64,000 nucleotides of DNA from Allosaccharopolyspora coralli (GTDB taxonomy: Bacteria > Actinomycetota > Actinomycetes > Mycobacteriales > Pseudonocardiaceae): contig NZ_CP045929.1 in assembly GCF_009664835.1 (NCBI RefSeq), positions 2,232,001 to 2,296,000 on the forward strand. Direction: 5' to 3'. Under the pieces are notes generated by a model that was not told where the DNA came from, did no database searches, and saw nothing but the letters and a program-made list of their open reading frames with translations. The first letter of the stretch is position 1. Each line of letters opens with the position of its first letter. Below, piece after piece: positions 1-64,000 of the stretch. The translations under genes were made by a program, and so were the position numbers.

Positions 1-10
1 CGTCGGTGAG

Positions 11-991
11 GTGAAGCCCAGCCGGAACGACGCGGTGACCGACATCGCCACGCGCGGCGCGGTCCGGGACGACGCCGAGATGGTGTTGGTGCCCGCCGGG
101 AATTTCATGATGGGCTCCGATGATCACTATGTGGAGGAGGCTCCGGCGCATCCGGTTCAGGTCGAGTCGTTCCGGATCGACCGGTACCCGGTGACCAATG
201 ATCAGTTCGCGCGGTTCGTGGCGGCCACGGACTACGTGACGGTCGCCGAGCGCACGCCGGGACCCGTGGGTCTGTCGCCGGGCTCGTTGGTGTTCGGAGC
301 AGGGGTGCCCGGCGCGATAGTGGGCGCCGACCCGGTGCAGTGGTGGTCGTACGTTCAGGGGGCGTGCTGGTGGCGGCCGCAGGGTCCGGGCAGTGGCCTG
401 GAGGCTCGCGGTGATCACCCGGTGGTGCAGGTGTGTTTCGAGGACGCGGCGGCGTATGCGGCGTGGGCGGGCAAGGAGTTGCCGACCGAGGCCGAGTGGG
501 AGTACGCGGCGCGTGGGGGACTCGACGGGGCGACGTTCTGCTGGGGTCACACGGAGTGTCCGGGTGGGGAGTTGATGGCCAACACTTGGCAGGGTGAGTT
601 TCCGTGGGTGAACCGCACCGCCGCCGGCTGGGAGGGGACCTCGCCGGTGGGGGCGTTTCCGCCGAACGGATACGGGCTCTACGACCTGGCGGGCAACGTG
701 TGGGAGTGGACGATGGACTTCTGGCGTCCGGTCCACAGCGGATCGGCATGCTGCACGGTGCGGAATCCGCAGGTGACGGCGCCGGATCCGTCGGTGTCGT
801 TGGAGGACGCCGCGGCGTTGGAGTTTCCGCAGCGGGTACTCAAGGGTGGTTCGCACCTGTGCTCGGGGGAGCAGTGCTTCCGGTATCGGCCCGCCGCGCG
901 GCAGGGGGAGAACGTGGACACGGCCACGACGCACGTCGGCTTCCGGTGCGTCTACCGGCCGGGACCTTCGGGCGCGTTCTTGGACGCCTGA
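11..991 (+). CDS. Formylglycine-generating enzyme (sulfatase-modifying factor)
   Basis: Predicted formylglycine-generating enzyme, which oxidises the active-site cysteine of sulfatases to formylglycine. The 326-residue protein is full length for the family. It starts its domain with MVLVPAGNFMMGS (res 24-36), carries the WEYAARGG and GNVWEW fold signatures, and keeps both copper-ligand/catalytic cysteines, C284 and C289, in GGSHLCSGEQC. SUMF-fold relatives such as EgtB lack that cysteine pair, so true FGE activity is likely. The GTG at 11 is the only upstream start visible. A sulfatase partner is not in the window and may lie to the left. A structured repeat begins exactly 10 nt after the stop codon. 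Confidence 0.9.
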   Translation: MKPSRNDAVTDIATRGAVRDDAEMVLVPAGNFMMGSDDHYVEEAPAHPVQVESFRIDRYPVTNDQFARFVAATDYVTVAERTPGPVGLSPGSLVFGAGVPGAIVGADPVQWWSYVQGACWWRPQGPGSGLEARGDHPVVQVCFEDAAAYAAWAGKELPTEAEWEYAARGGLDGATFCWGHTECPGGELMANTWQGEFPWVNRTAAGWEGTSPVGAFPPNGYGLYDLAGNVWEWTMDFWRPVHSGSACCTVRNPQVTAPDPSVSLEDAAALEFPQRVLKGGSHLCSGEQCFRYRPAARQGENVDTATTHVGFRCVYRPGPSGAFLDA

Positions 992-1001
992 AAGGGCATT
1001 C

Positions 1002-1108
1002 GGGAACTGGCATGTGTGCCCCTCACACGCGATCAGCCGCGGCAGGGTGAGGGGCTCTGGCGTTGCCCGTTCGTGCCCACCCACCCAAGTCCCCAGATGG
1101 CTTCTGAG
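1002..1108 (+). repeat. Dispersed structured repeat, copy 1
   Basis: This copy starts with GGGAACTGGC 10 nt after the stop of the upstream gene. CCCCTCAC (1019-1026) pairs with GTGAGGGG (1047-1054). It matches copy 2 (1448-1564) over its length, ending in shared CCCAAGTCCC and CTGAG segments. Its core matches copy 3 (12691-12758, opposite strand). It could be a 3' UTR/terminator element or a small mobile sequence. Confidence 0.7.
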
Positions 1109-1113
1109 GTGGT

Positions 1114-1347
1114 TCAGTTCTGGGTGCGGGCTCCGACGTAGAGGTAGTGCCAGGTTCCGTCGGGGAGTTGTTCGCGGCGTTCGTAGACGAGCACGGGCGG
1201 GCGTTGTCCTGGGCGTGGGCAGCTGCCAGGGGTCGAGCGTGCTGGTTGGGTGTGCCGGGCGGTGGGGTGGCCGGTCGAGTCGAGGGCGACGCGCAGGGTG
1301 CGGCCGTGTTCGGGGCCGCCTTGGGCGACGGCGGGCACGGTGGTCAT
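1114..1347 (-). CDS. Small hypothetical protein between repeats
   Basis: A 77-residue protein of unknown function. It has an N-terminal GGPEHGRTLRVALDSTGHPT segment, a proline-rich middle and a conserved-looking end, DGTWHYLYVGARTQN. This GGP...G and aromatic C-terminal layout resembles small proteins common in actinobacteria and actinophages; that resemblance is from memory. A GGAAGAAG ribosome-binding site lies about 9 nt before the ATG, and a perfect 16-bp palindrome lies 31 nt upstream of it. The gene sits between two direct repeat copies, which suggests it may travel with them. Confidence 0.55.
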   Translation of the reverse strand: MTTVPAVAQGGPEHGRTLRVALDSTGHPTARHTQPARSTPGSCPRPGQRPPVLVYERREQLPDGTWHYLYVGARTQN

Positions 1348-1377
1348 CCGGTGGCTCTTCTTCCGGTTACGCGGGGT

Positions 1378-1393
1378 GTCTCACCGGTGAGAC
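1378..1393. promoter_or_regulatory. Perfect palindrome upstream of small gene
   Basis: GTCTCACCGGTGAGAC is a perfect 16-bp palindrome lying in the 5' region of the minus-strand small gene. It has the size and place of an operator for a dimeric repressor, but no cognate regulator is identifiable next to it. Confidence 0.45.
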
Positions 1394-1447
1394 GGCGAGG
1401 CGCGACTGCGGCGTTCCCGTGTTCCGTCGATCGTGTGACAGGGCGTG

Positions 1448-1564
1448 GGGAATCTGGCAGTTGTGCCCGTCGGGCCGCCTCTCACGTGCTCAGCCTGAGC
1501 AGGGTTAGGGGCTCCGGACGTCGGTCTTGGACCACTTACCCAAGTCCCACGAATGCGCTCTGAG
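1448..1564 (+). repeat. Dispersed structured repeat, copy 2
   Basis: It starts GGGAATCTGGCAG, 9 nt after an isolated TGA (1436-1438). It contains a perfect hairpin TGCTCA-GCC-TGAGCA (1487-1501) inside an outer CCTCTCAC/GTTAGGGG pairing. It aligns with copy 1 through to the CCCAAGTCCC and CTCTGAG segments. Nothing else was seen in the 1348-1604 gap apart from this and the palindrome. Confidence 0.7.
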
Positions 1565-1604
1565 CCACCGGCCACCGGGTGGGGTGTCGCGCCCGCCGTT
1601 GCGA

Positions 1605-3035
1605 TCAGAGCGTGGGGCGGTGCCAGGGGCGGGCCCGTTCGAACGCGCGGGAGGCGCGGAGCACGAGCGGGTCCTGATGGCGTGCGGCCACGACCTGCAG
1701 TCCGATCGGTAGTCCGTCGGAGTCGTGTCCACAGGGGACGCTGGCGGCGGGCTGCTGGGTCATGTTGAACGGGTAGGTCAGTGGGGTCCATCCCGTCCAG
1801 CGCCGGTAGGGCGCCCCGTCGGGGACCTCGCGGCCTGCTTCGAACGGGGAGACCGGGACGGTGGCGGTGAGCAGCAGGTCGTAGGTCTGGTGGAACCGGC
1901 CGAAGTGTTCGCCGAGGGCCATTCGTACCCGCATCGCTTCGAGGTAGTCCTGCGCCGAGTAGCGGTTGCCTTCGTCGACGATCTCACGCAGTCCGGGGTC
2001 GAGGAGTGCGCGCTGGGCATCGGTGAGGTGTTCGGTGGACTTGGCGGCTCCGCTGAACCAGAGGGTGTGGAACTCCTCGACGCAGTCGCCGATGCCGGGG
2101 TCGACGGGCTCGACGTGCGCGCCGAGTTCGGCGAACGTCTCGGCGGCGCGGGTGACGGCGGCGGCGATCTCGGGGTCGACGTGGGCGTAGCCGAGGCCGG
2201 GGCTGACGGCGATCCGCAGGCCGCGCACGCCGTCCTCGAGACCGTCGAGGTGGGAGGCGGCGGGTGGCTGCAGACTCGACCAGTCGCGTGGGTCGAAGCG
2301 GGTGATGACGTCCATGAGCAGGGCTGTTTCGCTGACCGTGGTCGTCATCGGCCCGGCGTGTGCGAGGGTGCCGTACGGGCTGGCCGGCCAGTGAGGGATG
2401 CGCCCGTAGGTGGGTTTGATGGTGTAGATCCCGCAGAAGGACGCGGGGATGCGGACCGAGCCGCCGCCGTCGGTGCCGATCGACAGCGGCGCCATGCCCG
2501 CGGCGACGGCGGCGGAGGCGCCGCCGCTGGAGCCGCCGGGGGTGCGGCTGGTGTTCCACGGGTTGCGGGTGATGCCGGTGAGCGGGTTGTCGGTGACGCC
2601 CTTCCATGCCAGCTCGGGCGTGGTGGTCTTGCCGACGAACACGGCGTTGTGCTCGCGCATGCGCGCGACCGGGGGACCGTCGGTGGCCCAGGTCTGGTTC
2701 GGGTCGACGGTGCGTGAGCCGCGGAGGGTGGGCCAGTCGCGGGTGAGGAAGATGTCCTTGATCGACACCGGGACGCCGTCGATGAGCCCGTCGGGCCGGC
2801 CCTGGTGCCAGCGTTGCTCGCTGGCGCGGGCCTGCTCGCGGGCGCGGTCGGCGTCGACGAGGCAGAAGGCGTTGAGGTCGCCGTCGTGGGCGTCGATGCG
2901 GTCGAGGACCGCGTCGGTGGCCTCGACCGGGGACAGGGTGCCGTCGCGGTAGGCGGTGAGCAACGCGGTGGCGGTCAGGTCGGCCGGGCTCTCGGCCGGT
3001 GCCGCGTCGGTGCCGGTGCTGGTCGGTTGGGCCAT
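1605..3035 (-). CDS. Amidase (amidase signature family)
   Basis: A 476-residue amidase-signature hydrolase that would cleave a carboxylic amide to acid and ammonia in the cytoplasm. The Ser-cisSer-Lys triad is complete: K93 in VSIKDIF, S169 in the GGSSGG loop (167-172) and S193 in TDGGGSVRIP; the S169-S193 distance of 24 matches fatty-acid amide hydrolase. The ATG at 3035 overlaps the stop of the dehydrogenase gene (TGATG), so the two are translationally coupled. It is the distal gene of an operon whose promoter carries the GntR operator at 4112-4127. The natural amide is unknown; linkage to maleate-isomerase-like genes, an aminotransferase and a semialdehyde dehydrogenase suggests a small nitrogenous dicarboxylate-related substrate (inference). 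Confidence 0.9.
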   Translation of the reverse strand: MAQPTSTGTDAAPAESPADLTATALLTAYRDGTLSPVEATDAVLDRIDAHDGDLNAFCLVDADRAREQARASEQRWHQGRPDGLIDGVPVSIKDIFLTRDWPTLRGSRTVDPNQTWATDGPPVARMREHNAVFVGKTTTPELAWKGVTDNPLTGITRNPWNTSRTPGGSSGGASAAVAAGMAPLSIGTDGGGSVRIPASFCGIYTIKPTYGRIPHWPASPYGTLAHAGPMTTTVSETALLMDVITRFDPRDWSSLQPPAASHLDGLEDGVRGLRIAVSPGLGYAHVDPEIAAAVTRAAETFAELGAHVEPVDPGIGDCVEEFHTLWFSGAAKSTEHLTDAQRALLDPGLREIVDEGNRYSAQDYLEAMRVRMALGEHFGRFHQTYDLLLTATVPVSPFEAGREVPDGAPYRRWTGWTPLTYPFNMTQQPAASVPCGHDSDGLPIGLQVVAARHQDPLVLRASRAFERARPWHRPTL

Positions 3036-4021
3036 CAGTGCTGCTCCGATCCGCTGGTGCTGACGTATCCGCGCTTCTTGTCGACGACGTTGTGCAGCGT
3101 CTCGTCCGCGAGGTAGCGGCGGAGGTTGGTGGTGAACAGGTCGGCGAGTTCGTCGGTCCAGCCGACCGTGTCGCCGGACATGTGGGGCGAGACGAGCACG
3201 TTCGGCATCTCCCACAGCGGTGAGGTTCCCGGGAGCGGTTCGGTGTCGAAGACGTCGAGGGCGGCGCCTGCGATGGTGCCCGCGGTGAGTGCTTCGACGA
3301 GGTCCTCCTGCACGGCGAGGTCGCCACGGCCGACGTTGATCAGGCGTGCGCTGGGCTTGAACCGGGCGAGGGTCTCGGCGTTGATCATGTGCCGGGTCTG
3401 TTCGGTCAGCGGAGCGGCGAGCACGACGTAGTCCTGGTCGCCGAGGACGTCGCCGAGCTGGTCGGAGGCGTAGACGTCGCCGAAGTCGGGGTCGTCGACG
3501 CGACCGACCCGGCCTGCTCCGGTCACGGACAGCCCGGCGGCGGTGAGCTGCTGGGCGATGGCCCGTCCGATGGGGCCGGTGCCGACGACGAGGGCGCGCT
3601 TGTCGTGGATGCGTTCGGTTTCCCGGTGCTGCCAGCGTTTCTCGTCCTGAAGCCGGACGCTGGTGTGCAGGTCCTTGGCGAAGGTGAGGACGGTGCCCAG
3701 GACGTACTCGGCCATCGGCCGGTCGAAGACGCCGCGGGAGTTGGTGAGGGTGGCAGGCGAGTCGAGAAGTCCGTCGAAAAGCAGCTTGTCGACGCCGGCG
3801 CTGGCGACGTGGACCCAGCGCAGGCAGTCCTGTGCGGGCCAGGCGTCGGCGACGGCCTCGGAGAGGAAGTGCCAGACGAAGAGCACGTCGGCCCCGGGCA
3901 GGGCGTCGGCGAGTTCGTTCTCGGTGGCGTAGCGGACCTCGGCGAGCTGTTCGATCTCGGCGCTGGTCGAGGGGTGGGTGCCGTCGTGGAGGACGACGAC
4001 GGTGGGGTGCGTGGGGCTCAT
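3035..4021 (-). CDS. D-2-hydroxyacid dehydrogenase
   Basis: A 328-residue NAD(P)-dependent D-2-hydroxyacid dehydrogenase that interconverts a 2-oxoacid and a D-2-hydroxyacid. The Rossmann motif GTGPIGRAIA is mid-protein, followed by the family elements NVGRGDL (with the catalytic Arg region upstream), DVFDTEPLP and the catalytic His in VSPHMSG. The ATG at 4021 is preferred because GAAGGCAGGAC lies just upstream and MSPTHPTVVVL matches family N termini; an earlier in-frame start at 4066 would run closer to the operator. It is the first gene of the dehydrogenase-amidase operon and diverges from the DUF3830 gene across an operator. Confidence 0.88.
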   Translation of the reverse strand: MSPTHPTVVVLHDGTHPSTSAEIEQLAEVRYATENELADALPGADVLFVWHFLSEAVADAWPAQDCLRWVHVASAGVDKLLFDGLLDSPATLTNSRGVFDRPMAEYVLGTVLTFAKDLHTSVRLQDEKRWQHRETERIHDKRALVVGTGPIGRAIAQQLTAAGLSVTGAGRVGRVDDPDFGDVYASDQLGDVLGDQDYVVLAAPLTEQTRHMINAETLARFKPSARLINVGRGDLAVQEDLVEALTAGTIAGAALDVFDTEPLPGTSPLWEMPNVLVSPHMSGDTVGWTDELADLFTTNLRRYLADETLHNVVDKKRGYVSTSGSEQH

Positions 4022-4111
4022 GTCCTGCCTTCGGTTCCGGTGGTCGGACGGTGTCGATGCTGTCAAAACCGGCGCCTGCCAGGGCGTTTGACACGCTAGA
4101 AAGCGCTCGTA

Positions 4112-4127
4112 GGATTGTCAACAATCC
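4112..4127. promoter_or_regulatory. GntR-type operator, site 1
   Basis: GGATTGTCAACAATCC has 7-bp inverted arms around a 2-bp centre and fits the FadR-subfamily pattern GT-N-AC. It lies in the divergent promoter region between the dehydrogenase-amidase operon and the DUF3830/isomerase operon. Nearly the same sequence recurs at 5572-5583 and 9665-9678. Confidence 0.8.
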
Positions 4128-4225
4128 GTGCGTTCGCCGAGGTGGCGGACCGCCAGCGGAGGTCGACCCGTCCCCGGTGATTCCCGCCCGGGGTGATCCC
4201 GACGTTCGAACAGGGTGCGTGTGTG

Positions 4226-4720
4226 ATGCCCAGGTACATGTCGATCACGCTGGAGAAGCGTGGTGTCTCCTGTGTCGCGGAGTTGCTCGACAAGGATGCG
4301 CCGCGCACGTGTGAGGCGGTGTGGCAGGCACTGCCGCAGGTGGGGCCCGTGCATCACGCGAAGTACGCGCGCAACGAGGTCTACACGATGGTCCCGCGGT
4401 TCGCCGGCACCGAGCCCGGCCAGGAGAACCCGACGGTCACGCCGATCCCCGGTGACGTCGTGTACTTCTCGTTCGACGGCGGCATGCTCGACCGCGAGTT
4501 CAAGGAGGAGAAGCAGCTCGACGAGCTGCCTGGTGTGATCGATCTGGCGATCTTCTACGGGCGCAACAACCTGCTGCTCAACGGGGACGTGGGCTGGGTT
4601 CCCGGCAACGTCTACGGCTCGATCGTAGAAAATCTCGGGCCGTTCGCGGAGGCGTGCAACGACGTGTGGCGCTCGGGCAGTGTCGGCGAGACGCTGCGCT
4701 ACGAGCGGCACTCCGGGTAG
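4226..4720 (+). CDS. DUF3830 family protein
   Basis: A 164-residue protein recognised as DUF3830, a cyclophilin-like beta-barrel family often encoded beside maleate-isomerase-like proteins and amidases. The start at 4226 gives the typical N terminus MPRYMSITLEKRGVSC; a longer GTG start at 4193 is possible. Family-like features are the conserved TCEAVWQALP segment, HHAKYARNEVY and a C-terminal NVYGSIVENL. No catalytic role is established for the family. It is followed 12 bp later by an isomerase-like gene, and the pair shares operator site 1 with the divergent amidase operon. Confidence 0.8.
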   Translation: MPRYMSITLEKRGVSCVAELLDKDAPRTCEAVWQALPQVGPVHHAKYARNEVYTMVPRFAGTEPGQENPTVTPIPGDVVYFSFDGGMLDREFKEEKQLDELPGVIDLAIFYGRNNLLLNGDVGWVPGNVYGSIVENLGPFAEACNDVWRSGSVGETLRYERHSG

Positions 4721-4732
4721 CGGGCCGGCGTC

Positions 4733-5491
4733 GTGGCGACCGAGTGGTTGACCTCGGTCGACGGCCCCGCGCCGCAACGCGGGATCGGGGTGGTCGCCCC
4801 GTTCGATCTCGCGCTCGACCGCGAGTTGTGGCGGTGGACGCCTCCCGAGGTGTCGCTGTATCTGACGCGGACGGCGTTCGTGCCGGTGCCGGTGTCGGTG
4901 GAGATGGCTTCGATGGTCAGTGACGAGGCCGCGGTGCACAGCGCCACGCGTGACCTGCTGTCCCCGGAGCCGGAGGTGGTGGCGTACTGCTGTTCGTCGG
5001 GCAGTTTCGTGCACGGTTCGTCGGGTGAGCGGGCGTTGACGGAGGTGATGGTCGGGGCCGGGGCGCCGAGCGCGGTGACCGCGTCGGGCGCGCTGGTGGA
5101 GGCGTTGCAACTGCTGGACGTGCGGCGGTTGGCGATCGCGACGCCGTACGTGGAGAGCGTGACCGAGTTGCTGCACGCGTATCTCGACGAGTACGGCGTG
5201 GAGGTGGTGCGCAGCGTCGGGTTGGGCTTGTCCGGGCGGATCTGGACGGTCGACTACCGGCGGGTGGTGGAGATCGTGCGTTCGGCGGACTCGCCGGAGG
5301 CCGACGCGATGTTCATCAGCTGCACGAACCTGCCGACCTACGACATCATCGGTCCGCTCGAGCAGGAGCTGGGCAAGCCGGTGCTGACGGCGAACCAGGT
5401 GACGATCTGGGCGGCGCTGCGGCGGATGGGGCTGACGGCCCTCGCGCCAGATCAGCGGTTGATGCAGGCGGTGACGGCGTCGGCGGCGTGA
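4733..5491 (+). CDS. Maleate isomerase / EutA-like Asp/Glu racemase-superfamily protein (two-Cys form)
   Basis: A 252-residue member of the maleate cis-trans isomerase/arylmalonate decarboxylase branch of the Asp/Glu racemase superfamily. Both catalytic cysteines are present: C87 in AYCCSSGSF and C197 in FISCTNLPTYD. That makes an isomerase- or racemase-type two-cysteine mechanism possible. The family includes EutA, linked to ectoine use, and maleate isomerase of nicotinate degradation. GTG start. It lies 12 bp after the DUF3830 gene in the same operon. The substrate cannot be told from sequence; a second paralogue with a changed active site follows. Confidence 0.82.
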   Translation: MATEWLTSVDGPAPQRGIGVVAPFDLALDRELWRWTPPEVSLYLTRTAFVPVPVSVEMASMVSDEAAVHSATRDLLSPEPEVVAYCCSSGSFVHGSSGERALTEVMVGAGAPSAVTASGALVEALQLLDVRRLAIATPYVESVTELLHAYLDEYGVEVVRSVGLGLSGRIWTVDYRRVVEIVRSADSPEADAMFISCTNLPTYDIIGPLEQELGKPVLTANQVTIWAALRRMGLTALAPDQRLMQAVTASAA

Positions 5492-5571
5492 GTTCGCTCG
5501 ACCGGGATCTGCGTCGATCCAGTTACGAAGCAATTTCACTCCGCGTGGGCAGGGCCGTGCGATGCGGTAAG

Positions 5572-5583
5572 ATTGTCGACAAT
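5572..5583. promoter_or_regulatory. GntR-type operator, site 2
   Basis: ATTGTCGACAAT is a perfect 12-bp palindrome in the 181-bp gap upstream of the second isomerase-like gene and the GntR gene. It differs from sites 1 and 3 only at the central base, so the regulator probably controls its own operon. Confidence 0.8.
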
Positions 5584-5672
5584 TCACCGCAGTTCGGTGC
5601 TGTCCGCGTTTTCGACGAACCCGTCGCGGCTGCGTGGCGGGTCTGGCCTGACGACCAAGGATGGAGCGCCCG

Positions 5673-6446
5673 GTGTCACACACCGCTGGAATCCTGTACC
5701 CCGGGTACAGCGCCGAAGACGATTACCCCACGCTGGAGCGGCTGCTGGGCGGTGGTCTGCGTCTGCCGCTGGTGCACACGCTGATGCGTGAGGACGCCCA
5801 CCGGGTCGACGCGCTGCTCGACGTCGGTTCGGCCGACGTGCTCGCCGACGGGGCACGCGAGCTGCTCGCCCACGACGTCGAGTCGGTCGTGTGGGCGTGT
5901 ACTTCCGGCAGCTTCGTGTTCGGCTGGGACGGTGCGCGGGAGCAGGTCGACACGCTCGCGGCCGTGACCGGCCTGCCGACGTCGTCGACGTCGTTCGCGT
6001 TCGTCCACGCGGCCCGCCATCTGGGTCTGCGCCGGCTGGCGGTGGCCGCGACCTATCCGGCCGACGTGGCCGACCGGTTCCGGGAGTTCCTCACCGTTGC
6101 AGGGTTCGAGGTCCTCGGGCTGGCCAGCAGGGGGATCGTCACCGCCGCCGAGGTCGGCACACTGCCGCGCGAGCAGGTGTTGGAGTTCGCCGCGGCCCAT
6201 GACGTCGCCGGTGCCGACGCCGTGCTGATGCCGGACACCGCGCTGCACAGCGTGGCCTGGTTGGACGAGCTCGAGCAGCGGGTGGGCAAGCCGGTGCTCA
6301 CGGCCAACCAGGTCAGCGCGTGGGAGGGGCTGCGGCTGACCGGGCACGACGACCGCCACGAAGGACTGGGAACCCTGTTCCGCCGGGGCTTCGCGCCCGA
6401 CGAGGTCACGACGGGAACCGCGCAGCGAGAGAGAGGTGTCGGGTGA
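5673..6446 (+). CDS. Maleate isomerase / EutA-like protein with altered active site
   Basis: A 257-residue paralogue of the upstream isomerase-like protein, with the family opening GILYPGYSAEDDYP. The first catalytic cysteine is kept (C76 in WACTSGSF), but the second is replaced by aspartate (D188 in LMPDTALH). This is the reverse of arylmalonate decarboxylase, which keeps only the second Cys. It may therefore catalyse a different reaction, such as decarboxylation or one-base chemistry, or act as a non-catalytic partner. GTG at 5673 is chosen because GGATGGAG is well placed before it; an ATG at 5661 lacks a spaced ribosome site. Its stop overlaps the GntR start (GTGA). Confidence 0.8.
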   Translation: MSHTAGILYPGYSAEDDYPTLERLLGGGLRLPLVHTLMREDAHRVDALLDVGSADVLADGARELLAHDVESVVWACTSGSFVFGWDGAREQVDTLAAVTGLPTSSTSFAFVHAARHLGLRRLAVAATYPADVADRFREFLTVAGFEVLGLASRGIVTAAEVGTLPREQVLEFAAAHDVAGADAVLMPDTALHSVAWLDELEQRVGKPVLTANQVSAWEGLRLTGHDDRHEGLGTLFRRGFAPDEVTTGTAQRERGVG

Positions 6447-7132
6447 TCGGTGTCGAGGAGTACAACCAGCCCGGTGAGCTGGAGCGGGTGCAGCGCAAGT
6501 CCACGGCCGCGATCGTCGCCGACCAGTTGCGGTCGGCGATCATGCACGGGTCGCTCGAGCCGGGCAGTCAGCTCGGCGAGGCCGATCTCGCCCAGCGGCT
6601 CGGAGTGAGCCGGGGTCCGCTGCGGGAGGCGATGCAACGACTGGTGCAGGAAGGGTTGCTCACCAGCGAACCCCATCGGGGCGTGTTCGTGACGTCGTTG
6701 GACGCCGACGACGTCTACGACATCTACACCGCGCGGCTGGCGGTGGAACGCGCGGCGTGCGAGCAGATCCTGCGGTATCACCGGGTGGAGGCCGTCGCCG
6801 AGTTGACGGCGGCGCACGGCCGGATGGTCACGGCCGCCGAGGGCGGTGACCCGTTCGAGATCGCCGACGCCGATCAGGAGTTCCACGAGACGCTGGTGCG
6901 CGTGTCCGCCAGCCCCCGGCTGCAGCGGATGGCGCGGACGCTGTTGGTGGAGAAGCGGATGTGTCTGAACGCGTTGCAGGACAAGTATCCGCAGCACGAC
7001 GGCCGTGGTCTGGTGGAGGAGCACGGTGGCCTCGTCGACGCGATCGAAGCCGGCGACCGGGACCTGCTGTTGACTCGGCTCGAGGCGCACATGACCGATG
7101 CGTTGAAACGACTGAACGCCTCGTTCGAGTAA
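6443..7132 (+). CDS. GntR-family (FadR/FCD) transcriptional regulator
   Basis: A 229-residue regulator with an N-terminal winged helix-turn-helix (about res 18-85, core LAQRLGVSRGPLREAM) and a C-terminal all-helical FCD ligand domain. The FCD metal/ligand residues appear intact: D144 and H148 in DADQEFHE, H194 and H216. The GTG start overlaps the stop of the preceding gene by 4 bp, so it is co-transcribed with the altered isomerase and lies downstream of operator site 2. It is the obvious candidate to bind all three ATTGTCRACAAT sites and to sense an organic acid of the pathway (inference from family). Confidence 0.9.
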   Translation: MIGVEEYNQPGELERVQRKSTAAIVADQLRSAIMHGSLEPGSQLGEADLAQRLGVSRGPLREAMQRLVQEGLLTSEPHRGVFVTSLDADDVYDIYTARLAVERAACEQILRYHRVEAVAELTAAHGRMVTAAEGGDPFEIADADQEFHETLVRVSASPRLQRMARTLLVEKRMCLNALQDKYPQHDGRGLVEEHGGLVDAIEAGDRDLLLTRLEAHMTDALKRLNASFE

Positions 7133-7230
7133 GGGCGCCTGTCTTCAGGCCTTGCTCGGTGGGTCGGGTGGCGGAACCACCGGTCGGTGCAGTTTCCTGA
7201 CCGCAGCCCGCGCGACGAAGGTGGCTGCCC

Positions 7231-7275
7231 GTCAACTGTAGGTTGACGAAACCGAACCGTCAACCTACAGTTGAC
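7231..7275 (+). promoter_or_regulatory. Leaderless promoter with twin palindromic operators
   Basis: Two 17-bp boxes, GTCAACTGTAGGTTGAC (7231-7247) and GTCAACCTACAGTTGAC (7259-7275), are inverted copies of one another, and each is itself an inverted repeat (GTCAAC-N5-GTTGAC). TTGACG (7243-7248), 17 bp and TACAGT (7266-7271) form a near-consensus sigma-A promoter whose start point falls at the ATG at 7278. The boxes cover the -35 and -10. Confidence 0.8.
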
Positions 7276-7277
7276 GC

Positions 7278-8021
7278 ATGGCAGGCGAAACCGAGGAGCC
7301 CACGCCGGTCGAGATGACCGGGACGGTGCGGCTGGACACGCTCATCAACGGCATCGAAGAAAGCACCACCGGCGTGCTCGACCGGCTCGGCAACGCGGTG
7401 CTCGCCGCAGACCACCTCGGCGAGCTCGCCGACCACCTCGTGGGGCACTTCGTCGATCAGGCTCGTCGCGCCGGGGTGTCCTGGACCGACATCGGGGCCG
7501 GTCTCGGCGTGAGCAAACAGGCCGCGCAGAAGCGGTTCCACATCAAGGGCGGCAGTGACGACCCCGGACCCGAGGAAGGTGGGTTCCACCGGTTCACCCC
7601 GCGCGCCCGCAACGTGGTCGTGGCAGCGCAGAACGAGGCCCGCGCCAGCGGACACGGCACGATCGCCGCCGAACACCTCGTACTCGGGCTGCTGGCCGAG
7701 CCGGAGTCGATGGCCGTCAAGGTGCTGGCGGACGAAGGCGTGGCTCCGGAACGGCTGCGCAGCGCCGCGCTCGACGCCCTGCCGGAGGGGCAAGGACAGC
7801 CGCCGGAACTCGTCCCGTTCTCGTCGCAGGCGAAAAAGGCGCTCGAACTCACGGTCCGGGAAGCCCTGCGGATCGGGCACAACTTCGTCGGTACCGAGCA
7901 CGTTCTGCTCGCGCTGCTCGAACTCGAGGACGGCAGCGGTGTGCTCGCCGCGTCCGGCGCCCGCAAGGAGGCGATCGAATCGCGGATCGTGGCAGCGATC
8001 CCCGGCATCGGCACCACGTGA
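7278..8021 (+). CDS. Clp N-terminal repeat protein with N-terminal HTH
   Basis: A 247-residue protein with no AAA+ module. Residues about 65-95 hold a helix-turn-helix-like segment (GVSWTDIGAGLGVSKQAAQK). Residues about 105-240 hold two Clp-N repeats, the peptide-binding fold found at the N terminus of ClpA/ClpC. The type is common in actinobacteria and is thought to be a regulator linked to proteostasis, but no specific target is known to me. The ATG lies 6 nt after the predicted -10, so the mRNA should be leaderless. The twin operator over its promoter suggests autorepression. It is unrelated in theme to the flanking catabolic genes. Confidence 0.8.
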   Translation: MAGETEEPTPVEMTGTVRLDTLINGIEESTTGVLDRLGNAVLAADHLGELADHLVGHFVDQARRAGVSWTDIGAGLGVSKQAAQKRFHIKGGSDDPGPEEGGFHRFTPRARNVVVAAQNEARASGHGTIAAEHLVLGLLAEPESMAVKVLADEGVAPERLRSAALDALPEGQGQPPELVPFSSQAKKALELTVREALRIGHNFVGTEHVLLALLELEDGSGVLAASGARKEAIESRIVAAIPGIGTT

Positions 8022-8023
8022 GT

Positions 8024-8058
8024 GGTGGGGGTTCGCCGACGACCGGCGAACCCCCACC
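8024..8058. terminator. Bidirectional hairpin terminator
   Basis: GGTGGGGGTTCGCC (8024-8037) and GGCGAACCCCCACC (8045-8058) form a perfect 14-bp stem with a 7-nt loop between two convergent genes. Confidence 0.8.
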
Positions 8059-8066
8059 GCACCGGC

Positions 8067-9545
8067 TCACAGACCGCCGATGGCGACGTACTTGGTCTCC
8101 AGGAACTCGTCGATGCCGACCTTGCCGCCTTCACGGCCCAGGCCGGAGGCCTTCACTCCGCCGAACGGGGCCGCGGGGTTGGAGACCATGCCCTGGTTGA
8201 GGCCGATCATGCCGGTCTGCAGCTGCTCACAGACCCGCAACGACCGTGTGAGGTCCTGGGTGTAGACGTAGGTGACCAGGCCGTACTCGGTGTCGTTGGC
8301 GTCGGCGACGACCTGCTGTTCGTCGGTGAACGTGCTGATCGGCGCGACCGGGCCGAAGATCTCCTCGGACCGCATCCGCGCGGCCTCGGGCACGTTCTTG
8401 AGCACCGTCGGCGGATAGAAGTACCCGTCGCTGTCGTGGGCCTCGCCGCCGAGCACCACCTCGGCGCCCTGGCCGACCGCGTCCTGCACGAGTTCGGTGA
8501 CCTTGCCGAGCTGACTGGAGTCGATGAGCGGACCGACCTCGATCTCGTCGGTGACCCCGCGGCCGACCCGCAGCGCACCCATGCGCTCGGCCATGCGGCG
8601 GGAGAACTCGTCGGCGACGTCGGCGTGCACGTAGAAGCGGTTGGCCGCCGTGCACGCCTCACCGATGTTGCGCATCTTGGCCATCATCGCCCCGTCGACC
8701 GCCGCGTCGAGGTCGGCGTCGTCGAAGACGATGAACGGGGCGTTGCCGCCCAGCTCCAGCGACACCTTCAGCACCTGCTCGGCGGACTGTTCGATGAGCT
8801 TGCGGCCCACGGCGGTCGACCCGGTGAACGAGAGCTTGCGGGCACGCGGATCGCGGATCATCGGTTCCATGACACGGCCCGCGCCCTCGGCGGTGACGAT
8901 GTTGAGCACCCCGTCGGGCAACCCGGCCTCGAGGAGGATCTCCCCGAGCGCCAACATCGACAGCGGGGTCTGGTGCGCGGGTTTGATCACCATCGTGCAG
9001 CCGGCGGCGATGGCCGGGCCGATCTTGCGGGTGCCCATCGCCAGTGGGAAGTTCCACGGCGTGATGAGCACCGCGGGGCCGACCGGCTGGCGCATCACCA
9101 GGAACCGGCCCTTGCCGTTCGGCGCGACCGCGTAGTCCCCGTCGATGCGGACGGCTTCCTCGGCGAACCAGCGGAAGAACTCCGCGGCGTAGGTGATCTC
9201 CGCGCGGGACTCGACCAGCGGCTTGCCCATTTCCAGGGTCATCAGCAGCGAGAGGTCCTCGTGGCGCTGCATGACGAGTTCGTACGCGCGGCGCAGGATC
9301 TCGCCGCGTTCGCGGGGCGGGTGCTGGGCCCAGCTCGACTGCGCCTCGTCGGCGGCGGCCAACGCCGCCAGGCCGTCCAGCGGGGTGGCGTCGGCGACCG
9401 AGCACAGTCCCCGGCCGGTCGAGGGGTCCTCGACCTCGTAGCTCGCGTCCGCGGTCGCCGGCCGCCATTTGCCGCCGATGAGCAGGTGCTTCGGTGCGGC
9501 GTCGACGACGCGGGACTCGTGCGGGTGGGTGATGGTGTCGTTCAC
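8067..9545 (-). CDS. NAD(P)-dependent succinate-semialdehyde-type aldehyde dehydrogenase
   Basis: A 492-residue aldehyde dehydrogenase of the succinate-semialdehyde branch, oxidising a semialdehyde to the acid with NAD(P). Key elements are TPWNFP (162-167), the general base E264 in ELGGNAP and the nucleophile C298 in GEACTAANR. The GTG at 9545 follows a GAAGGGG site. It diverges from the aminotransferase gene across operator site 3. Together they could convert an amino acid to a semialdehyde and then to an acid, as GabT/GabD or the Atf/Ssd pair of ectoine catabolism do. The real substrate is unknown. Confidence 0.9.
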   Translation of the reverse strand: MNDTITHPHESRVVDAAPKHLLIGGKWRPATADASYEVEDPSTGRGLCSVADATPLDGLAALAAADEAQSSWAQHPPRERGEILRRAYELVMQRHEDLSLLMTLEMGKPLVESRAEITYAAEFFRWFAEEAVRIDGDYAVAPNGKGRFLVMRQPVGPAVLITPWNFPLAMGTRKIGPAIAAGCTMVIKPAHQTPLSMLALGEILLEAGLPDGVLNIVTAEGAGRVMEPMIRDPRARKLSFTGSTAVGRKLIEQSAEQVLKVSLELGGNAPFIVFDDADLDAAVDGAMMAKMRNIGEACTAANRFYVHADVADEFSRRMAERMGALRVGRGVTDEIEVGPLIDSSQLGKVTELVQDAVGQGAEVVLGGEAHDSDGYFYPPTVLKNVPEAARMRSEEIFGPVAPISTFTDEQQVVADANDTEYGLVTYVYTQDLTRSLRVCEQLQTGMIGLNQGMVSNPAAPFGGVKASGLGREGGKVGIDEFLETKYVAIGGL

Positions 9546-9664
9546 GGCGAACGGGCCCCTTCGGTGTCTGCGACGGCTACGTGGCGCCCAGCCCGGTGAC
9601 CGGTCCGCGTTCCTCGGCCGTGACGGTGGACAGGACGCAGTCGTGATGGTTGCATGTCAGGCAA

Positions 9665-9678
9665 GATTGTCAACAATC
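9665..9678. promoter_or_regulatory. GntR-type operator, site 3
   Basis: GATTGTCAACAATC matches site 1 over 14 bases. It lies between the divergent dehydrogenase (start 9545) and aminotransferase (start 9753), placed to control both. Confidence 0.8.
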
Positions 9679-9752
9679 CTACAGGCGTGACGTGGGGGTG
9701 TCGTCCGCGCGCCACGCCGTATCCGCACGTTCCGACCGATCTGGAGTCGATC

Positions 9753-11003
9753 ATGGCTGAGCTCTCGCCGGTGCTGAAGCAGGCGACGCCCGTACTGGCC
9801 TCCCGCGGGGACGGTGTTCACGTCTACGACGAGGACGATCGCCAGTACCTCGACTTCACCGCCGGGATCGGTGTCACCAGCACCGGACACTGCCACCCGC
9901 GGGTCGTCGAGGCCGCCCAGAAGCAGGTGGGCACCCTCATCCACGGCCAGTACACGACGATCATGCACCGTCCGCTGCTCGATCTCACGCAGCGACTCGG
10001 GGAGGTGCTGCCGACCGGGCTCGACCGGCTGTTCTACGTCAACTCCGGCAGCGAGGCCGTGGAGGCGTCGGTGCGGCTGGCGCGGCAAGCGACCGGGCGG
10101 CAGAACGTCATCGCCTTCCACGGCGGTTTCCACGGCCGCACCATGGGCGCGGGCGCGCTGACCACCTCGGGAACCAAGATCCGCGCCGGGATCGGCCCGA
10201 TGATGCCCGGGACGGTGTTCGCCCCGTTCCCGGAGGCCTACCGGCAGGGTTGGTCGGAGGAGCAGGCGGTGCGGTTCGCGCTGCGTGAGCTCGACCATGT
10301 GTTGGCCACCGTGTCGGCACCGCAGGACACCGCCGCGCTGCTCGTCGAGCCGGTGCTCGGTGAGGGCGGCTACATCCCGGCGCCCGCCGCGTTCCTGCAG
10401 GGACTGCGGGAACGTGCGGACAAGCTCGGTGCGGTGCTCATTCTGGACGAGGTGCAGACCGGTGTGGGTCGTACCGGCACGTTCTGGGGTCACGAGCCAT
10501 CCGGCATCCACCCGGACGTCGTCATCACCGCCAAGGGCCTGGCCAGCGGGTTCCCGATCTCCGGGATCGCCGCCGGCGAGGAACTCATGGGCAAGGCGTG
10601 GCCGGGCTCGCAGGGCGGCACCTACGGCGGCAACGCGGTCGCGGCCGCCGCCGCGCTGGCCACCCTCGACGTGGTGCGCGACGAGAACCTGGTGGCCAAC
10701 GCCGCCGAGCAGGGTGACCGGCTCATGGAGGGACTCCGCAAGGTCGCCGCCGAGCACCCGGTGATCGGTGACGTGCGCGGCCGCGGTCTGATGATCGGCA
10801 ACGAGTTCACCACCGCCGACGGGGAACCCGACGGCGCGAGCGCGGCGCGCGCGCACGCGGCGGCCGCCGAGCGCGGTCTGCTGCTGCTGACCTGTGGGCC
10901 GCACGGCAACGTGGTGCGGATGATCCCGCCGCTGATCGTGACCGCCGAGCAGGTCGACAACGCGGTGGGGCTGTGGTCGGAGTCCGTCGCCGCTGCAGCC
11001 TGA
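9753..11003 (+). CDS. Class III PLP-dependent aminotransferase
   Basis: A 416-residue omega-amino-acid/GABA-type aminotransferase. It has the VNSGSEAVE cofactor segment (96-104), FHGGFHGRT, D232 in LDEVQTGVGR contacting the pyridine nitrogen, and the Schiff-base lysine K261 in TAKGLASGFP. The ATG at 9753 has GGAG 9 nt upstream; an earlier in-frame GTG would place the coding region over the operator and is rejected. It probably supplies the semialdehyde used by the divergent dehydrogenase. Acetylornithine or 2,4-diaminobutyrate specificity cannot be excluded. Confidence 0.9.
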   Translation: MAELSPVLKQATPVLASRGDGVHVYDEDDRQYLDFTAGIGVTSTGHCHPRVVEAAQKQVGTLIHGQYTTIMHRPLLDLTQRLGEVLPTGLDRLFYVNSGSEAVEASVRLARQATGRQNVIAFHGGFHGRTMGAGALTTSGTKIRAGIGPMMPGTVFAPFPEAYRQGWSEEQAVRFALRELDHVLATVSAPQDTAALLVEPVLGEGGYIPAPAAFLQGLRERADKLGAVLILDEVQTGVGRTGTFWGHEPSGIHPDVVITAKGLASGFPISGIAAGEELMGKAWPGSQGGTYGGNAVAAAAALATLDVVRDENLVANAAEQGDRLMEGLRKVAAEHPVIGDVRGRGLMIGNEFTTADGEPDGASAARAHAAAAERGLLLLTCGPHGNVVRMIPPLIVTAEQVDNAVGLWSESVAAAA

Positions 11004-11012
11004 CGAGATCGT

Positions 11013-11050
11013 GACGGTGCCGGGCGGGTCGTGACCCGCCCGGCACCGTC
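11013..11050 (+). terminator. Hairpin terminator after aminotransferase
   Basis: GACGGTGCCGGGCGGGTC (11013-11030) pairs with its exact complement at 11033-11050, an 18-bp GC-rich stem with almost no loop and no T-tract. Confidence 0.75.
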
Positions 11051-11242
11051 GTGTACGGACAGAGATCGGGACTGGTCACCGTGCCCCTTTCGGGCAGTTC
11101 GGTGAGCGAAAGGGTGGCCGCCGGAGGGATGATGCAACCCGAGGTCGCCGGGGTGCGTGGTCGGTCGTGTGGCATCTGGGATGCTGCACGGTCAAAGGCC
11201 GACACGGGCGTGTCGGTGACCCGACTTCTCCAGGTGAAGGTC

Positions 11243-12388
11243 ATGAGTGATTGGTCGGCAGGACCGCCTGGGGGCGGACGTGCCCGCCCCCAGGGGCAGG
11301 GTGGCTACGATTACTACCGGGGGTTCCACCAGGGCCCGCGCCGCGAGGCGCCTCCTCCGCCCCCGCGCAACGGGCCGCCCCGTGACCGGCCACCGCAGCG
11401 GCCGAGCGGGCCGCCGCCGAAGCCGCGCCGTCGCAGGGGTGGCTGGGGCCGTCGCCTCGGGATCGCCTTGTTCGTCGTGGTGCTGCTGCTGGCTGGCCTG
11501 GTGATCTACGTCGACAGCACCTTGCAGCGCACCCCGGCGTTGGCCGACTACCCCGGTCGGGTCGCGGACACGCCCGGCACGAACTGGCTGCTGGTGGGCA
11601 CCGACAGTCGTGAGGGGCTCGACGAGGGCCGTCGTGAGGAACTCTCCGCCGGTGACGCGGCCGGTCGGCGCACCGACACGATGATGCTCATGCACGTGCC
11701 CGCCGGAGGCGGTCAGCCCGCGTTGATCAGCCTGCCGCGGGACTCCTACGTGCCGATCGGCGACCAGGGCCGCGGCAAGCTCAACTCGGCGTTCAATTCC
11801 GGCGGACCCGAACTGCTCGCCCAGACCGTGGAGAAGACCTCCGGCGTGCGGGTCGACCACTACGCCGAGATCGGGTTCGGTGGGTTCGCCGATCTCGTCG
11901 ATGCCGTCGGCGGCGTGGACATGTGTCTGGACGAGCCGATGCAGGACCCGATGGCCGGCATCGACCTGCAGGCCGGGTGTCAGGAACTCGACGGCGGTCA
12001 AGCGCTCGGGTTCGTACGCTCCCGGAACTTCTCCGAGGGCGACCTCGAACGGGTCGCCAACCAGCGCAAGCTGCTCGGCGCGATCGTGGACAAGGCCACC
12101 AGCCCGGCGACGTTGCTCAACCCGTTCCGGCTGGTGCCGCTGGCCTCGTCGGCGGGCAAGACGTTCCTGGTCAACGACAGCGACCACGTGTGGCATCTGG
12201 CGGCGCTGGCGTGGGCGATGGGCCGGGTCAGCGGCGGCGACGGCGTCACCACCACGGTCCCGATCGGCGGGTTCGGCTCGGACGAGAACGGCGGGTCGGT
12301 CGTGCTGTGGGACAAGTCGAGCGCTTCGGCGATGTTCGAGGCGATCGCCAACGACCAGCCGATCCCGCCCGAGGTGCTACCGAACTGA
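11243..12388 (+). CDS. LytR-CpsA-Psr family cell-wall glycopolymer transferase
   Basis: A 381-residue LCP protein that would attach polyprenyl-phosphate-linked glycopolymers (arabinogalactan or teichoic-type) to peptidoglycan. It has a proline/arginine-rich cytoplasmic tail (1-71), one membrane segment (about 72-90) and an extracellular LCP domain with the phosphate-binding motifs GTDSREG (119-125) and RRTDTMMLMHV. The ATG at 11243 has AGGTGAAGG upstream. It stands alone, ended by a hairpin at 12396-12433. The gap before it (11051-11242) shows no other gene. Confidence 0.88.
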   Translation: MSDWSAGPPGGGRARPQGQGGYDYYRGFHQGPRREAPPPPPRNGPPRDRPPQRPSGPPPKPRRRRGGWGRRLGIALFVVVLLLAGLVIYVDSTLQRTPALADYPGRVADTPGTNWLLVGTDSREGLDEGRREELSAGDAAGRRTDTMMLMHVPAGGGQPALISLPRDSYVPIGDQGRGKLNSAFNSGGPELLAQTVEKTSGVRVDHYAEIGFGGFADLVDAVGGVDMCLDEPMQDPMAGIDLQAGCQELDGGQALGFVRSRNFSEGDLERVANQRKLLGAIVDKATSPATLLNPFRLVPLASSAGKTFLVNDSDHVWHLAALAWAMGRVSGGDGVTTTVPIGGFGSDENGGSVVLWDKSSASAMFEAIANDQPIPPEVLPN

Positions 12389-12395
12389 CCGCTGC

Positions 12396-12433
12396 GGTAC
12401 CTCACCTCGCGGCTGGCCGTGCGGTGAGGTACC
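12396..12433 (+). terminator. Hairpin terminator after LCP gene
   Basis: GGTACCTCACC (12396-12406) and GGTGAGGTACC (12423-12433) form an 11-bp perfect stem just after the stop codon. Confidence 0.75.
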
Positions 12434-12690
12434 CGGGTGTCCGGTCCGCGTAGGCGGCGGGCATTCCTCGGCGCGAGGGTGCCTGGCCACCGCCCTCAAC
12501 CAGTGCGTCCCCACAGGTGGCCACTCGAGAAGGCGATCCCGCGCAGAAGAGGGTGGTTCCGCCGCCCGACCCACGTCTGCAAGGTCCGGTACCGCCACCC
12601 CAGTTCGTGCCTCACGGCGTTGGGGTCCTCTCGAGTACCCACACGGACGCGGCGACGACCCTGCCTTGCCAGGCACGAACTCCGGACACC

Positions 12691-12758
12691 GGAGCCCCTC
12701 GCCCTGCCCCGGCTGGTCACTCGCGAGGCGTGCCCTACGGGCACAAACGCCAGTTCCC
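12691..12758 (-). repeat. Dispersed structured repeat, copy 3
   Basis: Read on the minus strand it begins GGGAACTGGCG exactly 10 nt after the lysozyme stop codon, the same spacing as copy 1. CCTCGC (12697-12702) pairs with GCGAGG (12723-12728), where copy 1 has CTCAC/GTGAG: paired changes that keep the stem. A second hairpin, GTGCCC-TAC-GGGCAC, is at 12730-12744. The rest of the 12434-12768 gap shows no convincing gene. Confidence 0.7.
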
Positions 12759-12768
12759 GAGGACCCTC

Positions 12769-13617
12769 TCAACCCGCGAACCGTCCGAGCTGAGCGACGT
12801 CGCCGTTGAAGACGTTCTGGTCGCCGGGGAAGACGCCCTCGTCGTCGAACTGCCAGATCGTCTCGTAGGTCCATCCCGCGGGCAGCGGGTCGACCTGCTC
12901 GGAGTACCGGGCGATCCACAGTGGGTTGTTCGGGGCGAAGTCCGGGTTCCCGCCGGTGCACTGGTTCCACCAGTCGGTCGTGGTGTAGATCGCGGGGAAC
13001 CGGCCGGTGCGGTCGCGGTAGGTGTTGGAGAACTCCGCCAGCCAGTCCGACATCTCCGCGGGACCGAGGCCGTAGCACGTCTCGCCGTACGGGTTGTACT
13101 CGATGTCGAGCGCGCCCGGCAGGGTGCGGCCGTCAGGAGTCCAGCCGCCGCCGTGGTCGACGAAGTAGTGCGCCTGTTCGGCGCCGCTGGAGCGGTCGGG
13201 CAGCGCGTAGTGGTAGGCGCCGCGCGTCATGCCGACGTCGTAGGAGCCGTTGTACTGCTGGGCGAAGTGCGGATTGACGTAGCCGGTGCCCTCGGTGGCC
13301 TTGACGTAGGTGAACCGGGCGCCGTCGGCCCACGCCCGTTGCCAGTCGACGTCACCCTGCCATCCGCTGACGTCCATTCCCGCCACGGAGCCGCCTGCGA
13401 CGTCCGGGACCGAGGTGGTGATGCGCGGCGCCTGATCGTCTTCGAGGCTGTGCCCGGCCCACGCGCCGTGTTCCGAGCCGGGTTCGGGCGAGGGAGGGTT
13501 CGGTTCGTCGGCGGTGGCGACGCCGGGCGCCAACAACGCGGCCGTGACGGCCAGCAGTAGCGCGGCCGCGCCGTGACGGATGCGGTTGGGGATCTGCCGG
13601 GAACGTGGTGGGGTCAC
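12769..13617 (-). CDS. Secreted GH25 lysozyme-like muramidase
   Basis: A 282-residue exported glycoside hydrolase family 25 protein that hydrolyses peptidoglycan glycan strands. The GTG at 13617 follows AGGAGG by 9 nt and gives a clean signal peptide (basic start, then AAALLLAVTAALLAPGVATA). The catalytic domain has D82 in GMDVSGWQG, the DxE pair D171/E173 in LPGALDIEYNP, and the C-terminal WQFDDEGVFPG. An in-frame ATG at 13683 is the longer option but has no comparable ribosome site. It is monocistronic; a structured repeat follows the stop in the same sense. Confidence 0.9.
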   Translation of the reverse strand: MTPPRSRQIPNRIRHGAAALLLAVTAALLAPGVATADEPNPPSPEPGSEHGAWAGHSLEDDQAPRITTSVPDVAGGSVAGMDVSGWQGDVDWQRAWADGARFTYVKATEGTGYVNPHFAQQYNGSYDVGMTRGAYHYALPDRSSGAEQAHYFVDHGGGWTPDGRTLPGALDIEYNPYGETCYGLGPAEMSDWLAEFSNTYRDRTGRFPAIYTTTDWWNQCTGGNPDFAPNNPLWIARYSEQVDPLPAGWTYETIWQFDDEGVFPGDQNVFNGDVAQLGRFAG

Positions 13618-13893
13618 GTCGAGTCGCCTCCTCGGGGCCGGTGCCGTCGGGGTCCGGGTCGCCGGACGTGAGGGATCATTCATACGGAGCGGAGGCTAAC
13701 GTCGCGGAGACGATCTCGCCGGGTGGAGCGCGAAACAGTTCACCCGTCCGTCCTAGTCGGACCGGCATCGCTGCTGGCCTGGGAGGACGTCGTCGGCCAT
13801 ACTGGTCCACAGTGGCCTTGATCACGCGAGCGGACGGCGGTTCGCCGGGACCCGGTGTGCATGCATCCAGTGGTCTCGGGTAGTTCTCAGGGT

Positions 13894-15660
13894 ATGGCTC
13901 AACGACCAGGAGGACCGCGGTCCGGCCGCGGGCAGAAACGTCCCCACGGCGGGCGCCCGCATGGCGGGTCCGACGCGCCGGCGGAGAGGGGCCCGCGAGA
14001 CGCCTCGAACCTGAGCGGGCAGCTGCGTGACATGCACGGCTCCGGCTACGGCCGGTACAAGTCGCTGATGGGGGTGTGGCGCTTCGACGGTTTCGACCTC
14101 GAGGTGCAGAAGATCCAGCCCGACCCGTTCGCACCGGCGAGCCGCTGCGAGGTCCGCGTGCATCCCGAGCACGCCGCGATCGACCGGCACTGGTGGTCGA
14201 ACTCGGTGCGGGCCCGCGCACTGGCGGGGTTTCTGGTGCGCGCCGCCGACCGCGTGTTGCGGGACAGCCGTCTGCGGGTCGATCCCGGACGTCAGGAGGT
14301 GCTCGACCGGGCCGCGTGTCAGATCGTCGACGGCCAGGTGCGGCTGCGGCTGGGGATCGACATGCCCGGCAAGGGACGCAGCATCGACGGCCGGGCCGCC
14401 GAGCAGGCGCTGTGCCGGGATCTGCCGAACATGGTGCAGGCGGCGCTGCGGTGGGAGACCGCCGACCAGGACAGGTTGCAGGAGTTCGTCGACTCGGTCG
14501 AGGACACCGACGCGCTGCGCCGCGTCCTCGACGAGCGAGGCTGGGTGGCGTTCGTGGCCGACGGGGCCATCCTGCCGCGGCGCAGCGGAGTCGACGAGCG
14601 CCCGCTCTCGGACGCGGTGCCGTTCCGGTCGCCGGAGTCACTGCGGGGTGAGGTCGACCTGCCGCACCGTGGGCGTGTGTCGGGGATGGGCGTGCCGGAA
14701 GGCATCACGCTCGTCGTCGGTGGTGGTTTCCACGGCAAGTCGACGCTGTTGCGGGCGTTGGAGGACGGCATCTACGACCACGTGCCCGGTGACGGGCGCG
14801 AGTTGGTCGTCAGCCGCCCGGACACGGTCAAGGTGCGCGCCGAGGACGGCAGGCGCGTGCATCGGGTCGATGTCGGGGCGTTCGTGGACCACCTGCCGAC
14901 CGGAGCCGACACGACGGATTTCTCCACCGACAACGCCTCGGGTTCGACCTCGCAGGCGGCGGGGCTGGTGGAGTCCGTGGAAGCCGGGGCGAAGCTGCTG
15001 CTGCTCGACGAGGACACCGCGGCGACGAACCTGATGATCCGCGACGCCCGGATGCAGACCCTGGTGCACAAGGATTCCGAGCCGCTGACGCCGTTCGTCG
15101 ATCTCATCCGGCCGCTCTACGAGCAGCGTGGGGTCTCGACCGTGCTGGTGATGGGTGGCTCGGGGGACTACATGGACGTGGCCGACCGGGTGCTGATGAT
15201 GGACGCCTACGCCGCGGTCGAGGTCACCGACCGGGCGCGGGAGATCGCGGGCACCCCCACCGGCCGCAGCCGGGAGGCCAGCGAGTTCCCCGCGACCCGG
15301 CACCGCGTCGTGGATCCGCGGTCGATCCCGACCGAGAAGCCGAAGGTGCGGTCGCGGGGCGTCGACGCCCTCACCCTCGGCGAGTCCACCGTGGAGTTGC
15401 GGGCGGTGGAGCAGATCGTCGATCCCGGCCAGGTCACCGGGATCGGGCTCGCGTTGGTCACGTGCGCGCGCTCCGGGCTGATCGACGGCACCCGCACGGT
15501 CGCCGAGATCCTCGACGCCTTCGACGGAGAGGTCGCCGAACGCGGCATCCACGCCGTCGACGCCCGTTATGCGGGCGAGTTCGTGGTGCCGAGGCGGTTC
15601 GAGCTGGCAGCGGCGCTCAACCGATTGCGGACGCTGCGGGTGGCGCGGCTGCAGCGGTGA
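13894..15660 (+). CDS. ABC-class P-loop ATPase (isopentenyl-diphosphate-delta-isomerase-like misannotation family)
   Basis: A 588-residue predicted ABC-class ATPase without a transporter domain. A basic, glycine-rich N terminus (1-40) precedes a conserved region. Walker A is GGGFHGKST (276-284), an ABC-signature-like SGSTSQA lies near 350-356, and Walker B is KLLLLDEDTAATN (about 367-379). The family is widespread; one eukaryotic member, MRB1590, works in trypanosome RNA editing, but the bacterial role is unknown to me. The ATG at 13894 is preferred to one at 13855. A phosphoribosyltransferase gene follows 83 bp later; a functional link is not established. Confidence 0.82.
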   Translation: MAQRPGGPRSGRGQKRPHGGRPHGGSDAPAERGPRDASNLSGQLRDMHGSGYGRYKSLMGVWRFDGFDLEVQKIQPDPFAPASRCEVRVHPEHAAIDRHWWSNSVRARALAGFLVRAADRVLRDSRLRVDPGRQEVLDRAACQIVDGQVRLRLGIDMPGKGRSIDGRAAEQALCRDLPNMVQAALRWETADQDRLQEFVDSVEDTDALRRVLDERGWVAFVADGAILPRRSGVDERPLSDAVPFRSPESLRGEVDLPHRGRVSGMGVPEGITLVVGGGFHGKSTLLRALEDGIYDHVPGDGRELVVSRPDTVKVRAEDGRRVHRVDVGAFVDHLPTGADTTDFSTDNASGSTSQAAGLVESVEAGAKLLLLDEDTAATNLMIRDARMQTLVHKDSEPLTPFVDLIRPLYEQRGVSTVLVMGGSGDYMDVADRVLMMDAYAAVEVTDRAREIAGTPTGRSREASEFPATRHRVVDPRSIPTEKPKVRSRGVDALTLGESTVELRAVEQIVDPGQVTGIGLALVTCARSGLIDGTRTVAEILDAFDGEVAERGIHAVDARYAGEFVVPRRFELAAALNRLRTLRVARLQR

Positions 15661-15743
15661 CCGCTGTCGCGCGCGGGTGACGACGCGCATGATGGGTGCA
15701 GGGAACGGCCCCGCACACCGTGCCTCGTCGACAGGAGGTGTCG

Positions 15744-16397
15744 ATGCCGGTGATCCGCTATCCGGGAGGGACGGCGCAGCACTACGAGGACCGGCAGCAC
15801 GCCGGGCAGGTTCTCGCGAGCGAACTCGCCGCCCGTGTGGTCCACGATCCCGTCGTGCTCGGGCTGGCCCGCGGCGGGGTTCCGGTGGCCGCGGAGGTCG
15901 CCACGGCGATGCGGGCTCCGCTGCGGGTGTGCGTGGCCCGCAAGATCGGAGCGCCCGGACAGCCCGAACTCGCGCTGGGGGCGGTGACCGCCGACGGGCC
16001 CGCGACCTACGATCCGCGTCTGCTGCGTGCCTTTCACACCGACGAGGAGCAGTTGCGGCCCGAATGCGAGCGCGAACGCGAGGAGGCCCGGCGTCGGGAG
16101 GAGCGGTACCAGCGTGCGGACACGTCCCTGCGTGAGCGCGACGTGATCCTCGTCGACGACGGCATTGCGACCGGCGCGACCGCACGCGCGGCCGTGCGGA
16201 TGGTGCGTGCTTCCGTGCCGCACAGCATCGTCTTCGCCGTCCCGGTCGGGGCGCCGGAGGCAGTGCAGTCGATGGAGGCGGAGGCCGACACGGTCGTGTG
16301 CCCGTTGCAGCCGTCCGAGTTCAGCGCGGTCGGGCAGTGGTACCGGGACTTCGGGGCGACCACCGACGACGAGATCGTGACGTTACTGGCACGGTGA
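15744..16397 (+). CDS. Phosphoribosyltransferase-domain protein
   Basis: A 217-residue type I phosphoribosyltransferase-fold protein. The PRPP-binding loop is VILVDDGIATGATARA (134-149), preceded by an arginine/glutamate-rich helix (108-123) typical of the stand-alone 'predicted phosphoribosyltransferase' group. The nucleobase substrate is not identifiable. The ATG at 15744 has a strong AGGAGGTG at 15733-15740. It is probably its own transcript. Confidence 0.8.
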   Translation: MPVIRYPGGTAQHYEDRQHAGQVLASELAARVVHDPVVLGLARGGVPVAAEVATAMRAPLRVCVARKIGAPGQPELALGAVTADGPATYDPRLLRAFHTDEEQLRPECEREREEARRREERYQRADTSLRERDVILVDDGIATGATARAAVRMVRASVPHSIVFAVPVGAPEAVQSMEAEADTVVCPLQPSEFSAVGQWYRDFGATTDDEIVTLLAR

Positions 16398-16509
16398 GTG
16401 ACGCGCTGCAGGTCAGGCCACCAGGGTGTGCCGGAGGGGCGGGCGTGGCCGTGACGGATCGGCGCGTCGGTCTGGAACCCTGCGCGATTTTGCGGTTTGC
16501 TGGGGGACT

Positions 16510-16917
16510 ATGAGTCCGGCACAACCCCCTTCTTCGACCGCGCGGGCGCGCGGTGGCCCACCCTCGGCGGCCGGTGGCAGGTCCGCGACCAGACGCGGAG
16601 GAACGGGGGAGCCGGTCGCCGCCGCCGAGGTCGCCGCCGAACTCGGTGAGGCTGCGGCCGCGCTGGGCAGGCAACTGCGGGACCCGGCGGTGGCCCGGAC
16701 CGTGGAGGAGTTCGAGCAGATCAGCCGGGGCTTCGCCGCGACCACCGAAGGCATGGCCGACGGGATCAACGGGATGACCGAATGGCTGCGTGCCGCCGGG
16801 CACACCGGAACCGTGACCGGCAACACCAGTGTCGTCGCCGACCGGCTCGCCCACATCGGCAACGAACTCACCCGGCTCTGCGAGGTACTCAGACAGGCCG
16901 AGCAGCAGGCTGACTGA
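16510..16917 (+). CDS. Hypothetical helical protein
   Basis: A 135-residue protein that I do not recognise. Residues 1-35 are low complexity (Pro, Ser, Arg, Gly). Residues 40-135 are predicted alpha-helical with heptad-like hydrophobic spacing (VAAELGEAAAALGRQL, LAHIGNELTRLCEVLRQAE). No signal peptide or membrane segment is seen. A GGGGGA ribosome site precedes the ATG at 16510. It could be a small coiled-coil scaffold. Confidence 0.6.
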   Translation: MSPAQPPSSTARARGGPPSAAGGRSATRRGGTGEPVAAAEVAAELGEAAAALGRQLRDPAVARTVEEFEQISRGFAATTEGMADGINGMTEWLRAAGHTGTVTGNTSVVADRLAHIGNELTRLCEVLRQAEQQAD

Positions 16918-16966
16918 ACCGGGCCCGGGGTGTGAGCGGGCATCGTGGAACTGGGGACGCCGGGCC

Positions 16967-17152
16967 TCAGTCCGGTGCGTCACCGGATTTCGGCGGTTCC
17001 GGTCGCAGCAGCGCCGGGTCGTCGTCGGCGGGAGGTTCGGCGTCGAGCGCTTCCTCTGCACGTGTCGGATGGTTGCCCTGCACGAGCCCACGAACCTCTT
17101 GCTCGAGGTCGTCGTCCTGCCGCGGCCCGTGTTTGTCGCTTCCTCGCTGCAT
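16967..17152 (-). CDS. Small acidic conserved actinobacterial protein
   Basis: A 61-residue acidic protein beginning MQRGSDKHGPRQDDDLEQE and containing RGLVQGNHPTRAEEALD. I recognise the pattern HGPRxDDxLExEVxGLVxGxxPTRAEE from short actinobacterial hypothetical proteins; its function is unknown. A strong GGAGG lies 5 nt before the ATG. It is convergent with the helical protein gene and divergent from the Clp ATPase gene. Confidence 0.7.
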   Translation of the reverse strand: MQRGSDKHGPRQDDDLEQEVRGLVQGNHPTRAEEALDAEPPADDDPALLRPEPPKSGDAPD

Positions 17153-17292
17153 GTGCCCTCCTTTCGCGTTGTCCGGGGCGTACCCGGGTGCCGGGGTGGG
17201 GAAACGCGGCCGAGGACGCGGCGGTGGGTGCGTCGTCGGCGTCAGTATCGTGGTCGGAGCTGATCACGACGGCAGCTGTTCGGGAGGTGTGC

Positions 17293-19692
17293 GTGAACCG
17301 GGGCACTGGGGAGGACACGGGTGCCTTCGACTCGCTGCTCAGCCAGTGGTTCGACTCCGCGCACGGCGCCGCGAGCGCACCGGCGGTCACGGAGTGGTCC
17401 ACGGGCGTGGGAACGGTGTTGGACGCGACGGTGCACGAGGTGCTCGCGCACGCTGTGCGAGCGACGGTGCAGTGGCGCAGCGGGGAGCTCGACAGCACGC
17501 ACATGCTGTGGGCGATGACCCGGGTTCCTGCCACGGCGGCGTTGCTGACCGAGTCCGGTGTGGTGGTCTCCGACCTCGCCGCGGCATTGTCGTCGACCGC
17601 CGAGTCCGATGTCTCGTTCACCCCGTGGAGCGTGGGGCGAGAGCCGAGGCTCTCGGCGGCGGCACGGCGCGCCCTGGTCGGCGCGCATCGTCAGGCGCAG
17701 GAGGAACGCGTCGGCACCGTCGCGGCTCGGCACCTGCTGCTCGGGGTGGCCACCGACGCCGAGTCGGTCGCGGGCCGCGCGTTGGCGCGCGCGATCGAGA
17801 ACAGCGACCCGTCGGGGCAGCATCACGTGGCGGTGGCGTGGAGTGGCGAGCACGGCACCAGCGCCACGCCACGGCTCGACGAGTTCGGGCTGGATCTCAC
17901 CGAGTTGGCCAGAGCAGGCGAACTCGACCCCGTGGTGGGCCGCGACGAGGAGATGGACCAGGCACTCGAGGTGCTGGGACGGCGCGGCAAGAACAACCCC
18001 GTCTTCGTCGGCGACCCCGGCGTCGGCAAGACCGCGATCGTGGAAGGGCTCGCGCAGCGCATCGTCGACGGCTCGGTCGGCCCGCTGGCCGGCCGGCGGC
18101 TGGTGTCGCTGGACCTGGCGGGCATGGTCGCCGGGGCGAAGTTCCGCGGCGAGTTCGAGCAGCGGTTCCGGGAGGTGCTCGCCGAGGCCCGCCGGGGCCG
18201 CGACGAGATCGTGCTCTTCCTCGACGAGATCCACAGCCTCGTCGGCGCCGGGGCGGGGGAGAGTTCGATGGACGCGGCCACTCTCCTCAAACCGGCGTTG
18301 GCACGCGGTGAAATCTGCCTGCTCGGTGCGACCACGCAGGAGGAGTACCGGCGGTACGTCGAGAAGGATCCGGCGTTGGCACGGCGGTTCCAGACGATCG
18401 CCGTCCCGGAACCGTCGGTGGAGGACACGGTGCCGGTGTTGCGCCGTGCCCGCGTCGGTTTCGAGCGCCACCACAGGGTGCGGGTCGCCGACGAGGCGGT
18501 CCGTGCGGCCGCCGAACTCTCCGACCGGTACGTCACCGACCGGTTCCTGCCGGACAAGGCCGTGGACCTGCTGGACCAGGCGTGTTCGCGGGTGCGGCTG
18601 CGGCAAACGGGGACCGAATCCGAAGAGGGGTCGCCGCCGCCGGTCAGTGGTGAGGACGTCGCCGAGGTCGTCTCTCGCCGCACCGGGATCCCGGTGGCCG
18701 ATCTGACCGTCACCGAACGCGTCCGGCTGTTGAAACTGGAACGGGAGTTGCAGACCTCGGTGATCGGTCAGGACGCCGCGGTGCGCTCGGTGGCCGAAGC
18801 CGTGCGCCGTGCCCGCGCCGGGCTCGGCGATCCCGAACGTCCGATCGGCAGCTTCCTGTTCCTCGGCCCGACCGGTGTCGGCAAGACCGAACTCGCCCGC
18901 GCGCTGGCACGGTCCTTGTTCGGTGACACCGACCGGATGATCCGGTTCGACATGGGCGAGTTCCAGGACAAGCACACGGTCTCCCGGCTCGTCGGTGCCC
19001 CGCCCGGCTACGTCGGCTACGAGGAGGCCGGACAGCTCACCGAGCGGGTCCGGCGCACGCCGTACTCGGTGCTGTTGTTCGACGAGGTCGAGAAGGCGCA
19101 CCCGGACGTCTTCCACACCCTGCTGCAGGTCCTCGACGCCGGCCGGTTGACCGACGCCCAGGGCAGACACGTCGACTTCAGCAACACCGTCGTGATCATG
19201 ACCTCCAACCTCGGCGCCTCCCAGCTGGCACGGCCGGGACTGTCCACGGCGGAGGCGACGATGGCGGTCTGGGAGGAGCTGCGGGGGTTCTTCCGCCCGG
19301 AGTTCCTCAACCGCATCGACGACGTGACCGTCTTCCGCGCCCTGCAACTCCCGGAGTTGGTGGAGATCACCGGGCTGCTGCTGGAACGCACCGCCGCCGC
19401 ACTGCTGGCCAAAGGGGTGCGCATGGACGTCGGCGAGCGGGCGGTGGAGTGGCTGGCCGAACGCGGGCACGACCCCGAGTTCGGCGCCCGCCCGCTGCGC
19501 CGCGTCATCCAACGGGAACTGGACAACCGGCTCGCCGCGCTCGTGCTCGAGGGCTCCCTGGTCGCCGGACACACCGCCCACATCGAGGTTCACGGCGACG
19601 AGCTGACCGTCCGGGTCTCCTCGGTGTGGGAACCCGCACCCGCAGGAAGGCACGCGGCCCACGAGCGGGCGACGACCGAGGCGGTGCACTGA
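17293..19692 (+). CDS. ClpC-like double-AAA+ chaperone lacking the ClpP-loop motif
   Basis: A 799-residue Hsp100 ATPase. It has an N-terminal Clp-N domain (about 20-170), D1 Walker A GDPGVGKT (240-247) with Walker B LFLDEIHS, and D2 Walker A GPTGVGKT (525-532) with RFDMGEFQDKHTVSRL. The middle region between D1 and D2 is short (near EEGSPPP), so there is no ClpB-type coiled coil. Where ClpC/ClpA carry the LGF/IGF ClpP-docking loop, after TSNLG, this protein reads ASQLARPGLSTAEAT with no such tripeptide. It may work without ClpP (inference). The GTG at 17293 follows GGGAGG. It is coupled to the SAM hydrolase gene 1 bp downstream. Confidence 0.88.
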   Translation: MNRGTGEDTGAFDSLLSQWFDSAHGAASAPAVTEWSTGVGTVLDATVHEVLAHAVRATVQWRSGELDSTHMLWAMTRVPATAALLTESGVVVSDLAAALSSTAESDVSFTPWSVGREPRLSAAARRALVGAHRQAQEERVGTVAARHLLLGVATDAESVAGRALARAIENSDPSGQHHVAVAWSGEHGTSATPRLDEFGLDLTELARAGELDPVVGRDEEMDQALEVLGRRGKNNPVFVGDPGVGKTAIVEGLAQRIVDGSVGPLAGRRLVSLDLAGMVAGAKFRGEFEQRFREVLAEARRGRDEIVLFLDEIHSLVGAGAGESSMDAATLLKPALARGEICLLGATTQEEYRRYVEKDPALARRFQTIAVPEPSVEDTVPVLRRARVGFERHHRVRVADEAVRAAAELSDRYVTDRFLPDKAVDLLDQACSRVRLRQTGTESEEGSPPPVSGEDVAEVVSRRTGIPVADLTVTERVRLLKLERELQTSVIGQDAAVRSVAEAVRRARAGLGDPERPIGSFLFLGPTGVGKTELARALARSLFGDTDRMIRFDMGEFQDKHTVSRLVGAPPGYVGYEEAGQLTERVRRTPYSVLLFDEVEKAHPDVFHTLLQVLDAGRLTDAQGRHVDFSNTVVIMTSNLGASQLARPGLSTAEATMAVWEELRGFFRPEFLNRIDDVTVFRALQLPELVEITGLLLERTAAALLAKGVRMDVGERAVEWLAERGHDPEFGARPLRRVIQRELDNRLAALVLEGSLVAGHTAHIEVHGDELTVRVSSVWEPAPAGRHAAHERATTEAVH

Positions 19693-19693
19693 C

Positions 19694-20527
19694 ATGACCG
19701 GCCCCGCACACGAGGCGCACGGACCGCAGCTGGTGTCGTTCACCACCGACTACGGGTTGGCGGACGGGTTCGTCGCCGCCTGTCACGGCGTCGTTGCCCG
19801 GCTAGCACCGCGCGTGCGGGTCCTCGACGTCTCTCACGAGATCCCGCCGCAGGCCGTCCGCGCCGGGGCGGAAGTGCTCGCCCAGACCGCGCCGTACCTG
19901 CCGGAAGCCGTGCATCTCGTCGTCGTCGATCCCGGCGTCGGCACGCGGCGGCGCGGCGTGGTCGTCGTCGCAGGGCGCGGATTTCTCGTCGGACCGGACA
20001 ACGGGGTGCTGCTGCCCGCAGCGGAGGCGCTCGGCGGAGTCCGCGGGGCGGTCGCGCTCACCGACCCGACGTGGTGGCTGCCGGAGGTGTCGAGCACGTT
20101 CCACGGCCGGGACGTCTTCGCCCCCGTTGCCGCGCACCTCGCCGCCGGTGTGTCTGCCGAGCGCGTGGGCGAGCCCGTCGAGCCGAGCGGTCTCGTCCGG
20201 CTGCCCGAGCCGATCTGCGAGGTCGACGACACCGGGCTGCGGGCAGAAGTCCTCACCGTCGACCGATTCGGCTCGGTGCAGCTGGCCGCTCATGCCGCAC
20301 AACTCCCGTGGTCACCGGGCACCGCGGTCACCGTCCACGAGCAGCCTGCCACGGTGGCCACGACCTTCGCCGACGTCGCCGTGGGCGAGCTTGCCGTGCT
20401 CGTCGACTCGGCAGGCCACGTGGCCGTCGCGGTCAACCAGGGTTCGGCCGCCGATCGGCTCGCCGCAGGGCACGGCAGCGTCCTCGACGTCAGGGTCGCC
20501 ACGGACCGGTCACCGCCTCGGGGCTGA
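19694..20527 (+). CDS. SAM hydroxide adenosyltransferase (SAM hydrolase, DUF62)
   Basis: A 277-residue member of the fluorinase/DUF62 family, which hydrolyses S-adenosylmethionine to adenosine and methionine using an activated water. The family triad can be placed at D79 (VVDPGVGT), R86 and H137 (TFHGRDVF), with spacing like characterised archaeal enzymes. The start motif FTTDYGLADGFV is present. The fluorinase-specific insertion is not apparent, so halogenation is unlikely. The ATG lies 1 bp after the Clp ATPase stop, suggesting an operon; the biological link is unexplained. Confidence 0.86.
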   Translation: MTGPAHEAHGPQLVSFTTDYGLADGFVAACHGVVARLAPRVRVLDVSHEIPPQAVRAGAEVLAQTAPYLPEAVHLVVVDPGVGTRRRGVVVVAGRGFLVGPDNGVLLPAAEALGGVRGAVALTDPTWWLPEVSSTFHGRDVFAPVAAHLAAGVSAERVGEPVEPSGLVRLPEPICEVDDTGLRAEVLTVDRFGSVQLAAHAAQLPWSPGTAVTVHEQPATVATTFADVAVGELAVLVDSAGHVAVAVNQGSAADRLAAGHGSVLDVRVATDRSPPRG

Positions 20528-20754
20528 GGTCACGGAGACGGTGCCGTGCCGTCGCCTGCCACCACACCCGTCGCGGACGTCCGCTGTCTCTCGGCAGGAT
20601 CGACCCTGGCCACGCCACGATCACCACGGTTGTGGTGGCGAGGAAACCGGTGCGCCCTCCGGGGAGCCCCTCCGGTGCACGACGGCCGCGTTCCGGGCCG
20701 ATGCCGGGGTTTGTCCGGAGCCGCGCGTCCACAGTGACCGGCGATGCTCGTACC

Positions 20755-21165
20755 ATGAGAAACGACATCGAGCACCTGCCTTGGCGACTGATCACGGCCT
20801 TGGGGGCGTTCGCCTTGCTGCGACCGTTGGCGAGCATCCTCGGGCTCAGCGACACGTGGGGGAAACCAGCGACTCCGCTGCTGCTCACCGGCGTGATCAC
20901 GGCGGTCTGGGTCGGCGTCGTCGTCGCTCGCCGGGTGCCGCGACCACTGCTGACCCTGAGCCTGGCCGGAGCCGTCTACGCGGTCTTGCTGATCCCGCTG
21001 AGCGCCGTGTTGTCGCTGCTGTTGAGTGGGCAGCTGCAAGGACCCCTCGCCACACCGGTGGCGATCGTCCCGCTGGTGATCACCAACGTGCTCTGGGGTG
21101 CCGTCGCAGGGGCGATCGCCCTGGCAATGCAGCAACTCAGCCCAGGCACGACCCGCACCCGCTGA
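20755..21165 (+). CDS. Small four-helix membrane protein
   Basis: A 136-residue integral membrane protein with four predicted transmembrane segments (about 10-30, 41-58, 65-92 and 103-127). Nothing in it identifies a transport or enzyme function. The ATG at 20755 starts MRNDIEHLPWRLI. The 227-bp gap upstream (20528-20754) shows no gene. Confidence 0.65.
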   Translation: MRNDIEHLPWRLITALGAFALLRPLASILGLSDTWGKPATPLLLTGVITAVWVGVVVARRVPRPLLTLSLAGAVYAVLLIPLSAVLSLLLSGQLQGPLATPVAIVPLVITNVLWGAVAGAIALAMQQLSPGTTRTR

Positions 21166-21258
21166 CCGTCGCGTGAGCCCCGCCGACGTAGCGACGTCTT
21201 TGCGCGTGCCGGTGCCCTGGATCACACTGGCAGGGCGTGAAAGGCAGGTGCGGATAGC

Positions 21259-22533
21259 GTGCGCAGCGACGACCAGCTCGAAGCCGCCGTGCCGCCGGGC
21301 GTGGACCCGCGGGCGCGGGCCCGGGAACTCGCCCGCGTCCACGACGAGGCGATCAGCAGCGGACGCCCGCACGCCGCGCCCCGCCCGATCATCGGCGACT
21401 CCTGGCGCCGGCTGCTCGGGCACGGCATGGACCCGGACCACGGTGGGACCGCATCCGTCCTCGGTGACGACCAGGTCGAACAGCGTCGGTCGCGATCCCG
21501 GATGAGCGGGCTGCTGCCGACGCTGCGCACCGGGCTGGGTGAGGTCGCCGATCACGACGCCAACATCATGGTCGTCACCGACGCCGACGGCCGCGTGTTG
21601 TGGCGGGAAGGGTCTCGACGCGGCGGGCGTGGGGCGGATCGGTTGGGATTCGTGCCCGGCTCGTGTTGGAGCGAAGACGTCGTCGGCACGAACGCGATCG
21701 GCACCGCCCTGGTCGTGGGAGCTCCGATGCAGGTCTATTCGGCCGAACACTTCGTGCGCAGCCATCACCCCTGGACTTGCTCGGCCGCGCCGGTCCGCGA
21801 CCCGCGGGAGGGCAGCGTGCTCGGCGCGGTCGACCTCAGCGGCCCCGCGTCCTCGGTGCATCCCACGACACTGGCGTTGATTCGGGCCGTCGCGCGACTG
21901 GCCGAATCCGAACTCCGCGCCCGCCACCGCGACGAGCTCGACCGGCTGCGGGCGGTCGCCGCACCGCTGCTGGCCGGGCCCGGCGAACCGGCCGTGGTCA
22001 CCGACCGGCACGGCTGGGTCGCCGGAGTGCGCGGGCTCGCCCCACTCGACACAGTGATGCTGCCTGAGCAGATGGGCCAGCGGGTGTGGCTGCCCGCGTT
22101 CGGCGACTGCGCGGTCGACCCGGTCCCGGGAGGATGGCTGATCCGCACGCGGCCCAGCGACCCTCCCCGCCCGGGCACGGCGGAACTGGATCTCGGTGAT
22201 CCGCACCACGCCCGGCTGCGGCTGACCGGCGACGGCGGGAGCTGGGAGCACCCGCTCACTCCGCGCCACGCCGAGATCCTTTACGTGCTCGCCCGGAGGC
22301 CCGAGGGGCGCACCGCCGCGGAACTGGCCGTCGACCTCTTCGGCGACCCGAGGCGACAGGTTTCCGTGCGCGCCGAGATGTCCCGTCTGCGCAGGCATCT
22401 CGCCGGCGTGCTCGACCACCGGCCGTACCGGTTCACCGGCACCGTCCGCGTCACGACGTACACCCCGAGCGGTGGCGTACCGCTGCCGTACTCGCAGGCA
22501 CCCGGCGTGCGGGCACTGCGAGGTGGGAACTGA
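21259..22533 (+). CDS. GAF-domain transcriptional regulator
   Basis: A 424-residue regulator related to the sensor half of AcoR-type activators but without the sigma-54 AAA+ domain. A GAF-like sensor region (about 75-215) holds GSCWSEDVVGTNAIGTAL and the EHFVRSHHPWTC motif. A C-terminal winged helix (about 335-400) contains ILYVLARRPEGRTAAELA. GTG start with AGG upstream. It lies 70 bp before the aconitase gene on the same strand and is a plausible controller of it, but no operator was identified. Confidence 0.82.
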   Translation: MRSDDQLEAAVPPGVDPRARARELARVHDEAISSGRPHAAPRPIIGDSWRRLLGHGMDPDHGGTASVLGDDQVEQRRSRSRMSGLLPTLRTGLGEVADHDANIMVVTDADGRVLWREGSRRGGRGADRLGFVPGSCWSEDVVGTNAIGTALVVGAPMQVYSAEHFVRSHHPWTCSAAPVRDPREGSVLGAVDLSGPASSVHPTTLALIRAVARLAESELRARHRDELDRLRAVAAPLLAGPGEPAVVTDRHGWVAGVRGLAPLDTVMLPEQMGQRVWLPAFGDCAVDPVPGGWLIRTRPSDPPRPGTAELDLGDPHHARLRLTGDGGSWEHPLTPRHAEILYVLARRPEGRTAAELAVDLFGDPRRQVSVRAEMSRLRRHLAGVLDHRPYRFTGTVRVTTYTPSGGVPLPYSQAPGVRALRGGN

Positions 22534-22603
22534 TCGTTTCGACGTCCGCGCCCGCGGGTACTCGGCGACGCGGAGGAGCCGCCACGGAGGAGGTTGAACG
22601 CTG

Positions 22604-24553
22604 ATGCCGCGCACCCTGGCCCACCAGCTGCTGGCCGAGCACCTCGTCGAGGGGGAACTCGTCGCCGGCTCGCAGATCGCGATCCGCATCGACCAGACAC
22701 TGACCCAGGACGCCACCGGCACGCTGGTGATGCAGGAGCTGCAGGCGCTGGGGCTGGACCGGGCGCGCACCGAATGCAGCGTGCAGTACGTCGACCACAA
22801 CCTGCTGCACACCGACGAACGCAACGCCGAGGACCACGCGTTCCTGCGGTCGGCCGCGCAACGATTCGGGTTGTGGTTCTCCAAACCCGGCAACGGCGTC
22901 TCCCACCCGACCCACATGCAACGCTTCGGCATCCCCGGCAAGACCCTGGCCGGGTCGGACTCGCACACCTGCGCCGCCGGATCGTTGGGCATGCTCGCCA
23001 TCGGCGTCGGCGGCCTGGACGTGGCTCAGGCGATCGCGGGGGAGCCGCTGCGGCTGCGGATGCCCGAGATCTGGGGAGTGCGGCTGACCGGTGCCCTGCC
23101 CGCGTGGGTTTCGGCGAAGGACGTGGTGCTGGAGATGCTGCGGCGGCACACCGTCTCCGGTGGTCGCGGCCGCATCATCGAGTACCACGGTCCCGGGCTC
23201 GACGGACTCTCGGCGATGGATCGGCACGTCATCGCGAACATGGGTGCCGAACTTGGGGCCACCACGACCGTTTTCCCGGCTGACGAGGCGGTTCGCGAGT
23301 TCCTGCGCGGCGAAGGGCGGGAGTCCGACTTCCGCGCGCTGGCCGCCGAGGACGGTGCGAACTACGACGTCACCGACGAGATCGACCTGTCCACGCTGGA
23401 GCCGCTGATCGCTCGCCCGAGCGCCCCCGACAAGGTGGTGCCGGTGCGCGAGGTCGCGGGCGAAGAGATCAGCCAGGTCGTCATCGGCTCGTCGGCCAAC
23501 CCCGGGCTGCGGGACTTCGCGATCGCGGCGGCGATGGTGCGCGGTAGGCAGACCCGGGACGAGGTCTCCTTCGACGTGAACCCGAGCTCACGGCAGATTC
23601 TGCGCGACCTCACCCGGATCGGCGGCACCACCGACCTCATCACCGCCGGTGCGCGGCTGCACCAATCGGGGTGCCTGGGCTGCATCGGCATGGGCCAGGC
23701 ACCCGCGGTGGGGCAGAACTCGCTGCGGACGTTCCCGCGCAACTTCCCGGGCCGGTCGGGCACCAAGGAGGACTCCGTCTGGCTGTGCTCTCCGGAGACC
23801 GCCGCGGCGTCCGCGTTGGCCGGGGTGATCACCGACCCCCGCGATCTCGCCGAAGACTGGGGCATGGACGTGCCGATGCTGGATCTGCCCGCGGACGCGT
23901 CGGTGAACACGGCGATGCTGACCGAGCCGCCGCCCGCCGACGACGCCGCGAAGGTCGAGTTGATCACAGGGCCGAACATCTCCGCGCTGCCCGAGCTGGA
24001 CCCGCTGCCGGACAGCGTGCAGGCGCCGGTGCTGCTCTCGGTCGGTGACGACGTCTCCACCGACGAGATCTCGCCCGCGGGTGCCCGGGCACTGCCGTTG
24101 CGCTCGAACATTCCGGCACTGGCCGAGTTCACCTTCACCCGCCTCGACGAGACCTACCCACAGCGAGCGCGCGAAACCGGTGGTGACCACGCGGTCGTGG
24201 GCGGCGACAACTACGGGCAGGGTTCGTCCCGCGAGCACGCCGCGATCACCCCGCGCCATCTCGGCCTGCGGCTGGTGCTCGCGAAGTCGTTCGCCCGGAT
24301 CCACTTCGACAACCTCGCCAACTTCGGGATCCTGCCGGTGCGGTTCACCGACCCCGGCGATCACGACCGGATCGGACTCGGCGACGTGCTGAGCCTGACC
24401 GGCCTGCGGGACGCGCTCGCGGCCGGTACGGAACTGACGGTGCACAACACCACTCGCGGCGAGGACTACCGGGTACGTCACGATCTCTCGCCGCGACAGG
24501 TGCAGGCAGTGCTGCATGGGGGAGTGGTTCCGCTGTTGGCCGCCGAACGCTGA
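22604..24553 (+). CDS. Compact aconitate hydratase
   Basis: A 649-residue aconitase that isomerises citrate and isocitrate through a [4Fe-4S] cluster. Cluster ligands are C123 (SDSHTCAAGS), C357 and C360 (SGCLGCIGMG). The swivel domain includes NYGQGSSREHAA. At about 650 residues it belongs to the short archaeal/mitochondrial-like group rather than the roughly 900-residue AcnA; an aconitase for another tricarboxylate, such as methylcitrate or homoaconitate-type chemistry, is possible. GGAGGAGG lies 10 nt before the ATG. The GAF regulator upstream may control it. Confidence 0.9.
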   Translation: MPRTLAHQLLAEHLVEGELVAGSQIAIRIDQTLTQDATGTLVMQELQALGLDRARTECSVQYVDHNLLHTDERNAEDHAFLRSAAQRFGLWFSKPGNGVSHPTHMQRFGIPGKTLAGSDSHTCAAGSLGMLAIGVGGLDVAQAIAGEPLRLRMPEIWGVRLTGALPAWVSAKDVVLEMLRRHTVSGGRGRIIEYHGPGLDGLSAMDRHVIANMGAELGATTTVFPADEAVREFLRGEGRESDFRALAAEDGANYDVTDEIDLSTLEPLIARPSAPDKVVPVREVAGEEISQVVIGSSANPGLRDFAIAAAMVRGRQTRDEVSFDVNPSSRQILRDLTRIGGTTDLITAGARLHQSGCLGCIGMGQAPAVGQNSLRTFPRNFPGRSGTKEDSVWLCSPETAAASALAGVITDPRDLAEDWGMDVPMLDLPADASVNTAMLTEPPPADDAAKVELITGPNISALPELDPLPDSVQAPVLLSVGDDVSTDEISPAGARALPLRSNIPALAEFTFTRLDETYPQRARETGGDHAVVGGDNYGQGSSREHAAITPRHLGLRLVLAKSFARIHFDNLANFGILPVRFTDPGDHDRIGLGDVLSLTGLRDALAAGTELTVHNTTRGEDYRVRHDLSPRQVQAVLHGGVVPLLAAER

Positions 24554-24666
24554 TCATCAGCCGACGAGCGGGGGATCATCCGAAGGTGTTCCTAGTTGTC
24601 GGTGCCCGCGTGCGCTCCTAACGTGGCTGCTGAGGCCAGTCGACCGACGAGAGCACGGGAGCACGA

Positions 24667-25131
24667 GTGAGCCGTCCGCAGCCCGCGACCAGCGACCGCG
24701 ACCGCGGAACCGGCCGGCTCGGCGACGGTGCCGTCATCGCACCCCGCCACGGCGTAGCCTCGCCCGCGACCCGCCGTCAGCAGCACCTCCTGACACTGAG
24801 CATCGACCGGCCCGCCCGTGGAGTCGTGGTCGTGACGATCCACGGCGAGATCGACCTCGCCTCGGTGCCTCGACTCACCGAGTTGATCCGCCAACGCATG
24901 ACGGCCGCGAACCTGCGAGCGGTGGTGCTGGACCTCTCGGCGGTGCAGTTCGTCAACAGCTTCGGGATCGAACTGCTCGTCCACGCCCAGAGCCGCGCCG
25001 AACAGCGCGGGATCGACCTGCGGTTGGTGCTCGGCGACGGCCCCATGCGGCGGCTCTTGGCTCTGACCCGACTGACCGACCGCTTCACGCACCACGGCAC
25101 CGTCGACGAAGCACTCGCCCGCGTCGGCTGA
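24667..25131 (+). CDS. STAS-domain anti-sigma factor antagonist
   Basis: A 154-residue protein with a 40-residue basic tail and a C-terminal STAS domain (about 41-150). The motif LDLSAVQFVNSFGIELL carries the phosphorylatable serine S98, as in SpoIIAA/RsbV-type antagonists that release sigma factors from kinase/anti-sigma partners. No cognate anti-sigma kinase or sigma factor is in the window. GTG start with GGGAG upstream, monocistronic, ended by a hairpin at 25152. Confidence 0.85.
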   Translation: MSRPQPATSDRDRGTGRLGDGAVIAPRHGVASPATRRQQHLLTLSIDRPARGVVVVTIHGEIDLASVPRLTELIRQRMTAANLRAVVLDLSAVQFVNSFGIELLVHAQSRAEQRGIDLRLVLGDGPMRRLLALTRLTDRFTHHGTVDEALARVG

Positions 25132-25151
25132 CCCGGCAGCCGAGCATGACA

Positions 25152-25186
25152 AGCGGGCCGCGTCCCCCGTGGGGTCGCGGCCCGCT
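25152..25186 (+). terminator. Hairpin terminator after STAS gene
   Basis: AGCGGGCCGCG (25152-25162) pairs with CGCGGCCCGCT (25176-25186), with further inner CCCC/GGGG pairing. The rest of the 25187-25270 stretch shows nothing else. Confidence 0.8.
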
Positions 25187-25270
25187 GTTGCCAAAGCCGT
25201 GGTGATCCATCCGGCCGGGATCGACGTCCTGGTCTGGTTGGCTCACCCGTGCGATGTGCCTGCGCCGGAT

Positions 25271-25387
25271 TCAGCGACGAACGCGGCGCTGCGTGGATGT
25301 GACGCCACTCGACTGCGGGTGGCGCATCTCGCGACGCCCCCGCTCCATCTCACGGGCCACATTGCCAAGCCAACGAACCAGTGCCAT
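25271..25387 (-). CDS. Possible 38-residue basic peptide
   Basis: A short reading frame starting MALVRWLGNVAREMERGRRE, with a perfect AGGAGG 7 nt before its ATG. It is divergent from the TetR gene and its ribosome site lies 12 bp from the TetR operator. The product is strongly basic with an amphipathic start. I know no family for it; the ribosome site and operator are the main support. Confidence 0.4.
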   Translation of the reverse strand: MALVRWLGNVAREMERGRREMRHPQSSGVTSTQRRVRR

Positions 25388-25411
25388 GCCGAGCCCTCCT
25401 TCAATCGACTA

Positions 25412-25427
25412 GATAGACTGGTCTATC
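25412..25427. promoter_or_regulatory. TetR operator
   Basis: GATAGACTGGTCTATC has 7-bp perfect arms around TG, a classic TetR/AcrR operator form. It lies 46 bp before the TetR start and next to the divergent small frame, so it probably controls both. Confidence 0.8.
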
Positions 25428-25472
25428 CACACCGCCACGAGACTACGGACCGGACGGGATAGCATCAAAGGG

Positions 25473-26105
25473 ATGCCATCGACTGAGACACAGGACACAA
25501 AGCGCACGGATGACGAACGGAACGTGCCGGACATCGACGGCCTGACCGACGCCGCGCGGCGCATCCTCGACGCCGCCTCCGAAGCCTTCTACTGGGAAGG
25601 CATCCAGGCGGTCGGCATCGACACCATCATCGACCGCGCGGGAGTCGCGCGAGGAACGCTCTACAACAACTTCGGGTCGAAGGACGAACTGATCGCCGCC
25701 TACCTGCAAGGCAGGCACGAGACCTGGCTGCGGTTCCTCTCCGAGGTCAGCGAGCGCGGCCAGCATCCGCAGGACCGGCTCCTGGCCGCGTTCGACGCCT
25801 ACGGCGAGTACCTGATCACAGACGGGTTCCGCGGGTGTGCGTTCACCAACGCGATGGCCGAACTGCCCGACTGGGACCACCCGGCCCAGGTAGTGGCCCG
25901 CCGCCACAAGGAAAGCATCCGCGAACAGTTCTCCACCGCCGCCGCCGAGGCCGGGTTCCTCCACCCGGACACGGTCGCGGCTCGGCTGCACCTGCTCGTC
26001 GAGGGCGCCTGGGTCACCGCGATCACCCAGCGCAGCGGTGGACCGCTCGCGGACGCTCGCGCGCTCGCCGAGCAACTGCTCGACACCGAGACACAGCACG
26101 ACTGA
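25473..26105 (+). CDS. TetR/AcrR-family repressor
   Basis: A 210-residue TetR-type repressor. The DNA-binding domain covers about 25-75, with recognition helix GVARGTLYNNFGSKDELI, followed by a helical ligand domain containing FRGCAFTNAMAE, a segment shared with the YcdC/AcrR group. The ATG at 25473 is preceded by AAAGG. The operator at 25412-25427 indicates autoregulation. No co-transcribed efflux or enzyme gene follows on this strand, so the regulated target may be the divergent small frame or a distant gene. Confidence 0.88.
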   Translation: MPSTETQDTKRTDDERNVPDIDGLTDAARRILDAASEAFYWEGIQAVGIDTIIDRAGVARGTLYNNFGSKDELIAAYLQGRHETWLRFLSEVSERGQHPQDRLLAAFDAYGEYLITDGFRGCAFTNAMAELPDWDHPAQVVARRHKESIREQFSTAAAEAGFLHPDTVAARLHLLVEGAWVTAITQRSGGPLADARALAEQLLDTETQHD

Positions 26106-26128
26106 GTGCCGACACGCTCGGCGCGCAG

Positions 26129-26389
26129 TCAGCCGGGATGGGCTCCCACCGCGTCGCGCACCTCACCCGCGCCCTCGCCACCGGAGACGCGCGCACAGTG
26201 GGCACAACAGTAGAACCGGCCGTCGACCTCCACACCGTGGCCGAGGATCCGGCACTCGCAGTGCTCACAGCTCGGTGCCAGACGTTGTGCTGCGCATTCG
26301 AATGAATCGAACACGTGCACGTTGCCGCCCACGGTGTGAATCTCGAAGCTCATCCAGTAGTCGTTGCCGCAGACCTCACACACGGCCAT
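26129..26389 (-). CDS. Cys-rich zinc-binding (metallothionein-like) protein
   Basis: An 86-residue protein with paired cysteines: CEVCG at the start, a single Cys in DSFECAAQ, CEHCECR, and CCAHCAR near the end. The second half, CEHCECRILGHGVEVDGRFY, resembles prokaryotic metallothionein/LIM-like zinc knuckles of the SmtA type. A role in zinc binding is likely; its cellular job is unknown. The ATG at 26389 has GGGAGG upstream. It converges on TetR with a 23-bp gap. Confidence 0.75.
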   Translation of the reverse strand: MAVCEVCGNDYWMSFEIHTVGGNVHVFDSFECAAQRLAPSCEHCECRILGHGVEVDGRFYCCAHCARVSGGEGAGEVRDAVGAHPG

Positions 26390-26478
26390 GAGCGACCTCC
26401 CGGGGATCGTCAGCGAACCCCCAGGATGAGTGGCCCTACGCAGGTCGGCAACCGGACCCGAGGACGCCGGGAGGGGCC

Positions 26479-29400
26479 ATGCACGACCGCCGCCGCACCG
26501 TGGAGGACCGCATCCACCGCACCCTCGTCGAGCGGCTCCGCCCGGCCGAGCACCGCCGCCGCACACCCTGCCGCGTCTCGGCATGGCAGGTTCCGGGCGA
26601 ACCCGTCCCGTTCGCCGAGGCCGTGCGCGCCCCCTACGCCCACGTCGACCTCGGCGCTCACTGGGGCCCGCCGTGGACGACGACCTGGTTCCGGCTCGAC
26701 GTCACCGTTCCGGACGACGTCGCGGGTGAGGACACCGAGATCGTCTTCGATCCCGGCTTCACCGACGCGCAACCCGGGTTCCAGTGTGAAGGGCTCGCCC
26801 ACCTGCCCGACGGCACGATCCTGACCGGTCTGCACCCCCGCCGCCGACAGATCCCCCTGCACACCACCCCCGGGCAACACCTGCGCGTCTACGTCGAGAC
26901 CGCGGCCAACCCCACCGTGCTGCGCAGCGACGGGTTCCTGCCGACCCTCGACGGCGACCCGCACACCGCCGGACACGCGCCCCGGTACCGGTTGCGCCGC
27001 GCCGACCTCGCGGTTTTCGACGCCACCGCCCACCGCCTCAACCACGACATCGACGTGCTCGACCAACTCATGCACGAGCTGCCCGTCGACTCGCCTCGTC
27101 GCGGTCAGATCCGACACGCGCTCGAAGCCGCCCTCGACCGACTCGACCTGCACGACATCCACGGCACCGCCGCCGACGCCCGAGCCGAACTGGCCGACGT
27201 TCTGGCCGCCCCGGCCCAGCACAGCGCGCACCGCCTGCACGCCGTCGGCCACGCCCACATCGACAGCGCCTGGCTGTGGCCGGTCCGCGAAACCCGACGC
27301 AAGGTCACCCGCACCCTCGCGGGCGTCGCCGCACTCGCCGAGACACACCCGCAGCTGCGTTTCGCCATGTCCCAGCCGCAACAACTCGAGTGGCTCCGCG
27401 AGGACCAGCCGCGGCTGTTCGAGCGGATCCGCGCCCTGGCCGCCGAGGGCGTGTTCGTCCCGATGGGCGGCATGTGGGTCGAACCCGACGCGATGCTCGC
27501 CGGCGGTGAGGCCATGGCGCGGCAACTGGTGCACGGCAAACGCTTCCACCTCGAGCACTTCGGCGTCGAAACCGAAGAGGTGTGGCTGCCGGACTCGTTC
27601 GGCTGCAGCGCCGGACTCCCGCAGCTCATCGCCCAGGCCCGCAGCCGCTGGTTTCTCACCCAGAAGCTGTCCTGGAACCGGACCAACCGGCTGCCGCACC
27701 ACACGTTCTGGTGGGAAGGCATCGACGGCACCCGGATCTTCACCCACTGTCCCCCCGCCGACACCTACAACGCCGAGATCACCGGCCGCGAGCTCGGCCA
27801 CGCGCAACGCACCTTCGCCGAGCACGGCCGCGCGACCCGATCCCTGCTGCCGTACGGGCACGGCGACGGCGGGGGAGGACCCACCCGCGACATGCTCGCC
27901 CGCGCCGCGCGGACCGCCGACCTCGAAGGCTCACCACGCGTCGAGCACTCCACCCCGGCCGAGTTCTTCGCCGCCGCCCACGCCGAGTACCCCGACGCGC
28001 CGGTGTGGGCAGGGGAGTTGTACCTCGAAGCCCACCGCGGCGCCGCCACCACCCAACTCAAGACCAAACAGGGCAACCGGCGCTGCGAGCACCTGCTGCG
28101 CGAAGCCGAACTGTGGTGTGCCACCGCCGCAGCCCGCGACCTGCTCGACTACCCCTACGGCACCCTCGACCGGCTGTGGAAGTCGGTGCTGCTGCACCAG
28201 TTCCACGACATCCTGCCCGGAACGTCGATCGTGTGGGTGCACCGCGACGCCGAGATCACCTACGCCCACCTCACCGCGGAACTCGACGCCCTCGTCGAAC
28301 ACGCACTCGCCGCGCTCACCGGCGGGCCCGGACCATTGCGGCTGGTGTTCAACGCCGCACCGCACGACCGCGCCGGCATTCCCGCCCTCGGCGCCGCACC
28401 GATCCGGGTGAGCCGCCCGGACGCCGTGCGCCGCGAAGGCCACGACCTCGTCCTCGACAACGGGCTCGTACGAGCCACAGTGGACCGTCACGGGCTGCTC
28501 AGCTCCGTGCGGGACCTCGTCGCCGACCGCGAGACGCTCGCGCCCGGCGCCTCCGGCAACCTGCTGCAGCTGCACCCGGACCATCCCAACGCGTGGGATG
28601 CCTGGGACCTCGACGACTTCTACCGGAACACCGGTCGCGACCTCGACGGTACCGGCGGCGACGAACACTGCACCGTCGACGCGGACGGCGACACCGTCCA
28701 CATCGTGCGGACCCTGCCCCGCCTCCGGCTCACCCAGCGGCTGCGGCTGGCCCCGGACACACCCCGCCTCGACGTCGACACCACGATCGACTGGCAGGAG
28801 GACGAGAAGATCCTCAAAGCCGCGTTCCCACTCGACGTCCACACCGACCGGTCGGCCAGTGAGACCCACTTCGGACACGTGCACCGCCCCGCCCACACCA
28901 ACACCAGCTGGGACGCCGCGAAGTTCGAGAGCGCCGCGCACCGGTGGATCCACGTCGGCGAACCCGGCTACGGCATCGCCCTGATCAACGACTCCACCCA
29001 CGGTCACGACGTCACCCGCCATCCCCGCGCAGGCGGCGGCACGACGACGACGGTGCGGCTGTCGCTGCTGCGGGCGCCCCGGTTCCCGGATCCCACCGCC
29101 GACCGCGGGGAACACAGCCTGCGCTACAGCCTGCTCGTCGGTGCCGACATAGGCGACGCCGTCCGCGAGGGCTACCGGCTGAACCTGCCGCTGCGGGTCC
29201 ACGACGGACAGACCCGCGTCGAGCCGATCGTGCACGTCGACAACCCGGCGGTGATCGTCGAGGCCGTCAAGCTCGCCGACGACCGCTCCGGCGACCTCGT
29301 CGTCCGGCTGTACGAATCACGAGGTGGTCGTGCGCGCGCCACGCTCACGACCACACTCGACGCGAGCACCGTCACCCGCACCGACCTGCTGGAACGCACC

Positions 29401-29499
29401 TGGGACGGCGAACGGCCGCAGACCTTCGATCCCGACACGGGGTTCAGCGTCGACCTGCGGCCCTTCGAGATCCGCACCGTGCGGCTGGCCACCACGTGA
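26479..29499 (+). CDS. GH38 alpha-mannosidase
   Basis: A 1006-residue family 38 alpha-mannosidase, of the bacterial/vacuolar type, that releases alpha-linked mannose. The zinc site and catalytic residues are visible: H258 and D262 in VGHAHIDSAWLWPVRE, the nucleophile D372 in WLPDSFGCSAGLPQ, and H576 in LHQFHDILPGTS. No signal peptide is evident, so a cytoplasmic enzyme acting on imported or recycled mannosides is likely. The ATG at 26479 is chosen; it is monocistronic and converges closely on the PGRP amidase gene. Confidence 0.92.
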   Translation: MHDRRRTVEDRIHRTLVERLRPAEHRRRTPCRVSAWQVPGEPVPFAEAVRAPYAHVDLGAHWGPPWTTTWFRLDVTVPDDVAGEDTEIVFDPGFTDAQPGFQCEGLAHLPDGTILTGLHPRRRQIPLHTTPGQHLRVYVETAANPTVLRSDGFLPTLDGDPHTAGHAPRYRLRRADLAVFDATAHRLNHDIDVLDQLMHELPVDSPRRGQIRHALEAALDRLDLHDIHGTAADARAELADVLAAPAQHSAHRLHAVGHAHIDSAWLWPVRETRRKVTRTLAGVAALAETHPQLRFAMSQPQQLEWLREDQPRLFERIRALAAEGVFVPMGGMWVEPDAMLAGGEAMARQLVHGKRFHLEHFGVETEEVWLPDSFGCSAGLPQLIAQARSRWFLTQKLSWNRTNRLPHHTFWWEGIDGTRIFTHCPPADTYNAEITGRELGHAQRTFAEHGRATRSLLPYGHGDGGGGPTRDMLARAARTADLEGSPRVEHSTPAEFFAAAHAEYPDAPVWAGELYLEAHRGAATTQLKTKQGNRRCEHLLREAELWCATAAARDLLDYPYGTLDRLWKSVLLHQFHDILPGTSIVWVHRDAEITYAHLTAELDALVEHALAALTGGPGPLRLVFNAAPHDRAGIPALGAAPIRVSRPDAVRREGHDLVLDNGLVRATVDRHGLLSSVRDLVADRETLAPGASGNLLQLHPDHPNAWDAWDLDDFYRNTGRDLDGTGGDEHCTVDADGDTVHIVRTLPRLRLTQRLRLAPDTPRLDVDTTIDWQEDEKILKAAFPLDVHTDRSASETHFGHVHRPAHTNTSWDAAKFESAAHRWIHVGEPGYGIALINDSTHGHDVTRHPRAGGGTTTTVRLSLLRAPRFPDPTADRGEHSLRYSLLVGADIGDAVREGYRLNLPLRVHDGQTRVEPIVHVDNPAVIVEAVKLADDRSGDLVVRLYESRGGRARATLTTTLDASTVTRTDLLERTWDGERPQTFDPDTGFSVDLRPFEIRTVRLATT

Positions 29500-29503
29500 G
29501 CGC

Positions 29504-30610
29504 TCAGCCGAGCAGACGCTGCCAGGTCGGATGGTCCACCACACCGGTAGTGGGAAGGCCCTGCCTGGCCTGGAAGCGGCGCACCGCGTCGACCGTGCGC
29601 GCGCCGAACCCGTCCTCACCGCTGGCGTGGTGACCACGAGAGGTCAGCACGGCCTGGGCAGCCCGGACCGCGTCGCCGGTGGCGCGTTCGGAGAGGACCG
29701 GCGCCAGCGACGTCCACGCCGTCCCGCCGAAGAGGTCACGCTCCGGAGTGCGGGTCGCCGAACACTCCACCCGGTGTGGGCGGTGCGCATCGAGAAAGAC
29801 CTGCGCCGCTCGCCGAGTATCCACATCGAACACCCCGTTGACCGGGACCCGTCCGCCGTGCGAACGCAACAGCAACTGTGCGGCGGTGACCCGCGGTCCG
29901 CGAGCCTCCGGCGTGAGCAGCGGCCACACCGCGGGCGTCACCGGCTCGGATTGTGCGGTAGCCAGCGCGACTTCGGTCCGCAATTCCGGAAGCCGCTGGT
30001 ACAACACGTCCCCGGGGCACGCCGTCGACATGTAGTCCCGATGCCCGTAGATCGCACTGGCGTCGATGCCGTACTGCGAGATCATGTACGAGCACAGTTC
30101 CACGAGCGCGTTCCACAGTGCCGAGGGCACCGACGCCTCGGTGTAGGTGCCCTCGTTCTCGATGCCCAATGCCACCGAGTTCTGCTCGCCGGCGTGGGCA
30201 CCCAGCACGTGTTGACTGCCGCCCTCGAGTGCGTTGAGGCTCTTGTGCCTGCCCTCCATGAGATGTCCGCCGCGGCTGTTGGTGAAGTTCTGACCTGTGT
30301 CGAGCCAGCCGTTGGAATCCATGTGGTAGTTCTGGATACTGCGGCATAACGCGAAAGCGTGCGATTGCGAGGTGTCGTCGCTGTTCGGTGTCGCCGTGTG
30401 ATGCACGATGATCTTGTTCGGCTTGCTGTCGAGAACGTCGACCGAGCTGCTCGGGTCGCGGGCCTCCCAGTCGGACGTCGTCGAGATCGACGGAGCCGCG
30501 GTCGCCCGCTGAGCCGCCGATGCCGGAATTCCCACCGCGCCCACGGCGGTGACCGCCAGTCCGCTCGCCAGCAGGGTGCGCCGTGCCATGTGCAGGTCGT
30601 GCAAGGACAT
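29504..30610 (-). CDS. Tat-exported N-acetylmuramoyl-L-alanine amidase (PGRP) with peptidoglycan-binding domain
   Basis: A 368-residue exported amidase that cuts the bond between MurNAc and L-alanine. A twin-arginine signal (ARRTLLASGLAVTAVG, res 9-24) ends near SASAA. The amidase_2/PGRP domain has zinc ligands H70 (IIVHHT), H190 (YGHRDY) and C198 (ACPGD), with the same H-to-C spacing as T7 lysozyme. A C-terminal peptidoglycan-binding repeat follows (about 300-368, VRRFQARQGLPTTGVVD). GGAGG precedes the ATG at 30610. Monocistronic. Confidence 0.9.
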   Translation of the reverse strand: MSLHDLHMARRTLLASGLAVTAVGAVGIPASAAQRATAAPSISTTSDWEARDPSSSVDVLDSKPNKIIVHHTATPNSDDTSQSHAFALCRSIQNYHMDSNGWLDTGQNFTNSRGGHLMEGRHKSLNALEGGSQHVLGAHAGEQNSVALGIENEGTYTEASVPSALWNALVELCSYMISQYGIDASAIYGHRDYMSTACPGDVLYQRLPELRTEVALATAQSEPVTPAVWPLLTPEARGPRVTAAQLLLRSHGGRVPVNGVFDVDTRRAAQVFLDAHRPHRVECSATRTPERDLFGGTAWTSLAPVLSERATGDAVRAAQAVLTSRGHHASGEDGFGARTVDAVRRFQARQGLPTTGVVDHPTWQRLLG

Positions 30611-30777
30611 AGGGGGCCTCCATGTCGCTCGTGATCGGATGTCGGGTTACCTGCACACTCAGGCATGTGATCGCGAATTGCCAGAAAAAGACGAAAACAC
30701 GTCAACTTCGGTAAACGACTGACCGCCGCCGTGTCCTGGACAGCCGCCTGCCCGCCACCGGCACTCGGTACGGTGGT

Positions 30778-31158
30778 GTGATCGTGCCCAGCACGGACGC
30801 CGCCCCCGACGAGTTCGAGCCCATGTGTCAGCACAGCCCGCCCGGTTCCGACCGCTTCGGCCGCTTCCTCCGGGAACAGATCGACCGTGAGCTGGACTCC
30901 CTGCGCACCGTGCGGGAGAACACCGAGTCCGGTTCCGGCGACGTCCTGCCCCACCTGTCGTTGTTCCGCGGGTTCCGGGAATGCGAGCTGAAGTCACGCC
31001 TGCTGCGGATGCACCTGCGCTGCGGGACAGGCGAGGGGCCCTGCGACACGATCGGTGCGGTCTTCCCGCCGGAGGACGAACGCGGCTGCCTCACCCGTGC
31101 GCTGCTCGGCCTGCCCTATTCGGACCGTCCCGGATACCTACCACGCTGGCGCCCCTGA
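30778..31158 (+). CDS. DUF6221-like hypothetical protein
   Basis: A 126-residue protein whose C-terminal half fits DUF6221 of actinobacteria: ECELKSRLLRMH, a Cys-containing linker and the hallmark ending LGLPYSDRPGYLPRWRP. The N-terminal FLREQIDREL matches the family's opening helix. Function is unknown. A GTG start is used; the ribosome site is weak and an internal ATG at 30823 is possible. It converges on pxpC, separated by hairpin tandem repeats. Confidence 0.65.
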   Translation: MIVPSTDAAPDEFEPMCQHSPPGSDRFGRFLREQIDRELDSLRTVRENTESGSGDVLPHLSLFRGFRECELKSRLLRMHLRCGTGEGPCDTIGAVFPPEDERGCLTRALLGLPYSDRPGYLPRWRP

Positions 31159-31183
31159 ACACACGCGCGTCCCCGAAGGCCAG

Positions 31184-31387
31184 TGGTGCGAACGGCACCT
31201 TCGCCTCACCACACGAGGCGAACGTGCCGTTCACCCCAAGTTTTGCCACCAACGTCGATGGTGCGAACGGCACTTTCGCCCCACCACACGAGGCGAACGT
31301 GCCGTTCACCCCAAGTTTTGCCACCAACGTCGATGGCGCGAACGGCACTTTCGCCCCACCACACGAGGCGAACGTGCCGTTCACCCC
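31184..31387. repeat. 75-bp hairpin tandem repeat, 2.7 units
   Basis: Units begin at 31184, 31259 and 31334. Each holds a 16-bp stem with one mismatch, for example 31265-31280 with 31292-31307 (arm start GAACGGCAC, arm end GTGCCGTTC). The array lies between the convergent DUF6221 and pxpC genes, and the pxpC stop codon falls in the last unit. It could act as a multi-hairpin bidirectional terminator. Confidence 0.85.
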
Positions 31388-32259
31388 GGTGCCGGTCGCC
31401 GGGGCCACCGGAACCGCACCTGTTGGCCCGGCCGTAGCTGCGCGACCCGGTCGACGTCGTGGTCGCGCACGACTCCGACGACCGGATACCCACCAGTCAG
31501 CGGATGGTCGGCGAGGAACACCGTCGGCCGTCCGGACGGCGGCACCTGCACCGCACCCGGCACCATCCCCTCGCTGGGCAGCTCCCCGGGCTCGCTGCGG
31601 CACAACCCTGGACCCGACAGGCGTATCCCGATCCGGTTGCTGTCCGCGGTGACCTCGTACGACTCGTGCACCAACGTCCTCAACGCCTCGGTCGTGAACC
31701 ATGCGTCACGCGGTCCCGGCACGACCTCCAACACCACGTCGCCGTCCGCGGGCGGCGGAACCGGCGCCACCTCGACCGCCGGGAACTCCTCGGTCTCGTC
31801 ACCGACCGGCAACACCGCACCCGGCGCCAGTGCCGCCGGACCGAGTCCGGAAAGCAAATCCGTGCTCCGCGACCCCAGCACCGGCTCGACCGCGATCCCT
31901 CCACGCACCGCGACGTAGCCGCGCAGCCCGCTCACCGGCGCGTCGACCCGGAACTCGGCACCGTCCGGGACCCGCAGCAGCGTGTTCACCGCTTCGTGGC
32001 GCCCCTGGACCTGGATCGGACACGGCGCGCCCGTCACCGCGACCCACAGGTCCCCGCGCGCCACGAGCACGAGCCCACCCAGCGTCGTCTCGACGACAGC
32101 CGCCGACCGCGCGTTGCCGACGAGCCGATTCGCCAACCGGCACGCCGCCCGGTCCGCCGCGCCCGACGGCCCCACCCCCAGATCGGCCAGTCCAGGGCGT
32201 CCCAGATCCTGCACCGTTGCCAGTGGACCCGAGGCCACGACCTCCCAGGCCCGCCTCAT
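31381..32259 (-). CDS. pxpC: 5-oxoprolinase subunit C (PxpC/KipA, carboxyltransferase-like)
   Basis: A 292-residue biotin-dependent-carboxylase-like subunit of prokaryotic 5-oxoprolinase, which with PxpA and PxpB hydrolyses 5-oxoproline to glutamate using ATP. Family landmarks are GPLATVQDLGRPG, LGVGPSGAADR, the SDRIG-like DSNRIGIRL, and SEGMVPGAVQVPPSGRP near the C terminus. The ATG overlaps the pxpB stop by 4 bp (ATGA). pxpA is not in the window. Confidence 0.92.
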   Translation of the reverse strand: MRRAWEVVASGPLATVQDLGRPGLADLGVGPSGAADRAACRLANRLVGNARSAAVVETTLGGLVLVARGDLWVAVTGAPCPIQVQGRHEAVNTLLRVPDGAEFRVDAPVSGLRGYVAVRGGIAVEPVLGSRSTDLLSGLGPAALAPGAVLPVGDETEEFPAVEVAPVPPPADGDVVLEVVPGPRDAWFTTEALRTLVHESYEVTADSNRIGIRLSGPGLCRSEPGELPSEGMVPGAVQVPPSGRPTVFLADHPLTGGYPVVGVVRDHDVDRVAQLRPGQQVRFRWPRRPAPG

Positions 32260-32870
32260 GAGCGCACCTCGTCGAACCGGACCCGCACCCCGGGCCGCAG
32301 CAACGCGGGAGGGTTCCGGTCGGCCTGCCAGATCTCGGTGTCGGTGTGTCCGATCAGCTGCCAACCACCCGGCGACTCCCGCGGATAGATCCCACTGAAC
32401 TCGCCCGCCAGTCCCACCGCGCCGGTAGGCACCCGCGTCCGGGACTCCTGCCGCCGCGGCACCACCAAGCGACGGTCTCCGCCGGCGAGGTAGCCGAAAC
32501 CCGGCGCGAACCCGCCGAAGGCCACCGTCCACTCCGTCCCGACATGGGCCTCGACGACCTCCCGCTCGGACAACCCGGTCAACCGCGCCACCTCCGCGAG
32601 ATCGTCCCCGTCGTAGACCACCGGAACCCGCACCGTGCCGTGGTCACCCGTCTCGGGCTCGACCGCAGGAAGACCCCGCACCGCCTGTTCCACCGCACTC
32701 GCCGTGGTCCGCTCCCGGTCGAAGTGCAGCAACACCGTCCGTGCAGCAGGCACCACCTCGACCACTGCCGTCGGGGTATGTGCCCGTACCGCGCGGTACA
32801 GCGCGAGGACCGCGTCGAGATCGGCGACCTCGACGAGTACGGCCGCATCACCACAGGCCAGGAACCGCAT
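32256..32870 (-). CDS. pxpB: 5-oxoprolinase subunit B (PxpB/KipI)
   Basis: A 204-residue allophanate-hydrolase-subunit-1-like protein: MRFLACGDAAVLVEV opening, VPVVYDGDDLAEVA, and the core FAPGFGYLAGGDRRL. It partners PxpC. The start at 32870 is preferred because of GAGGGG upstream and family N termini; a start at 32912 would overlap the transporter stop (ATGA) and add 14 residues, so both are possible. Third position in a transporter-pxpB-pxpC operon. Confidence 0.9.
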   Translation of the reverse strand: MRFLACGDAAVLVEVADLDAVLALYRAVRAHTPTAVVEVVPAARTVLLHFDRERTTASAVEQAVRGLPAVEPETGDHGTVRVPVVYDGDDLAEVARLTGLSEREVVEAHVGTEWTVAFGGFAPGFGYLAGGDRRLVVPRRQESRTRVPTGAVGLAGEFSGIYPRESPGGWQLIGHTDTEIWQADRNPPALLRPGVRVRFDEVRS

Positions 32871-32908
32871 CCTCACCCCTCGAACCACAGGCCGGTCATC
32901 GTCGTAGG

Positions 32909-34117
32909 TCATCCGAACAGTGCCGCGATCCCGCTCAGCGAGTTCGCCCCCAGGTAGACGGTCAGCACCCACGCGAGCGCCCCGACGACGAGCAGCCCAG
33001 CAGGGTAGCGGTACCCGCCGAGCAGGTCGCGGCGTCGCCAGCCGACCCAGAGCAGCACGCCGAACCCGACCGGCAGGATCAGCCCGTTGAGGGCACCAGC
33101 CAACACCAGAAGCGTCGTCGGCGCCTCGTCGACCAGCAGGAACACCGTCGCCGACAGGCCGATGAACCCGACCACCAGCCAGTTCCGTGCGCGTTCCAGA
33201 GCAGGGGAGAAGGTCACCAGGAACGACACCGACGTGTAGGCCGCACCGATGACCGACGTGATGCCGGCCGCCCAGAGGATCAACCCGAACAGGCGCAACC
33301 CCACCTGACCCGCGGCGGCCTCGAACGCCGACGCCGTCGGGTTGTCTCCGGCCAGGCTCGCCCCGCCCGCCACGACACCGAGCACCGCGAGAAACAACAC
33401 CACCCGCATCACGCCGGTGACCAGCAACGAGGTGATCGCGCTGCGCCCGATCGCACCGACCTGGCCGGGCCCGCTCACTCCGGCGTCGACGAGCCGGTGC
33501 GCACCGGCGTAGGTGATGTAGCCGCCGACCGTACCCCCGACCAGCGTGGTGATGGCCAGGAAGCTGACCTGCTCCGGCAACACCGCCTGCCGCATCGCGT
33601 CCCCGACGGGGGGAGCGGAGACGACGGCGACGTAGACCGTGACGGCGATCATCAACACGCCGAGCGCGACCACGATGCGGTCCATCGCCACGCCGGCCCG
33701 CCTGCTCGCGAAGATGCCGACCGCGATCAGCGCCGAGACCAGCCCGCCGATCTTCACGTCGAGCCCCAGCAGCGCGTCGAGCCCCAGGGAGGTTCCCGCC
33801 ACGTTGCCGACGTTGAACACGAACCCGCCGAAGACGACCAACGCGGCCATGACGTACCCGAGACCGGGCAGCACCTTGTTTCCGAGGTCTTGGGCACGCA
33901 TCCCCGAGACACCCACGACTCGCCACACGTTGAGCTGCACCGCCGCGTCCACCAGCAGGGACACCACGATGGCGAACGCGAACGCGGCACCGAGCTGGAC
34001 GGTGAACTCGGTGGTCTGGGTGATGAATCCCGGCCCGACCGCGCTGGTCGCCATCAGGAACACCGCACCCAGCAGCGTGCCCCGGCGCACCGGCTTCGTC
34101 GTCGTCTCGTCGCTCAT
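32909..34117 (-). CDS. NRAMP-superfamily transporter (YcsG-like)
   Basis: A 402-residue inner-membrane protein with about 11 hydrophobic segments, starting near GTLLGAVFLMATSAVGPGFITQT (res 15-37), where TSAVGPGF replaces the metal-binding DPGN of true NRAMP metal transporters. The missing aspartate argues against divalent metal transport. Its coupling to pxpB/pxpC mirrors ycsG-kipI-kipA of Bacillus, so uptake of 5-oxoproline or a related acid is likely (inference). The ATG at 34117 is chosen over an upstream start that would cover the operator. Confidence 0.82.
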   Translation of the reverse strand: MSDETTTKPVRRGTLLGAVFLMATSAVGPGFITQTTEFTVQLGAAFAFAIVVSLLVDAAVQLNVWRVVGVSGMRAQDLGNKVLPGLGYVMAALVVFGGFVFNVGNVAGTSLGLDALLGLDVKIGGLVSALIAVGIFASRRAGVAMDRIVVALGVLMIAVTVYVAVVSAPPVGDAMRQAVLPEQVSFLAITTLVGGTVGGYITYAGAHRLVDAGVSGPGQVGAIGRSAITSLLVTGVMRVVLFLAVLGVVAGGASLAGDNPTASAFEAAAGQVGLRLFGLILWAAGITSVIGAAYTSVSFLVTFSPALERARNWLVVGFIGLSATVFLLVDEAPTTLLVLAGALNGLILPVGFGVLLWVGWRRRDLLGGYRYPAGLLVVGALAWVLTVYLGANSLSGIAALFG

Positions 34118-34166
34118 GATCCGCTCCGTTCGGCGGTCGCAGCTTCTCGGATCGCCGGACAGTATC

Positions 34167-34183
34167 GAATTGTTCAACAATTC
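34167..34183. promoter_or_regulatory. GntR-type operator for the pxp operon
   Basis: GAATTGTTCAACAATTC has perfect 7-bp arms with a 3-bp centre, in the divergent gap between the transporter and the second GntR gene. The centre is one base longer than in the three sites at 4-10 kb, so a different regulator probably reads it. Confidence 0.8.
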
Positions 34184-34249
34184 AGCAATAGCTTAGGATG
34201 AGGTTTCTCGCGCACGGACCACGTACGGCGATCACGGGAACGGGTGTCG

Positions 34250-34948
34250 ATGACGAGCGCAGCGCAGCCCTGGGTCGATTCGCTGGCGGCCGAGAAAGCC
34301 CTGCTCGACCGCACCAGCACCGCCGAACGCGTCGCCGACCTGCTGCGCAGGCACATCGTTGAGGGAACGCTGGCCCCCGGCACCCGGCTGTCCGAGGCGA
34401 GCGTGGGCCGTGCCCTGTCGGTCTCCCGCAACACCCTGCGCGAAGCGTTCCGCCTGCTGGCACACGAGCGACTGCTCGTCTACGCGTTCCACCGCGGCGT
34501 GTTCGTCCGCGAACTGACCGCGGACGACGTCGCGGACCTCTACCGAACCCGCCGCATGATCGAAACCGCGGCGCTGCGCACGGTGGCGGCAGCCACTCCC
34601 GCGGCGCTGCAAGCGGTCCACGATGCGGTTTCCGACGGCGAACGCGCTGCGGACGACGAACGCTGGCACGACGTCGGTACCGCGAACATGAGCTTCCACC
34701 AGGCTGTCGCGGACCTCGCGAGCAGCGAGCGATCGACCGAGATCATGCGGCGACTCCTGGCCGAACTTCGCCTGGCGTTCCACGCGATGCCCGCGCTTCG
34801 TGAGTTCCACGAGCCGTACCTCGCTGACAACCGGGCCATCGCCGACCTGCTCGCGGCAGGCGATGTGGAACAGGCCTCCCAGCGGCTCACCCGGTACTTC
34901 GACACCGCCGAAGGACAACTCCTCGACGCCTATCGCGACACGGAGTGA
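34250..34948 (+). CDS. GntR-family (FadR/FCD) regulator of the pxp operon
   Basis: A 232-residue FadR-type regulator. The winged HTH is at about 22-90 (VGRALSVSRNTLREAFRLL), followed by an FCD domain with SFHQAVADLASS carrying the metal-site histidine. It is divergent from the NRAMP-pxpB-pxpC operon across a palindromic operator, where Bacillus uses the IclR-type KipR. The ATG at 34250 is used; a GTG at 34244 is equally possible. The 3' end overlaps the convergent MFS gene by 19 bp. Confidence 0.88.
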   Translation: MTSAAQPWVDSLAAEKALLDRTSTAERVADLLRRHIVEGTLAPGTRLSEASVGRALSVSRNTLREAFRLLAHERLLVYAFHRGVFVRELTADDVADLYRTRRMIETAALRTVAAATPAALQAVHDAVSDGERAADDERWHDVGTANMSFHQAVADLASSERSTEIMRRLLAELRLAFHAMPALREFHEPYLADNRAIADLLAAGDVEQASQRLTRYFDTAEGQLLDAYRDTE

Positions 34949-36159
34949 GCCGCTTCGTCCGCGATGACACGTGAGGACACCCGGTGGGCCACGTGCCGCA
35001 GCAACGCCAGCCCACTGAGCACCGCCAGCAACCCGCACACCCCGAGCCAGCCCAGGTGGGCGTAGCAGCGCGCACCCGCCCACGACCCGAGAGCGCCGCC
35101 CAGATAAGCACAGGTCATGTACGCGGTGTTCATCCGGCTCCGCGACTCGGGCCGCACCGCGAAAATCCGCGCCACGTTGGCGACCATCCCGCTCTGCATC
35201 GTCACGTCGAGCAGCAATGTCCCCACCAACAGCGCGACCAGACCCGGCGCGCCCCCCACAGCGCCAACCGCGAGAATCGCCGCCGAGCCGAGCACGCCCA
35301 ACACGCAGACGAACGTGACTCGATCCGGACCTCGGCGATCCACCATCCTGCCCGCGACCGGTGCCGCGACCATCGTGGCTGCTCCGACCAGCGCCAACAG
35401 TCCGACGACGCGGGCGTCGAGACCATAGATCGGGCCGGTCACCACCAAGGCGATACCTGTCCACACCGCGGAGAAACCGCCGAAGACACTCGCCTGGTAG
35501 AAGCACGACCGCCGCAGCTCCGGCTCTTCCCGGAGTACGCGCAGGACGCCGACAAGCAGTGCCGGGTAGCGCTGTGTCGACGTCGGCCGCGTTCGCGGCA
35601 CCGTGACCATCAACGCGACCGCAACCAGAACCACCGCGGCAGCGGCCACAATGTACGGTGCGCGCCATCCCAGCCACTCGCCGACTGTCCCTCCGAACGC
35701 TCGGGACAGCAGCATTCCCCCGGTGGAGCCACTGAGCAGGATGCCGGTCACCTCGCCGCGCCGATCGTCGGCGACCAGACCGACCGTCATCGCGGCGATC
35801 AGCGGCGCGACGACCGTGGTGACGCCAACCAGCACACCGGCACCGAACAACGTTGACAGCCCGGGCGCCATGCCCGCGGCGACGAGCCCGCCGGCTGTGA
35901 GCATCAACAACGTGACGATCAGATTCCGGTTCGGCACCCGGTCGCCGAGCGGCACGAGCAGAAAGATTCCCGCCCCGTAGCCGAGCTGGACGGAAGTGAC
36001 CACCAGTGCCGCCGACGCGGGCGGCACACCCAAACCCGAACTGATCAGCGGACTGATCGCTTGCGGGAAGTACACGTTACCGACCGCGACACCACTGGCC
36101 ACGGCCAGCAACAGAAGGACGCCGCGTTCCAGACGCGGTCGTTCGGTCGGCACAGTCAT
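34930..36159 (-). CDS. MFS transporter (drug/sugar-type exporter)
   Basis: A 409-residue major facilitator with 12 predicted membrane helices. The MFS loop signature GDRVPNRNLI follows helix 2, and MVDRRGPDRV marks the second half. NVYFPQAISPLI in helix 1 and the VPRTRPTSTQ central loop fit the YgaY/NepI-like purine or drug exporter group, but the substrate is not clear. The ATG at 36159 (MTVPTERP) is favoured over a longer start. It is convergent with and overlaps the GntR gene. Confidence 0.85.
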   Translation of the reverse strand: MTVPTERPRLERGVLLLLAVASGVAVGNVYFPQAISPLISSGLGVPPASAALVVTSVQLGYGAGIFLLVPLGDRVPNRNLIVTLLMLTAGGLVAAGMAPGLSTLFGAGVLVGVTTVVAPLIAAMTVGLVADDRRGEVTGILLSGSTGGMLLSRAFGGTVGEWLGWRAPYIVAAAAVVLVAVALMVTVPRTRPTSTQRYPALLVGVLRVLREEPELRRSCFYQASVFGGFSAVWTGIALVVTGPIYGLDARVVGLLALVGAATMVAAPVAGRMVDRRGPDRVTFVCVLGVLGSAAILAVGAVGGAPGLVALLVGTLLLDVTMQSGMVANVARIFAVRPESRSRMNTAYMTCAYLGGALGSWAGARCYAHLGWLGVCGLLAVLSGLALLRHVAHRVSSRVIADEAAHSVSR

Positions 36160-37128
36160 CTCAGGAGCTCGCGCGGGGAGTGGTCGACGGCTACGGGGGT
36201 CACGGGGGGACAGCGTTGCGGAGCCGAGCACCGCTGCGCAATCGGTTTTGTACGCGGAAGGGGAGAAGTGTCCATTATGGACCGCTGCCGCCGCATTATC
36301 CGTTCGGCTGCGAGGGCGCCCCGCAGCCGAACGGACACCCGGACCGGCGTAGTCGCCTTTCCGTTTTGATGACCCGGCTCAGAGGAAGGGCTCTCTGGGT
36401 CACCTCTTTTGCGTCACTGTGACGGAAAAGCCCCTCAGGGGCCTTGGTTCGCGCGGATTCCGGTCGGTGGGGCAGAAGCGCGAGGCTCTGTCGGGAAGCG
36501 CGATCGTCCCGGCCTGTGCGAGCGAGCGCATCGGGGATGTTGCCACATTCGCCTCCCCAGGAACGGCACTGCCGGCAGGCGCTGAGTGTGCCTCCTGCCG
36601 AACGTCGGCTCCGCGGCGGCGCGATCTCGCCGGCAAGTCCCTGCCTCGCGACCCCTGATGCATGTCTTCTTTGCGTCACTGTGACGAATTCAAGGGAAGG
36701 GACGTGGCCCGCGCCGCAAGGAGGGGTGCGAGCTTCGTACGTGCGACCGCGCAGTCGGCGTGTGAGCCAGGCGCCCCCACCTTTTGCAGCCAGCGTCATG
36801 CCCCCGGAGGTCGAGGTTCTCGCCGCTTTGGCGACCGCGTTCGCGTCCTGGACTTGTCGTCGCCCGTGAAACCCTCGCAAGCCCGTCTGCCCAGACTATC
36901 AATAAGCCGATAATCTACATTATGTTAAGTAATTGACTCCGCCGATCCCCTTGCGACGATCATCGCGGTCGCCCCCGGAAGCTCACCGGGTGCCACAGCA
37001 CGGCCTGTGACGACCGTTCCGGTTACGACGGATGGCTCGGCTCACCGCCGTGGACATCCGTGAGTCGAGCCTTCCGTCGTCCTTCTCGCCGAGAATCGGC
37101 ACACCTCGCTCCCCCTCGCGGGAGCTGT
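36160..37128. other. 970-bp non-coding region with palindromes and an AT-rich patch
   Basis: No convincing gene is present. Seen here: a palindrome GTCCATTATGGAC (36270-36282) in the MFS promoter zone; a 14-bp stem TCCGTTCGGCTGCG/CGCAGCCGAACGGA (36299-36312, 36322-36335); two identical 13-bp palindromes CGTCACTGTGACG (36412-36424 and 36674-36686), each preceded by a T-rich run; and an AT-rich patch at about 36896-36940 that stands out against the GC-rich background. The region may be a decayed or mobile repeat. Confidence 0.6.
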
Positions 37129-38163
37129 TCAGGCGTTGTCCGGGACGAGGATCGCTCGGCCGCGCACTCGCCCGGCGTCGAGGTCCGCGAGAGCCTCGAG
37201 TGCCTTGCTCAGCGGATATTTCTTGGTGTGCAGGGTGACCTTGCCTGCTTCGGCGAGCACCATGAGCTCCACAAGGTCGTTGTAGGTACCAACCAGATTC
37301 CCGATGACGTTGCGCTCCGTGGAGATGATGTCGATGGTGGGGACGTCGATGTTGCTGCCGTAGCCGATGACGTAGTGCGAGCCGCCCTGCCGCGTCATCG
37401 CGAACGCGTCCTGCTGGGCTCCTTGTTCGGCGACGAAGTCGAGCACCACCTCGGCGCCGTTGCCGCCGGTGAGGTCGAGCACCGTTTGGACGTGGTCGCC
37501 GTCGGCGAGCACGGTGTGGTCGGCGCCGAGTTCGCCTGCCAACTCCAGTGCCTCGGCACTCCGGTCCACGACGACGCTCGTGGTGGCGCTCATCGCGGCG
37601 AGGGTCTGGATGCCGATGTGGCCGAGCCCGCCCGCTCCGTTGACCACGCAGACCGTGCCGGGAGGCAGCTGTGGCGCGGCCTTACGTACGGCGTGATACG
37701 CGGTGATTCCGGCGTCCGCCAGCGCGGCGACGTCGTCGGGTCGAGTGCCGGGGTCGAGTTTGATGCACGCGCGGGCCGAGGTCAGCAGGTACTCGGCCAT
37801 CCCCCCGTCCGAGTCGATACCGGGGAACCGCCGGTCGGCGCAGTGCATGTCGTCGCCGGCGCGGCAGGCGTGGCAGAGCTCGCAGGTGGGCGTGGGGTGG
37901 AGGATCACCGTGTCGCCGACGGCGACGTTGGTGACCGCGGAGCCGACCTCGTGGACCCAGCCCGCGTTCTCGTGGCCGATGGTGTACGGCAGTTGCACGC
38001 CGGACTTCTCGGCCCACTGTTCCTCGATCACGTGCAGATCGGTGCGGCAGACCCCAGCGCCGCCGATCTTGACGACCACGTCCAGCGGGCCGGAAACCGT
38101 GGGCTGTTCGACTTCCTCGATGACGGGTTGCTCATGGTAGTTGTGCAGCCGCACGGCTTTCAT
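37129..38163 (-). CDS. Zinc-dependent alcohol dehydrogenase (propane-operon type)
   Basis: A 344-residue medium-chain zinc alcohol dehydrogenase. Catalytic zinc ligands are C39 and H64 (GHENAG), the structural zinc cysteines are C94, C97, C100 and C108, and the NAD site is NGAGGLGHIGIQ. It is the last gene of a three-gene operon, with AGGAGG inside the 3-bp gap to the DUF59 gene. The same trio follows propane monooxygenase genes in Rhodococcus and Mycobacterium, where the enzyme oxidises a secondary alcohol. No monooxygenase subunit is present here. Confidence 0.88.
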   Translation of the reverse strand: MKAVRLHNYHEQPVIEEVEQPTVSGPLDVVVKIGGAGVCRTDLHVIEEQWAEKSGVQLPYTIGHENAGWVHEVGSAVTNVAVGDTVILHPTPTCELCHACRAGDDMHCADRRFPGIDSDGGMAEYLLTSARACIKLDPGTRPDDVAALADAGITAYHAVRKAAPQLPPGTVCVVNGAGGLGHIGIQTLAAMSATTSVVVDRSAEALELAGELGADHTVLADGDHVQTVLDLTGGNGAEVVLDFVAEQGAQQDAFAMTRQGGSHYVIGYGSNIDVPTIDIISTERNVIGNLVGTYNDLVELMVLAEAGKVTLHTKKYPLSKALEALADLDAGRVRGRAILVPDNA

Positions 38164-38166
38164 CGG

Positions 38167-38880
38167 TTATTCCTCCTGAGGGGTCTGGGGATACCGCGCC
38201 TGGAGCATGCCGCGGCACATCCCCGCGTTCGCTTCTTGCCCTGTCCTGGTCAGGCGGGCACGCGCCAGATACATCTTGGAGTGGTCGGCGCCGACGGCGG
38301 CGCCGGATTCGGGATCGACCAGCAGTGGAGTGTCGTCGTCGCACGGCAGGTCGAGTTCTCGCCTGCGTTCCCGCAATCGTTCCTTGTCCGTGCCTTCCGG
38401 GGCGTCGCCGAGCCGGTGCTCGACCAGCCGTTGCGGATCGGCCCCTGCCGACACCATCGCGCGGCAGACCCGGTCCGTGCCAGCCAGTACGGCTTTGCGC
38501 AGGAAGTTCGCCCGCAGCTCGTCGAGCTCGTCGGTGGCCTCGCCGGTGAAGCTGGCGGCGAAACCCGACCGCTGCGCTACCCCGCGGTTGATCGCCTCGG
38601 CCGAGAAGTGATCCTCCAACCGGACGTCGACGCGCCGCACGCCGGGCACCGCGGCCACGGCGTCGTGGGCGTCGGCGACCATCAGGAACGCGAAGTTGGG
38701 GGCGCAGAAGTACGTCGGCAGTCTCAGCCGCACGGTCGCCTCGCCGTCCGGGCTCACCGAACATCGCGAGACGAACCCGAGGTCGGTCAACGGTTCGGCC
38801 AGTTCGGGATCCTGAACCGTGCCCAGTGCGGACCGGGCCGCCGCGGTGATGTCGGCGGCCCGGTCGAGCGAGACCGTCAT
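38167..38880 (-). CDS. DUF59/metal-sulfur cluster assembly factor-like protein
   Basis: A 237-residue protein with an N-terminal DUF59/MIP18-like domain (about 10-85): SALGTVQDPELAEPLTDLGF, then the LPTYFCAPNFAFLM Cys-containing motif. The C-terminal half (RKAVLAGTDRVCRAMVSAG onward) is specific to the group encoded with propane/phenol-type diiron monooxygenases, where it is thought to help metallocentre assembly. The ATG overlaps the amidohydrolase stop by 4 bp (ATGA). Role here unknown, as the monooxygenase is missing. Confidence 0.82.
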   Translation of the reverse strand: MTVSLDRAADITAAARSALGTVQDPELAEPLTDLGFVSRCSVSPDGEATVRLRLPTYFCAPNFAFLMVADAHDAVAAVPGVRRVDVRLEDHFSAEAINRGVAQRSGFAASFTGEATDELDELRANFLRKAVLAGTDRVCRAMVSAGADPQRLVEHRLGDAPEGTDKERLRERRRELDLPCDDDTPLLVDPESGAAVGADHSKMYLARARLTRTGQEANAGMCRGMLQARYPQTPQEE

Positions 38881-39917
38881 GTCTGCTCCACGAGCACCGC
38901 GTCGTCCTGACTGGCTGCCTCTTCCTTGAGGCGGCAGTCCTGCGGCACGTCGATGTCGTAGAGCTTGGCGGCGTTGAGCCCGAGGATCTTCTTCTTGCCC
39001 TCGGTGCCGAGCCGTGGGTAGTCGGAGAAGGTCTCGTCCGGGTAGTCCCAGTCGACCAGTCCCTCGATCTGCCACTTCGGCTCCCAGATCGCGTAATCCG
39101 AACCGAAGGTCATCTTGTCCTCGCCGACCCAGTACAGCAACTCGCCCATGACCTTGGAGAAGAACCTCGGCCTGCTGTACATCTCGGCGCCGGTAACCAC
39201 CGACAACCCGGCGTAGACGTTGGGCTCCTGGGTCGCCATGTAGCAGAAGTCCTCGATGCGCGGCAGGCCGACATGCTCGACGATGAAGTTCAGTCCCTGG
39301 AACCGTGTGGCCGCGTGGTCCACGTCGGCGACGTCGAAGGCGTCCTTGTCCAACGGCCAGATCGTGGGTCCTTTGTGGACGTGGACGTTGGTGACGCCGA
39401 GTTCCTCGCACTTTTCCAGGTAGCGCCACGCCATCGGGTCCTTGAGCGTCCAGCCGCGGGAGCCGTCCCGCCACTCCGCGGTGTAGAGCTTCACGCCCTT
39501 GCTGCCGTAGCGTTTCACCCGCTCTTCGAACGGGCGGAGCCCTTCTGCGCCGTCCCGAGGGTCGAAGTTGGTGTTCAGGATGAACTTGTCCGGGTACTTC
39601 TCTTTCAGCTCTGCGTTCTGTTCGGTGGTGTTGAAACCGTTGGTGTACCAGTACTTGAGGTCGGTCGGCTGGAAGATCGCGACGTCGACGTGTCCGTCCT
39701 CGAACACGTCGCGCATGAGGTCGGCTTCCGTGTATTCCTGGAACTTCTCGATCGACCAGTGCGTCTCCGGCGGGCCGAGGCTCTGATAGGCGTGGAAACA
39801 CTCGATCCAGCCCTTGGCCAAGTCCTCCCGCCCGGGGACCCTGTTGGCGGGACCGGCGTTCCAGAAGTGCATGTGGCTGTCGACGACGAAGTACTTCTCG
39901 CCCGCTTTCTCGTACAC
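38877..39917 (-). CDS. Amidohydrolase-family protein (propane-operon type)
   Basis: A 346-residue TIM-barrel amidohydrolase-2 protein. Metal ligands H15 and H17 lie in VVDSHMHFW, a central His in VHVHKGP and the distal Asp in TFGSDYAIWEP. Its N terminus MYEKAGEKYFVVDSHMHF matches the amidohydrolase encoded within propane and phenol-type monooxygenase operons; its reaction there is not settled. GGAGG precedes the GTG at 39917. It is the first gene of the trio. The 244-bp gap upstream (39918-40161) holds no gene. Confidence 0.86.
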   Translation of the reverse strand: MYEKAGEKYFVVDSHMHFWNAGPANRVPGREDLAKGWIECFHAYQSLGPPETHWSIEKFQEYTEADLMRDVFEDGHVDVAIFQPTDLKYWYTNGFNTTEQNAELKEKYPDKFILNTNFDPRDGAEGLRPFEERVKRYGSKGVKLYTAEWRDGSRGWTLKDPMAWRYLEKCEELGVTNVHVHKGPTIWPLDKDAFDVADVDHAATRFQGLNFIVEHVGLPRIEDFCYMATQEPNVYAGLSVVTGAEMYSRPRFFSKVMGELLYWVGEDKMTFGSDYAIWEPKWQIEGLVDWDYPDETFSDYPRLGTEGKKKILGLNAAKLYDIDVPQDCRLKEEAASQDDAVLVEQT

Positions 39918-40161
39918 GAGGACCTCCTCGGTCGGCTCGGGTGCGGACCGTCAATGATCCCTCGATGTGACCGTGTACGCAGGTCGAAGAAGGGCGAAGG
40001 TGGTCACCGACGGGCGGCGTCGAACGTGAGTCGCTCGAGGGTCTCCTCACCGCGTGTGCGGCCACGCTCACTGAGCCAGCACGGAACGTGTCCGGACGCT
40101 GTACGAGATCGGACGGGACGTGCTTGCCGCGAAGTCGATGCCCGGTGCGTGTCGGACACGG

Positions 40162-40923
40162 CTACCCGGCGTGGCCGACGACGACAGCGGTGTCCTCGTC
40201 GGTGAACACGTGTGCCGTCAGACCGTGCCGCTCGAAAACGCGGGCGGTCGTCGACGACTGGTCGATGCTCGACTCGACCAGCACACGAGCTCCCGGGGCC
40301 AGCCATCGTCGGGCTCGGGCGGCCAGCCGGCGCTGCACGTCGAGGCCGTCGGTTCCACCGTCGAGCGCGAGACCGGGTTCGTGCTCCCGAGCCTCCGGTG
40401 GCATGTGTGCGATCTCCGCCGTCGGCACGTACGGCGTGTTCGCGACCAGGACGTCGACCCGGCCTCGCAGTGTGCTGGGCAGAGCATCGTCGAGGTCTCC
40501 CCGGTGCACACTCCCCTTCTGGCCGAGATTCGTGCGAGCACAACGGACGGCCGCAGGATCGAGGTCGGCAGCGTGGATCTCGATACCCGGGACCTCGGCG
40601 ACGAGCGCGGCCGCGACGGCTCCGCACCCGCAGCAGAGGTCGACGGCGACGTTGCCCGCGACCAGGCCGTCGGCGGCACGATCGACGAGGAACTCGGTGC
40701 GACGACGCGGAACGAACACCCCGGGCGCGACCACGAGGCGCAGCCCGCGGAACTCCGCCCACCCCAGCACGTGCTCCAACGGCTCCCCCGCCAGTCGCCG
40801 CGTCATCATCGACTGGACCTCGCCCGCTGTCCGAGCCGTGGACAGGATCAGCGCTGCCTCGTCCTCGGCGAAAACGCAGCCTGCCGCGCGCAACCGACTC
40901 GTGAGTTCCGCAGTATCGCGCAT
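40162..40923 (-). CDS. HemK/PrmC-family N5-glutamine methyltransferase-like protein
   Basis: A 253-residue class I SAM methyltransferase of the HemK group. The SAM site is VAVDLCCGCGAVAAAL; the substrate motif normally NPPY reads ANTPYVP, as in a second actinobacterial paralogue group. GVFVPRRRTEFLV matches the conserved PRxxTE region. It might modify a protein glutamine other than release factors. GAAAGGATTCC precedes the ATG. Monocistronic on the minus strand. Confidence 0.82.
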   Translation of the reverse strand: MRDTAELTSRLRAAGCVFAEDEAALILSTARTAGEVQSMMTRRLAGEPLEHVLGWAEFRGLRLVVAPGVFVPRRRTEFLVDRAADGLVAGNVAVDLCCGCGAVAAALVAEVPGIEIHAADLDPAAVRCARTNLGQKGSVHRGDLDDALPSTLRGRVDVLVANTPYVPTAEIAHMPPEAREHEPGLALDGGTDGLDVQRRLAARARRWLAPGARVLVESSIDQSSTTARVFERHGLTAHVFTDEDTAVVVGHAG

Positions 40924-41002
40924 GGAATCCTTTCGGAGTCCTGGACGAGACTGCCTCAGCGCTCACCACACCCTGCTGATCCGGTGGTGAGGCAGTCGAC
41001 GT

Positions 41003-41509
41003 GTGGTGAAGGATGTGCTGGTGCAGGAGACGTGGAGTACCGAGGTCGTGCCGGTTCAAGGGTCGCAGGCGGCCGAGCTGTTGTGGGAGTACCTCGACGA
41101 GATGGTCAGCCGCTACCACGGCCGCGCTGCGACGGACGCCGAGATCCGGCACGAAGTCGAGGAAACGTCGAGTGAGTCGCTGGAACCGCCGCGTGGGGCC
41201 TTGCTGGTCGCCAGTTTCCAGGGTCAACTGGCCGGGTGTGTCGGTGTGCGCCTCATCGACGACGACGTCGCGGAGATGAAGCGGGTGTACCTGCGTGAAC
41301 GGCTACGCGGACGCGGCGGCGGTGCTGTGCTGGCCGAAGCCGCCGAACGGATCGCCCGCACGTGGGGAGCGCGCGTGATGCGCCTGGACACCCGGTCGGA
41401 TCTGATCGAGGCCCGGGCGTTGTACGTGCGGCTCGGGTACGAAGAGATCCCCGCGTACTCGCGGAGTCCGTATGCCGAGCACTGGTTCGAGAAGTCCTTG
41501 GTCGCATGA
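41003..41509 (+). CDS. GNAT-family acetyltransferase
   Basis: A 168-residue GNAT protein. The acetyl-CoA motif A is VYLRERLRGRGGGAVLAEAAE, here with R/G-X-X-G-X-G/A form, and the C-terminal RLGYEEIPAY strand is typical. The acceptor is unknown. A GTG start is used at 41003; other in-frame GTG codons follow closely. A methyltransferase gene lies 19 bp downstream and may be co-transcribed. Confidence 0.82.
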   Translation: MVKDVLVQETWSTEVVPVQGSQAAELLWEYLDEMVSRYHGRAATDAEIRHEVEETSSESLEPPRGALLVASFQGQLAGCVGVRLIDDDVAEMKRVYLRERLRGRGGGAVLAEAAERIARTWGARVMRLDTRSDLIEARALYVRLGYEEIPAYSRSPYAEHWFEKSLVA

Positions 41510-41528
41510 TCGTGGTGGAGTGGGTGTG

Positions 41529-42203
41529 ATGGACAAGCAACAGTGGACGGCCGTCGAGGACTATTTCGTCTCGACGGTCGTGGGTAGGGACGAGGCGCTC
41601 GACGCGGCGGCGGCGGACGCGCAACGGGCGGGGATGCCCGCGATCGCCGTCCCGCCCAATCACGGCAAGTTCCTGCAGCTGTTGGCGTTGATGCAGGGTG
41701 CCCAACGGATCCTCGAGGTCGGCACGCTCGGGGGGCTCAGCGCCATCTGGATGGCGCGCGCACTGCCGGACAACGGCCGGTTGGTGACCTTGGAGTACAA
41801 CGAGGCGTACGCCGACGTCGCGCGCACCAGCATCGCGCGCGCCGGTCTCGCGGACCGTATCGAGGTGCGGGTGGGTGCGGCGTTGGAGACGCTGCCGGTG
41901 CTCGCTCGGGAGGGCGCTGGGCCGTTCGACCTCGCGTTCCTCGACGCGGACAAGGAGAACAACCCGGCCTATTTCGAGTGGGCACTGGAGATGGCGCGGC
42001 CGGGATCGGTCATCGTGGTCGACAATGTCGTGCGCGGCGGTCGCGTGTTGGAGGCCGACTCCGACGATGCGATGGTGCAGGGCGTCCGGCGTCTGCACAC
42101 GATGGTGGCCGCCGAGCCGCGGGTGCGGGCGACGTCGCTGCAGACCGTCGACAGCAAGGAGTACGACGGCTTCCTGATGGCCTACGTTGACAAGAGCGCG
42201 TGA
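41529..42203 (+). CDS. Class I O-methyltransferase (family 3, catechol-type)
   Basis: A 224-residue SAM-dependent O-methyltransferase. The SAM motif is ILEVGTLGGLSAIWMA and the metal/catechol acid region FDLAFLDADKENN. The group methylates catechols, caffeoyl-type or polyketide hydroxyls with a divalent metal. The ATG at 41529 has GGAG upstream. Its stop codon TGA is supplied by the palindromic terminator at 42197-42242. Confidence 0.87.
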   Translation: MDKQQWTAVEDYFVSTVVGRDEALDAAAADAQRAGMPAIAVPPNHGKFLQLLALMQGAQRILEVGTLGGLSAIWMARALPDNGRLVTLEYNEAYADVARTSIARAGLADRIEVRVGAALETLPVLAREGAGPFDLAFLDADKENNPAYFEWALEMARPGSVIVVDNVVRGGRVLEADSDDAMVQGVRRLHTMVAAEPRVRATSLQTVDSKEYDGFLMAYVDKSA

Positions 42204-42242
42204 GTCTTTTTGGTGGCTATAGCAACCAAAAAGACTCACGCG
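42197..42242. terminator. 46-bp palindromic bidirectional terminator, copy A
   Basis: A near-perfect palindrome of 23-bp arms with one G/A mismatch. The arms begin CGCGTGAGTCTTTTTGGT, so the hairpin supplies T-tracts in both directions. The stop codons of both convergent genes (TGA at 42201-42203 and its mirror at 42236-42238) lie inside it. Related copies are at 50270 and 60072. Confidence 0.9.
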
Positions 42243-42943
42243 ATCTTTGTGGCGGCGGCGACGAGGGTCGCGTTGTCGGGGGCGATGTCACCGTCGGGTA
42301 GTTGCAGGACGTCTTCGAGGCCGATCCGGGTGTCGAGTCCGCGCTGGGCCGCGAGTGCGAGTACCGGCCATGCTCCGGCGGACTCCCCGTGCAGCAGGAT
42401 CGGTGCCGTGACGTGCCGGAGGCGTTGCAGGAGGGCCTCGGCGGTGGTGGGTGCCCCTCGCGCGGTGCGGTCGGTGACTTCGGCGAGCACGCGCTGGACC
42501 CTGTCGCGCACGGGTGATCGGGTGAAGCGCTCGTCGCCGTCGGTGCCGGACCAGATGCCCGCCTCGACGGCGATTCCTCGGTCGAGCAGTGTGGCGGCGA
42601 CGTCGTCGGCGCCGGGTTCGTGCCAGTTCACCGAGGCGTGATCCGGGAGCACGGTCCAGGCGCTGATCGCCGCGATCCGGTGCTGCGGCTCGGTGAGGGT
42701 CCACGCTCCGGTGGTGACGCCGACCGCGACGCCGGGAACCGCCGCGCGGACGGCGCGGACGGTGGGGCCGACGACGCGTGCGTCGAGGCTGTCGGCCCCG
42801 TCGGGTGTCTTCGGGTGCAGGTGAATGTCCTGGGCTCCCGCTTCGACGGCGGCAGCGGCGGCCGCGGCGAGCTCTTCGGGACGGACCGGCAGGTGGAAGT
42901 GTTCGCGGGGACTTCGAGCGCCGTTGAGGCAGGCCTGCAACAT
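42236..42943 (-). CDS. BKACE (DUF849) beta-keto acid cleavage enzyme
   Basis: A 235-residue BKACE-family protein. These enzymes cleave a beta-keto acid with acetyl-CoA, as 3-keto-5-aminohexanoate cleavage enzyme does. The opening MLQACLNGARSPREH and the zinc-binding HLHPKTPDG (H41, H43) are clear. It is shorter than the roughly 280-310-residue typical members, like other actinobacterial DUF849 proteins. The ATG at 42943 is favoured on family alignment; 42979 is an in-frame alternative. Substrate unknown. Confidence 0.82.
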   Translation of the reverse strand: MLQACLNGARSPREHFHLPVRPEELAAAAAAAVEAGAQDIHLHPKTPDGADSLDARVVGPTVRAVRAAVPGVAVGVTTGAWTLTEPQHRIAAISAWTVLPDHASVNWHEPGADDVAATLLDRGIAVEAGIWSGTDGDERFTRSPVRDRVQRVLAEVTDRTARGAPTTAEALLQRLRHVTAPILLHGESAGAWPVLALAAQRGLDTRIGLEDVLQLPDGDIAPDNATLVAAATKIA

Positions 42944-43143
42944 GAGGTGATTCTGCTCGATCCGTGCGCCGCAATCCATGCCGAGGCACTCGTTCGTGTT
43001 GACCTTGACTGCGGAACGTGATCAGAACGGCTCGCTGAGAGGGCGCGCGGATTGAGGCTGTGGTCAGCGACATCGCGCCGATGGTTGGTTCGCTACGGAA
43101 CCGTCCACGCAGATCAATCCGCGCACCGTCGTAGCCTGATGGG

Positions 43144-43734
43144 GTGTTGTTGAGCAGGTGGGTACTGGACGGAGTCGTCGCTGGTGAGATCACGTGCGCG
43201 TTCCGGCGTTGGGCGAGTCCCCATGCTCGGTCCGGCACGCGGATGCGCACCCAGGTCGGTGTCGTCGTCGTCACCGAGGTGACCGAGGTCCAACCGCAGG
43301 ACATCACCGAGGACCAGGCTGCGGCGGCCGGGTACCGCTCCCGATCCGGCCTGCTGTCCTCCTTGGACAAGTACGGTTCCGGGTCGGTGTGGCGGGTCGG
43401 ACTCCGCCATGTCGGCGAGGATCCGAGGGAGGTGTTGCGTCAGCGCCCCGAGCTCGACGCCGAGGAACGCGCGGACCTCGACCGCCGGCTGGCGAGAATG
43501 GACGCCTCCTCCCGGCACGGCCCCTGGACCCGGCACCTGTTGCGCCTGATCCGGGACCGTCCCGGCGTTCGGGCGGCCGAGCTCGCCGAGTCACAGAACC
43601 GGCCGGTCGCGCGGTTCAAGTCCGACGTGTGGAAACTCAAGGAGCTCGGCCTGACCGAAAGCCTGCGAGTCGGCTACCGCCTCTCGCCACGCGGCGAGGC
43701 CTACCTCGCTCACTGCGGCTCCGGTGCGTCGTAG
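43144..43734 (+). CDS. ASCH-like domain protein with C-terminal winged helix
   Basis: A 196-residue protein. Residues 1-75 look like an ASCH/PUA-related RNA-binding fold (LDGVVAGEITCAFRRW, then QPQDITEDQAAAAGY). Residues about 125-190 form a winged-helix-like region (LLRLIRDRPGVRAAELAE, LKELGLTESLRVGYRLSPRG). The combination suggests nucleic-acid binding; no target is known. A GTG start with a weak ribosome site is used. The last 25 bp overlap the convergent NmrA-SnoaL gene. Confidence 0.72.
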   Translation: MLLSRWVLDGVVAGEITCAFRRWASPHARSGTRMRTQVGVVVVTEVTEVQPQDITEDQAAAAGYRSRSGLLSSLDKYGSGSVWRVGLRHVGEDPREVLRQRPELDAEERADLDRRLARMDASSRHGPWTRHLLRLIRDRPGVRAAELAESQNRPVARFKSDVWKLKELGLTESLRVGYRLSPRGEAYLAHCGSGAS

Positions 43735-44927
43735 TACACCTCTTCTCGAGTGATCCGGCCGTTGCCGACCGTGTACAGCGACAGCTTCGTGGTCCGGCGC
43801 CGGGCTCCGGTCGCACGTGAGGTGGTGTCGAGGGAGAACCGCACCGCGAAGCGGTCGCCGCCGACGTACGGGCCTTGGATGTCGACGGAGTGGATGTCGA
43901 CCTCCGCGCCGAAGTCCTGGCTGCGTTCGTGGACGGCGCTGTTTCCGACGATTTCCAGGCCGTCTTCCACCCGCACGTGATCGTCGGGAAAGAAGTGGTC
44001 GATGGCGCCGCTGAAATCTCCCGCCCGGCACATCGCGACATACGTCGACGCGACACTGTGCACGTCGAGCGGGTCACCGCCGAAGTCGCGGGCGTGCTCG
44101 TGCGCCCAGCGCACGAAACTTCGCGCGGGGCTGCCGGTCAGCTCCTCCACGGTGTCGGTCACCGGTTCCGGCGTGCGCTGCATTCGTTCATAGGCGGCGA
44201 GGACGGGGTCGATGACCGTGTCCGGCCAGCCCGCGTCGAGCATCTGGCGGCGCTCACGATCCGGACTGATCGTCTCGAACGAGACCGGCCCGCCGCGCGC
44301 GGTTCCGATCGCGTGTGCCTGTTCGGTGTTGGTGAGGTGCTGCGGCCCGGTGAGGACATATCGTTGCCCTGCGTGACCGTTCTCCGTGAGCGTGCGCGCC
44401 GCGACTGCGGCGATGTCGGCTTCGTGAATCAGTGGCCGCGCCAGATCGGGGAACGCGTGTCGCACCGAGTCGTGAGTGGCGACGTCCTGTGCCCAGCCGA
44501 GCGCGTTCGAAGCGAACCCGACGGGCCTGAGGAAGGTCCACTGTGTTCTGTGCTGTTCGAGGTGGTCTTCAATGAAGCTGTGGCTGTTGGTGATCGGGTC
44601 GCCTTGGTCGTCGACGTCACGGATGCCCTCGGACGAGAGGTACACCAGCTGTGGCACGTCGGCCAGTGCCGCGACAACCGCGTCGAGTCCGTCGGTGCTC
44701 ATCAGTGGCCACAGCAGGAACACCGCATCGGCGCCTTTGGCGGCACGCGCGACGCTGTCCGGATCGGTCAGGTCACCGCGCACCAGTTCGACGTGCTCCG
44801 GCAGGTTCGCGGTCTCTGGTTCGCGTACGAGCGCCCGTACCTGCGCCCGTCCGTGCAGTTCGCGGACGAGGTGGCGGCCGATGTGGCCGGTGGCGCCGGT
44901 GACGAGGATCAGTTGGTCGGTGTTCAC
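43710..44927 (-). CDS. NmrA-like NAD(P)-binding protein fused to a SnoaL-like domain
   Basis: A 405-residue fusion. Residues 1-285 form an NmrA-type extended SDR with the dinucleotide motif VTGATGHIGRHL and YLSSEGI in place of the catalytic Ser-Tyr layout. Residues about 290-405 form a SnoaL/NTF2-like domain (VASTYVAMCRAGDFSGAIDHFFPDD). A sensor-type reductase or quinone oxidoreductase role is likely. GGGGGAG precedes the GTG start. The promoter at 44985-45015 has a MerR-type operator in a 19-bp spacer, suggesting stress induction. The start overlaps the stop of the upstream broken frame (GTGA). Confidence 0.83.
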   Translation of the reverse strand: MNTDQLILVTGATGHIGRHLVRELHGRAQVRALVREPETANLPEHVELVRGDLTDPDSVARAAKGADAVFLLWPLMSTDGLDAVVAALADVPQLVYLSSEGIRDVDDQGDPITNSHSFIEDHLEQHRTQWTFLRPVGFASNALGWAQDVATHDSVRHAFPDLARPLIHEADIAAVAARTLTENGHAGQRYVLTGPQHLTNTEQAHAIGTARGGPVSFETISPDRERRQMLDAGWPDTVIDPVLAAYERMQRTPEPVTDTVEELTGSPARSFVRWAHEHARDFGGDPLDVHSVASTYVAMCRAGDFSGAIDHFFPDDHVRVEDGLEIVGNSAVHERSQDFGAEVDIHSVDIQGPYVGGDRFAVRFSLDTTSRATGARRRTTKLSLYTVGNGRITREEVYYDAPEPQ

Positions 44928-45394
44928 GGTGGTCTCCCCCAGTTCGTTGTCGGTGTTCGGGGTCGTTGCCGATGTTCTGACCCGACGTTAGAACTTCGAC
45001 TAAGCTCGAAGTCAACGCATCTTCGTTCGAAGGCAGGGATGAGATGTTGTTCCTCGTAGGCCAGGTGCATGTCGAGCTCGTCGATGAGCCGGTCGACTCC
45101 GGCGAGCACGGTGGCAGTGGCCTCGTAGCGGAACGTTCCGTCCTCGACGGTCACGCGTGGCTGAGCGACAAGGTTGTGGAACCAGTCGGGGTGCGTGGGC
45201 CCGCCGGCTGCGGACGCGATGACCAGCATTCGGTTTCCGTCGGGCAGATAGCCGACGGGCGTGGTGTGCGCACGTCCGGTGCGCGCTCCGACGGTGGTCA
45301 GTAACAGCAGCCGTGCGTTCTCGAACGGGCCGCCGACGTGTCCGTTGTTGGCGCGGAACTCGTCGATCACCGAGGTGTTGAAGTCGACAGGCAT
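44924..45394 (-). pseudogene. Internally deleted F420-type nitroreductase-hemerythrin fusion
   Basis: The 156-residue frame begins as a normal Ddn/DUF385 deazaflavin-dependent reductase (MPVDFNTSVIDEFRANNG to about res 98, including TTVGARTGRAHTTPVGY). It then jumps directly to DRLIDELDMHLAYEEQHLIP, which looks like the last helix of the hemerythrin domain fused to this reductase family in related genomes. The reductase C terminus and most of the hemerythrin domain are missing, in frame. Residues about 124-156 are translated from the MerR-type promoter region, so the original stop also seems lost. GGAGAAGGA precedes the ATG. A short functional product cannot be excluded. Confidence 0.65.
44985..45015 (-). 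promoter_or_regulatory. MerR-type promoter/operator
   Basis: On the minus strand TTGACT and TAACGT are separated by 19 bp, the long spacer typical of MerR/SoxR-controlled promoters. The spacer region holds ACTTCGA-N6-TCGAAGT, a perfect dyad. It drives the NmrA-SnoaL gene. No MerR regulator gene is in the window. Confidence 0.75.
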
Positions 45395-45603
45395 GGGGCG
45401 TCCTTCTCCAGGGGAAGTCGAGGGATTCGGGCGCGCTTGGGCGCGCGAGAACGATCGTTCGGGATCGGAGAAGGACAGCGGCGGGTCTCTCGCCCGCCCG
45501 GCCGTCACGCCTGGGCCGGGAACCTCACTCGTGCGTGGCTCATGGCCGACCCGGCAGTCACGGCGCGAACATTAACCTCGACGGCTTCGCGCCGCAATGC
45601 AAT

Positions 45604-46290
45604 TCACGGTGTCGTGAGTCGGTAGACGACGTAGTCGACGCTGGTGTCCGCCCGGTGCAGCGTTTCGGTGGCGACGGTCTCGCGCCTCAGGCTCGTCTCG
45701 TCGATGAGGTGATCGAGATAGCCGAGGTCACCGGAGGTGCCGAAGAACAGCAGCACTCGCCCGCCCGGCGCGAGATGCGCTCCCACCTCGCCCGCGAACC
45801 GCCGCATCGTTGCGTAGTCCTCGTCCGTCGTGGCGCGTTCGAGCATGTCCCGCGCGGGAAACCACCGGAAAGGCGGGTCGAAGACGACGAGATCGAAACG
45901 CCCGTCGGCGCCGTCGAACAGGTCGGATTGCCGGAACCGGGCGGCGAGCCCGTTGCGTTCGGCGTTGGCGCGTGCGCAGTCCACGGCATCCGGGTTGACG
46001 TCGACACCGAGGACGTCGTCCGAGATCGAGGCGGCGAGGACGGCGTTGACGCCGCTGCCGGTGCCGAGGTCCAGAACCCGGTCCGTGGCACGCGTCTCCG
46101 CGAGAACCGAACGGCCGAGCAGGTGCGAGACGGGTTGCGGCGGGAACACCGTGGGCGGCACGACGAACTCGAAGTCGAAGTAGGACACCGTCTCGGTGTC
46201 GCGGGCGCGGAGTTCGGCGTAGGCGGCCTCGTGCCAGCGCCGGATCGCCTCCTGCTCCTGCGGTGTTCCGGTCGGTTGGTAGCTCCGCAC
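45604..46290 (-). CDS. SAM-dependent methyltransferase with DPPF motif
   Basis: A 228-residue class I methyltransferase of the small-domain HemK/RsmC-like kind. The SAM site is VLDLGTGSGVNAVLAA, with DVNPDAVDCARAN, and the catalytic-type motif VVFDPPFRWF. FDFEFVVPPTVFPPQPVS precedes the core. DPPF motifs occur in N-methyltransferases of proteins or nucleic acids; the target here is unknown. GGGAGGA lies just upstream of the GTG at 46290. Confidence 0.8.
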   Translation of the reverse strand: MRSYQPTGTPQEQEAIRRWHEAAYAELRARDTETVSYFDFEFVVPPTVFPPQPVSHLLGRSVLAETRATDRVLDLGTGSGVNAVLAASISDDVLGVDVNPDAVDCARANAERNGLAARFRQSDLFDGADGRFDLVVFDPPFRWFPARDMLERATTDEDYATMRRFAGEVGAHLAPGGRVLLFFGTSGDLGYLDHLIDETSLRRETVATETLHRADTSVDYVVYRLTTP

Positions 46291-46366
46291 TCGTTCCTCC
46301 CCATCGGGTCGTGAGCCCGCAGCGTACGACTCGGGCCGGTGCCGAGTGAACGAGTTTTTGGTCGGC

Positions 46367-46999
46367 TCAGCGGGTGCGGATGATCCCGTGGTCGAGGGCG
46401 GCGGCGATGGCGGCGGTGCGGTTGTCGACGCCGAGCTTGTCGTAGATGTGCACCAGGTGAGTCTTGACGGTCGCTTCGCTGATGAACAGTTCCTTCGACA
46501 GTGCCCGGTTGGACAATCCGCGCGCGAGCAGCCGCAGGATCTCCACCTCACGGTTGCTCAGCGCCGGTTTCGGGGTGCGCAGCCGCCCCAGCAGGCGCGC
46601 GGCCACGTCCGGTGCCAGGGCGGTCTGACCACGTGCTGCCGCCCGGACCGCGTCGCAGAGCTGCTCGGGCGGGGCGTCCTTGAGCATGTAGCCGGTGGCG
46701 CCCGCTTCGACGGCGGCGAGGATGTCGGCGTCGGTGTCGTAGGTGGTGAGCACCAGCACCTGCGGCGAATCCGGCAGTTCGGTGATGCGACGGGTCGCGG
46801 TCACCCCGTCCATGCCCGCGCCCATCTGCAGGTCCATCAGCACCAGGTCCACTGTGGTCTCGGAGAGGACGTCGAGCGCTTGCTGTCCGTCGGCGGCCTC
46901 GGCCACGACGGTCATGTCATCGCGATCGTCGAACATCGCACGCAGTCCTCGTCGGACGACGGGATGATCGTCGACGAGCAGGAGCCGTACCGTGGTCAT
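46367..46999 (-). CDS. NarL/FixJ-type response regulator
   Basis: A 210-residue response regulator with a receiver domain (phospho-acceptor D56 in LVLMDLQMG, acidic pair in LLLVDDHP) and a LuxR-type C-terminal HTH (LSNREVEILRLLARGLSNRALSKELFISEATVKTHL region). The ATG overlaps the sensor kinase stop by 4 bp (ATGA). The pair diverges from an ABC transporter operon, the usual layout of antibiotic- or envelope-stress-sensing systems, so it probably controls that transporter (inference). Confidence 0.92.
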   Translation of the reverse strand: MTTVRLLLVDDHPVVRRGLRAMFDDRDDMTVVAEAADGQQALDVLSETTVDLVLMDLQMGAGMDGVTATRRITELPDSPQVLVLTTYDTDADILAAVEAGATGYMLKDAPPEQLCDAVRAAARGQTALAPDVAARLLGRLRTPKPALSNREVEILRLLARGLSNRALSKELFISEATVKTHLVHIYDKLGVDNRTAAIAAALDHGIIRTR

Positions 47000-48195
47000 C
47001 GGTGCTCCTCGGCCGTCAGCGGCAACCGGATCCCGATCACCGTGCCCTCCCCTGCTGAACTCTCGACCTCCAGCGTGCCACTCAGCGCGGTGATCCGTTC
47101 CCGCAGCGCGGTGAGTCCGTAACCGCTGCCGTCCGAGCGGGACTCCAGGGTGTCGCGGTCGAAACCGACTCCGTCGTCGTAAATGTCCAGCGTGACCTCG
47201 TCGTCGAGAAAACCCAGCGTCACCACCGAGTTCTCGGCACCGGAATGCTGGACGACGTTGGCGAGACTCGCCTGCGCCGCGCGCAGCAACGCCACCTCGA
47301 ATCCGGAGCTCATCCCGGAGACGTCCCCGTCGATGCGCAGCGAGCACCGAATCCCCGACTCGCGCTCGGTGCGTTCGCACAGGCGACCCAGTGCCTCCGG
47401 CAGCGTTCCCGCACTCAGCGACGGTGGTGCGAGGTCACGGACGAAACGGCGGGCCTCGGCGAGCCCGTCGGCGGCGGTCTCTTGCGCCTCGCTGATCCGT
47501 CCCGCGACTCGTTCGGGATCCTCCGGCAGTGACGCCTGTGCCGACCGCAGCAGCAGCACCACACTCGAAAAACCCTGCGCGAGCGTGTCGTGGATCTCGC
47601 GTGCGAGGCGTTCACGTTCGGCGAGCACGCCGGCCCGGTGTTGGGACGTGGCGAGCTCTTCGCGGGTGCGGGTGAGGTCGTCGATGAGCAGCCGCCGCTG
47701 CTCGCTCTCAGCCGCGATCGCCGCATACCCCCAGGCCATGACGATCGCGAACACCGCTCCGAGTGCGGGACCGAGCACCATGCCCACGCTCCAGCCCTGG
47801 GCGTGGGCGATCTGGGCGAGCACGACCAGCCCGGTGATCGCCACCACGGCCGCGACCGCGTGCCAGCGCGCGAGCAGCGCCAGATGCAGAAAGAACAGCG
47901 GGAACGCGACCCACGAGAAGTCCGGGCTCGCCGCCAGCAGCAGCGCCCACTCGGTCGTGATCGCCGCCAGCCACACGAGGTCCAGCCAGCGGTGCCGCCG
48001 ACTCCACATCAACCCCGCCGCGTACAACGCCGCGAGGACCACCGCCCCGCACAACGCCGCGTAGCTGTGCACGCCGGCGTCGCGGGTGACGAACAGGCGC
48101 ACGGTGGCGATGGCCAGTAGCACGAAGAACGACGCGTGCAGGGCGAGCCGCAGGACGCGCAGGATCGTCGTCCCTGCCGGGGCCGGTGTGTGCAC
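46996..48195 (-). CDS. Sensor histidine kinase (HisKA_3/NarL-partner type)
   Basis: A 399-residue kinase with about five to six N-terminal membrane helices (res 12-160), a dimerisation region with the phosphorylated H202 in LAREIHDTLAQGFSSVV, and a C-terminal ATPase domain (DDGVGFD, GYGLTALRERI). The short extracellular loops suggest sensing in or near the membrane. The GTG at 48195 is placed just before the first helix with AGGA upstream; the precise start is uncertain because the frame extends further. Confidence 0.88.
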   Translation of the reverse strand: MHTPAPAGTTILRVLRLALHASFFVLLAIATVRLFVTRDAGVHSYAALCGAVVLAALYAAGLMWSRRHRWLDLVWLAAITTEWALLLAASPDFSWVAFPLFFLHLALLARWHAVAAVVAITGLVVLAQIAHAQGWSVGMVLGPALGAVFAIVMAWGYAAIAAESEQRRLLIDDLTRTREELATSQHRAGVLAERERLAREIHDTLAQGFSSVVLLLRSAQASLPEDPERVAGRISEAQETAADGLAEARRFVRDLAPPSLSAGTLPEALGRLCERTERESGIRCSLRIDGDVSGMSSGFEVALLRAAQASLANVVQHSGAENSVVTLGFLDDEVTLDIYDDGVGFDRDTLESRSDGSGYGLTALRERITALSGTLEVESSAGEGTVIGIRLPLTAEEHR

Positions 48196-48448
48196 GCCTG
48201 GTCCTGTTCCTCGTGGTCGATCTTCGCGGCCGCTCCGCGCGTCGGTCGTCTCGGGCCGTGCTCGCAGCCTAGAGCCCCACCACCAGCCTGAACCGCAAGC
48301 ACGCCGGTCGGCATCAACCGTTCGATGGATCCGCGCGTACCCCCTTCGACGCGCCGGAATCGACCGTCGCAGCGATGGAATCGTGCGCGCCGACGACGAA
48401 CCTGGTTCTTGCACCCCGCCCCTGCGCGGGGCGAGGAAGGAGAAACCC

Positions 48449-49534
48449 GTGTTCGTCGCCATCCGCGACATCCGCGCCGCCCGAGGGCGATTCGCACTGA
48501 TGGGCTCGGTCGTGCTGCTCATCACGCTGCTCATCGTGCTGCTGTCCGGGCTGACCGCCGGGCTGGCCGGTGAGTCGACCTCGGGCATCGCGAAGTTGCC
48601 CGCCACTCACATCTCGTTCGGCTCCGGCAACGAGGAGGCTCCCGAACAGTCGTTCGCCGACAGCACCGTCACCGCCGAACAACTCGACACCTGGTCCGGC
48701 GCCGACGGGGTCCAGTGGGCCGCGCCGTTGGGCATCACCCAGACCCGCCTGGACGCAGCCGACGGCACCAGCGCCTCGGCGTCGGTGTTCGGTGTCCGCC
48801 CGAGTGACCCGGTCGGTCCCGAGGGCGTCGCCGACAACTCGCTGGTCGTCAGCCAGCAGCTCGCTGACGAGGACAACCTGCGGGTCGGTGATCGCGTCAC
48901 TGCAGGCACCACCGAACTGACCGTCTCCGCGATCGCCCCGGACGCCCACTACAGCCACACCCCGGTCGCGTGGACGTCCCTGGACACCTGGTCGCAGGTC
49001 AACGGTCCACGAGGCGGGGAACAACCGCCGGTCGCCACGGTGGTCGCCGCGAAGCTCGATGACAACGCCGACCCGGCCGCGATCGACGCGCAGGCGGGCA
49101 CCTCCACCGCGACGCGCTCGGGGAGTCTGGCCGCGATCGGATCGTACTCGTCGGAGAACGGGTCGCTGCTGATGATGCAAGGCTTCCTGTACGCGATCTC
49201 GGCGCTGGTGATCGGCGCGTTCCTGACCGTCTGGACGATTCAACGCACTGGCGACATCGCGATCCTCAAGGCACTCGGCGGCTCGACCGGCTACCTGCTG
49301 CGAGACGCGCTCGTGCAGTCGCTGGTAGTGCTGCTCATCGGTGCCGGACTCGGTGGTGCGGCCGGGATCGGGCTGGGCGCGTTGGCCGTGAACGCCGTGC
49401 CGTTCGAACTCACCGTCACCACCACGGTGCTGCCGGTGCTGGGCATGATTGTGCTCGGCATGGCCGGTGCCGCCCTCGCCGTTCGCCGCATCACCTCCGT
49501 CGACCCGCTGACCGCGTTGGGAGCCGTCCGATGA
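48449..49534 (+). CDS. ABC transporter permease (FtsX-like, MacB type)
   Basis: A 361-residue permease with one N-terminal helix (RFALMGSVVLLITLLIVLLS, res 14-33), a large extracytoplasmic MacB-like domain and three C-terminal helices (about 245-350). It has the topology of FtsX/MacB permeases that work mechanically on envelope substrates or export peptides. GGAAGGAG precedes the GTG at 48449. It overlaps the ATPase gene by 4 bp and is divergent from the two-component system. Confidence 0.88.
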   Translation: MFVAIRDIRAARGRFALMGSVVLLITLLIVLLSGLTAGLAGESTSGIAKLPATHISFGSGNEEAPEQSFADSTVTAEQLDTWSGADGVQWAAPLGITQTRLDAADGTSASASVFGVRPSDPVGPEGVADNSLVVSQQLADEDNLRVGDRVTAGTTELTVSAIAPDAHYSHTPVAWTSLDTWSQVNGPRGGEQPPVATVVAAKLDDNADPAAIDAQAGTSTATRSGSLAAIGSYSSENGSLLMMQGFLYAISALVIGAFLTVWTIQRTGDIAILKALGGSTGYLLRDALVQSLVVLLIGAGLGGAAGIGLGALAVNAVPFELTVTTTVLPVLGMIVLGMAGAALAVRRITSVDPLTALGAVR

Positions 49535-50220
49535 GCCTGCACCTGTCCGACGTCCGCCTCACCTACCCCGACGGTGACAGCACCGTCACCGCACTCGACG
49601 GTGTCTCCGTCGAGGTCGACGCCGGCGACATGCTCGCCGTCATCGGGCCGTCCGGTTCCGGCAAGTCGAGCCTGCTCGCCGTGGCCGCCACTCTGCAACG
49701 CCCCGACTCCGGTGCCGTTCGGGTGGCCGGCCAGGACACCGCCGGGCTCTCGGGCAAGCAGCTGAGCAGGCTGCGGCTGGAGGAGATCGGCATCGTCTTC
49801 CAACAGCCGAACCTCATCAGCTCGCTGACGACCGCGGAGCAGTTGCTCGTCACCCAGCACATGCGCGGGCGTTCACCGCGCCAACACCGGGAACGGGTGC
49901 GGGAGCTGTTGGCCACGGTCGGACTCGACGGCAAACAGCACCGCAAGCCGCACCAGCTCTCCGGCGGGGAACGGCAGCGCGTCAACATCGCCCGCGCGCT
50001 GACCGGCAAACCCTCGGTACTGCTGGTCGACGAGCCGACCGCCGCGCTCGACCATGACCGGGGGACGCGGATCGTGGAGCTGCTCGCCGAGGTCACTCGC
50101 GAGTTCCGGCTGGCCACGATCATGGTCACCCACGACACCGAGTACCTCGGACAGGTCGACAGGATCGCGGCCATGCGTGACGGAGCGCTCAGCCACGACA
50201 CCGCGGCCGCTCCCGTGTGA
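49531..50220 (+). CDS. ABC transporter ATP-binding protein (MacB/LolD type)
   Basis: A 229-residue ATPase. Walker A is GPSGSGKS (39-46), the signature HQLSGGERQRVNIARAL, Walker B VLLVDEPTAALD, and the switch histidine is in MVTHDTEYLG. It pairs with the FtsX-like permease by an ATGA overlap. Together with the divergent NarL-type two-component system it resembles bacterial defence or envelope-stress export modules. A palindromic terminator lies 50 bp downstream. Confidence 0.92.
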   Translation: MSLHLSDVRLTYPDGDSTVTALDGVSVEVDAGDMLAVIGPSGSGKSSLLAVAATLQRPDSGAVRVAGQDTAGLSGKQLSRLRLEEIGIVFQQPNLISSLTTAEQLLVTQHMRGRSPRQHRERVRELLATVGLDGKQHRKPHQLSGGERQRVNIARALTGKPSVLLVDEPTAALDHDRGTRIVELLAEVTREFRLATIMVTHDTEYLGQVDRIAAMRDGALSHDTAAAPV

Positions 50221-50269
50221 TCCCGGGGTTCCCGGCCCGCGTTCGGGGGCGGGCCGGGCACCAACGCTA

Positions 50270-50311
50270 CGTGAGCCTTTTTGGTGGTCATAGCCACCAA
50301 AAAGGCTCACG
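50270..50311. terminator. Palindromic terminator, copy B
   Basis: Perfect 18-bp arms (CGTGAGCCTTTTTGGTGG and its complement) with a TCATAG loop, downstream of the ABC transporter operon. The sequence is closely related to copies A and C and has T-tracts on both strands. Confidence 0.9.
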
Positions 50312-50395
50312 CCTCCCAGCCCGCAGCGGCTGTCCCGGTCGGCCAACGTGGTTCGCCGCGAGAAATTCGGTGGCGCACGGTGCGAGCAGGTCGCT

Positions 50396-50536
50396 ATGCT
50401 CGTCGCATCATGAAGAACTGACATCAGCCGTGCCCGCGTCCGAGGCCCCGCACGAGTCCGCCGCCATCGACGGGCGACCGTGCGCATCATGCCCGGCGGG
50501 CGTCACCCCACCTTCTTCTCGGCTGGTGTCGCTTGA
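50396..50536 (+). promoter_or_regulatory. Leader with short upstream ORFs before the ABC-F gene
   Basis: Three tiny frames lie in the leader: MLVAS (50396-50413, with AGG upstream), an overlapping MKN frame (50410-50421), and a 15-codon frame MPGGRHPTFFSAGVA (50489-50536) whose TGA overlaps the ABC-F start as TGATG. The ABC-F gene has no clear ribosome site of its own. This fits ribosome-dependent control by translation of a leader, known for ABC-F resistance genes; the mechanism here is inferred. Confidence 0.45.
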
Positions 50537-52155
50537 TGTCTCCTGCTCCCCTGCTCGTCTCCGACCTCACCAAGACCTACGAGGCGCGCCGCGTCCTCGA
50601 CGGGGTCAGTCTCACCGCCGCGCCCGGCACCCGCCTCGGCCTGGTCGGCGACAACGGCGTCGGCAAGTCCACGCTGCTGCGGCTACTCGCCGGACTGGAG
50701 GCTGTCGACTCCGGCGAGATCAGCGGCCCGGCCGAGATCGGATACCTGCACCAAGAACTGCCCTTCAGCGCCAAGTCCACGGTCACGACCGTGATCGACG
50801 ACGCGCTGGCGGACCTGCGCGCCGCCGAAACTCGGCTGAGCACCCTTGCCGAGCAGCTCGCCGACAATCCGCACGATGCGCTCCTGCTCGACGAGTACGG
50901 GCAGGTGTGGGAGTGGGCGCAGCACCACGAACTGTGGGACGCCGATCGGCGCGCCGAACTCGTCCTCGACGGACTCGGACTCGCCGGAGTCACGCACGAC
51001 CGTCGTCTCGACAGGCTCTCGGGCGGGCAGCGTTCCCGGCTCGGGCTCGCCGCGCTGCTGGTGCGGCGGCCCGCGACGCTGCTGCTCGACGAGCCGACCA
51101 ACCATCTCGACGACGACGCGCTCGAATTCCTGGAACAACACTTGCCGAGCCTGCCCGGCGCGGTGATCCTCGCCAGCCACGACCGAGTGTTCCTCGACGC
51201 GGTGTGCACCGACATCGTCGACCTCGACCCGAGCGTCAACGGGACCACCCGGTACGGCGGCACGTTCTCCGACTACGTGGAAGCAAAACGCGCCGAACGG
51301 GCCCGCTGGGAACAGCGCCACCGGGACGAGCAGGCCGAACTCGCCGCGCTGCGGCACTCGGTCGACGTCACCGCGCGTCAGGTGTCGAACAACAAGGAAC
51401 GCGGCAACACCAGCAAACTCGCCTACGATTACAAGGGTGCGCGGGTGCAGAAGCAGGTGTCGCGCCGCGTCCGCAACGCCCAGCAACGTCTCGACGAGCT
51501 CACCCGCACCCAGGTGCGCAAACCTCCGAAGCCGCTGTCGTTCTCGGCGTCGTTGACCAGTGACGCCGTCGACGGCGAGGTGGCCGTGCAGCTTCGTGAC
51601 ACCACCGTCGTCGGTCGGCTGCACGTCGCCGAGCTCGACATCGCCGGAGCCGACCAGCTTCTCGTGACCGGCCCCAACGGTGCCGGAAAGTCGACACTGC
51701 TGCACCTGCTCGCCGGTACTCTCCCGCCACAGCGGGGAGGTCTGCACCGCCGCAGCGGTCTCAGCGTCGGAATGTTGGAACAGGACGTCGTGTTTGCCGA
51801 CGACACCGTGTCTCCGCGTCATCTCTACGCCGAAGCGGTCGCCGATCACTCCGACGCTCCGGCGCTTCACGAGCTCGGGCTGCTCGCCGGTCGCGACCTG
51901 GATCGGCCCGTCGGGGTGCTCTCGGTCGGCCAGCGCCGCCGTGTCGCGCTGGCGAGACTGTTGGCACGCCCGCCGCAGGTGCTGCTGCTCGACGAACCGA
52001 CCAACCACCTTTCGCTGGCCCTGGCCGGCGAGTTGGAGGACGCCTTGCACTCCGCGCCCGGCGCGACCGTCGTCGCCACCCACGACCGGTGGCTGCGCCG
52101 CCGGTGGGACGGGCGTGCCCTGGAACTGCGCAACGGACACCTGCACTCCGACTGA
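50536..52155 (+). CDS. ABC-F ATPase, probable ribosome-protection/macrolide-resistance type
   Basis: A 539-residue soluble protein with two ABC domains and no membrane helices. Walker A1 is GDNGVGKS (38-45) and Walker A2 is GPNGAGKS (379-386). Signatures are LSGGQRSRLGLA and LSVGQRRRVALA. The interdomain linker (about 255-330, rich in Arg/Gln/Lys, with SNNKERGNTSKLAYDYKG) is the part that enters the ribosome in ABC-F resistance proteins. An erythromycin-esterase-like gene follows by 12 bp, which supports a macrolide-related role. The start is ATG 50536, with TTG 50533 adjacent. Confidence 0.88.
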   Translation: MSPAPLLVSDLTKTYEARRVLDGVSLTAAPGTRLGLVGDNGVGKSTLLRLLAGLEAVDSGEISGPAEIGYLHQELPFSAKSTVTTVIDDALADLRAAETRLSTLAEQLADNPHDALLLDEYGQVWEWAQHHELWDADRRAELVLDGLGLAGVTHDRRLDRLSGGQRSRLGLAALLVRRPATLLLDEPTNHLDDDALEFLEQHLPSLPGAVILASHDRVFLDAVCTDIVDLDPSVNGTTRYGGTFSDYVEAKRAERARWEQRHRDEQAELAALRHSVDVTARQVSNNKERGNTSKLAYDYKGARVQKQVSRRVRNAQQRLDELTRTQVRKPPKPLSFSASLTSDAVDGEVAVQLRDTTVVGRLHVAELDIAGADQLLVTGPNGAGKSTLLHLLAGTLPPQRGGLHRRSGLSVGMLEQDVVFADDTVSPRHLYAEAVADHSDAPALHELGLLAGRDLDRPVGVLSVGQRRRVALARLLARPPQVLLLDEPTNHLSLALAGELEDALHSAPGATVVATHDRWLRRRWDGRALELRNGHLHSD

Positions 52156-52167
52156 AGGAGAGCCTCG

Positions 52168-53398
52168 ATGAGTTCCTCCACTGTGCCCACACATCCGCTG
52201 CGTGACGTCGGTCCGTCCGATCCGCTGGACGATCTCGCGCCGTTCCTCGACATCGTCGGAGACGCACGCGTGGTCGCTGTCGGCGAGAACAACCACCACG
52301 TTCGAGAGTTCACTCGCGTGCGGCATCGGCTCACACGAGCGTTGGTCGAACATGCGGGATTCACCCATTTCGGCCTGGAATCCGGGTTCCCGGAAGGGTT
52401 CACCGTCGAACGCTGGTTGCGTGACGGCGTCGGCGATCTCGCGGAGGTCGCCGACGCGGGAACGACATTTCTGCACGGTCGTGCCACCGAACTCCGCGAC
52501 ATGCTGACGTGGATGCGCGAGGCCGGTGTGCACTTCACCGGGCTGGACCTGCCGTCCTCGGCCGGCTCGGCCGCACCGGCGATCGACGCCGTCCGCCGCT
52601 ACCTCAACGCCATCGAGCCGGAGGCCGTCGGGCTGGCCGACGCGGCACTGGCTGCCACCGACGTGTACGCCGCAGGCAGCAACGCGCTCTCTCCCGTCCG
52701 CTATGCGGACCTGTCCGAGCAGATGCGCGACGCGGCGACCGCAGCCGTGAGTCGACTGCTGGCGCACATGGAATCCTTGCGTCCCTTGCATTCCGCCCGC
52801 TCCGGTCCGTGCGCCCAGGCGGTCGCCGAACACCACGCCCGTGGTGCTTGGTGGCTCGACCAGCATCAACGTGAGCTTCACGCGATGACCGCCGCACCAC
52901 GGCACACGGGGCCGCTGTCCTCACGGGACACCTACATGACGCGCACGGTGCGACTGCTGCTCGACAGCGACCCGTCCGCCAAGATCGTCCTCGGGTTGCA
53001 CAACGGACACCTGCAACGCACGCCGTTCACCCCGCACGGCGAGGCCGTGGTGATCCCCGTCGGTCAGCAGCTGGCGGCAGCACTCGGGACGGAGTATGTG
53101 GCCGTCGGTGTCACCGCGCACGGCGGCACCACGACGGGAATCACCGTGGACGGGTCCGGCGACTTCGGCGCGACCCTGCACGAAGCCGCGTTGCCGGCAC
53201 CGGAAACCCAGAGCATCGAACACGCACTCGGCGCAACCGGCCCTGTGCTGCTCGATCTTCGCCGGGCCGAACACGCGGACGAGACGCCGAGCAGTCTGCG
53301 TCACGTCGACTTCTTCGCGCCCACCCCGGTCTTCGACGCCTTCGACGCCCTGGTGCACCTGCCCACCATTCAGCCCTCGTCGTTCGTCACCGAACCGG

Positions 53399-53412
<14 letters not shown>
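52168..53412 (+). CDS. Erythromycin esterase family protein
   Basis: A 414-residue Ere-family hydrolase, a family that opens macrolide lactones or acts on related esters. The metal-independent active-site elements are present: E40 and H43 in VGENNHHVREF, E71 in FGLESGF, and the late histidine motif LGLHNGHLQR. The GENNHH form deviates from the common GExTHG, so substrate range may differ. AAGGAGAG precedes the ATG. It is coupled 12 bp after the ABC-F gene and overlaps the convergent alkyltransferase gene by 14 bp. Confidence 0.85.
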
Positions 53413-55092
<1,680 letters not shown>

Positions 55093-55111
55093 GCCACCGC
55101 TGCCGAGTTCA

Positions 55112-55150
55112 GCAGTCCGGGGCCGCCGTCAACCGGCGGTTCCGGACTGC
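55112..55150 (+). terminator. Hairpin terminator after mdh
   Basis: GCAGTCCGGGGCCGCCG (55112-55128) pairs with CGGCGGTTCCGGACTGC (55134-55150), 17 bp with two G-U wobbles and a 5-nt loop. Confidence 0.8.
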
Positions 55151-55277
55151 CTGTGCCCGATCAACCGGGCGCATCCAGCGGGTGTGAGAACTCGTAGTGG
55201 CCGAACCGAACAGCGAATCGCACGCCGAGTATCGGCATCGATGGCCTCCGCAAGTCGTGGTGGCTAGTGTCGGGTCG

Positions 55278-55865
55278 GTGTCCACATTCGACGAGGTCAC
55301 TCGGCACCACGATCCCGGCCCGGACGAGAACCCCTGGGTCGAGGGCCCGCCCCCGCCGGAGCCCGTCGAGATCGTCGAGTACGACCCACATTGGCCGCAG
55401 CGCTACGTCGCCCTGGCCGCCGACATCCGCCGGGTACTCGGCCCCAACGTCCTCGATCTCGATCACGTCGGCTCGACCGCCGTGGAGGGTTTGGCCGCCA
55501 AGGACATCGTCGACATCGACCTCACCGTGGCCGACCCGCGCCACGAGGCCGCCTACGTTCCGGCGCTGCGCGAACTCGGCTATGTGCACGTCGTTCGGGA
55601 ACCCTCGTTCCACGAGCATCGGATGCTGTCGCTGGCCGAGCCACGCGTGAACCTGCACGTGTGGGGGCCGGACTGTCCTGAGGTGATCCGGCACCGCATG
55701 TTCCGCGACTGGCTACGCGGCAACACCGACGACCGCGAACGCTACGAACACGCGAAACGGGCAGCGGTGCCGGGTGGTGGTCACGTCATGGACTACAACG
55801 AGCGCAAGCAGGACACGATCCGGGCGATCTACGACCGGGCGTTCCGCGCCGCCGGAATGCTCTGA
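55278..55865 (+). CDS. GrpB-family nucleotidyltransferase-like protein
   Basis: A 195-residue GrpB/UPF0157 protein with the nucleotidyltransferase-like fold. After a short tail it has VEIVEYDPHWPQRY, then LDLDHVGSTAVEGLAAKDIVDIDL, the conserved HVGSTAV-D-x-D core, and ending HVMDYNERKQDTI. Some family members are linked to nucleotide transfer or dephospho-CoA kinase fusions; no specific substrate is assigned. The GTG at 55278 is preferred; longer in-frame starts exist upstream. Confidence 0.82.
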   Translation: MSTFDEVTRHHDPGPDENPWVEGPPPPEPVEIVEYDPHWPQRYVALAADIRRVLGPNVLDLDHVGSTAVEGLAAKDIVDIDLTVADPRHEAAYVPALRELGYVHVVREPSFHEHRMLSLAEPRVNLHVWGPDCPEVIRHRMFRDWLRGNTDDRERYEHAKRAAVPGGGHVMDYNERKQDTIRAIYDRAFRAAGML

Positions 55866-55872
55866 GCGGCGT

Positions 55873-56331
55873 TCAGCAGTCGAGCAGCAGGTGCGGACGC
55901 TGCCAGGTGATCGATCCCCCGCCGGGCACCGTGCCGACCCGGCGGGCTCCGTACCGCAGGTAGAACGCCTCCGCGGGCGGATGCGAGACGATGTGCACGC
56001 GACTGACGTCCGCGGCGCGTGCCTCGGTGCAGAGGTCATCGAGGAGCAACGAGCCGATGCCGTGGCCCTGAACGTCGTCGGCGACGAACAGGTAGTCGAG
56101 TTCCCACTCTCCTGGCTCGCCCCGGCCGGGCACAAGCACGCCGGTGAAGCCCGCGATCCCTCCGGCGTCGGTGCGCGCCACACGCACCCGGTTCGCCTCC
56201 AGGTACCGAGTGGTGATCGTGTCGTCGGCGACCATCGCCTGGTACCCACCCGCGTAGGCCGCACTCGTCCGCACGATGCGCGTGAGGGCGTCGGCGTCAC
56301 GATGCTGGGCGGGCTGCACGGTCGCGGACAT
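55873..56331 (-). CDS. GNAT-family acetyltransferase
   Basis: A 152-residue GNAT protein: WELDYLFVADDVQGHGIGSLLLDDL contains the acetyl-CoA motif Q/R-G-x-G-x-G, followed by FYLRYGARRVG. No acceptor can be named. The ATG at 56331 (MSATVQPAQHRD) is favoured over longer in-frame starts. It converges on the GrpB gene with a 7-bp gap. Confidence 0.82.
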   Translation of the reverse strand: MSATVQPAQHRDADALTRIVRTSAAYAGGYQAMVADDTITTRYLEANRVRVARTDAGGIAGFTGVLVPGRGEPGEWELDYLFVADDVQGHGIGSLLLDDLCTEARAADVSRVHIVSHPPAEAFYLRYGARRVGTVPGGGSITWQRPHLLLDC

Positions 56332-56380
56332 ACGCCCGAGGGAATCATGCCGCACCGGTGTCGCCACGTCGGGGCGGCGC

Positions 56381-56656
56381 TCAGCTCTGGATCGGACGAC
56401 TGAAGGCCACCGAGTGATGTCCACGCGCCGCGAACACGGCTGCGCCCACGAGCGCCGCGGCGTGACCGGCCATCGCCAGGAAGACGCCGCTGCCGGTCGC
56501 TACGTCGACGATCGATCCGGCGAGGGCACCGAGCGCGAAACCCAACCAGGCGCCCAGGACGCCACCCAGCATGGTCTGGCCCGGCGCTCCGGGGGTGGTC
56601 ATCATGATCAGGGCGGCGACGACGAGACCGATGAGGCTCACGGACAGCGTTGGCAT
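56381..56656 (-). CDS. Small membrane protein
   Basis: A 91-residue protein with three hydrophobic segments (about 3-20, 29-50 and 58-77) rich in Ala/Gly. No conserved motif was recognised. Two adjacent ATG codons (56662 and 56656) are possible starts. It lies 49 bp upstream of the acetyltransferase gene on the same strand and may be co-transcribed. Confidence 0.6.
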   Translation of the reverse strand: MPTLSVSLIGLVVAALIMMTTPGAPGQTMLGGVLGAWLGFALGALAGSIVDVATGSGVFLAMAGHAAALVGAAVFAARGHHSVAFSRPIQS

Positions 56657-56792
56657 CAGCATGCGTCCACGATGCGCCGGATTCGGGCCACGGAGATCAG
56701 GGAAGCTCCCGAGAGCCACCCCGAGAACCCGACTCCGGAACCTGAGGGACCACCCGCACCGGTGGCTGAGGCGCGCGGGTTCCCCACGCGCT

Positions 56793-57947
56793 TCACGCCT
56801 GGGATTCGCTGTCGGCCGGGGTGGGCTCGACACGGTCGCGGAGTGCGCGGAGCTCGGCGAGGGTGGTGTCGAGCTGAGTCTCGGCCCGCTGCGCCCGCGC
56901 GACGGCTTCGGCGCGCGATTGCTCCACAGTGGTCAGACGCTGCGTGGCGTCCTCTTCGCTGCGGCGCAGCGTCTCGGCCGACTCCGCCCGTACGGAGGCG
57001 AGTTCTGCGGCGTGTCGTTCGCGGAGGTTTCCGATCTCGTCCAGCCGGGTCCGGAGTTCCGCGCGTGCATCGGTAAACTCGGTGCGGACGTCGGCGAGGT
57101 CCTTCTTGGTGTCGGCGAGCGTCTCGGTCGCGTGCTGAGCGGTCTGTTCCGCACGCGCCGCGCGCTGTTCGGCGTCCGTTCGTGCGGTTTCGTGCTCGGC
57201 GACGAGCCGACGCGATTCTTCCCGTGCCGCAGCGACTTTGCGCTCCGCATCCGAGGTCGCCTGGTCGGCGTGCCGCTGCGCCTGCTGGATCTGCTCGTCC
57301 GCGTCGCGGCGGGCGGCAGCCAGGGCCACCTCGTACTCGTTGCGGGCTGCCTCTATCTCGTTCTCGGCCCGGGTGCCGGCCTCATTCGCCTTCTCGACGG
57401 CGGCGTCGCGAGTCGATTCGGCGTCCTGCGCGCGACGTTCCGCCTGTTCGGCGGTCTCCCCTGCATCCTCGGCGGCCGAATCGGCGGCCTCACGTGCGTC
57501 CTCTGCGTCCCGGCGCTGCTGCTGGGCGGTCGCCAAGGCCTGCTCGGCGGCGGCGACCCGGTGTGCGGCGTCGGCCTGCGCCGCCTGGACCTGCGCCTCC
57601 GCGACGCTCGGGTCGGACAACGACCGCAACTCCCCGATCGCGTTCGACAGGTTCCGAGACAGCTGCTCGGACAAGCTCCGGTACTGGCGCAGAAGCTCGT
57701 CGGCGCGCATCCGGGCCGATGACACCGGCCCCTCCCATTCCGTCACGGTGACCGAATCCGTGGCGGTGTCGTCGTGGCGGCGCTGGCGTTCCTTCCATGC
57801 TCGCCACCGAGTGTGTTCCGGCAGGTCACAGTACTCCGGAGGACGCCCAGGAGCGCCGGTCCGCGGAACCGGGCGCTCACACCCGGGGAACTTGCAGCTC
57901 CCGTCGCCGCGGGGCTCCTCAACCTCGGTGACGGTCTGCTCGGTCAT
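56793..57947 (-). CDS. Long coiled-coil protein with N-terminal zinc-knuckle-like motif (KfrA-like)
   Basis: A 384-residue protein. The N terminus has two cysteine pairs, CKFPGCERP and YCDLPEH, resembling a zinc knuckle (res 15-45). Residues about 75-375 are an almost unbroken Ala/Glu/Arg-rich coiled coil. The layout recalls KfrA-type plasmid DNA-binding coiled-coil proteins. It starts 34 bp after a tyrosine recombinase on the same strand, so the two probably act together or are co-transcribed. DNA or replicon organisation is a guess. Confidence 0.7.
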   Translation of the reverse strand: MTEQTVTEVEEPRGDGSCKFPGCERPVPRTGAPGRPPEYCDLPEHTRWRAWKERQRRHDDTATDSVTVTEWEGPVSSARMRADELLRQYRSLSEQLSRNLSNAIGELRSLSDPSVAEAQVQAAQADAAHRVAAAEQALATAQQQRRDAEDAREAADSAAEDAGETAEQAERRAQDAESTRDAAVEKANEAGTRAENEIEAARNEYEVALAAARRDADEQIQQAQRHADQATSDAERKVAAAREESRRLVAEHETARTDAEQRAARAEQTAQHATETLADTKKDLADVRTEFTDARAELRTRLDEIGNLRERHAAELASVRAESAETLRRSEEDATQRLTTVEQSRAEAVARAQRAETQLDTTLAELRALRDRVEPTPADSESQA

Positions 57948-57981
57948 GGCCGGAACCGTACTAGAGCCCGGTCCGCGCCGA

Positions 57982-58980
57982 TCAGTCCGACGCACGCCCG
58001 GTCGCGGCCGCCACCAGGTGTGCCGGATCGCCCGTCAAGGACAGCGCCACGTGGTCGTAGAGCTGAGTGATCGCCGCCGAGGAGTGACCGAGCGCGTCGC
58101 GACGATCCTCTAGCGCCGCTCCCCGCTGCCGGGCGATGGTGTTGAACGTGTGTCGCATCGAGTGCGGCGTGATCGTCTGCGGCATCTCCACCCCCGCCTG
58201 CGCTGCGGCGCGCTGCACGAGCCGCGAGACCTGGTGCCGGGAGATCCGCGCGCCCACACGGGTCGTCACCAGCGGCTCGTCCCGTCCGGCGTCGCGCTCG
58301 GTGAGGTGGGCATCCACGAGTGACGCCACCGGTGCGGGCAGCGGGCGGGTGCGGACCTTGCCGCCCTTCATCCGCACCGTCAGCACCCGCATTCCGTCCC
58401 GCTGCCCCAGATCCGCGACCTCTGCGGCGCACAGTTCGGACACGCGGATCCCGAGGTCGATGAGCAGCGCCAACGTCAACGCGACGGCGCTGGGTTCCAG
58501 GGTGCGGTGTTCGGAACCGCCCGCCGACGCCAGCATCGCCCCGGCCTGGCCCTCGGTGACACTCGTGGTCGGCGAATGTCCGCGGTCGTAGCGGGGGCGG
58601 GCGGCGTCGCGGGCCGGGTTCGCGTCGGTCGCCCCCGCCCGGACGAGGAACGTGTACCAGCTCGACACCGCGGCCATTTTCCGCGCGCGGGTGGAGGCCG
58701 CGAACTCCTTGCCGGTGCGGGGATTCGTCGCCGCCGCCAGCTCCGCGCCGTACATCTGCACCTCGGGCAGACGCACCGACAGCGGGTCGAGGCCCCGTCG
58801 CACGCACCAGTCCAGGTACTCGCCGAGGTCCCGGGAGTAGGCGGACCGGGTGTGTCCGGACTCGGAGAACGACCCGAGCCACGCGGCGACCAGCGAGCCG
58901 ACACTGTGGCCGGTCGAGGCGGTGGCCGCCAGCGTTCCGGTACGCGACGCGGGCGAGGAGACGACATCCACGATGATCAC
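57982..58980 (-). CDS. Tyrosine recombinase (XerD/phage-integrase family)
   Basis: A 332-residue tyrosine recombinase. An N-terminal SAM-like core-binding domain (about 27-120) precedes a catalytic domain with R179 (LGIRVSEL), a beta-hairpin lysine near K208, H273 and R276 (HSMRHT), H299 (LGHSS) and the nucleophile Y308 (ITQLYDHV). All catalytic residues are present. Chromosomal XerC/XerD are usually elsewhere, and no phage genes surround it, so it could be a stand-alone or plasmid-derived recombinase. GTG start at 58980; a GTG at 58971 is also possible. No attachment site was recognised. Confidence 0.88.
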   Translation of the reverse strand: MIIVDVVSSPASRTGTLAATASTGHSVGSLVAAWLGSFSESGHTRSAYSRDLGEYLDWCVRRGLDPLSVRLPEVQMYGAELAAATNPRTGKEFAASTRARKMAAVSSWYTFLVRAGATDANPARDAARPRYDRGHSPTTSVTEGQAGAMLASAGGSEHRTLEPSAVALTLALLIDLGIRVSELCAAEVADLGQRDGMRVLTVRMKGGKVRTRPLPAPVASLVDAHLTERDAGRDEPLVTTRVGARISRHQVSRLVQRAAAQAGVEMPQTITPHSMRHTFNTIARQRGAALEDRRDALGHSSAAITQLYDHVALSLTGDPAHLVAAATGRASD

Positions 58981-59133
58981 CGTAGCCGCCGGTGACCACG
59001 GTCAGCCAACATGCAGGCGTTCGTGCTCGGTGGTCTCGTCCTCGTGGTCGAGCTCGTCCGGCGATACTCTGTTGGACCGTCGCGACCGTGACCGGCGTTG
59101 TGGAACCGGCATCCGAAACTGAGGGGAAGTCGA

Positions 59134-60078
59134 ATGGTGGAGTTGCATCCGGAGACCGAGCCGCACGCGTCGGGAATGCTCGATGTCGGTGACGGCCACT
59201 CGATGTACTGGGAAGTGCGGGGTAATCCCGACGGCAAACCCGCGGTGATCGTCCACGGTGGACCGGGGTCGGGAATGAACCCGCAGGGTGCGCGACTGTT
59301 CGACCCGAGCCGCTACCGCATCGTCCTGTTCGACCAGCGCGGCAGCGGACGCAGCACCCCGCACGCCGCCGACGTCACGAGCTCGCTGGAGCACAACACC
59401 ACCTGGCATCTCGTCGCCGACATGGAGCTGTTACGTGACCATCTCGGCGTCGACACCTGGCTGCTCAACGGAGGATCCTGGGGTTCCACCCTGGCCCTCG
59501 CCTACGCGGAACGGCACCCCGAGTGCGTCTCGGAGATCGTCCTCGCCGCCGTGACCACGACCCGGCGAAGTGAGATCGACTGGCTGTATCGGGGTGTCGG
59601 CCGGTTCTTCCCCGAACAATGGGCCCGGTTCCGGGACGGCGCGGGCTCCGACGAGGTCGTCGCCGCGTACGCCGAGCTGGTGAACGACCCGGACCCGGCG
59701 GTGCGCGACAAGGCGACCGCGGACTGGTGCAAGTGGGAAGACACCGTGCTCTCGGGCGAGATCGGCGGCGACGAGGGGCCCTACCAAGGACGCCCGGACG
59801 CTGCCCGCGCCGCGCTGGTGCGGATCTGCGCACACTACTTCGCCCATGGTGCCTGGCTGGACGAAGGCGCTCTCATCCGCGACGCGGGACGGCTCGCCGG
59901 GATCCCGGGCGTACTCGTCCACGGCCGCTTCGACCTCGGCGGCCCCCTGGAGACCGCGTGGGAACTCGCCCAACGCTGGCCCGACGCCGAACTCACCGTT
60001 GTCAACGAAGCAGGCCATCTCGGCAACGACACCACCCGTTCCCACGTCCTCGCGGCACTGACCCGTTTCCAGGCGTGA
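59134..60078 (+). CDS. pip: Prolyl iminopeptidase (alpha/beta hydrolase)
   Basis: A 314-residue proline iminopeptidase that removes N-terminal proline. The oxyanion motif HGGPGSGMNP (41-50), FDQRGSGRSTPH, the nucleophile S115 in NGGSWGSTLAL and the late GRFD and EAGHLGND segments holding Asp and His are all present. GAGGGGAAG precedes the ATG at 59134. The TGA stop lies in palindromic terminator copy C, shared with the convergent peptidase gene. Confidence 0.9.
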   Translation: MVELHPETEPHASGMLDVGDGHSMYWEVRGNPDGKPAVIVHGGPGSGMNPQGARLFDPSRYRIVLFDQRGSGRSTPHAADVTSSLEHNTTWHLVADMELLRDHLGVDTWLLNGGSWGSTLALAYAERHPECVSEIVLAAVTTTRRSEIDWLYRGVGRFFPEQWARFRDGAGSDEVVAAYAELVNDPDPAVRDKATADWCKWEDTVLSGEIGGDEGPYQGRPDAARAALVRICAHYFAHGAWLDEGALIRDAGRLAGIPGVLVHGRFDLGGPLETAWELAQRWPDAELTVVNEAGHLGNDTTRSHVLAALTRFQA

Positions 60079-60117
60079 GCCCTTGTGGTGCCTATGACCA
60101 CTGAAAAGGCTCACGCC
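60072..60117. terminator. Palindromic terminator, copy C (degenerate)
   Basis: The outer arms GGCGTGAGCC (60072-60081) and GGCTCACGCC (60108-60117) match copies A and B; the inner T/A tracts are eroded. It lies between two convergent genes and contains the stop codon of the iminopeptidase gene. Confidence 0.8.
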
Positions 60118-60123
60118 CGCCGG

Positions 60124-62451
60124 TCACAGTGTCTGTGTTCGGGTCACGGCGCTGATCGGGCGTACCAGCACGAGACCGTCCGGCGGGGTGAACCCAGGAA
60201 CTTGGGTCAGGTCGTGACCGCGGTCGGCGATGCGCACGGGCAGCGTATCGGCGTGTTGCGTGAGTACCAGCTGCACTTCAATGCCTTCGGATGGCGCGCC
60301 GTGAAAGACGAATCCGAAGTCCTCACCCTGCTCGGTGCCGGTCACTGACCGGCCGGCGACCGTCGCGGAGCGGACCGTGGCCTGCTCGGCGTCGACCCAC
60401 AAGCCGAGCGCGGCCGCTTCTCGCGGAGAGGACAGCCGGAGCGTGAGTTCCCGAGTGCCTGCCGGGTCCCCCCGGTCGGCGACGACTTCGAGTCGGGGTC
60501 CGGGCTGCGCCGCGATCGGTGCCGGCCCGTGCGCGAGCGGCTCGCCGTCCACCCACGGAAAGGCGTCGTCGAGCACGGCAGGCTGCTCCGGCAGTAGCGA
60601 GCGGCTCCAGTCCGAGTCCGGAGTGTCCGATGTCGCCCAGTACGCGGTATCGGCATCGGCATCGATCGAGTACAGCAGCTGCTGCTGTCGAGGCGGGGTG
60701 GCGCCGGGGCGATTCGCCACGAGCCCGGTCGCGATGAGCGCGGCCACGAGCGTCAGCCCCAGAGCTGGAAGCGCTGCGCTGCGCCACCAGGACCGACGAG
60801 CGTCCGAGGACCAGAGGTTCTCGAAGACCGGCAGGGCCAGCCACACGGCGATCGCGAACAGCACCGTGCCGAGCACCCCACCCAGCGCCAGGTCGACTTC
60901 GAAAGCGCTCACCGCGCCCGGCGCCAGCAGCACCGCCGCGGGCACCAGGGCGAGCAGCGTCACGACCACGCGTCCCACGGTGTGCTTACGCGGCATCACT
61001 GCGGTGATCAGTGCACCGAGCACCACCGGAAAGGTGGGCGGCACCAAGAGCGAGGAGAGACCCGGCAACGTCAACGTCGCCAACACCGCCAACAGCGCGA
61101 ACGTGAGAAGCCCACCCGCGGCGAGTGCCTCGGCGCCGAGCCGGCGACGCAGCAGCGCGTACGTCCCCACCAACACGCCGAAACCGGCCAGCAGCATCGC
61201 GACCTGATACGGACCCGGGGTGTAGGGAACCCCGACCACGGCGGAGGCTTGACCGGGTTCGACGGTGGACGCGACCTGCCACACCGCGAACGCCGCGAGC
61301 CCTGCGGCGGCCAGTGCAACGAGGGTGACCACAGCGGAAATCACCGTGCGCGGCAACGTGAGCGCGCGACGCCAGCGCGCCAGTCCCACCACCGCTGCCG
61401 CCAGCGCGAGCATCACCCAGGCCAGTGGCGCTTCTGCGGCCTGCGGGTATCGGGCCTGTCCCCACGGCAACGTGGTCACGAGATCGTTTCCCGCACGAGG
61501 CACCGTCGCGAGATCCCGGCCGGCGAGATCCCGGGTCATCGTCAGACTGGCGATCCCCATCTGTTGCAACGAACCGTCGCTGAGGTTTTCCGGCGTGTCG
61601 AGGGGCGAGTGGTAGTACGCTCCGCCACCGGTGATCGCCGTGTCGTAGGAGTGCAGGCCGCCTTCGGTGAATCGTGTGACGTCGGTGTCGTTGGGCAGCG
61701 CCTCGAACACGGCCTCGAACGCGGAGTCCGCGACGGTTCCCGGAGCGAGCGAGAGCACCTCCAGTAGCACCGCGTTGGGCGAGGTTGTGCGGAACGTCGT
61801 GGGAACTCCTTCGTTCCCCCGGGCCTCGTGGTTGAGGAGCACGGTGGTGCCGAGCTGGTCGGCGCGGTCGCGCACGAACGCTTCCGCTCCGAGTAGGCCG
61901 AGTTCCTCGGCGTCGGTGATCAGAATGGTGACGTTGTTGCGTGGTGCCGTTTCCGTCGCACTCAACGCTCGCGCGGTTTCCAGCAGGGTGCCCATGCCGA
62001 TGCCGTCGTCGGCGGCCCCCGGCGAGGCGGCCACCGAGTCGTAGTGGGCCGCGAGCACCACCGTGCCCGTCGGGTCGGTGCCGGGAAGCGTGGCCAGGAC
62101 GTTGGACACGGCCGCGAGTTGCCGCGTTCCCTCGTCGGGGTTGGTGGCCCCAACGGACCGGTGCACCTCGGTGTTCCAGCCCCACGTCTCGAGTTGTTCG
62201 AGCAGATACCGGCGCGTCTCGGCGTGTTGGGTCGATCCCAGAGTGCGGGGTTCCGCGGCGACGCGTTCGATGTGCTCCATCGCGCGTTCGCCGCTGAACT
62301 GCTGAGACGGTGCGTCCGCTGCCCGTGTGGCTGGTTGCTGAACGAATGCACTGAGCGCACCGAGCAGCAGCAGACCGAGGAGTCCGATGGTCGACAACCA
62401 CCGGGTCCGTCCCATGCGAGCTGACCGTGGCACTGGCGTCGAAGCGCTCAT
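60124..62451 (-). CDS. Membrane-anchored M28 family aminopeptidase
   Basis: A 775-residue exported/membrane M28 peptidase. After a signal-anchor helix (about 17-37) the extracytoplasmic peptidase domain carries the zinc residues H136 (AAHYDSV) and D148 (GAADDG), the E182-E183 pair (TDAEELGLLGA) and the distal His in GLHSYDTAI. About eight membrane helices follow (about 345-590), then a C-terminal beta-rich domain (600-775). The layout resembles the ER-type Fxna/vacuolar Pff1 group. The ATG at 62451 is chosen at the signal anchor. Confidence 0.85.
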   Translation of the reverse strand: MSASTPVPRSARMGRTRWLSTIGLLGLLLLGALSAFVQQPATRAADAPSQQFSGERAMEHIERVAAEPRTLGSTQHAETRRYLLEQLETWGWNTEVHRSVGATNPDEGTRQLAAVSNVLATLPGTDPTGTVVLAAHYDSVAASPGAADDGIGMGTLLETARALSATETAPRNNVTILITDAEELGLLGAEAFVRDRADQLGTTVLLNHEARGNEGVPTTFRTTSPNAVLLEVLSLAPGTVADSAFEAVFEALPNDTDVTRFTEGGLHSYDTAITGGGAYYHSPLDTPENLSDGSLQQMGIASLTMTRDLAGRDLATVPRAGNDLVTTLPWGQARYPQAAEAPLAWVMLALAAAVVGLARWRRALTLPRTVISAVVTLVALAAAGLAAFAVWQVASTVEPGQASAVVGVPYTPGPYQVAMLLAGFGVLVGTYALLRRRLGAEALAAGGLLTFALLAVLATLTLPGLSSLLVPPTFPVVLGALITAVMPRKHTVGRVVVTLLALVPAAVLLAPGAVSAFEVDLALGGVLGTVLFAIAVWLALPVFENLWSSDARRSWWRSAALPALGLTLVAALIATGLVANRPGATPPRQQQLLYSIDADADTAYWATSDTPDSDWSRSLLPEQPAVLDDAFPWVDGEPLAHGPAPIAAQPGPRLEVVADRGDPAGTRELTLRLSSPREAAALGLWVDAEQATVRSATVAGRSVTGTEQGEDFGFVFHGAPSEGIEVQLVLTQHADTLPVRIADRGHDLTQVPGFTPPDGLVLVRPISAVTRTQTL

Positions 62452-62819
62452 GATCCAGACTGTAGCCGCACGAGCCCGTACCGCAGCACCGCGAACCGCA
62501 TGAACCGGTCTCCGATATGTGGTCGGAAAGTCTCCCTCGGTGGCTGCCTCGCCCTGGAGTGGCGTTGATTCGCCACCGGATGGATCCGCTCCATCCGAAT
62601 ACGCAGTCCGCTCGCGTCTCGGGCGAGGGACGGCCGCAACAAGATCTGTCGGCTCCGACGACGACGTCGGCATGTGGTCGTGGATGCGTGGACGCAGGCG
62701 GTGGGTACTGGCAGATCTGTTTCCCGACCCCCGCACGTTGATCGGGAGCCGGTTACTTCTGGGCCTGGCAGTGGGCGGCGCGACTTAAGTCCATTCCGAC
62801 CTACATCGCCGCGTTGCGG
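62452..62819. other. Intergenic region upstream of M28 peptidase
   Basis: No convincing gene. An 8-bp hairpin CGGATGGA/TCCATCCG (62577-62584 and 62590-62597) lies in the promoter zone of the peptidase gene. The remaining sequence next to the truncated VOC gene shows no recognisable element. Confidence 0.5.
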
Positions 62820-63085
62820 CTACGGGAGCTGCTGCAACGCCCACGAATTCCCGTCCGGGTCACTGAAGGTCACAAACGACCCCCAAGGCTGGACGTCGAC
62901 GTCGCTGACCGGGACGCCCCGACCGGACAGCTGCTGACGAACGGCCTCGGCGTCGTTCACGACCATCTGCAGGCCTTGCTGCGATCCCGGCGCCATCTCG
63001 GTGATCCCGGTACCCAGAACGATCGAACACGCTGAGCCCGGGGGCGTGAGCTGCACGAACCGCAACGTGTCGTGCACTTGGTGAT
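62820..63085 (-). pseudogene. VOC/glyoxalase-family gene, 5' truncated by transposon
   Basis: About 87 codons of a vicinal-oxygen-chelate protein remain: LRFVQLTPPGSACSIVLG, the middle GLQMVVNDAEAVRQQL and the terminal metal-ligand region GSFVTFSDPDGNSWALQQ. Full-length relatives have about 40 more N-terminal residues (first beta-alpha-beta with a metal His) that are missing. The homology stops exactly where the GGGG terminus of the Tn3-type element begins, so the insertion cut the gene. Confidence 0.8.
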
Positions 63086-64000
63086 GGGGTGTGAGTAGCA
63101 GCGGTACAGGATCCTCCGGTAACGCGAGGCCCTGATCTTGTGGCTGTGGCTGATGGGGTTGAATGCCGGTCGTGCCGGTGGAGTTTTTGACCGATGAGCA
63201 GGTAGCCCGGTTCGGCTGCTTCGGTGAGGCACCGTCGCAGGCGGAGCTGGAGCGGTTCTTCTTCCTCGATGACGCCGACCGGGCGCTGGTCGGGCGGCAC
63301 CGCGGCGAGCACAACCGCCTGGGGTTTGCCCTGCAGCTGGCCACGGTGCGGTATTTGGGGATGTTCCTGGCGGATCCGCTGGAGGTGCCCACTGCGGTGG
63401 TGGACTTCCTCGCGTCGCAGTTGGAGACCACTGACCCGTCGCGAGTGAAGACGTATGCCCAGCGGCAAGCCACGCAGTGGGAGCATGCCGCAGAGATTCG
63501 CCGCGAGTGCGGCTATCGCGACTTCGGAGACGCCTCCGCCGAGGTGGATGAGTTCGTGGCCGCGCGGGCGTGGACGCGGGTGGAGACCGCGAAAGCGCTG
63601 TTCGACGCCACCGTGGCGTGGCTGCGCTCGAACCGGGTGCTGCTGCCCGGCGCCAGCGTGCTGGCCCGGCTGGTGGCCGGGCACCGGGATCAGACCACAG
63701 AGCAGATGCACGCCAGCCTGCACCAGGCGGCCATCGCCGCGGATCCCGAGCTGCCGGGAAGACTCACGGAGTTGCTGGCGGTGCCCGAGGATTCCCGCAT
63801 TTCGGAGTTGGAGCGGCTGCGGCGCGGGCCGACGCGGGTGTCCGGCCGGAGCATGACCGAGGCGCTGCACCGGGCCTCGGAGTTGGCCGGGCTGGGCACG
63901 AACGCGGTGGATGTTGCTGCGGTGCCGGTGAACCGGCTGGAAGCCCTGGCCCGGGACGGGTTGTCGGCCAAGGCCCAGGCCATCGAGCGTCGCGAGCCGC
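63086..64000 (+). mobile_element. Tn3-family transposon, left end (partial)
   Basis: The terminus begins GGGGTGTGAGTAGCAGCGGT, in keeping with Tn3-family 38-bp inverted repeats that start GGGG (about 63086-63123). The transposase gene opens 40 bp inside. The element runs off the window, so the other end and the target duplication cannot be seen. Confidence 0.8.
63163..64000 (+). CDS. tnpA: Tn3-family transposase, N-terminal part
   Basis: The first 279 codons of a Tn3-family TnpA, open to the window edge. The N-terminal DUF4158 domain is clear: LTDEQVARFGCFGEAPSQAELE, LGFALQLATVRYLGMF and the AEIRRECGYRDFGD segment. The DDE catalytic domain is outside the window. The frame has no stop or frameshift, so it may be intact. 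It is oriented inward from the terminal repeat next to the truncated VOC gene. Confidence 0.9.
   Translation, partial: MPVVPVEFLTDEQVARFGCFGEAPSQAELERFFFLDDADRALVGRHRGEHNRLGFALQLATVRYLGMFLADPLEVPTAVVDFLASQLETTDPSRVKTYAQRQATQWEHAAEIRRECGYRDFGDASAEVDEFVAARAWTRVETAKALFDATVAWLRSNRVLLPGASVLARLVAGHRDQTTEQMHASLHQAAIAADPELPGRLTELLAVPEDSRISELERLRRGPTRVSGRSMTEALHRASELAGLGTNAVDVAAVPVNRLEALARDGLSAKAQAIERREP

Follow-up and report, generated by a model that had tools for sequence, protein, structure and literature searches.

The window examined here, a stretch of 64,000 nucleotides of the Allosaccharopolyspora coralli genome, contains a three-gene cluster that we regard, with moderate confidence and on sequence comparison, as a functional, self-contained operon derived from the tail of a mim/prm operon, the kind that encodes a group 5 soluble di-iron monooxygenase (SDIMO), mimABCD and groEL being gone. 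This lineage is supported for the genes encoding a zinc-dependent alcohol dehydrogenase (ADH) and a MIP18/DUF59-family protein, and is uncertain for the gene encoding an amidohydrolase. The trio fills positions 37129–39917 with minus-strand genes running right to left (Table 1); the amidohydrolase stop and DUF59 start overlap by 4 nt (ATGA), and 3 nt lie between the DUF59 stop and the ADH start. The DUF59 start was set at 38880; the open reading frame list runs this frame from an earlier GTG. The open frames, Pfam matches, overlap, and gap bear out the preliminary description of a tightly coupled amidohydrolase-DUF59-ADH set in the accessory order of mim/prm operons. NCBIfam contained no model matching the amidohydrolase at E 0.001, and DUF59 and ADH scored far under the curated cutoffs of the models listed.

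Table 1. Positions of the trio and its immediate flanks, in window coordinates
Feature	Coordinates	Strand	Remarks
Stretch without convincing gene, downstream	36232..37128		Site of groEL in relatives; no groEL remnant; contains 17-nt repeat pair
Zinc-dependent medium-chain ADH	37129..38163	(-)	344 aa; Pfam ADH_N 1.7e-26 and ADH_zinc_N 4.9e-21
MIP18/DUF59-family protein	38167..38880	(-)	237 aa; Pfam FeS_assembly_P (DUF59) 7.4e-12
Amidohydrolase PF04909	38877..39917	(-)	346 aa; Pfam Amidohydro_2 E 1.2e-47
Upstream intergenic region, putative promoter/leader	39918..40161		mim operons have mimD upstream of the amidohydrolase; no mimABCD remnant here
PrmC-like methyltransferase	40162-40923		Upstream of amidohydrolase

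In soil actinobacteria, genes of these three kinds usually come after those of a propane/acetone-oxidizing enzyme. The same order of amidohydrolase, DUF59 or unknown protein, and ADH is found in the mim operon of Mycobacterium smegmatis and the prm operon of Gordonia sp. TY-5 (PMC5445863, PMC6849523, in the portions available). The M. smegmatis genes MSMEG_1970–1979 are given there as a regulator ("sigma factor"), mimA–D, amidohydrolase, conserved hypothetical, ADH, groL, and ABM (PMC5445863); by comparison with the mim/prm operons, the window is without mimABCD, GroEL, regulator, and ABM gene. The trio of Mycobacterium sp. AT1 is described as likewise lying apart from the monooxygenase; however, that strain keeps the monooxygenase and its GroEL at another site, whereas the present assembly has no such monooxygenase (PMC6849523, in the portion available). 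Among 123 tabulated entries (chosen loci, the window included, with an amidohydrolase match of >250 residues; shorter pieces such as L112, L114, and L115 were left out), 47 combine the amidohydrolase-DUF59-ADH order with nearby mim genes, indicating that the arrangement is not due to chance; counted among these 47 is L044_13023, a second trio with a mim operon close by. The amidohydrolase adjoins DUF59 in 121 of the 123 entries, the other two stopping at a contig end, and in 11 Actinoplanes/Paractinoplanes loci the interval from DUF59 to groEL contained no ADH by tblastn; the amidohydrolase-DUF59 pair is therefore the core of the set.

The A. coralli assembly is a single contig of 4.83 Mb, 99.76% complete, and contains no match to the hydroxylase subunits (PF02332) or the coupling protein (PF02406). 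Relatives were taken as the positive control for both families because 14 standard control genomes were without a match for either: 19 of the 60 searched genomes, a set that includes A. coralli, exceeded the PF02332 cutoff, and all six chosen mim genomes were positive for PF02406. These two null results rule out a soluble di-iron monooxygenase elsewhere in the assembled genome, and the earlier suggestion that the set serves a monooxygenase encoded elsewhere fails for the soluble di-iron type, given the absence of PF02332 genome-wide. A monooxygenase on a plasmid missing from the assembly is possible. No dedicated GroEL (MimG) adjoins the trio by tblastn. Two GroELs, about 1.8 and 2.0 Mb from the trio, are 47 and 50% identical to the MimG of L036, an identity that is indecisive alone, as some mim-operon GroELs also reach only about 50%. 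The best genomic match to a MimR-type regulator is 32% identical over residues 30–223, versus 48–51% over nearly the full length in five of five mim genomes.

The immediate surroundings are similarly devoid of operon genes. Querying 34000–42500 by tblastn with mimA–D, GroEL, ALDH, and regulator of L036 recovered no credible remnant; the best match was a 41-residue piece of mimB at E 0.011, and the reductase MimB had no credible match. This agrees with the preliminary observation that no hydroxylase, reductase, coupling subunit, or GroEL is near. No regulator adjoins the trio, and a search of 36160–40170 for sigma-70-type promoters found none, a result of little weight in such an organism. Beyond the ADH lies a gene-poor stretch of about 0.9–1.0 kb, followed by an MFS transporter. 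Within it, identical 17-nt repeats (TTTGCGTCACTGTGACG) occur at 36408–36424 and 36670–36686, their starts 262 bp apart; the 16-nt core of the repeat occurs three times in the window, twice exactly and once as an overlapping match with 2 mismatches, versus 0.04 expected, and the pair may represent a small element of mobile or regulatory nature. An AT-rich patch at 36880–36960 (GC 0.47, with surroundings of about 0.66–0.70) also lies between the ADH and MFS genes. A gene of the beta-keto acid cleavage enzyme family (BKACE; 42236–42979) is found a few genes upstream of the trio.

Comparison with intact operons points to a mim/prm operon, since stripped of mimABCD and groEL, as the probable ancestor of the trio. 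In L036 (genome G003), the genes run regulator, ALDH, groEL, ADH, DUF59, amidohydrolase, mimD, mimC, mimB, mimA. Alignment of six mim operons to the window by blastn gave 74–76% DNA similarity over about 2.8 kb, essentially the three genes; the point where the match opens varies from 15 bases within the amidohydrolase gene to 27 bases upstream of its start, and the match closes 13–19 bases short of the ADH end, with two further short matches for L040 in the MFS region. In the part of the gene trees around the window, its ADH falls in a 7-row clade (of 92 rows; support 100/99) and its DUF59 in a 16-row clade (support 100/99), and all other members of both clades have mim genes beside them. Identity of the window ADH to the ADHs found in complete mim operons reaches 85%. 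Both the accessory order and common descent with the group 5 SDIMO operon were thus recovered for ADH and DUF59.

Monooxygenase-free trios occur in other genomes as well. Among 297 family genomes, sampled evenly from a larger group and searched at E 1e-60 for the amidohydrolase and E 1e-10 for PF02332, 158 contain the amidohydrolase, 121 PF02332, and 115 both; 43 contain the amidohydrolase without PF02332, and 6 the reverse. The locus was inspected for DUF59 and ADH in 15 of these 43, all of which contain the whole trio; the window is one more, and the remaining 27 are counted on the amidohydrolase alone. Where the best listed amidohydrolase match is at least 63% identical, 81 of 84 genomes contain PF02332, the three others being A. 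coralli and the fragmented G258 and G281; of the other 74 amidohydrolase-positive genomes, 34 contain PF02332. The window copy is therefore an exception within its own branch, and the sole well-assembled one in the ≥63% group, some members of which carry a second trio apart from their monooxygenase. The preliminary description had held that many such trios without any monooxygenase would mark an independent pathway. They are indeed frequent (43 of 158 amidohydrolase-positive genomes, with full trios in 15 of 15), but 40 of the 43 have weaker amidohydrolase matches (54–58% identity in the 15 of them listed with position), and most independent trios sit in this lower-identity group.

Standalone trios beside an IclR regulator (e.g., L146, L152, L156) comprise the same three families with no monooxygenase nearby, and the source genomes of L146 and L152, like that of the window, are without PF02332. 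They differ from the window in having the ADH first and a regulator present, and their ADH and DUF59 are 67–68% and 53–54% identical to those of the window. Of 37 comparison loci, 18 have the IclR-family regulator cluster and 10 a MetE-like protein, each identified from a single typed member; in a separate clade, a GAF/Fis-type regulator (one typed) stands beside 7 of 8 loci, the eighth ending at the locus edge, and an ABM protein occurs in 5 of the 8. All of these counts are minima, as a simple gene caller was used. Set against the MSMEG_1970–1979 gene list, the GAF/Fis clade looks like an M. smegmatis-like operon minus mimABCD and groL. The second histidine of the amidohydrolase H-x-H motif is alanine in 7 of 122 rows (L041, L042, L044, L045, L046, L047, and L154), all beside GAF/Fis-type regulators. 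Other arrangements were also observed: Kribbella capetownensis (L060:14426–18900) has, beside a complete mim operon, a second trio that includes a GroEL of its own, and since the locus stops just upstream of the amidohydrolase of this second trio, a second monooxygenase there is possible; in L089, L105, and L106 the amidohydrolase-DUF59 pair is divergent from mimABCD rather than downstream, with an ADH also present in L105 and L106.

The trio itself is well preserved. None of its frames contains a stop codon, and at columns conserved in at least 97% of all rows the window deviates at 1 of 101 (amidohydrolase), 1 of 40 (DUF59), and 1 of 120 (ADH), so that 258 of 261 are kept. In a closer set, it deviates at 5 of 145, 1 of 42, and 2 of 130 conserved columns, respectively. 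The amidohydrolase ranks second of 97 rows for deviations at clade-conserved columns and carries 23 changes unique to it at columns where 14 mim relatives do not vary (next row, 4), compared with 7 for DUF59 (next row, 5) and 8 for ADH (maximum among 6 relatives, 14). This excess may reflect altered constraint or another origin, and part of it may be due to the outside position of the amidohydrolase in its tree; we take the protein to be an enzyme that is maintained and possibly re-tuned. The preliminary proposal of a remnant of a lost operon is supported as to descent for ADH and DUF59, given their trees, and unsupported as to decay.

A true remnant, left by a recent deletion of mimABCD and groEL and still intact only for want of time to decay, is the strongest of the alternatives, though an unlikely one. 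The mim genes adjoining all of the closest ADH and DUF59 relatives, the near-constant presence of PF02332 in the ≥63% group, the lack of a local regulator, and the unusual changes in the amidohydrolase are all consistent with it. The retention of conserved columns, the open frames, the missing trace of any flanking operon gene, and the common occurrence of monooxygenase-free trios in other genomes argue against it. The state seen is probably that of a mim operon tail persisting alone, like the trios of other genomes.

Under a somewhat less likely alternative, the trio or its parts came by transfer as a monooxygenase-free unit, and the genome never had mimABCD. Such units are available in many genomes, and the history of the amidohydrolase conflicts with those of ADH and DUF59. 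In its gene tree (119 rows, four having been left out; quick method), the window sequence sits on a long branch, with Dormiibacter, Actinoplanes, and Kribbella rows nearby and no starred support; its end branch is 0.46, against a median of 0.067. The most identical rows (79% or less) belong to ADH-first trios of Candidatus Dormiibacter with no mim genes in their loci. Forcing the sequence into a clade with 15 mim rows, in a test of 40 rows, gave a p-AU of 0.0508, which neither rejects nor supports that grouping. The flanks are also compatible with an insertion: among 60 genomes, with A. coralli counted in both figures and its genus represented by this one genome, the PrmC-like gene is present in 48 and the O-methyltransferase in 17, and in relatives the two adjoin neither each other nor the trio. 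However, in its amidohydrolase-DUF59-ADH order and in the trees of ADH and DUF59 the window agrees with mim operons, not with ADH-first standalone trios, and trio GC3 (0.85–0.91) equals that of surrounding genes (mean 0.854 over 52 window genes), which rules out a foreign composition; total GC of the amidohydrolase is 0.624 versus a gene mean of 0.696. We infer that mimABCD and groEL were lost, as opposed to the trio having arrived by itself. In G032, the mim operon (L044) looks mosaic, its ADH, DUF59, and amidohydrolase being 84, 52, and 56% identical to those of the window, and its amidohydrolase falls into a distant clade of the amidohydrolase tree.

ADH residues C39, H64, E65, C94, C97, C100, and C108, conserved in at least 95% of 92 rows, place the protein among the zinc MDR enzymes; we take the first three to be catalytic and the other four to be structural zinc ligands. 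The window ADH departs from conserved columns at G95E and T192S only, and its relatives in the PDB include the R. ruber secondary ADH. The DUF59 protein has the family profile, the DPE motif, and the conserved cysteine (C59 and C222 are both conserved), with one conserved Asp of the motif region replaced by Ala (D28A); its model (pLDDT 93.1) comprises an N-terminal MIP18 domain and a helical C-terminal part, of which the MIP18 domain was matched weakly by Foldseek (best E 2.7e-3, none at 0.001).

Assignment of the amidohydrolase to PF04909 (amidohydrolase_2) follows from its profile and its D-x-H-x-H, H, H, D residues; the candidate active-site residues D13, H15, H17, H179, H181, E214, H215, and D274 are all present. 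Its AlphaFold2 model (pLDDT 88.2) is a TIM barrel of PF04909 type and best matches the uncharacterized 3irs (Z 25.5), followed by COG3618 enzymes (about 22) and dihydroxybenzoate decarboxylases (about 21–22); ACMSD and AibH/ARO chains lie level with one another at about 18–20 (AibH and related, 18.5–19.5), below that best match. This likeness is at the level of a common fold, which indicates no reaction. No sequence relatives were found in the PDB at E 0.001 by sequence alone or at 0.01 with a profile (best 0.021, profile search with E up to 10). The amidohydrolase-related dinuclear oxygenases (AROs) AibH2 and SfbO share the PF04909 fold, the D-x-H start, and His/Glu/Asp candidates (PMC10811679, PMC10401708, PMC7782822, in the portions available). 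The ARO ligands are described as D, H, H, E, D, and H, including a D-x-x-H motif (D337/H340 in AibH2; PMC10401708, in part). Compared by motif and spacing rather than by residue alignment, the window protein has I277, not His, at Asp+3, a position at which 118 of 122 rows have Ile and the other 4 Leu; with D-x-x-H missing, an AibH2-type oxygenase reading was rejected. Unlike in AROs, no Rieske protein is found among the typed genes flanking the trio. On a loose reading, again without alignment, D13, H15, a His, E214, and D274 resemble the five AibH1 ligands, with different spacing (ligands from the available part of PMC7782822).

On 2-HIBA, A. chiangmaiensis DSM 45062 is reported to devote 3.2% of its proteome to the amidohydrolase and 6.1% to Adh1, an abundance that, for the amidohydrolase, speaks for a metabolic enzyme; the pathway proposed there for the Mim cluster leads from acetone to acetol and methylglyoxal, with Adh1 as the second step (PMC7176365, in the portion available). 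With an SDIMO of another group, a heterologous host required the flanking genes for ADH, ALDH, and GroEL in order to grow, which fits, by analogy, accessory roles for SDIMO neighbor genes; the available portion of that source does not name an amidohydrolase (PMC11057499). A DUF59-type gene is labeled only "iron-sulfur cluster assembly protein" in the available part of PMC9213486, and in the portions of the literature covered neither the amidohydrolase gene nor the DUF59 gene of propane/acetone monooxygenase operons has a tested function.

The trio is most likely an independent secondary-alcohol/ketone module, for which we infer substrate, reaction, and partner role as follows. The zinc ADH would use NAD+ to oxidize a small secondary alcohol or a hydroxyketone; the amidohydrolase, a metal-dependent enzyme of that fold, would convert the ketone so formed, or an acid derived from it, by hydrolysis, hydration, or decarboxylation; and the DUF59 protein, as its invariable companion, would probably help to load its metal or to stabilize it. 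It is improbable, though conceivable, that the amidohydrolase-DUF59 pair is an uncharacterized metalloenzyme with its own maturation factor, perhaps iron-dependent like the PF04909 oxygenases, that forms a complete pathway with the ADH, the soluble di-iron monooxygenase having been added to that pathway later rather than served by it. That the trio serves another, non-PF02332 oxygenase of the same genome, such as a P450 or flavin monooxygenase, is very improbable: the genome-wide oxygenase search covered PF02332 and PF02406 only, which leaves room for one, but none of the six typed flanking genes (between 34244 and 42979) is of P450 or flavin kind.

The trio of A. coralli thus represents known families in an unusual state, a test bed and not a new kind of system. 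The existence of intact trios in genomes lacking the monooxygenase, a separate regulator accompanying many of them, suggests that the amidohydrolase and DUF59 proteins need not be monooxygenase maturation factors, and the monooxygenase-free genomes that carry them would be clean hosts for finding the amidohydrolase/DUF59 reaction.
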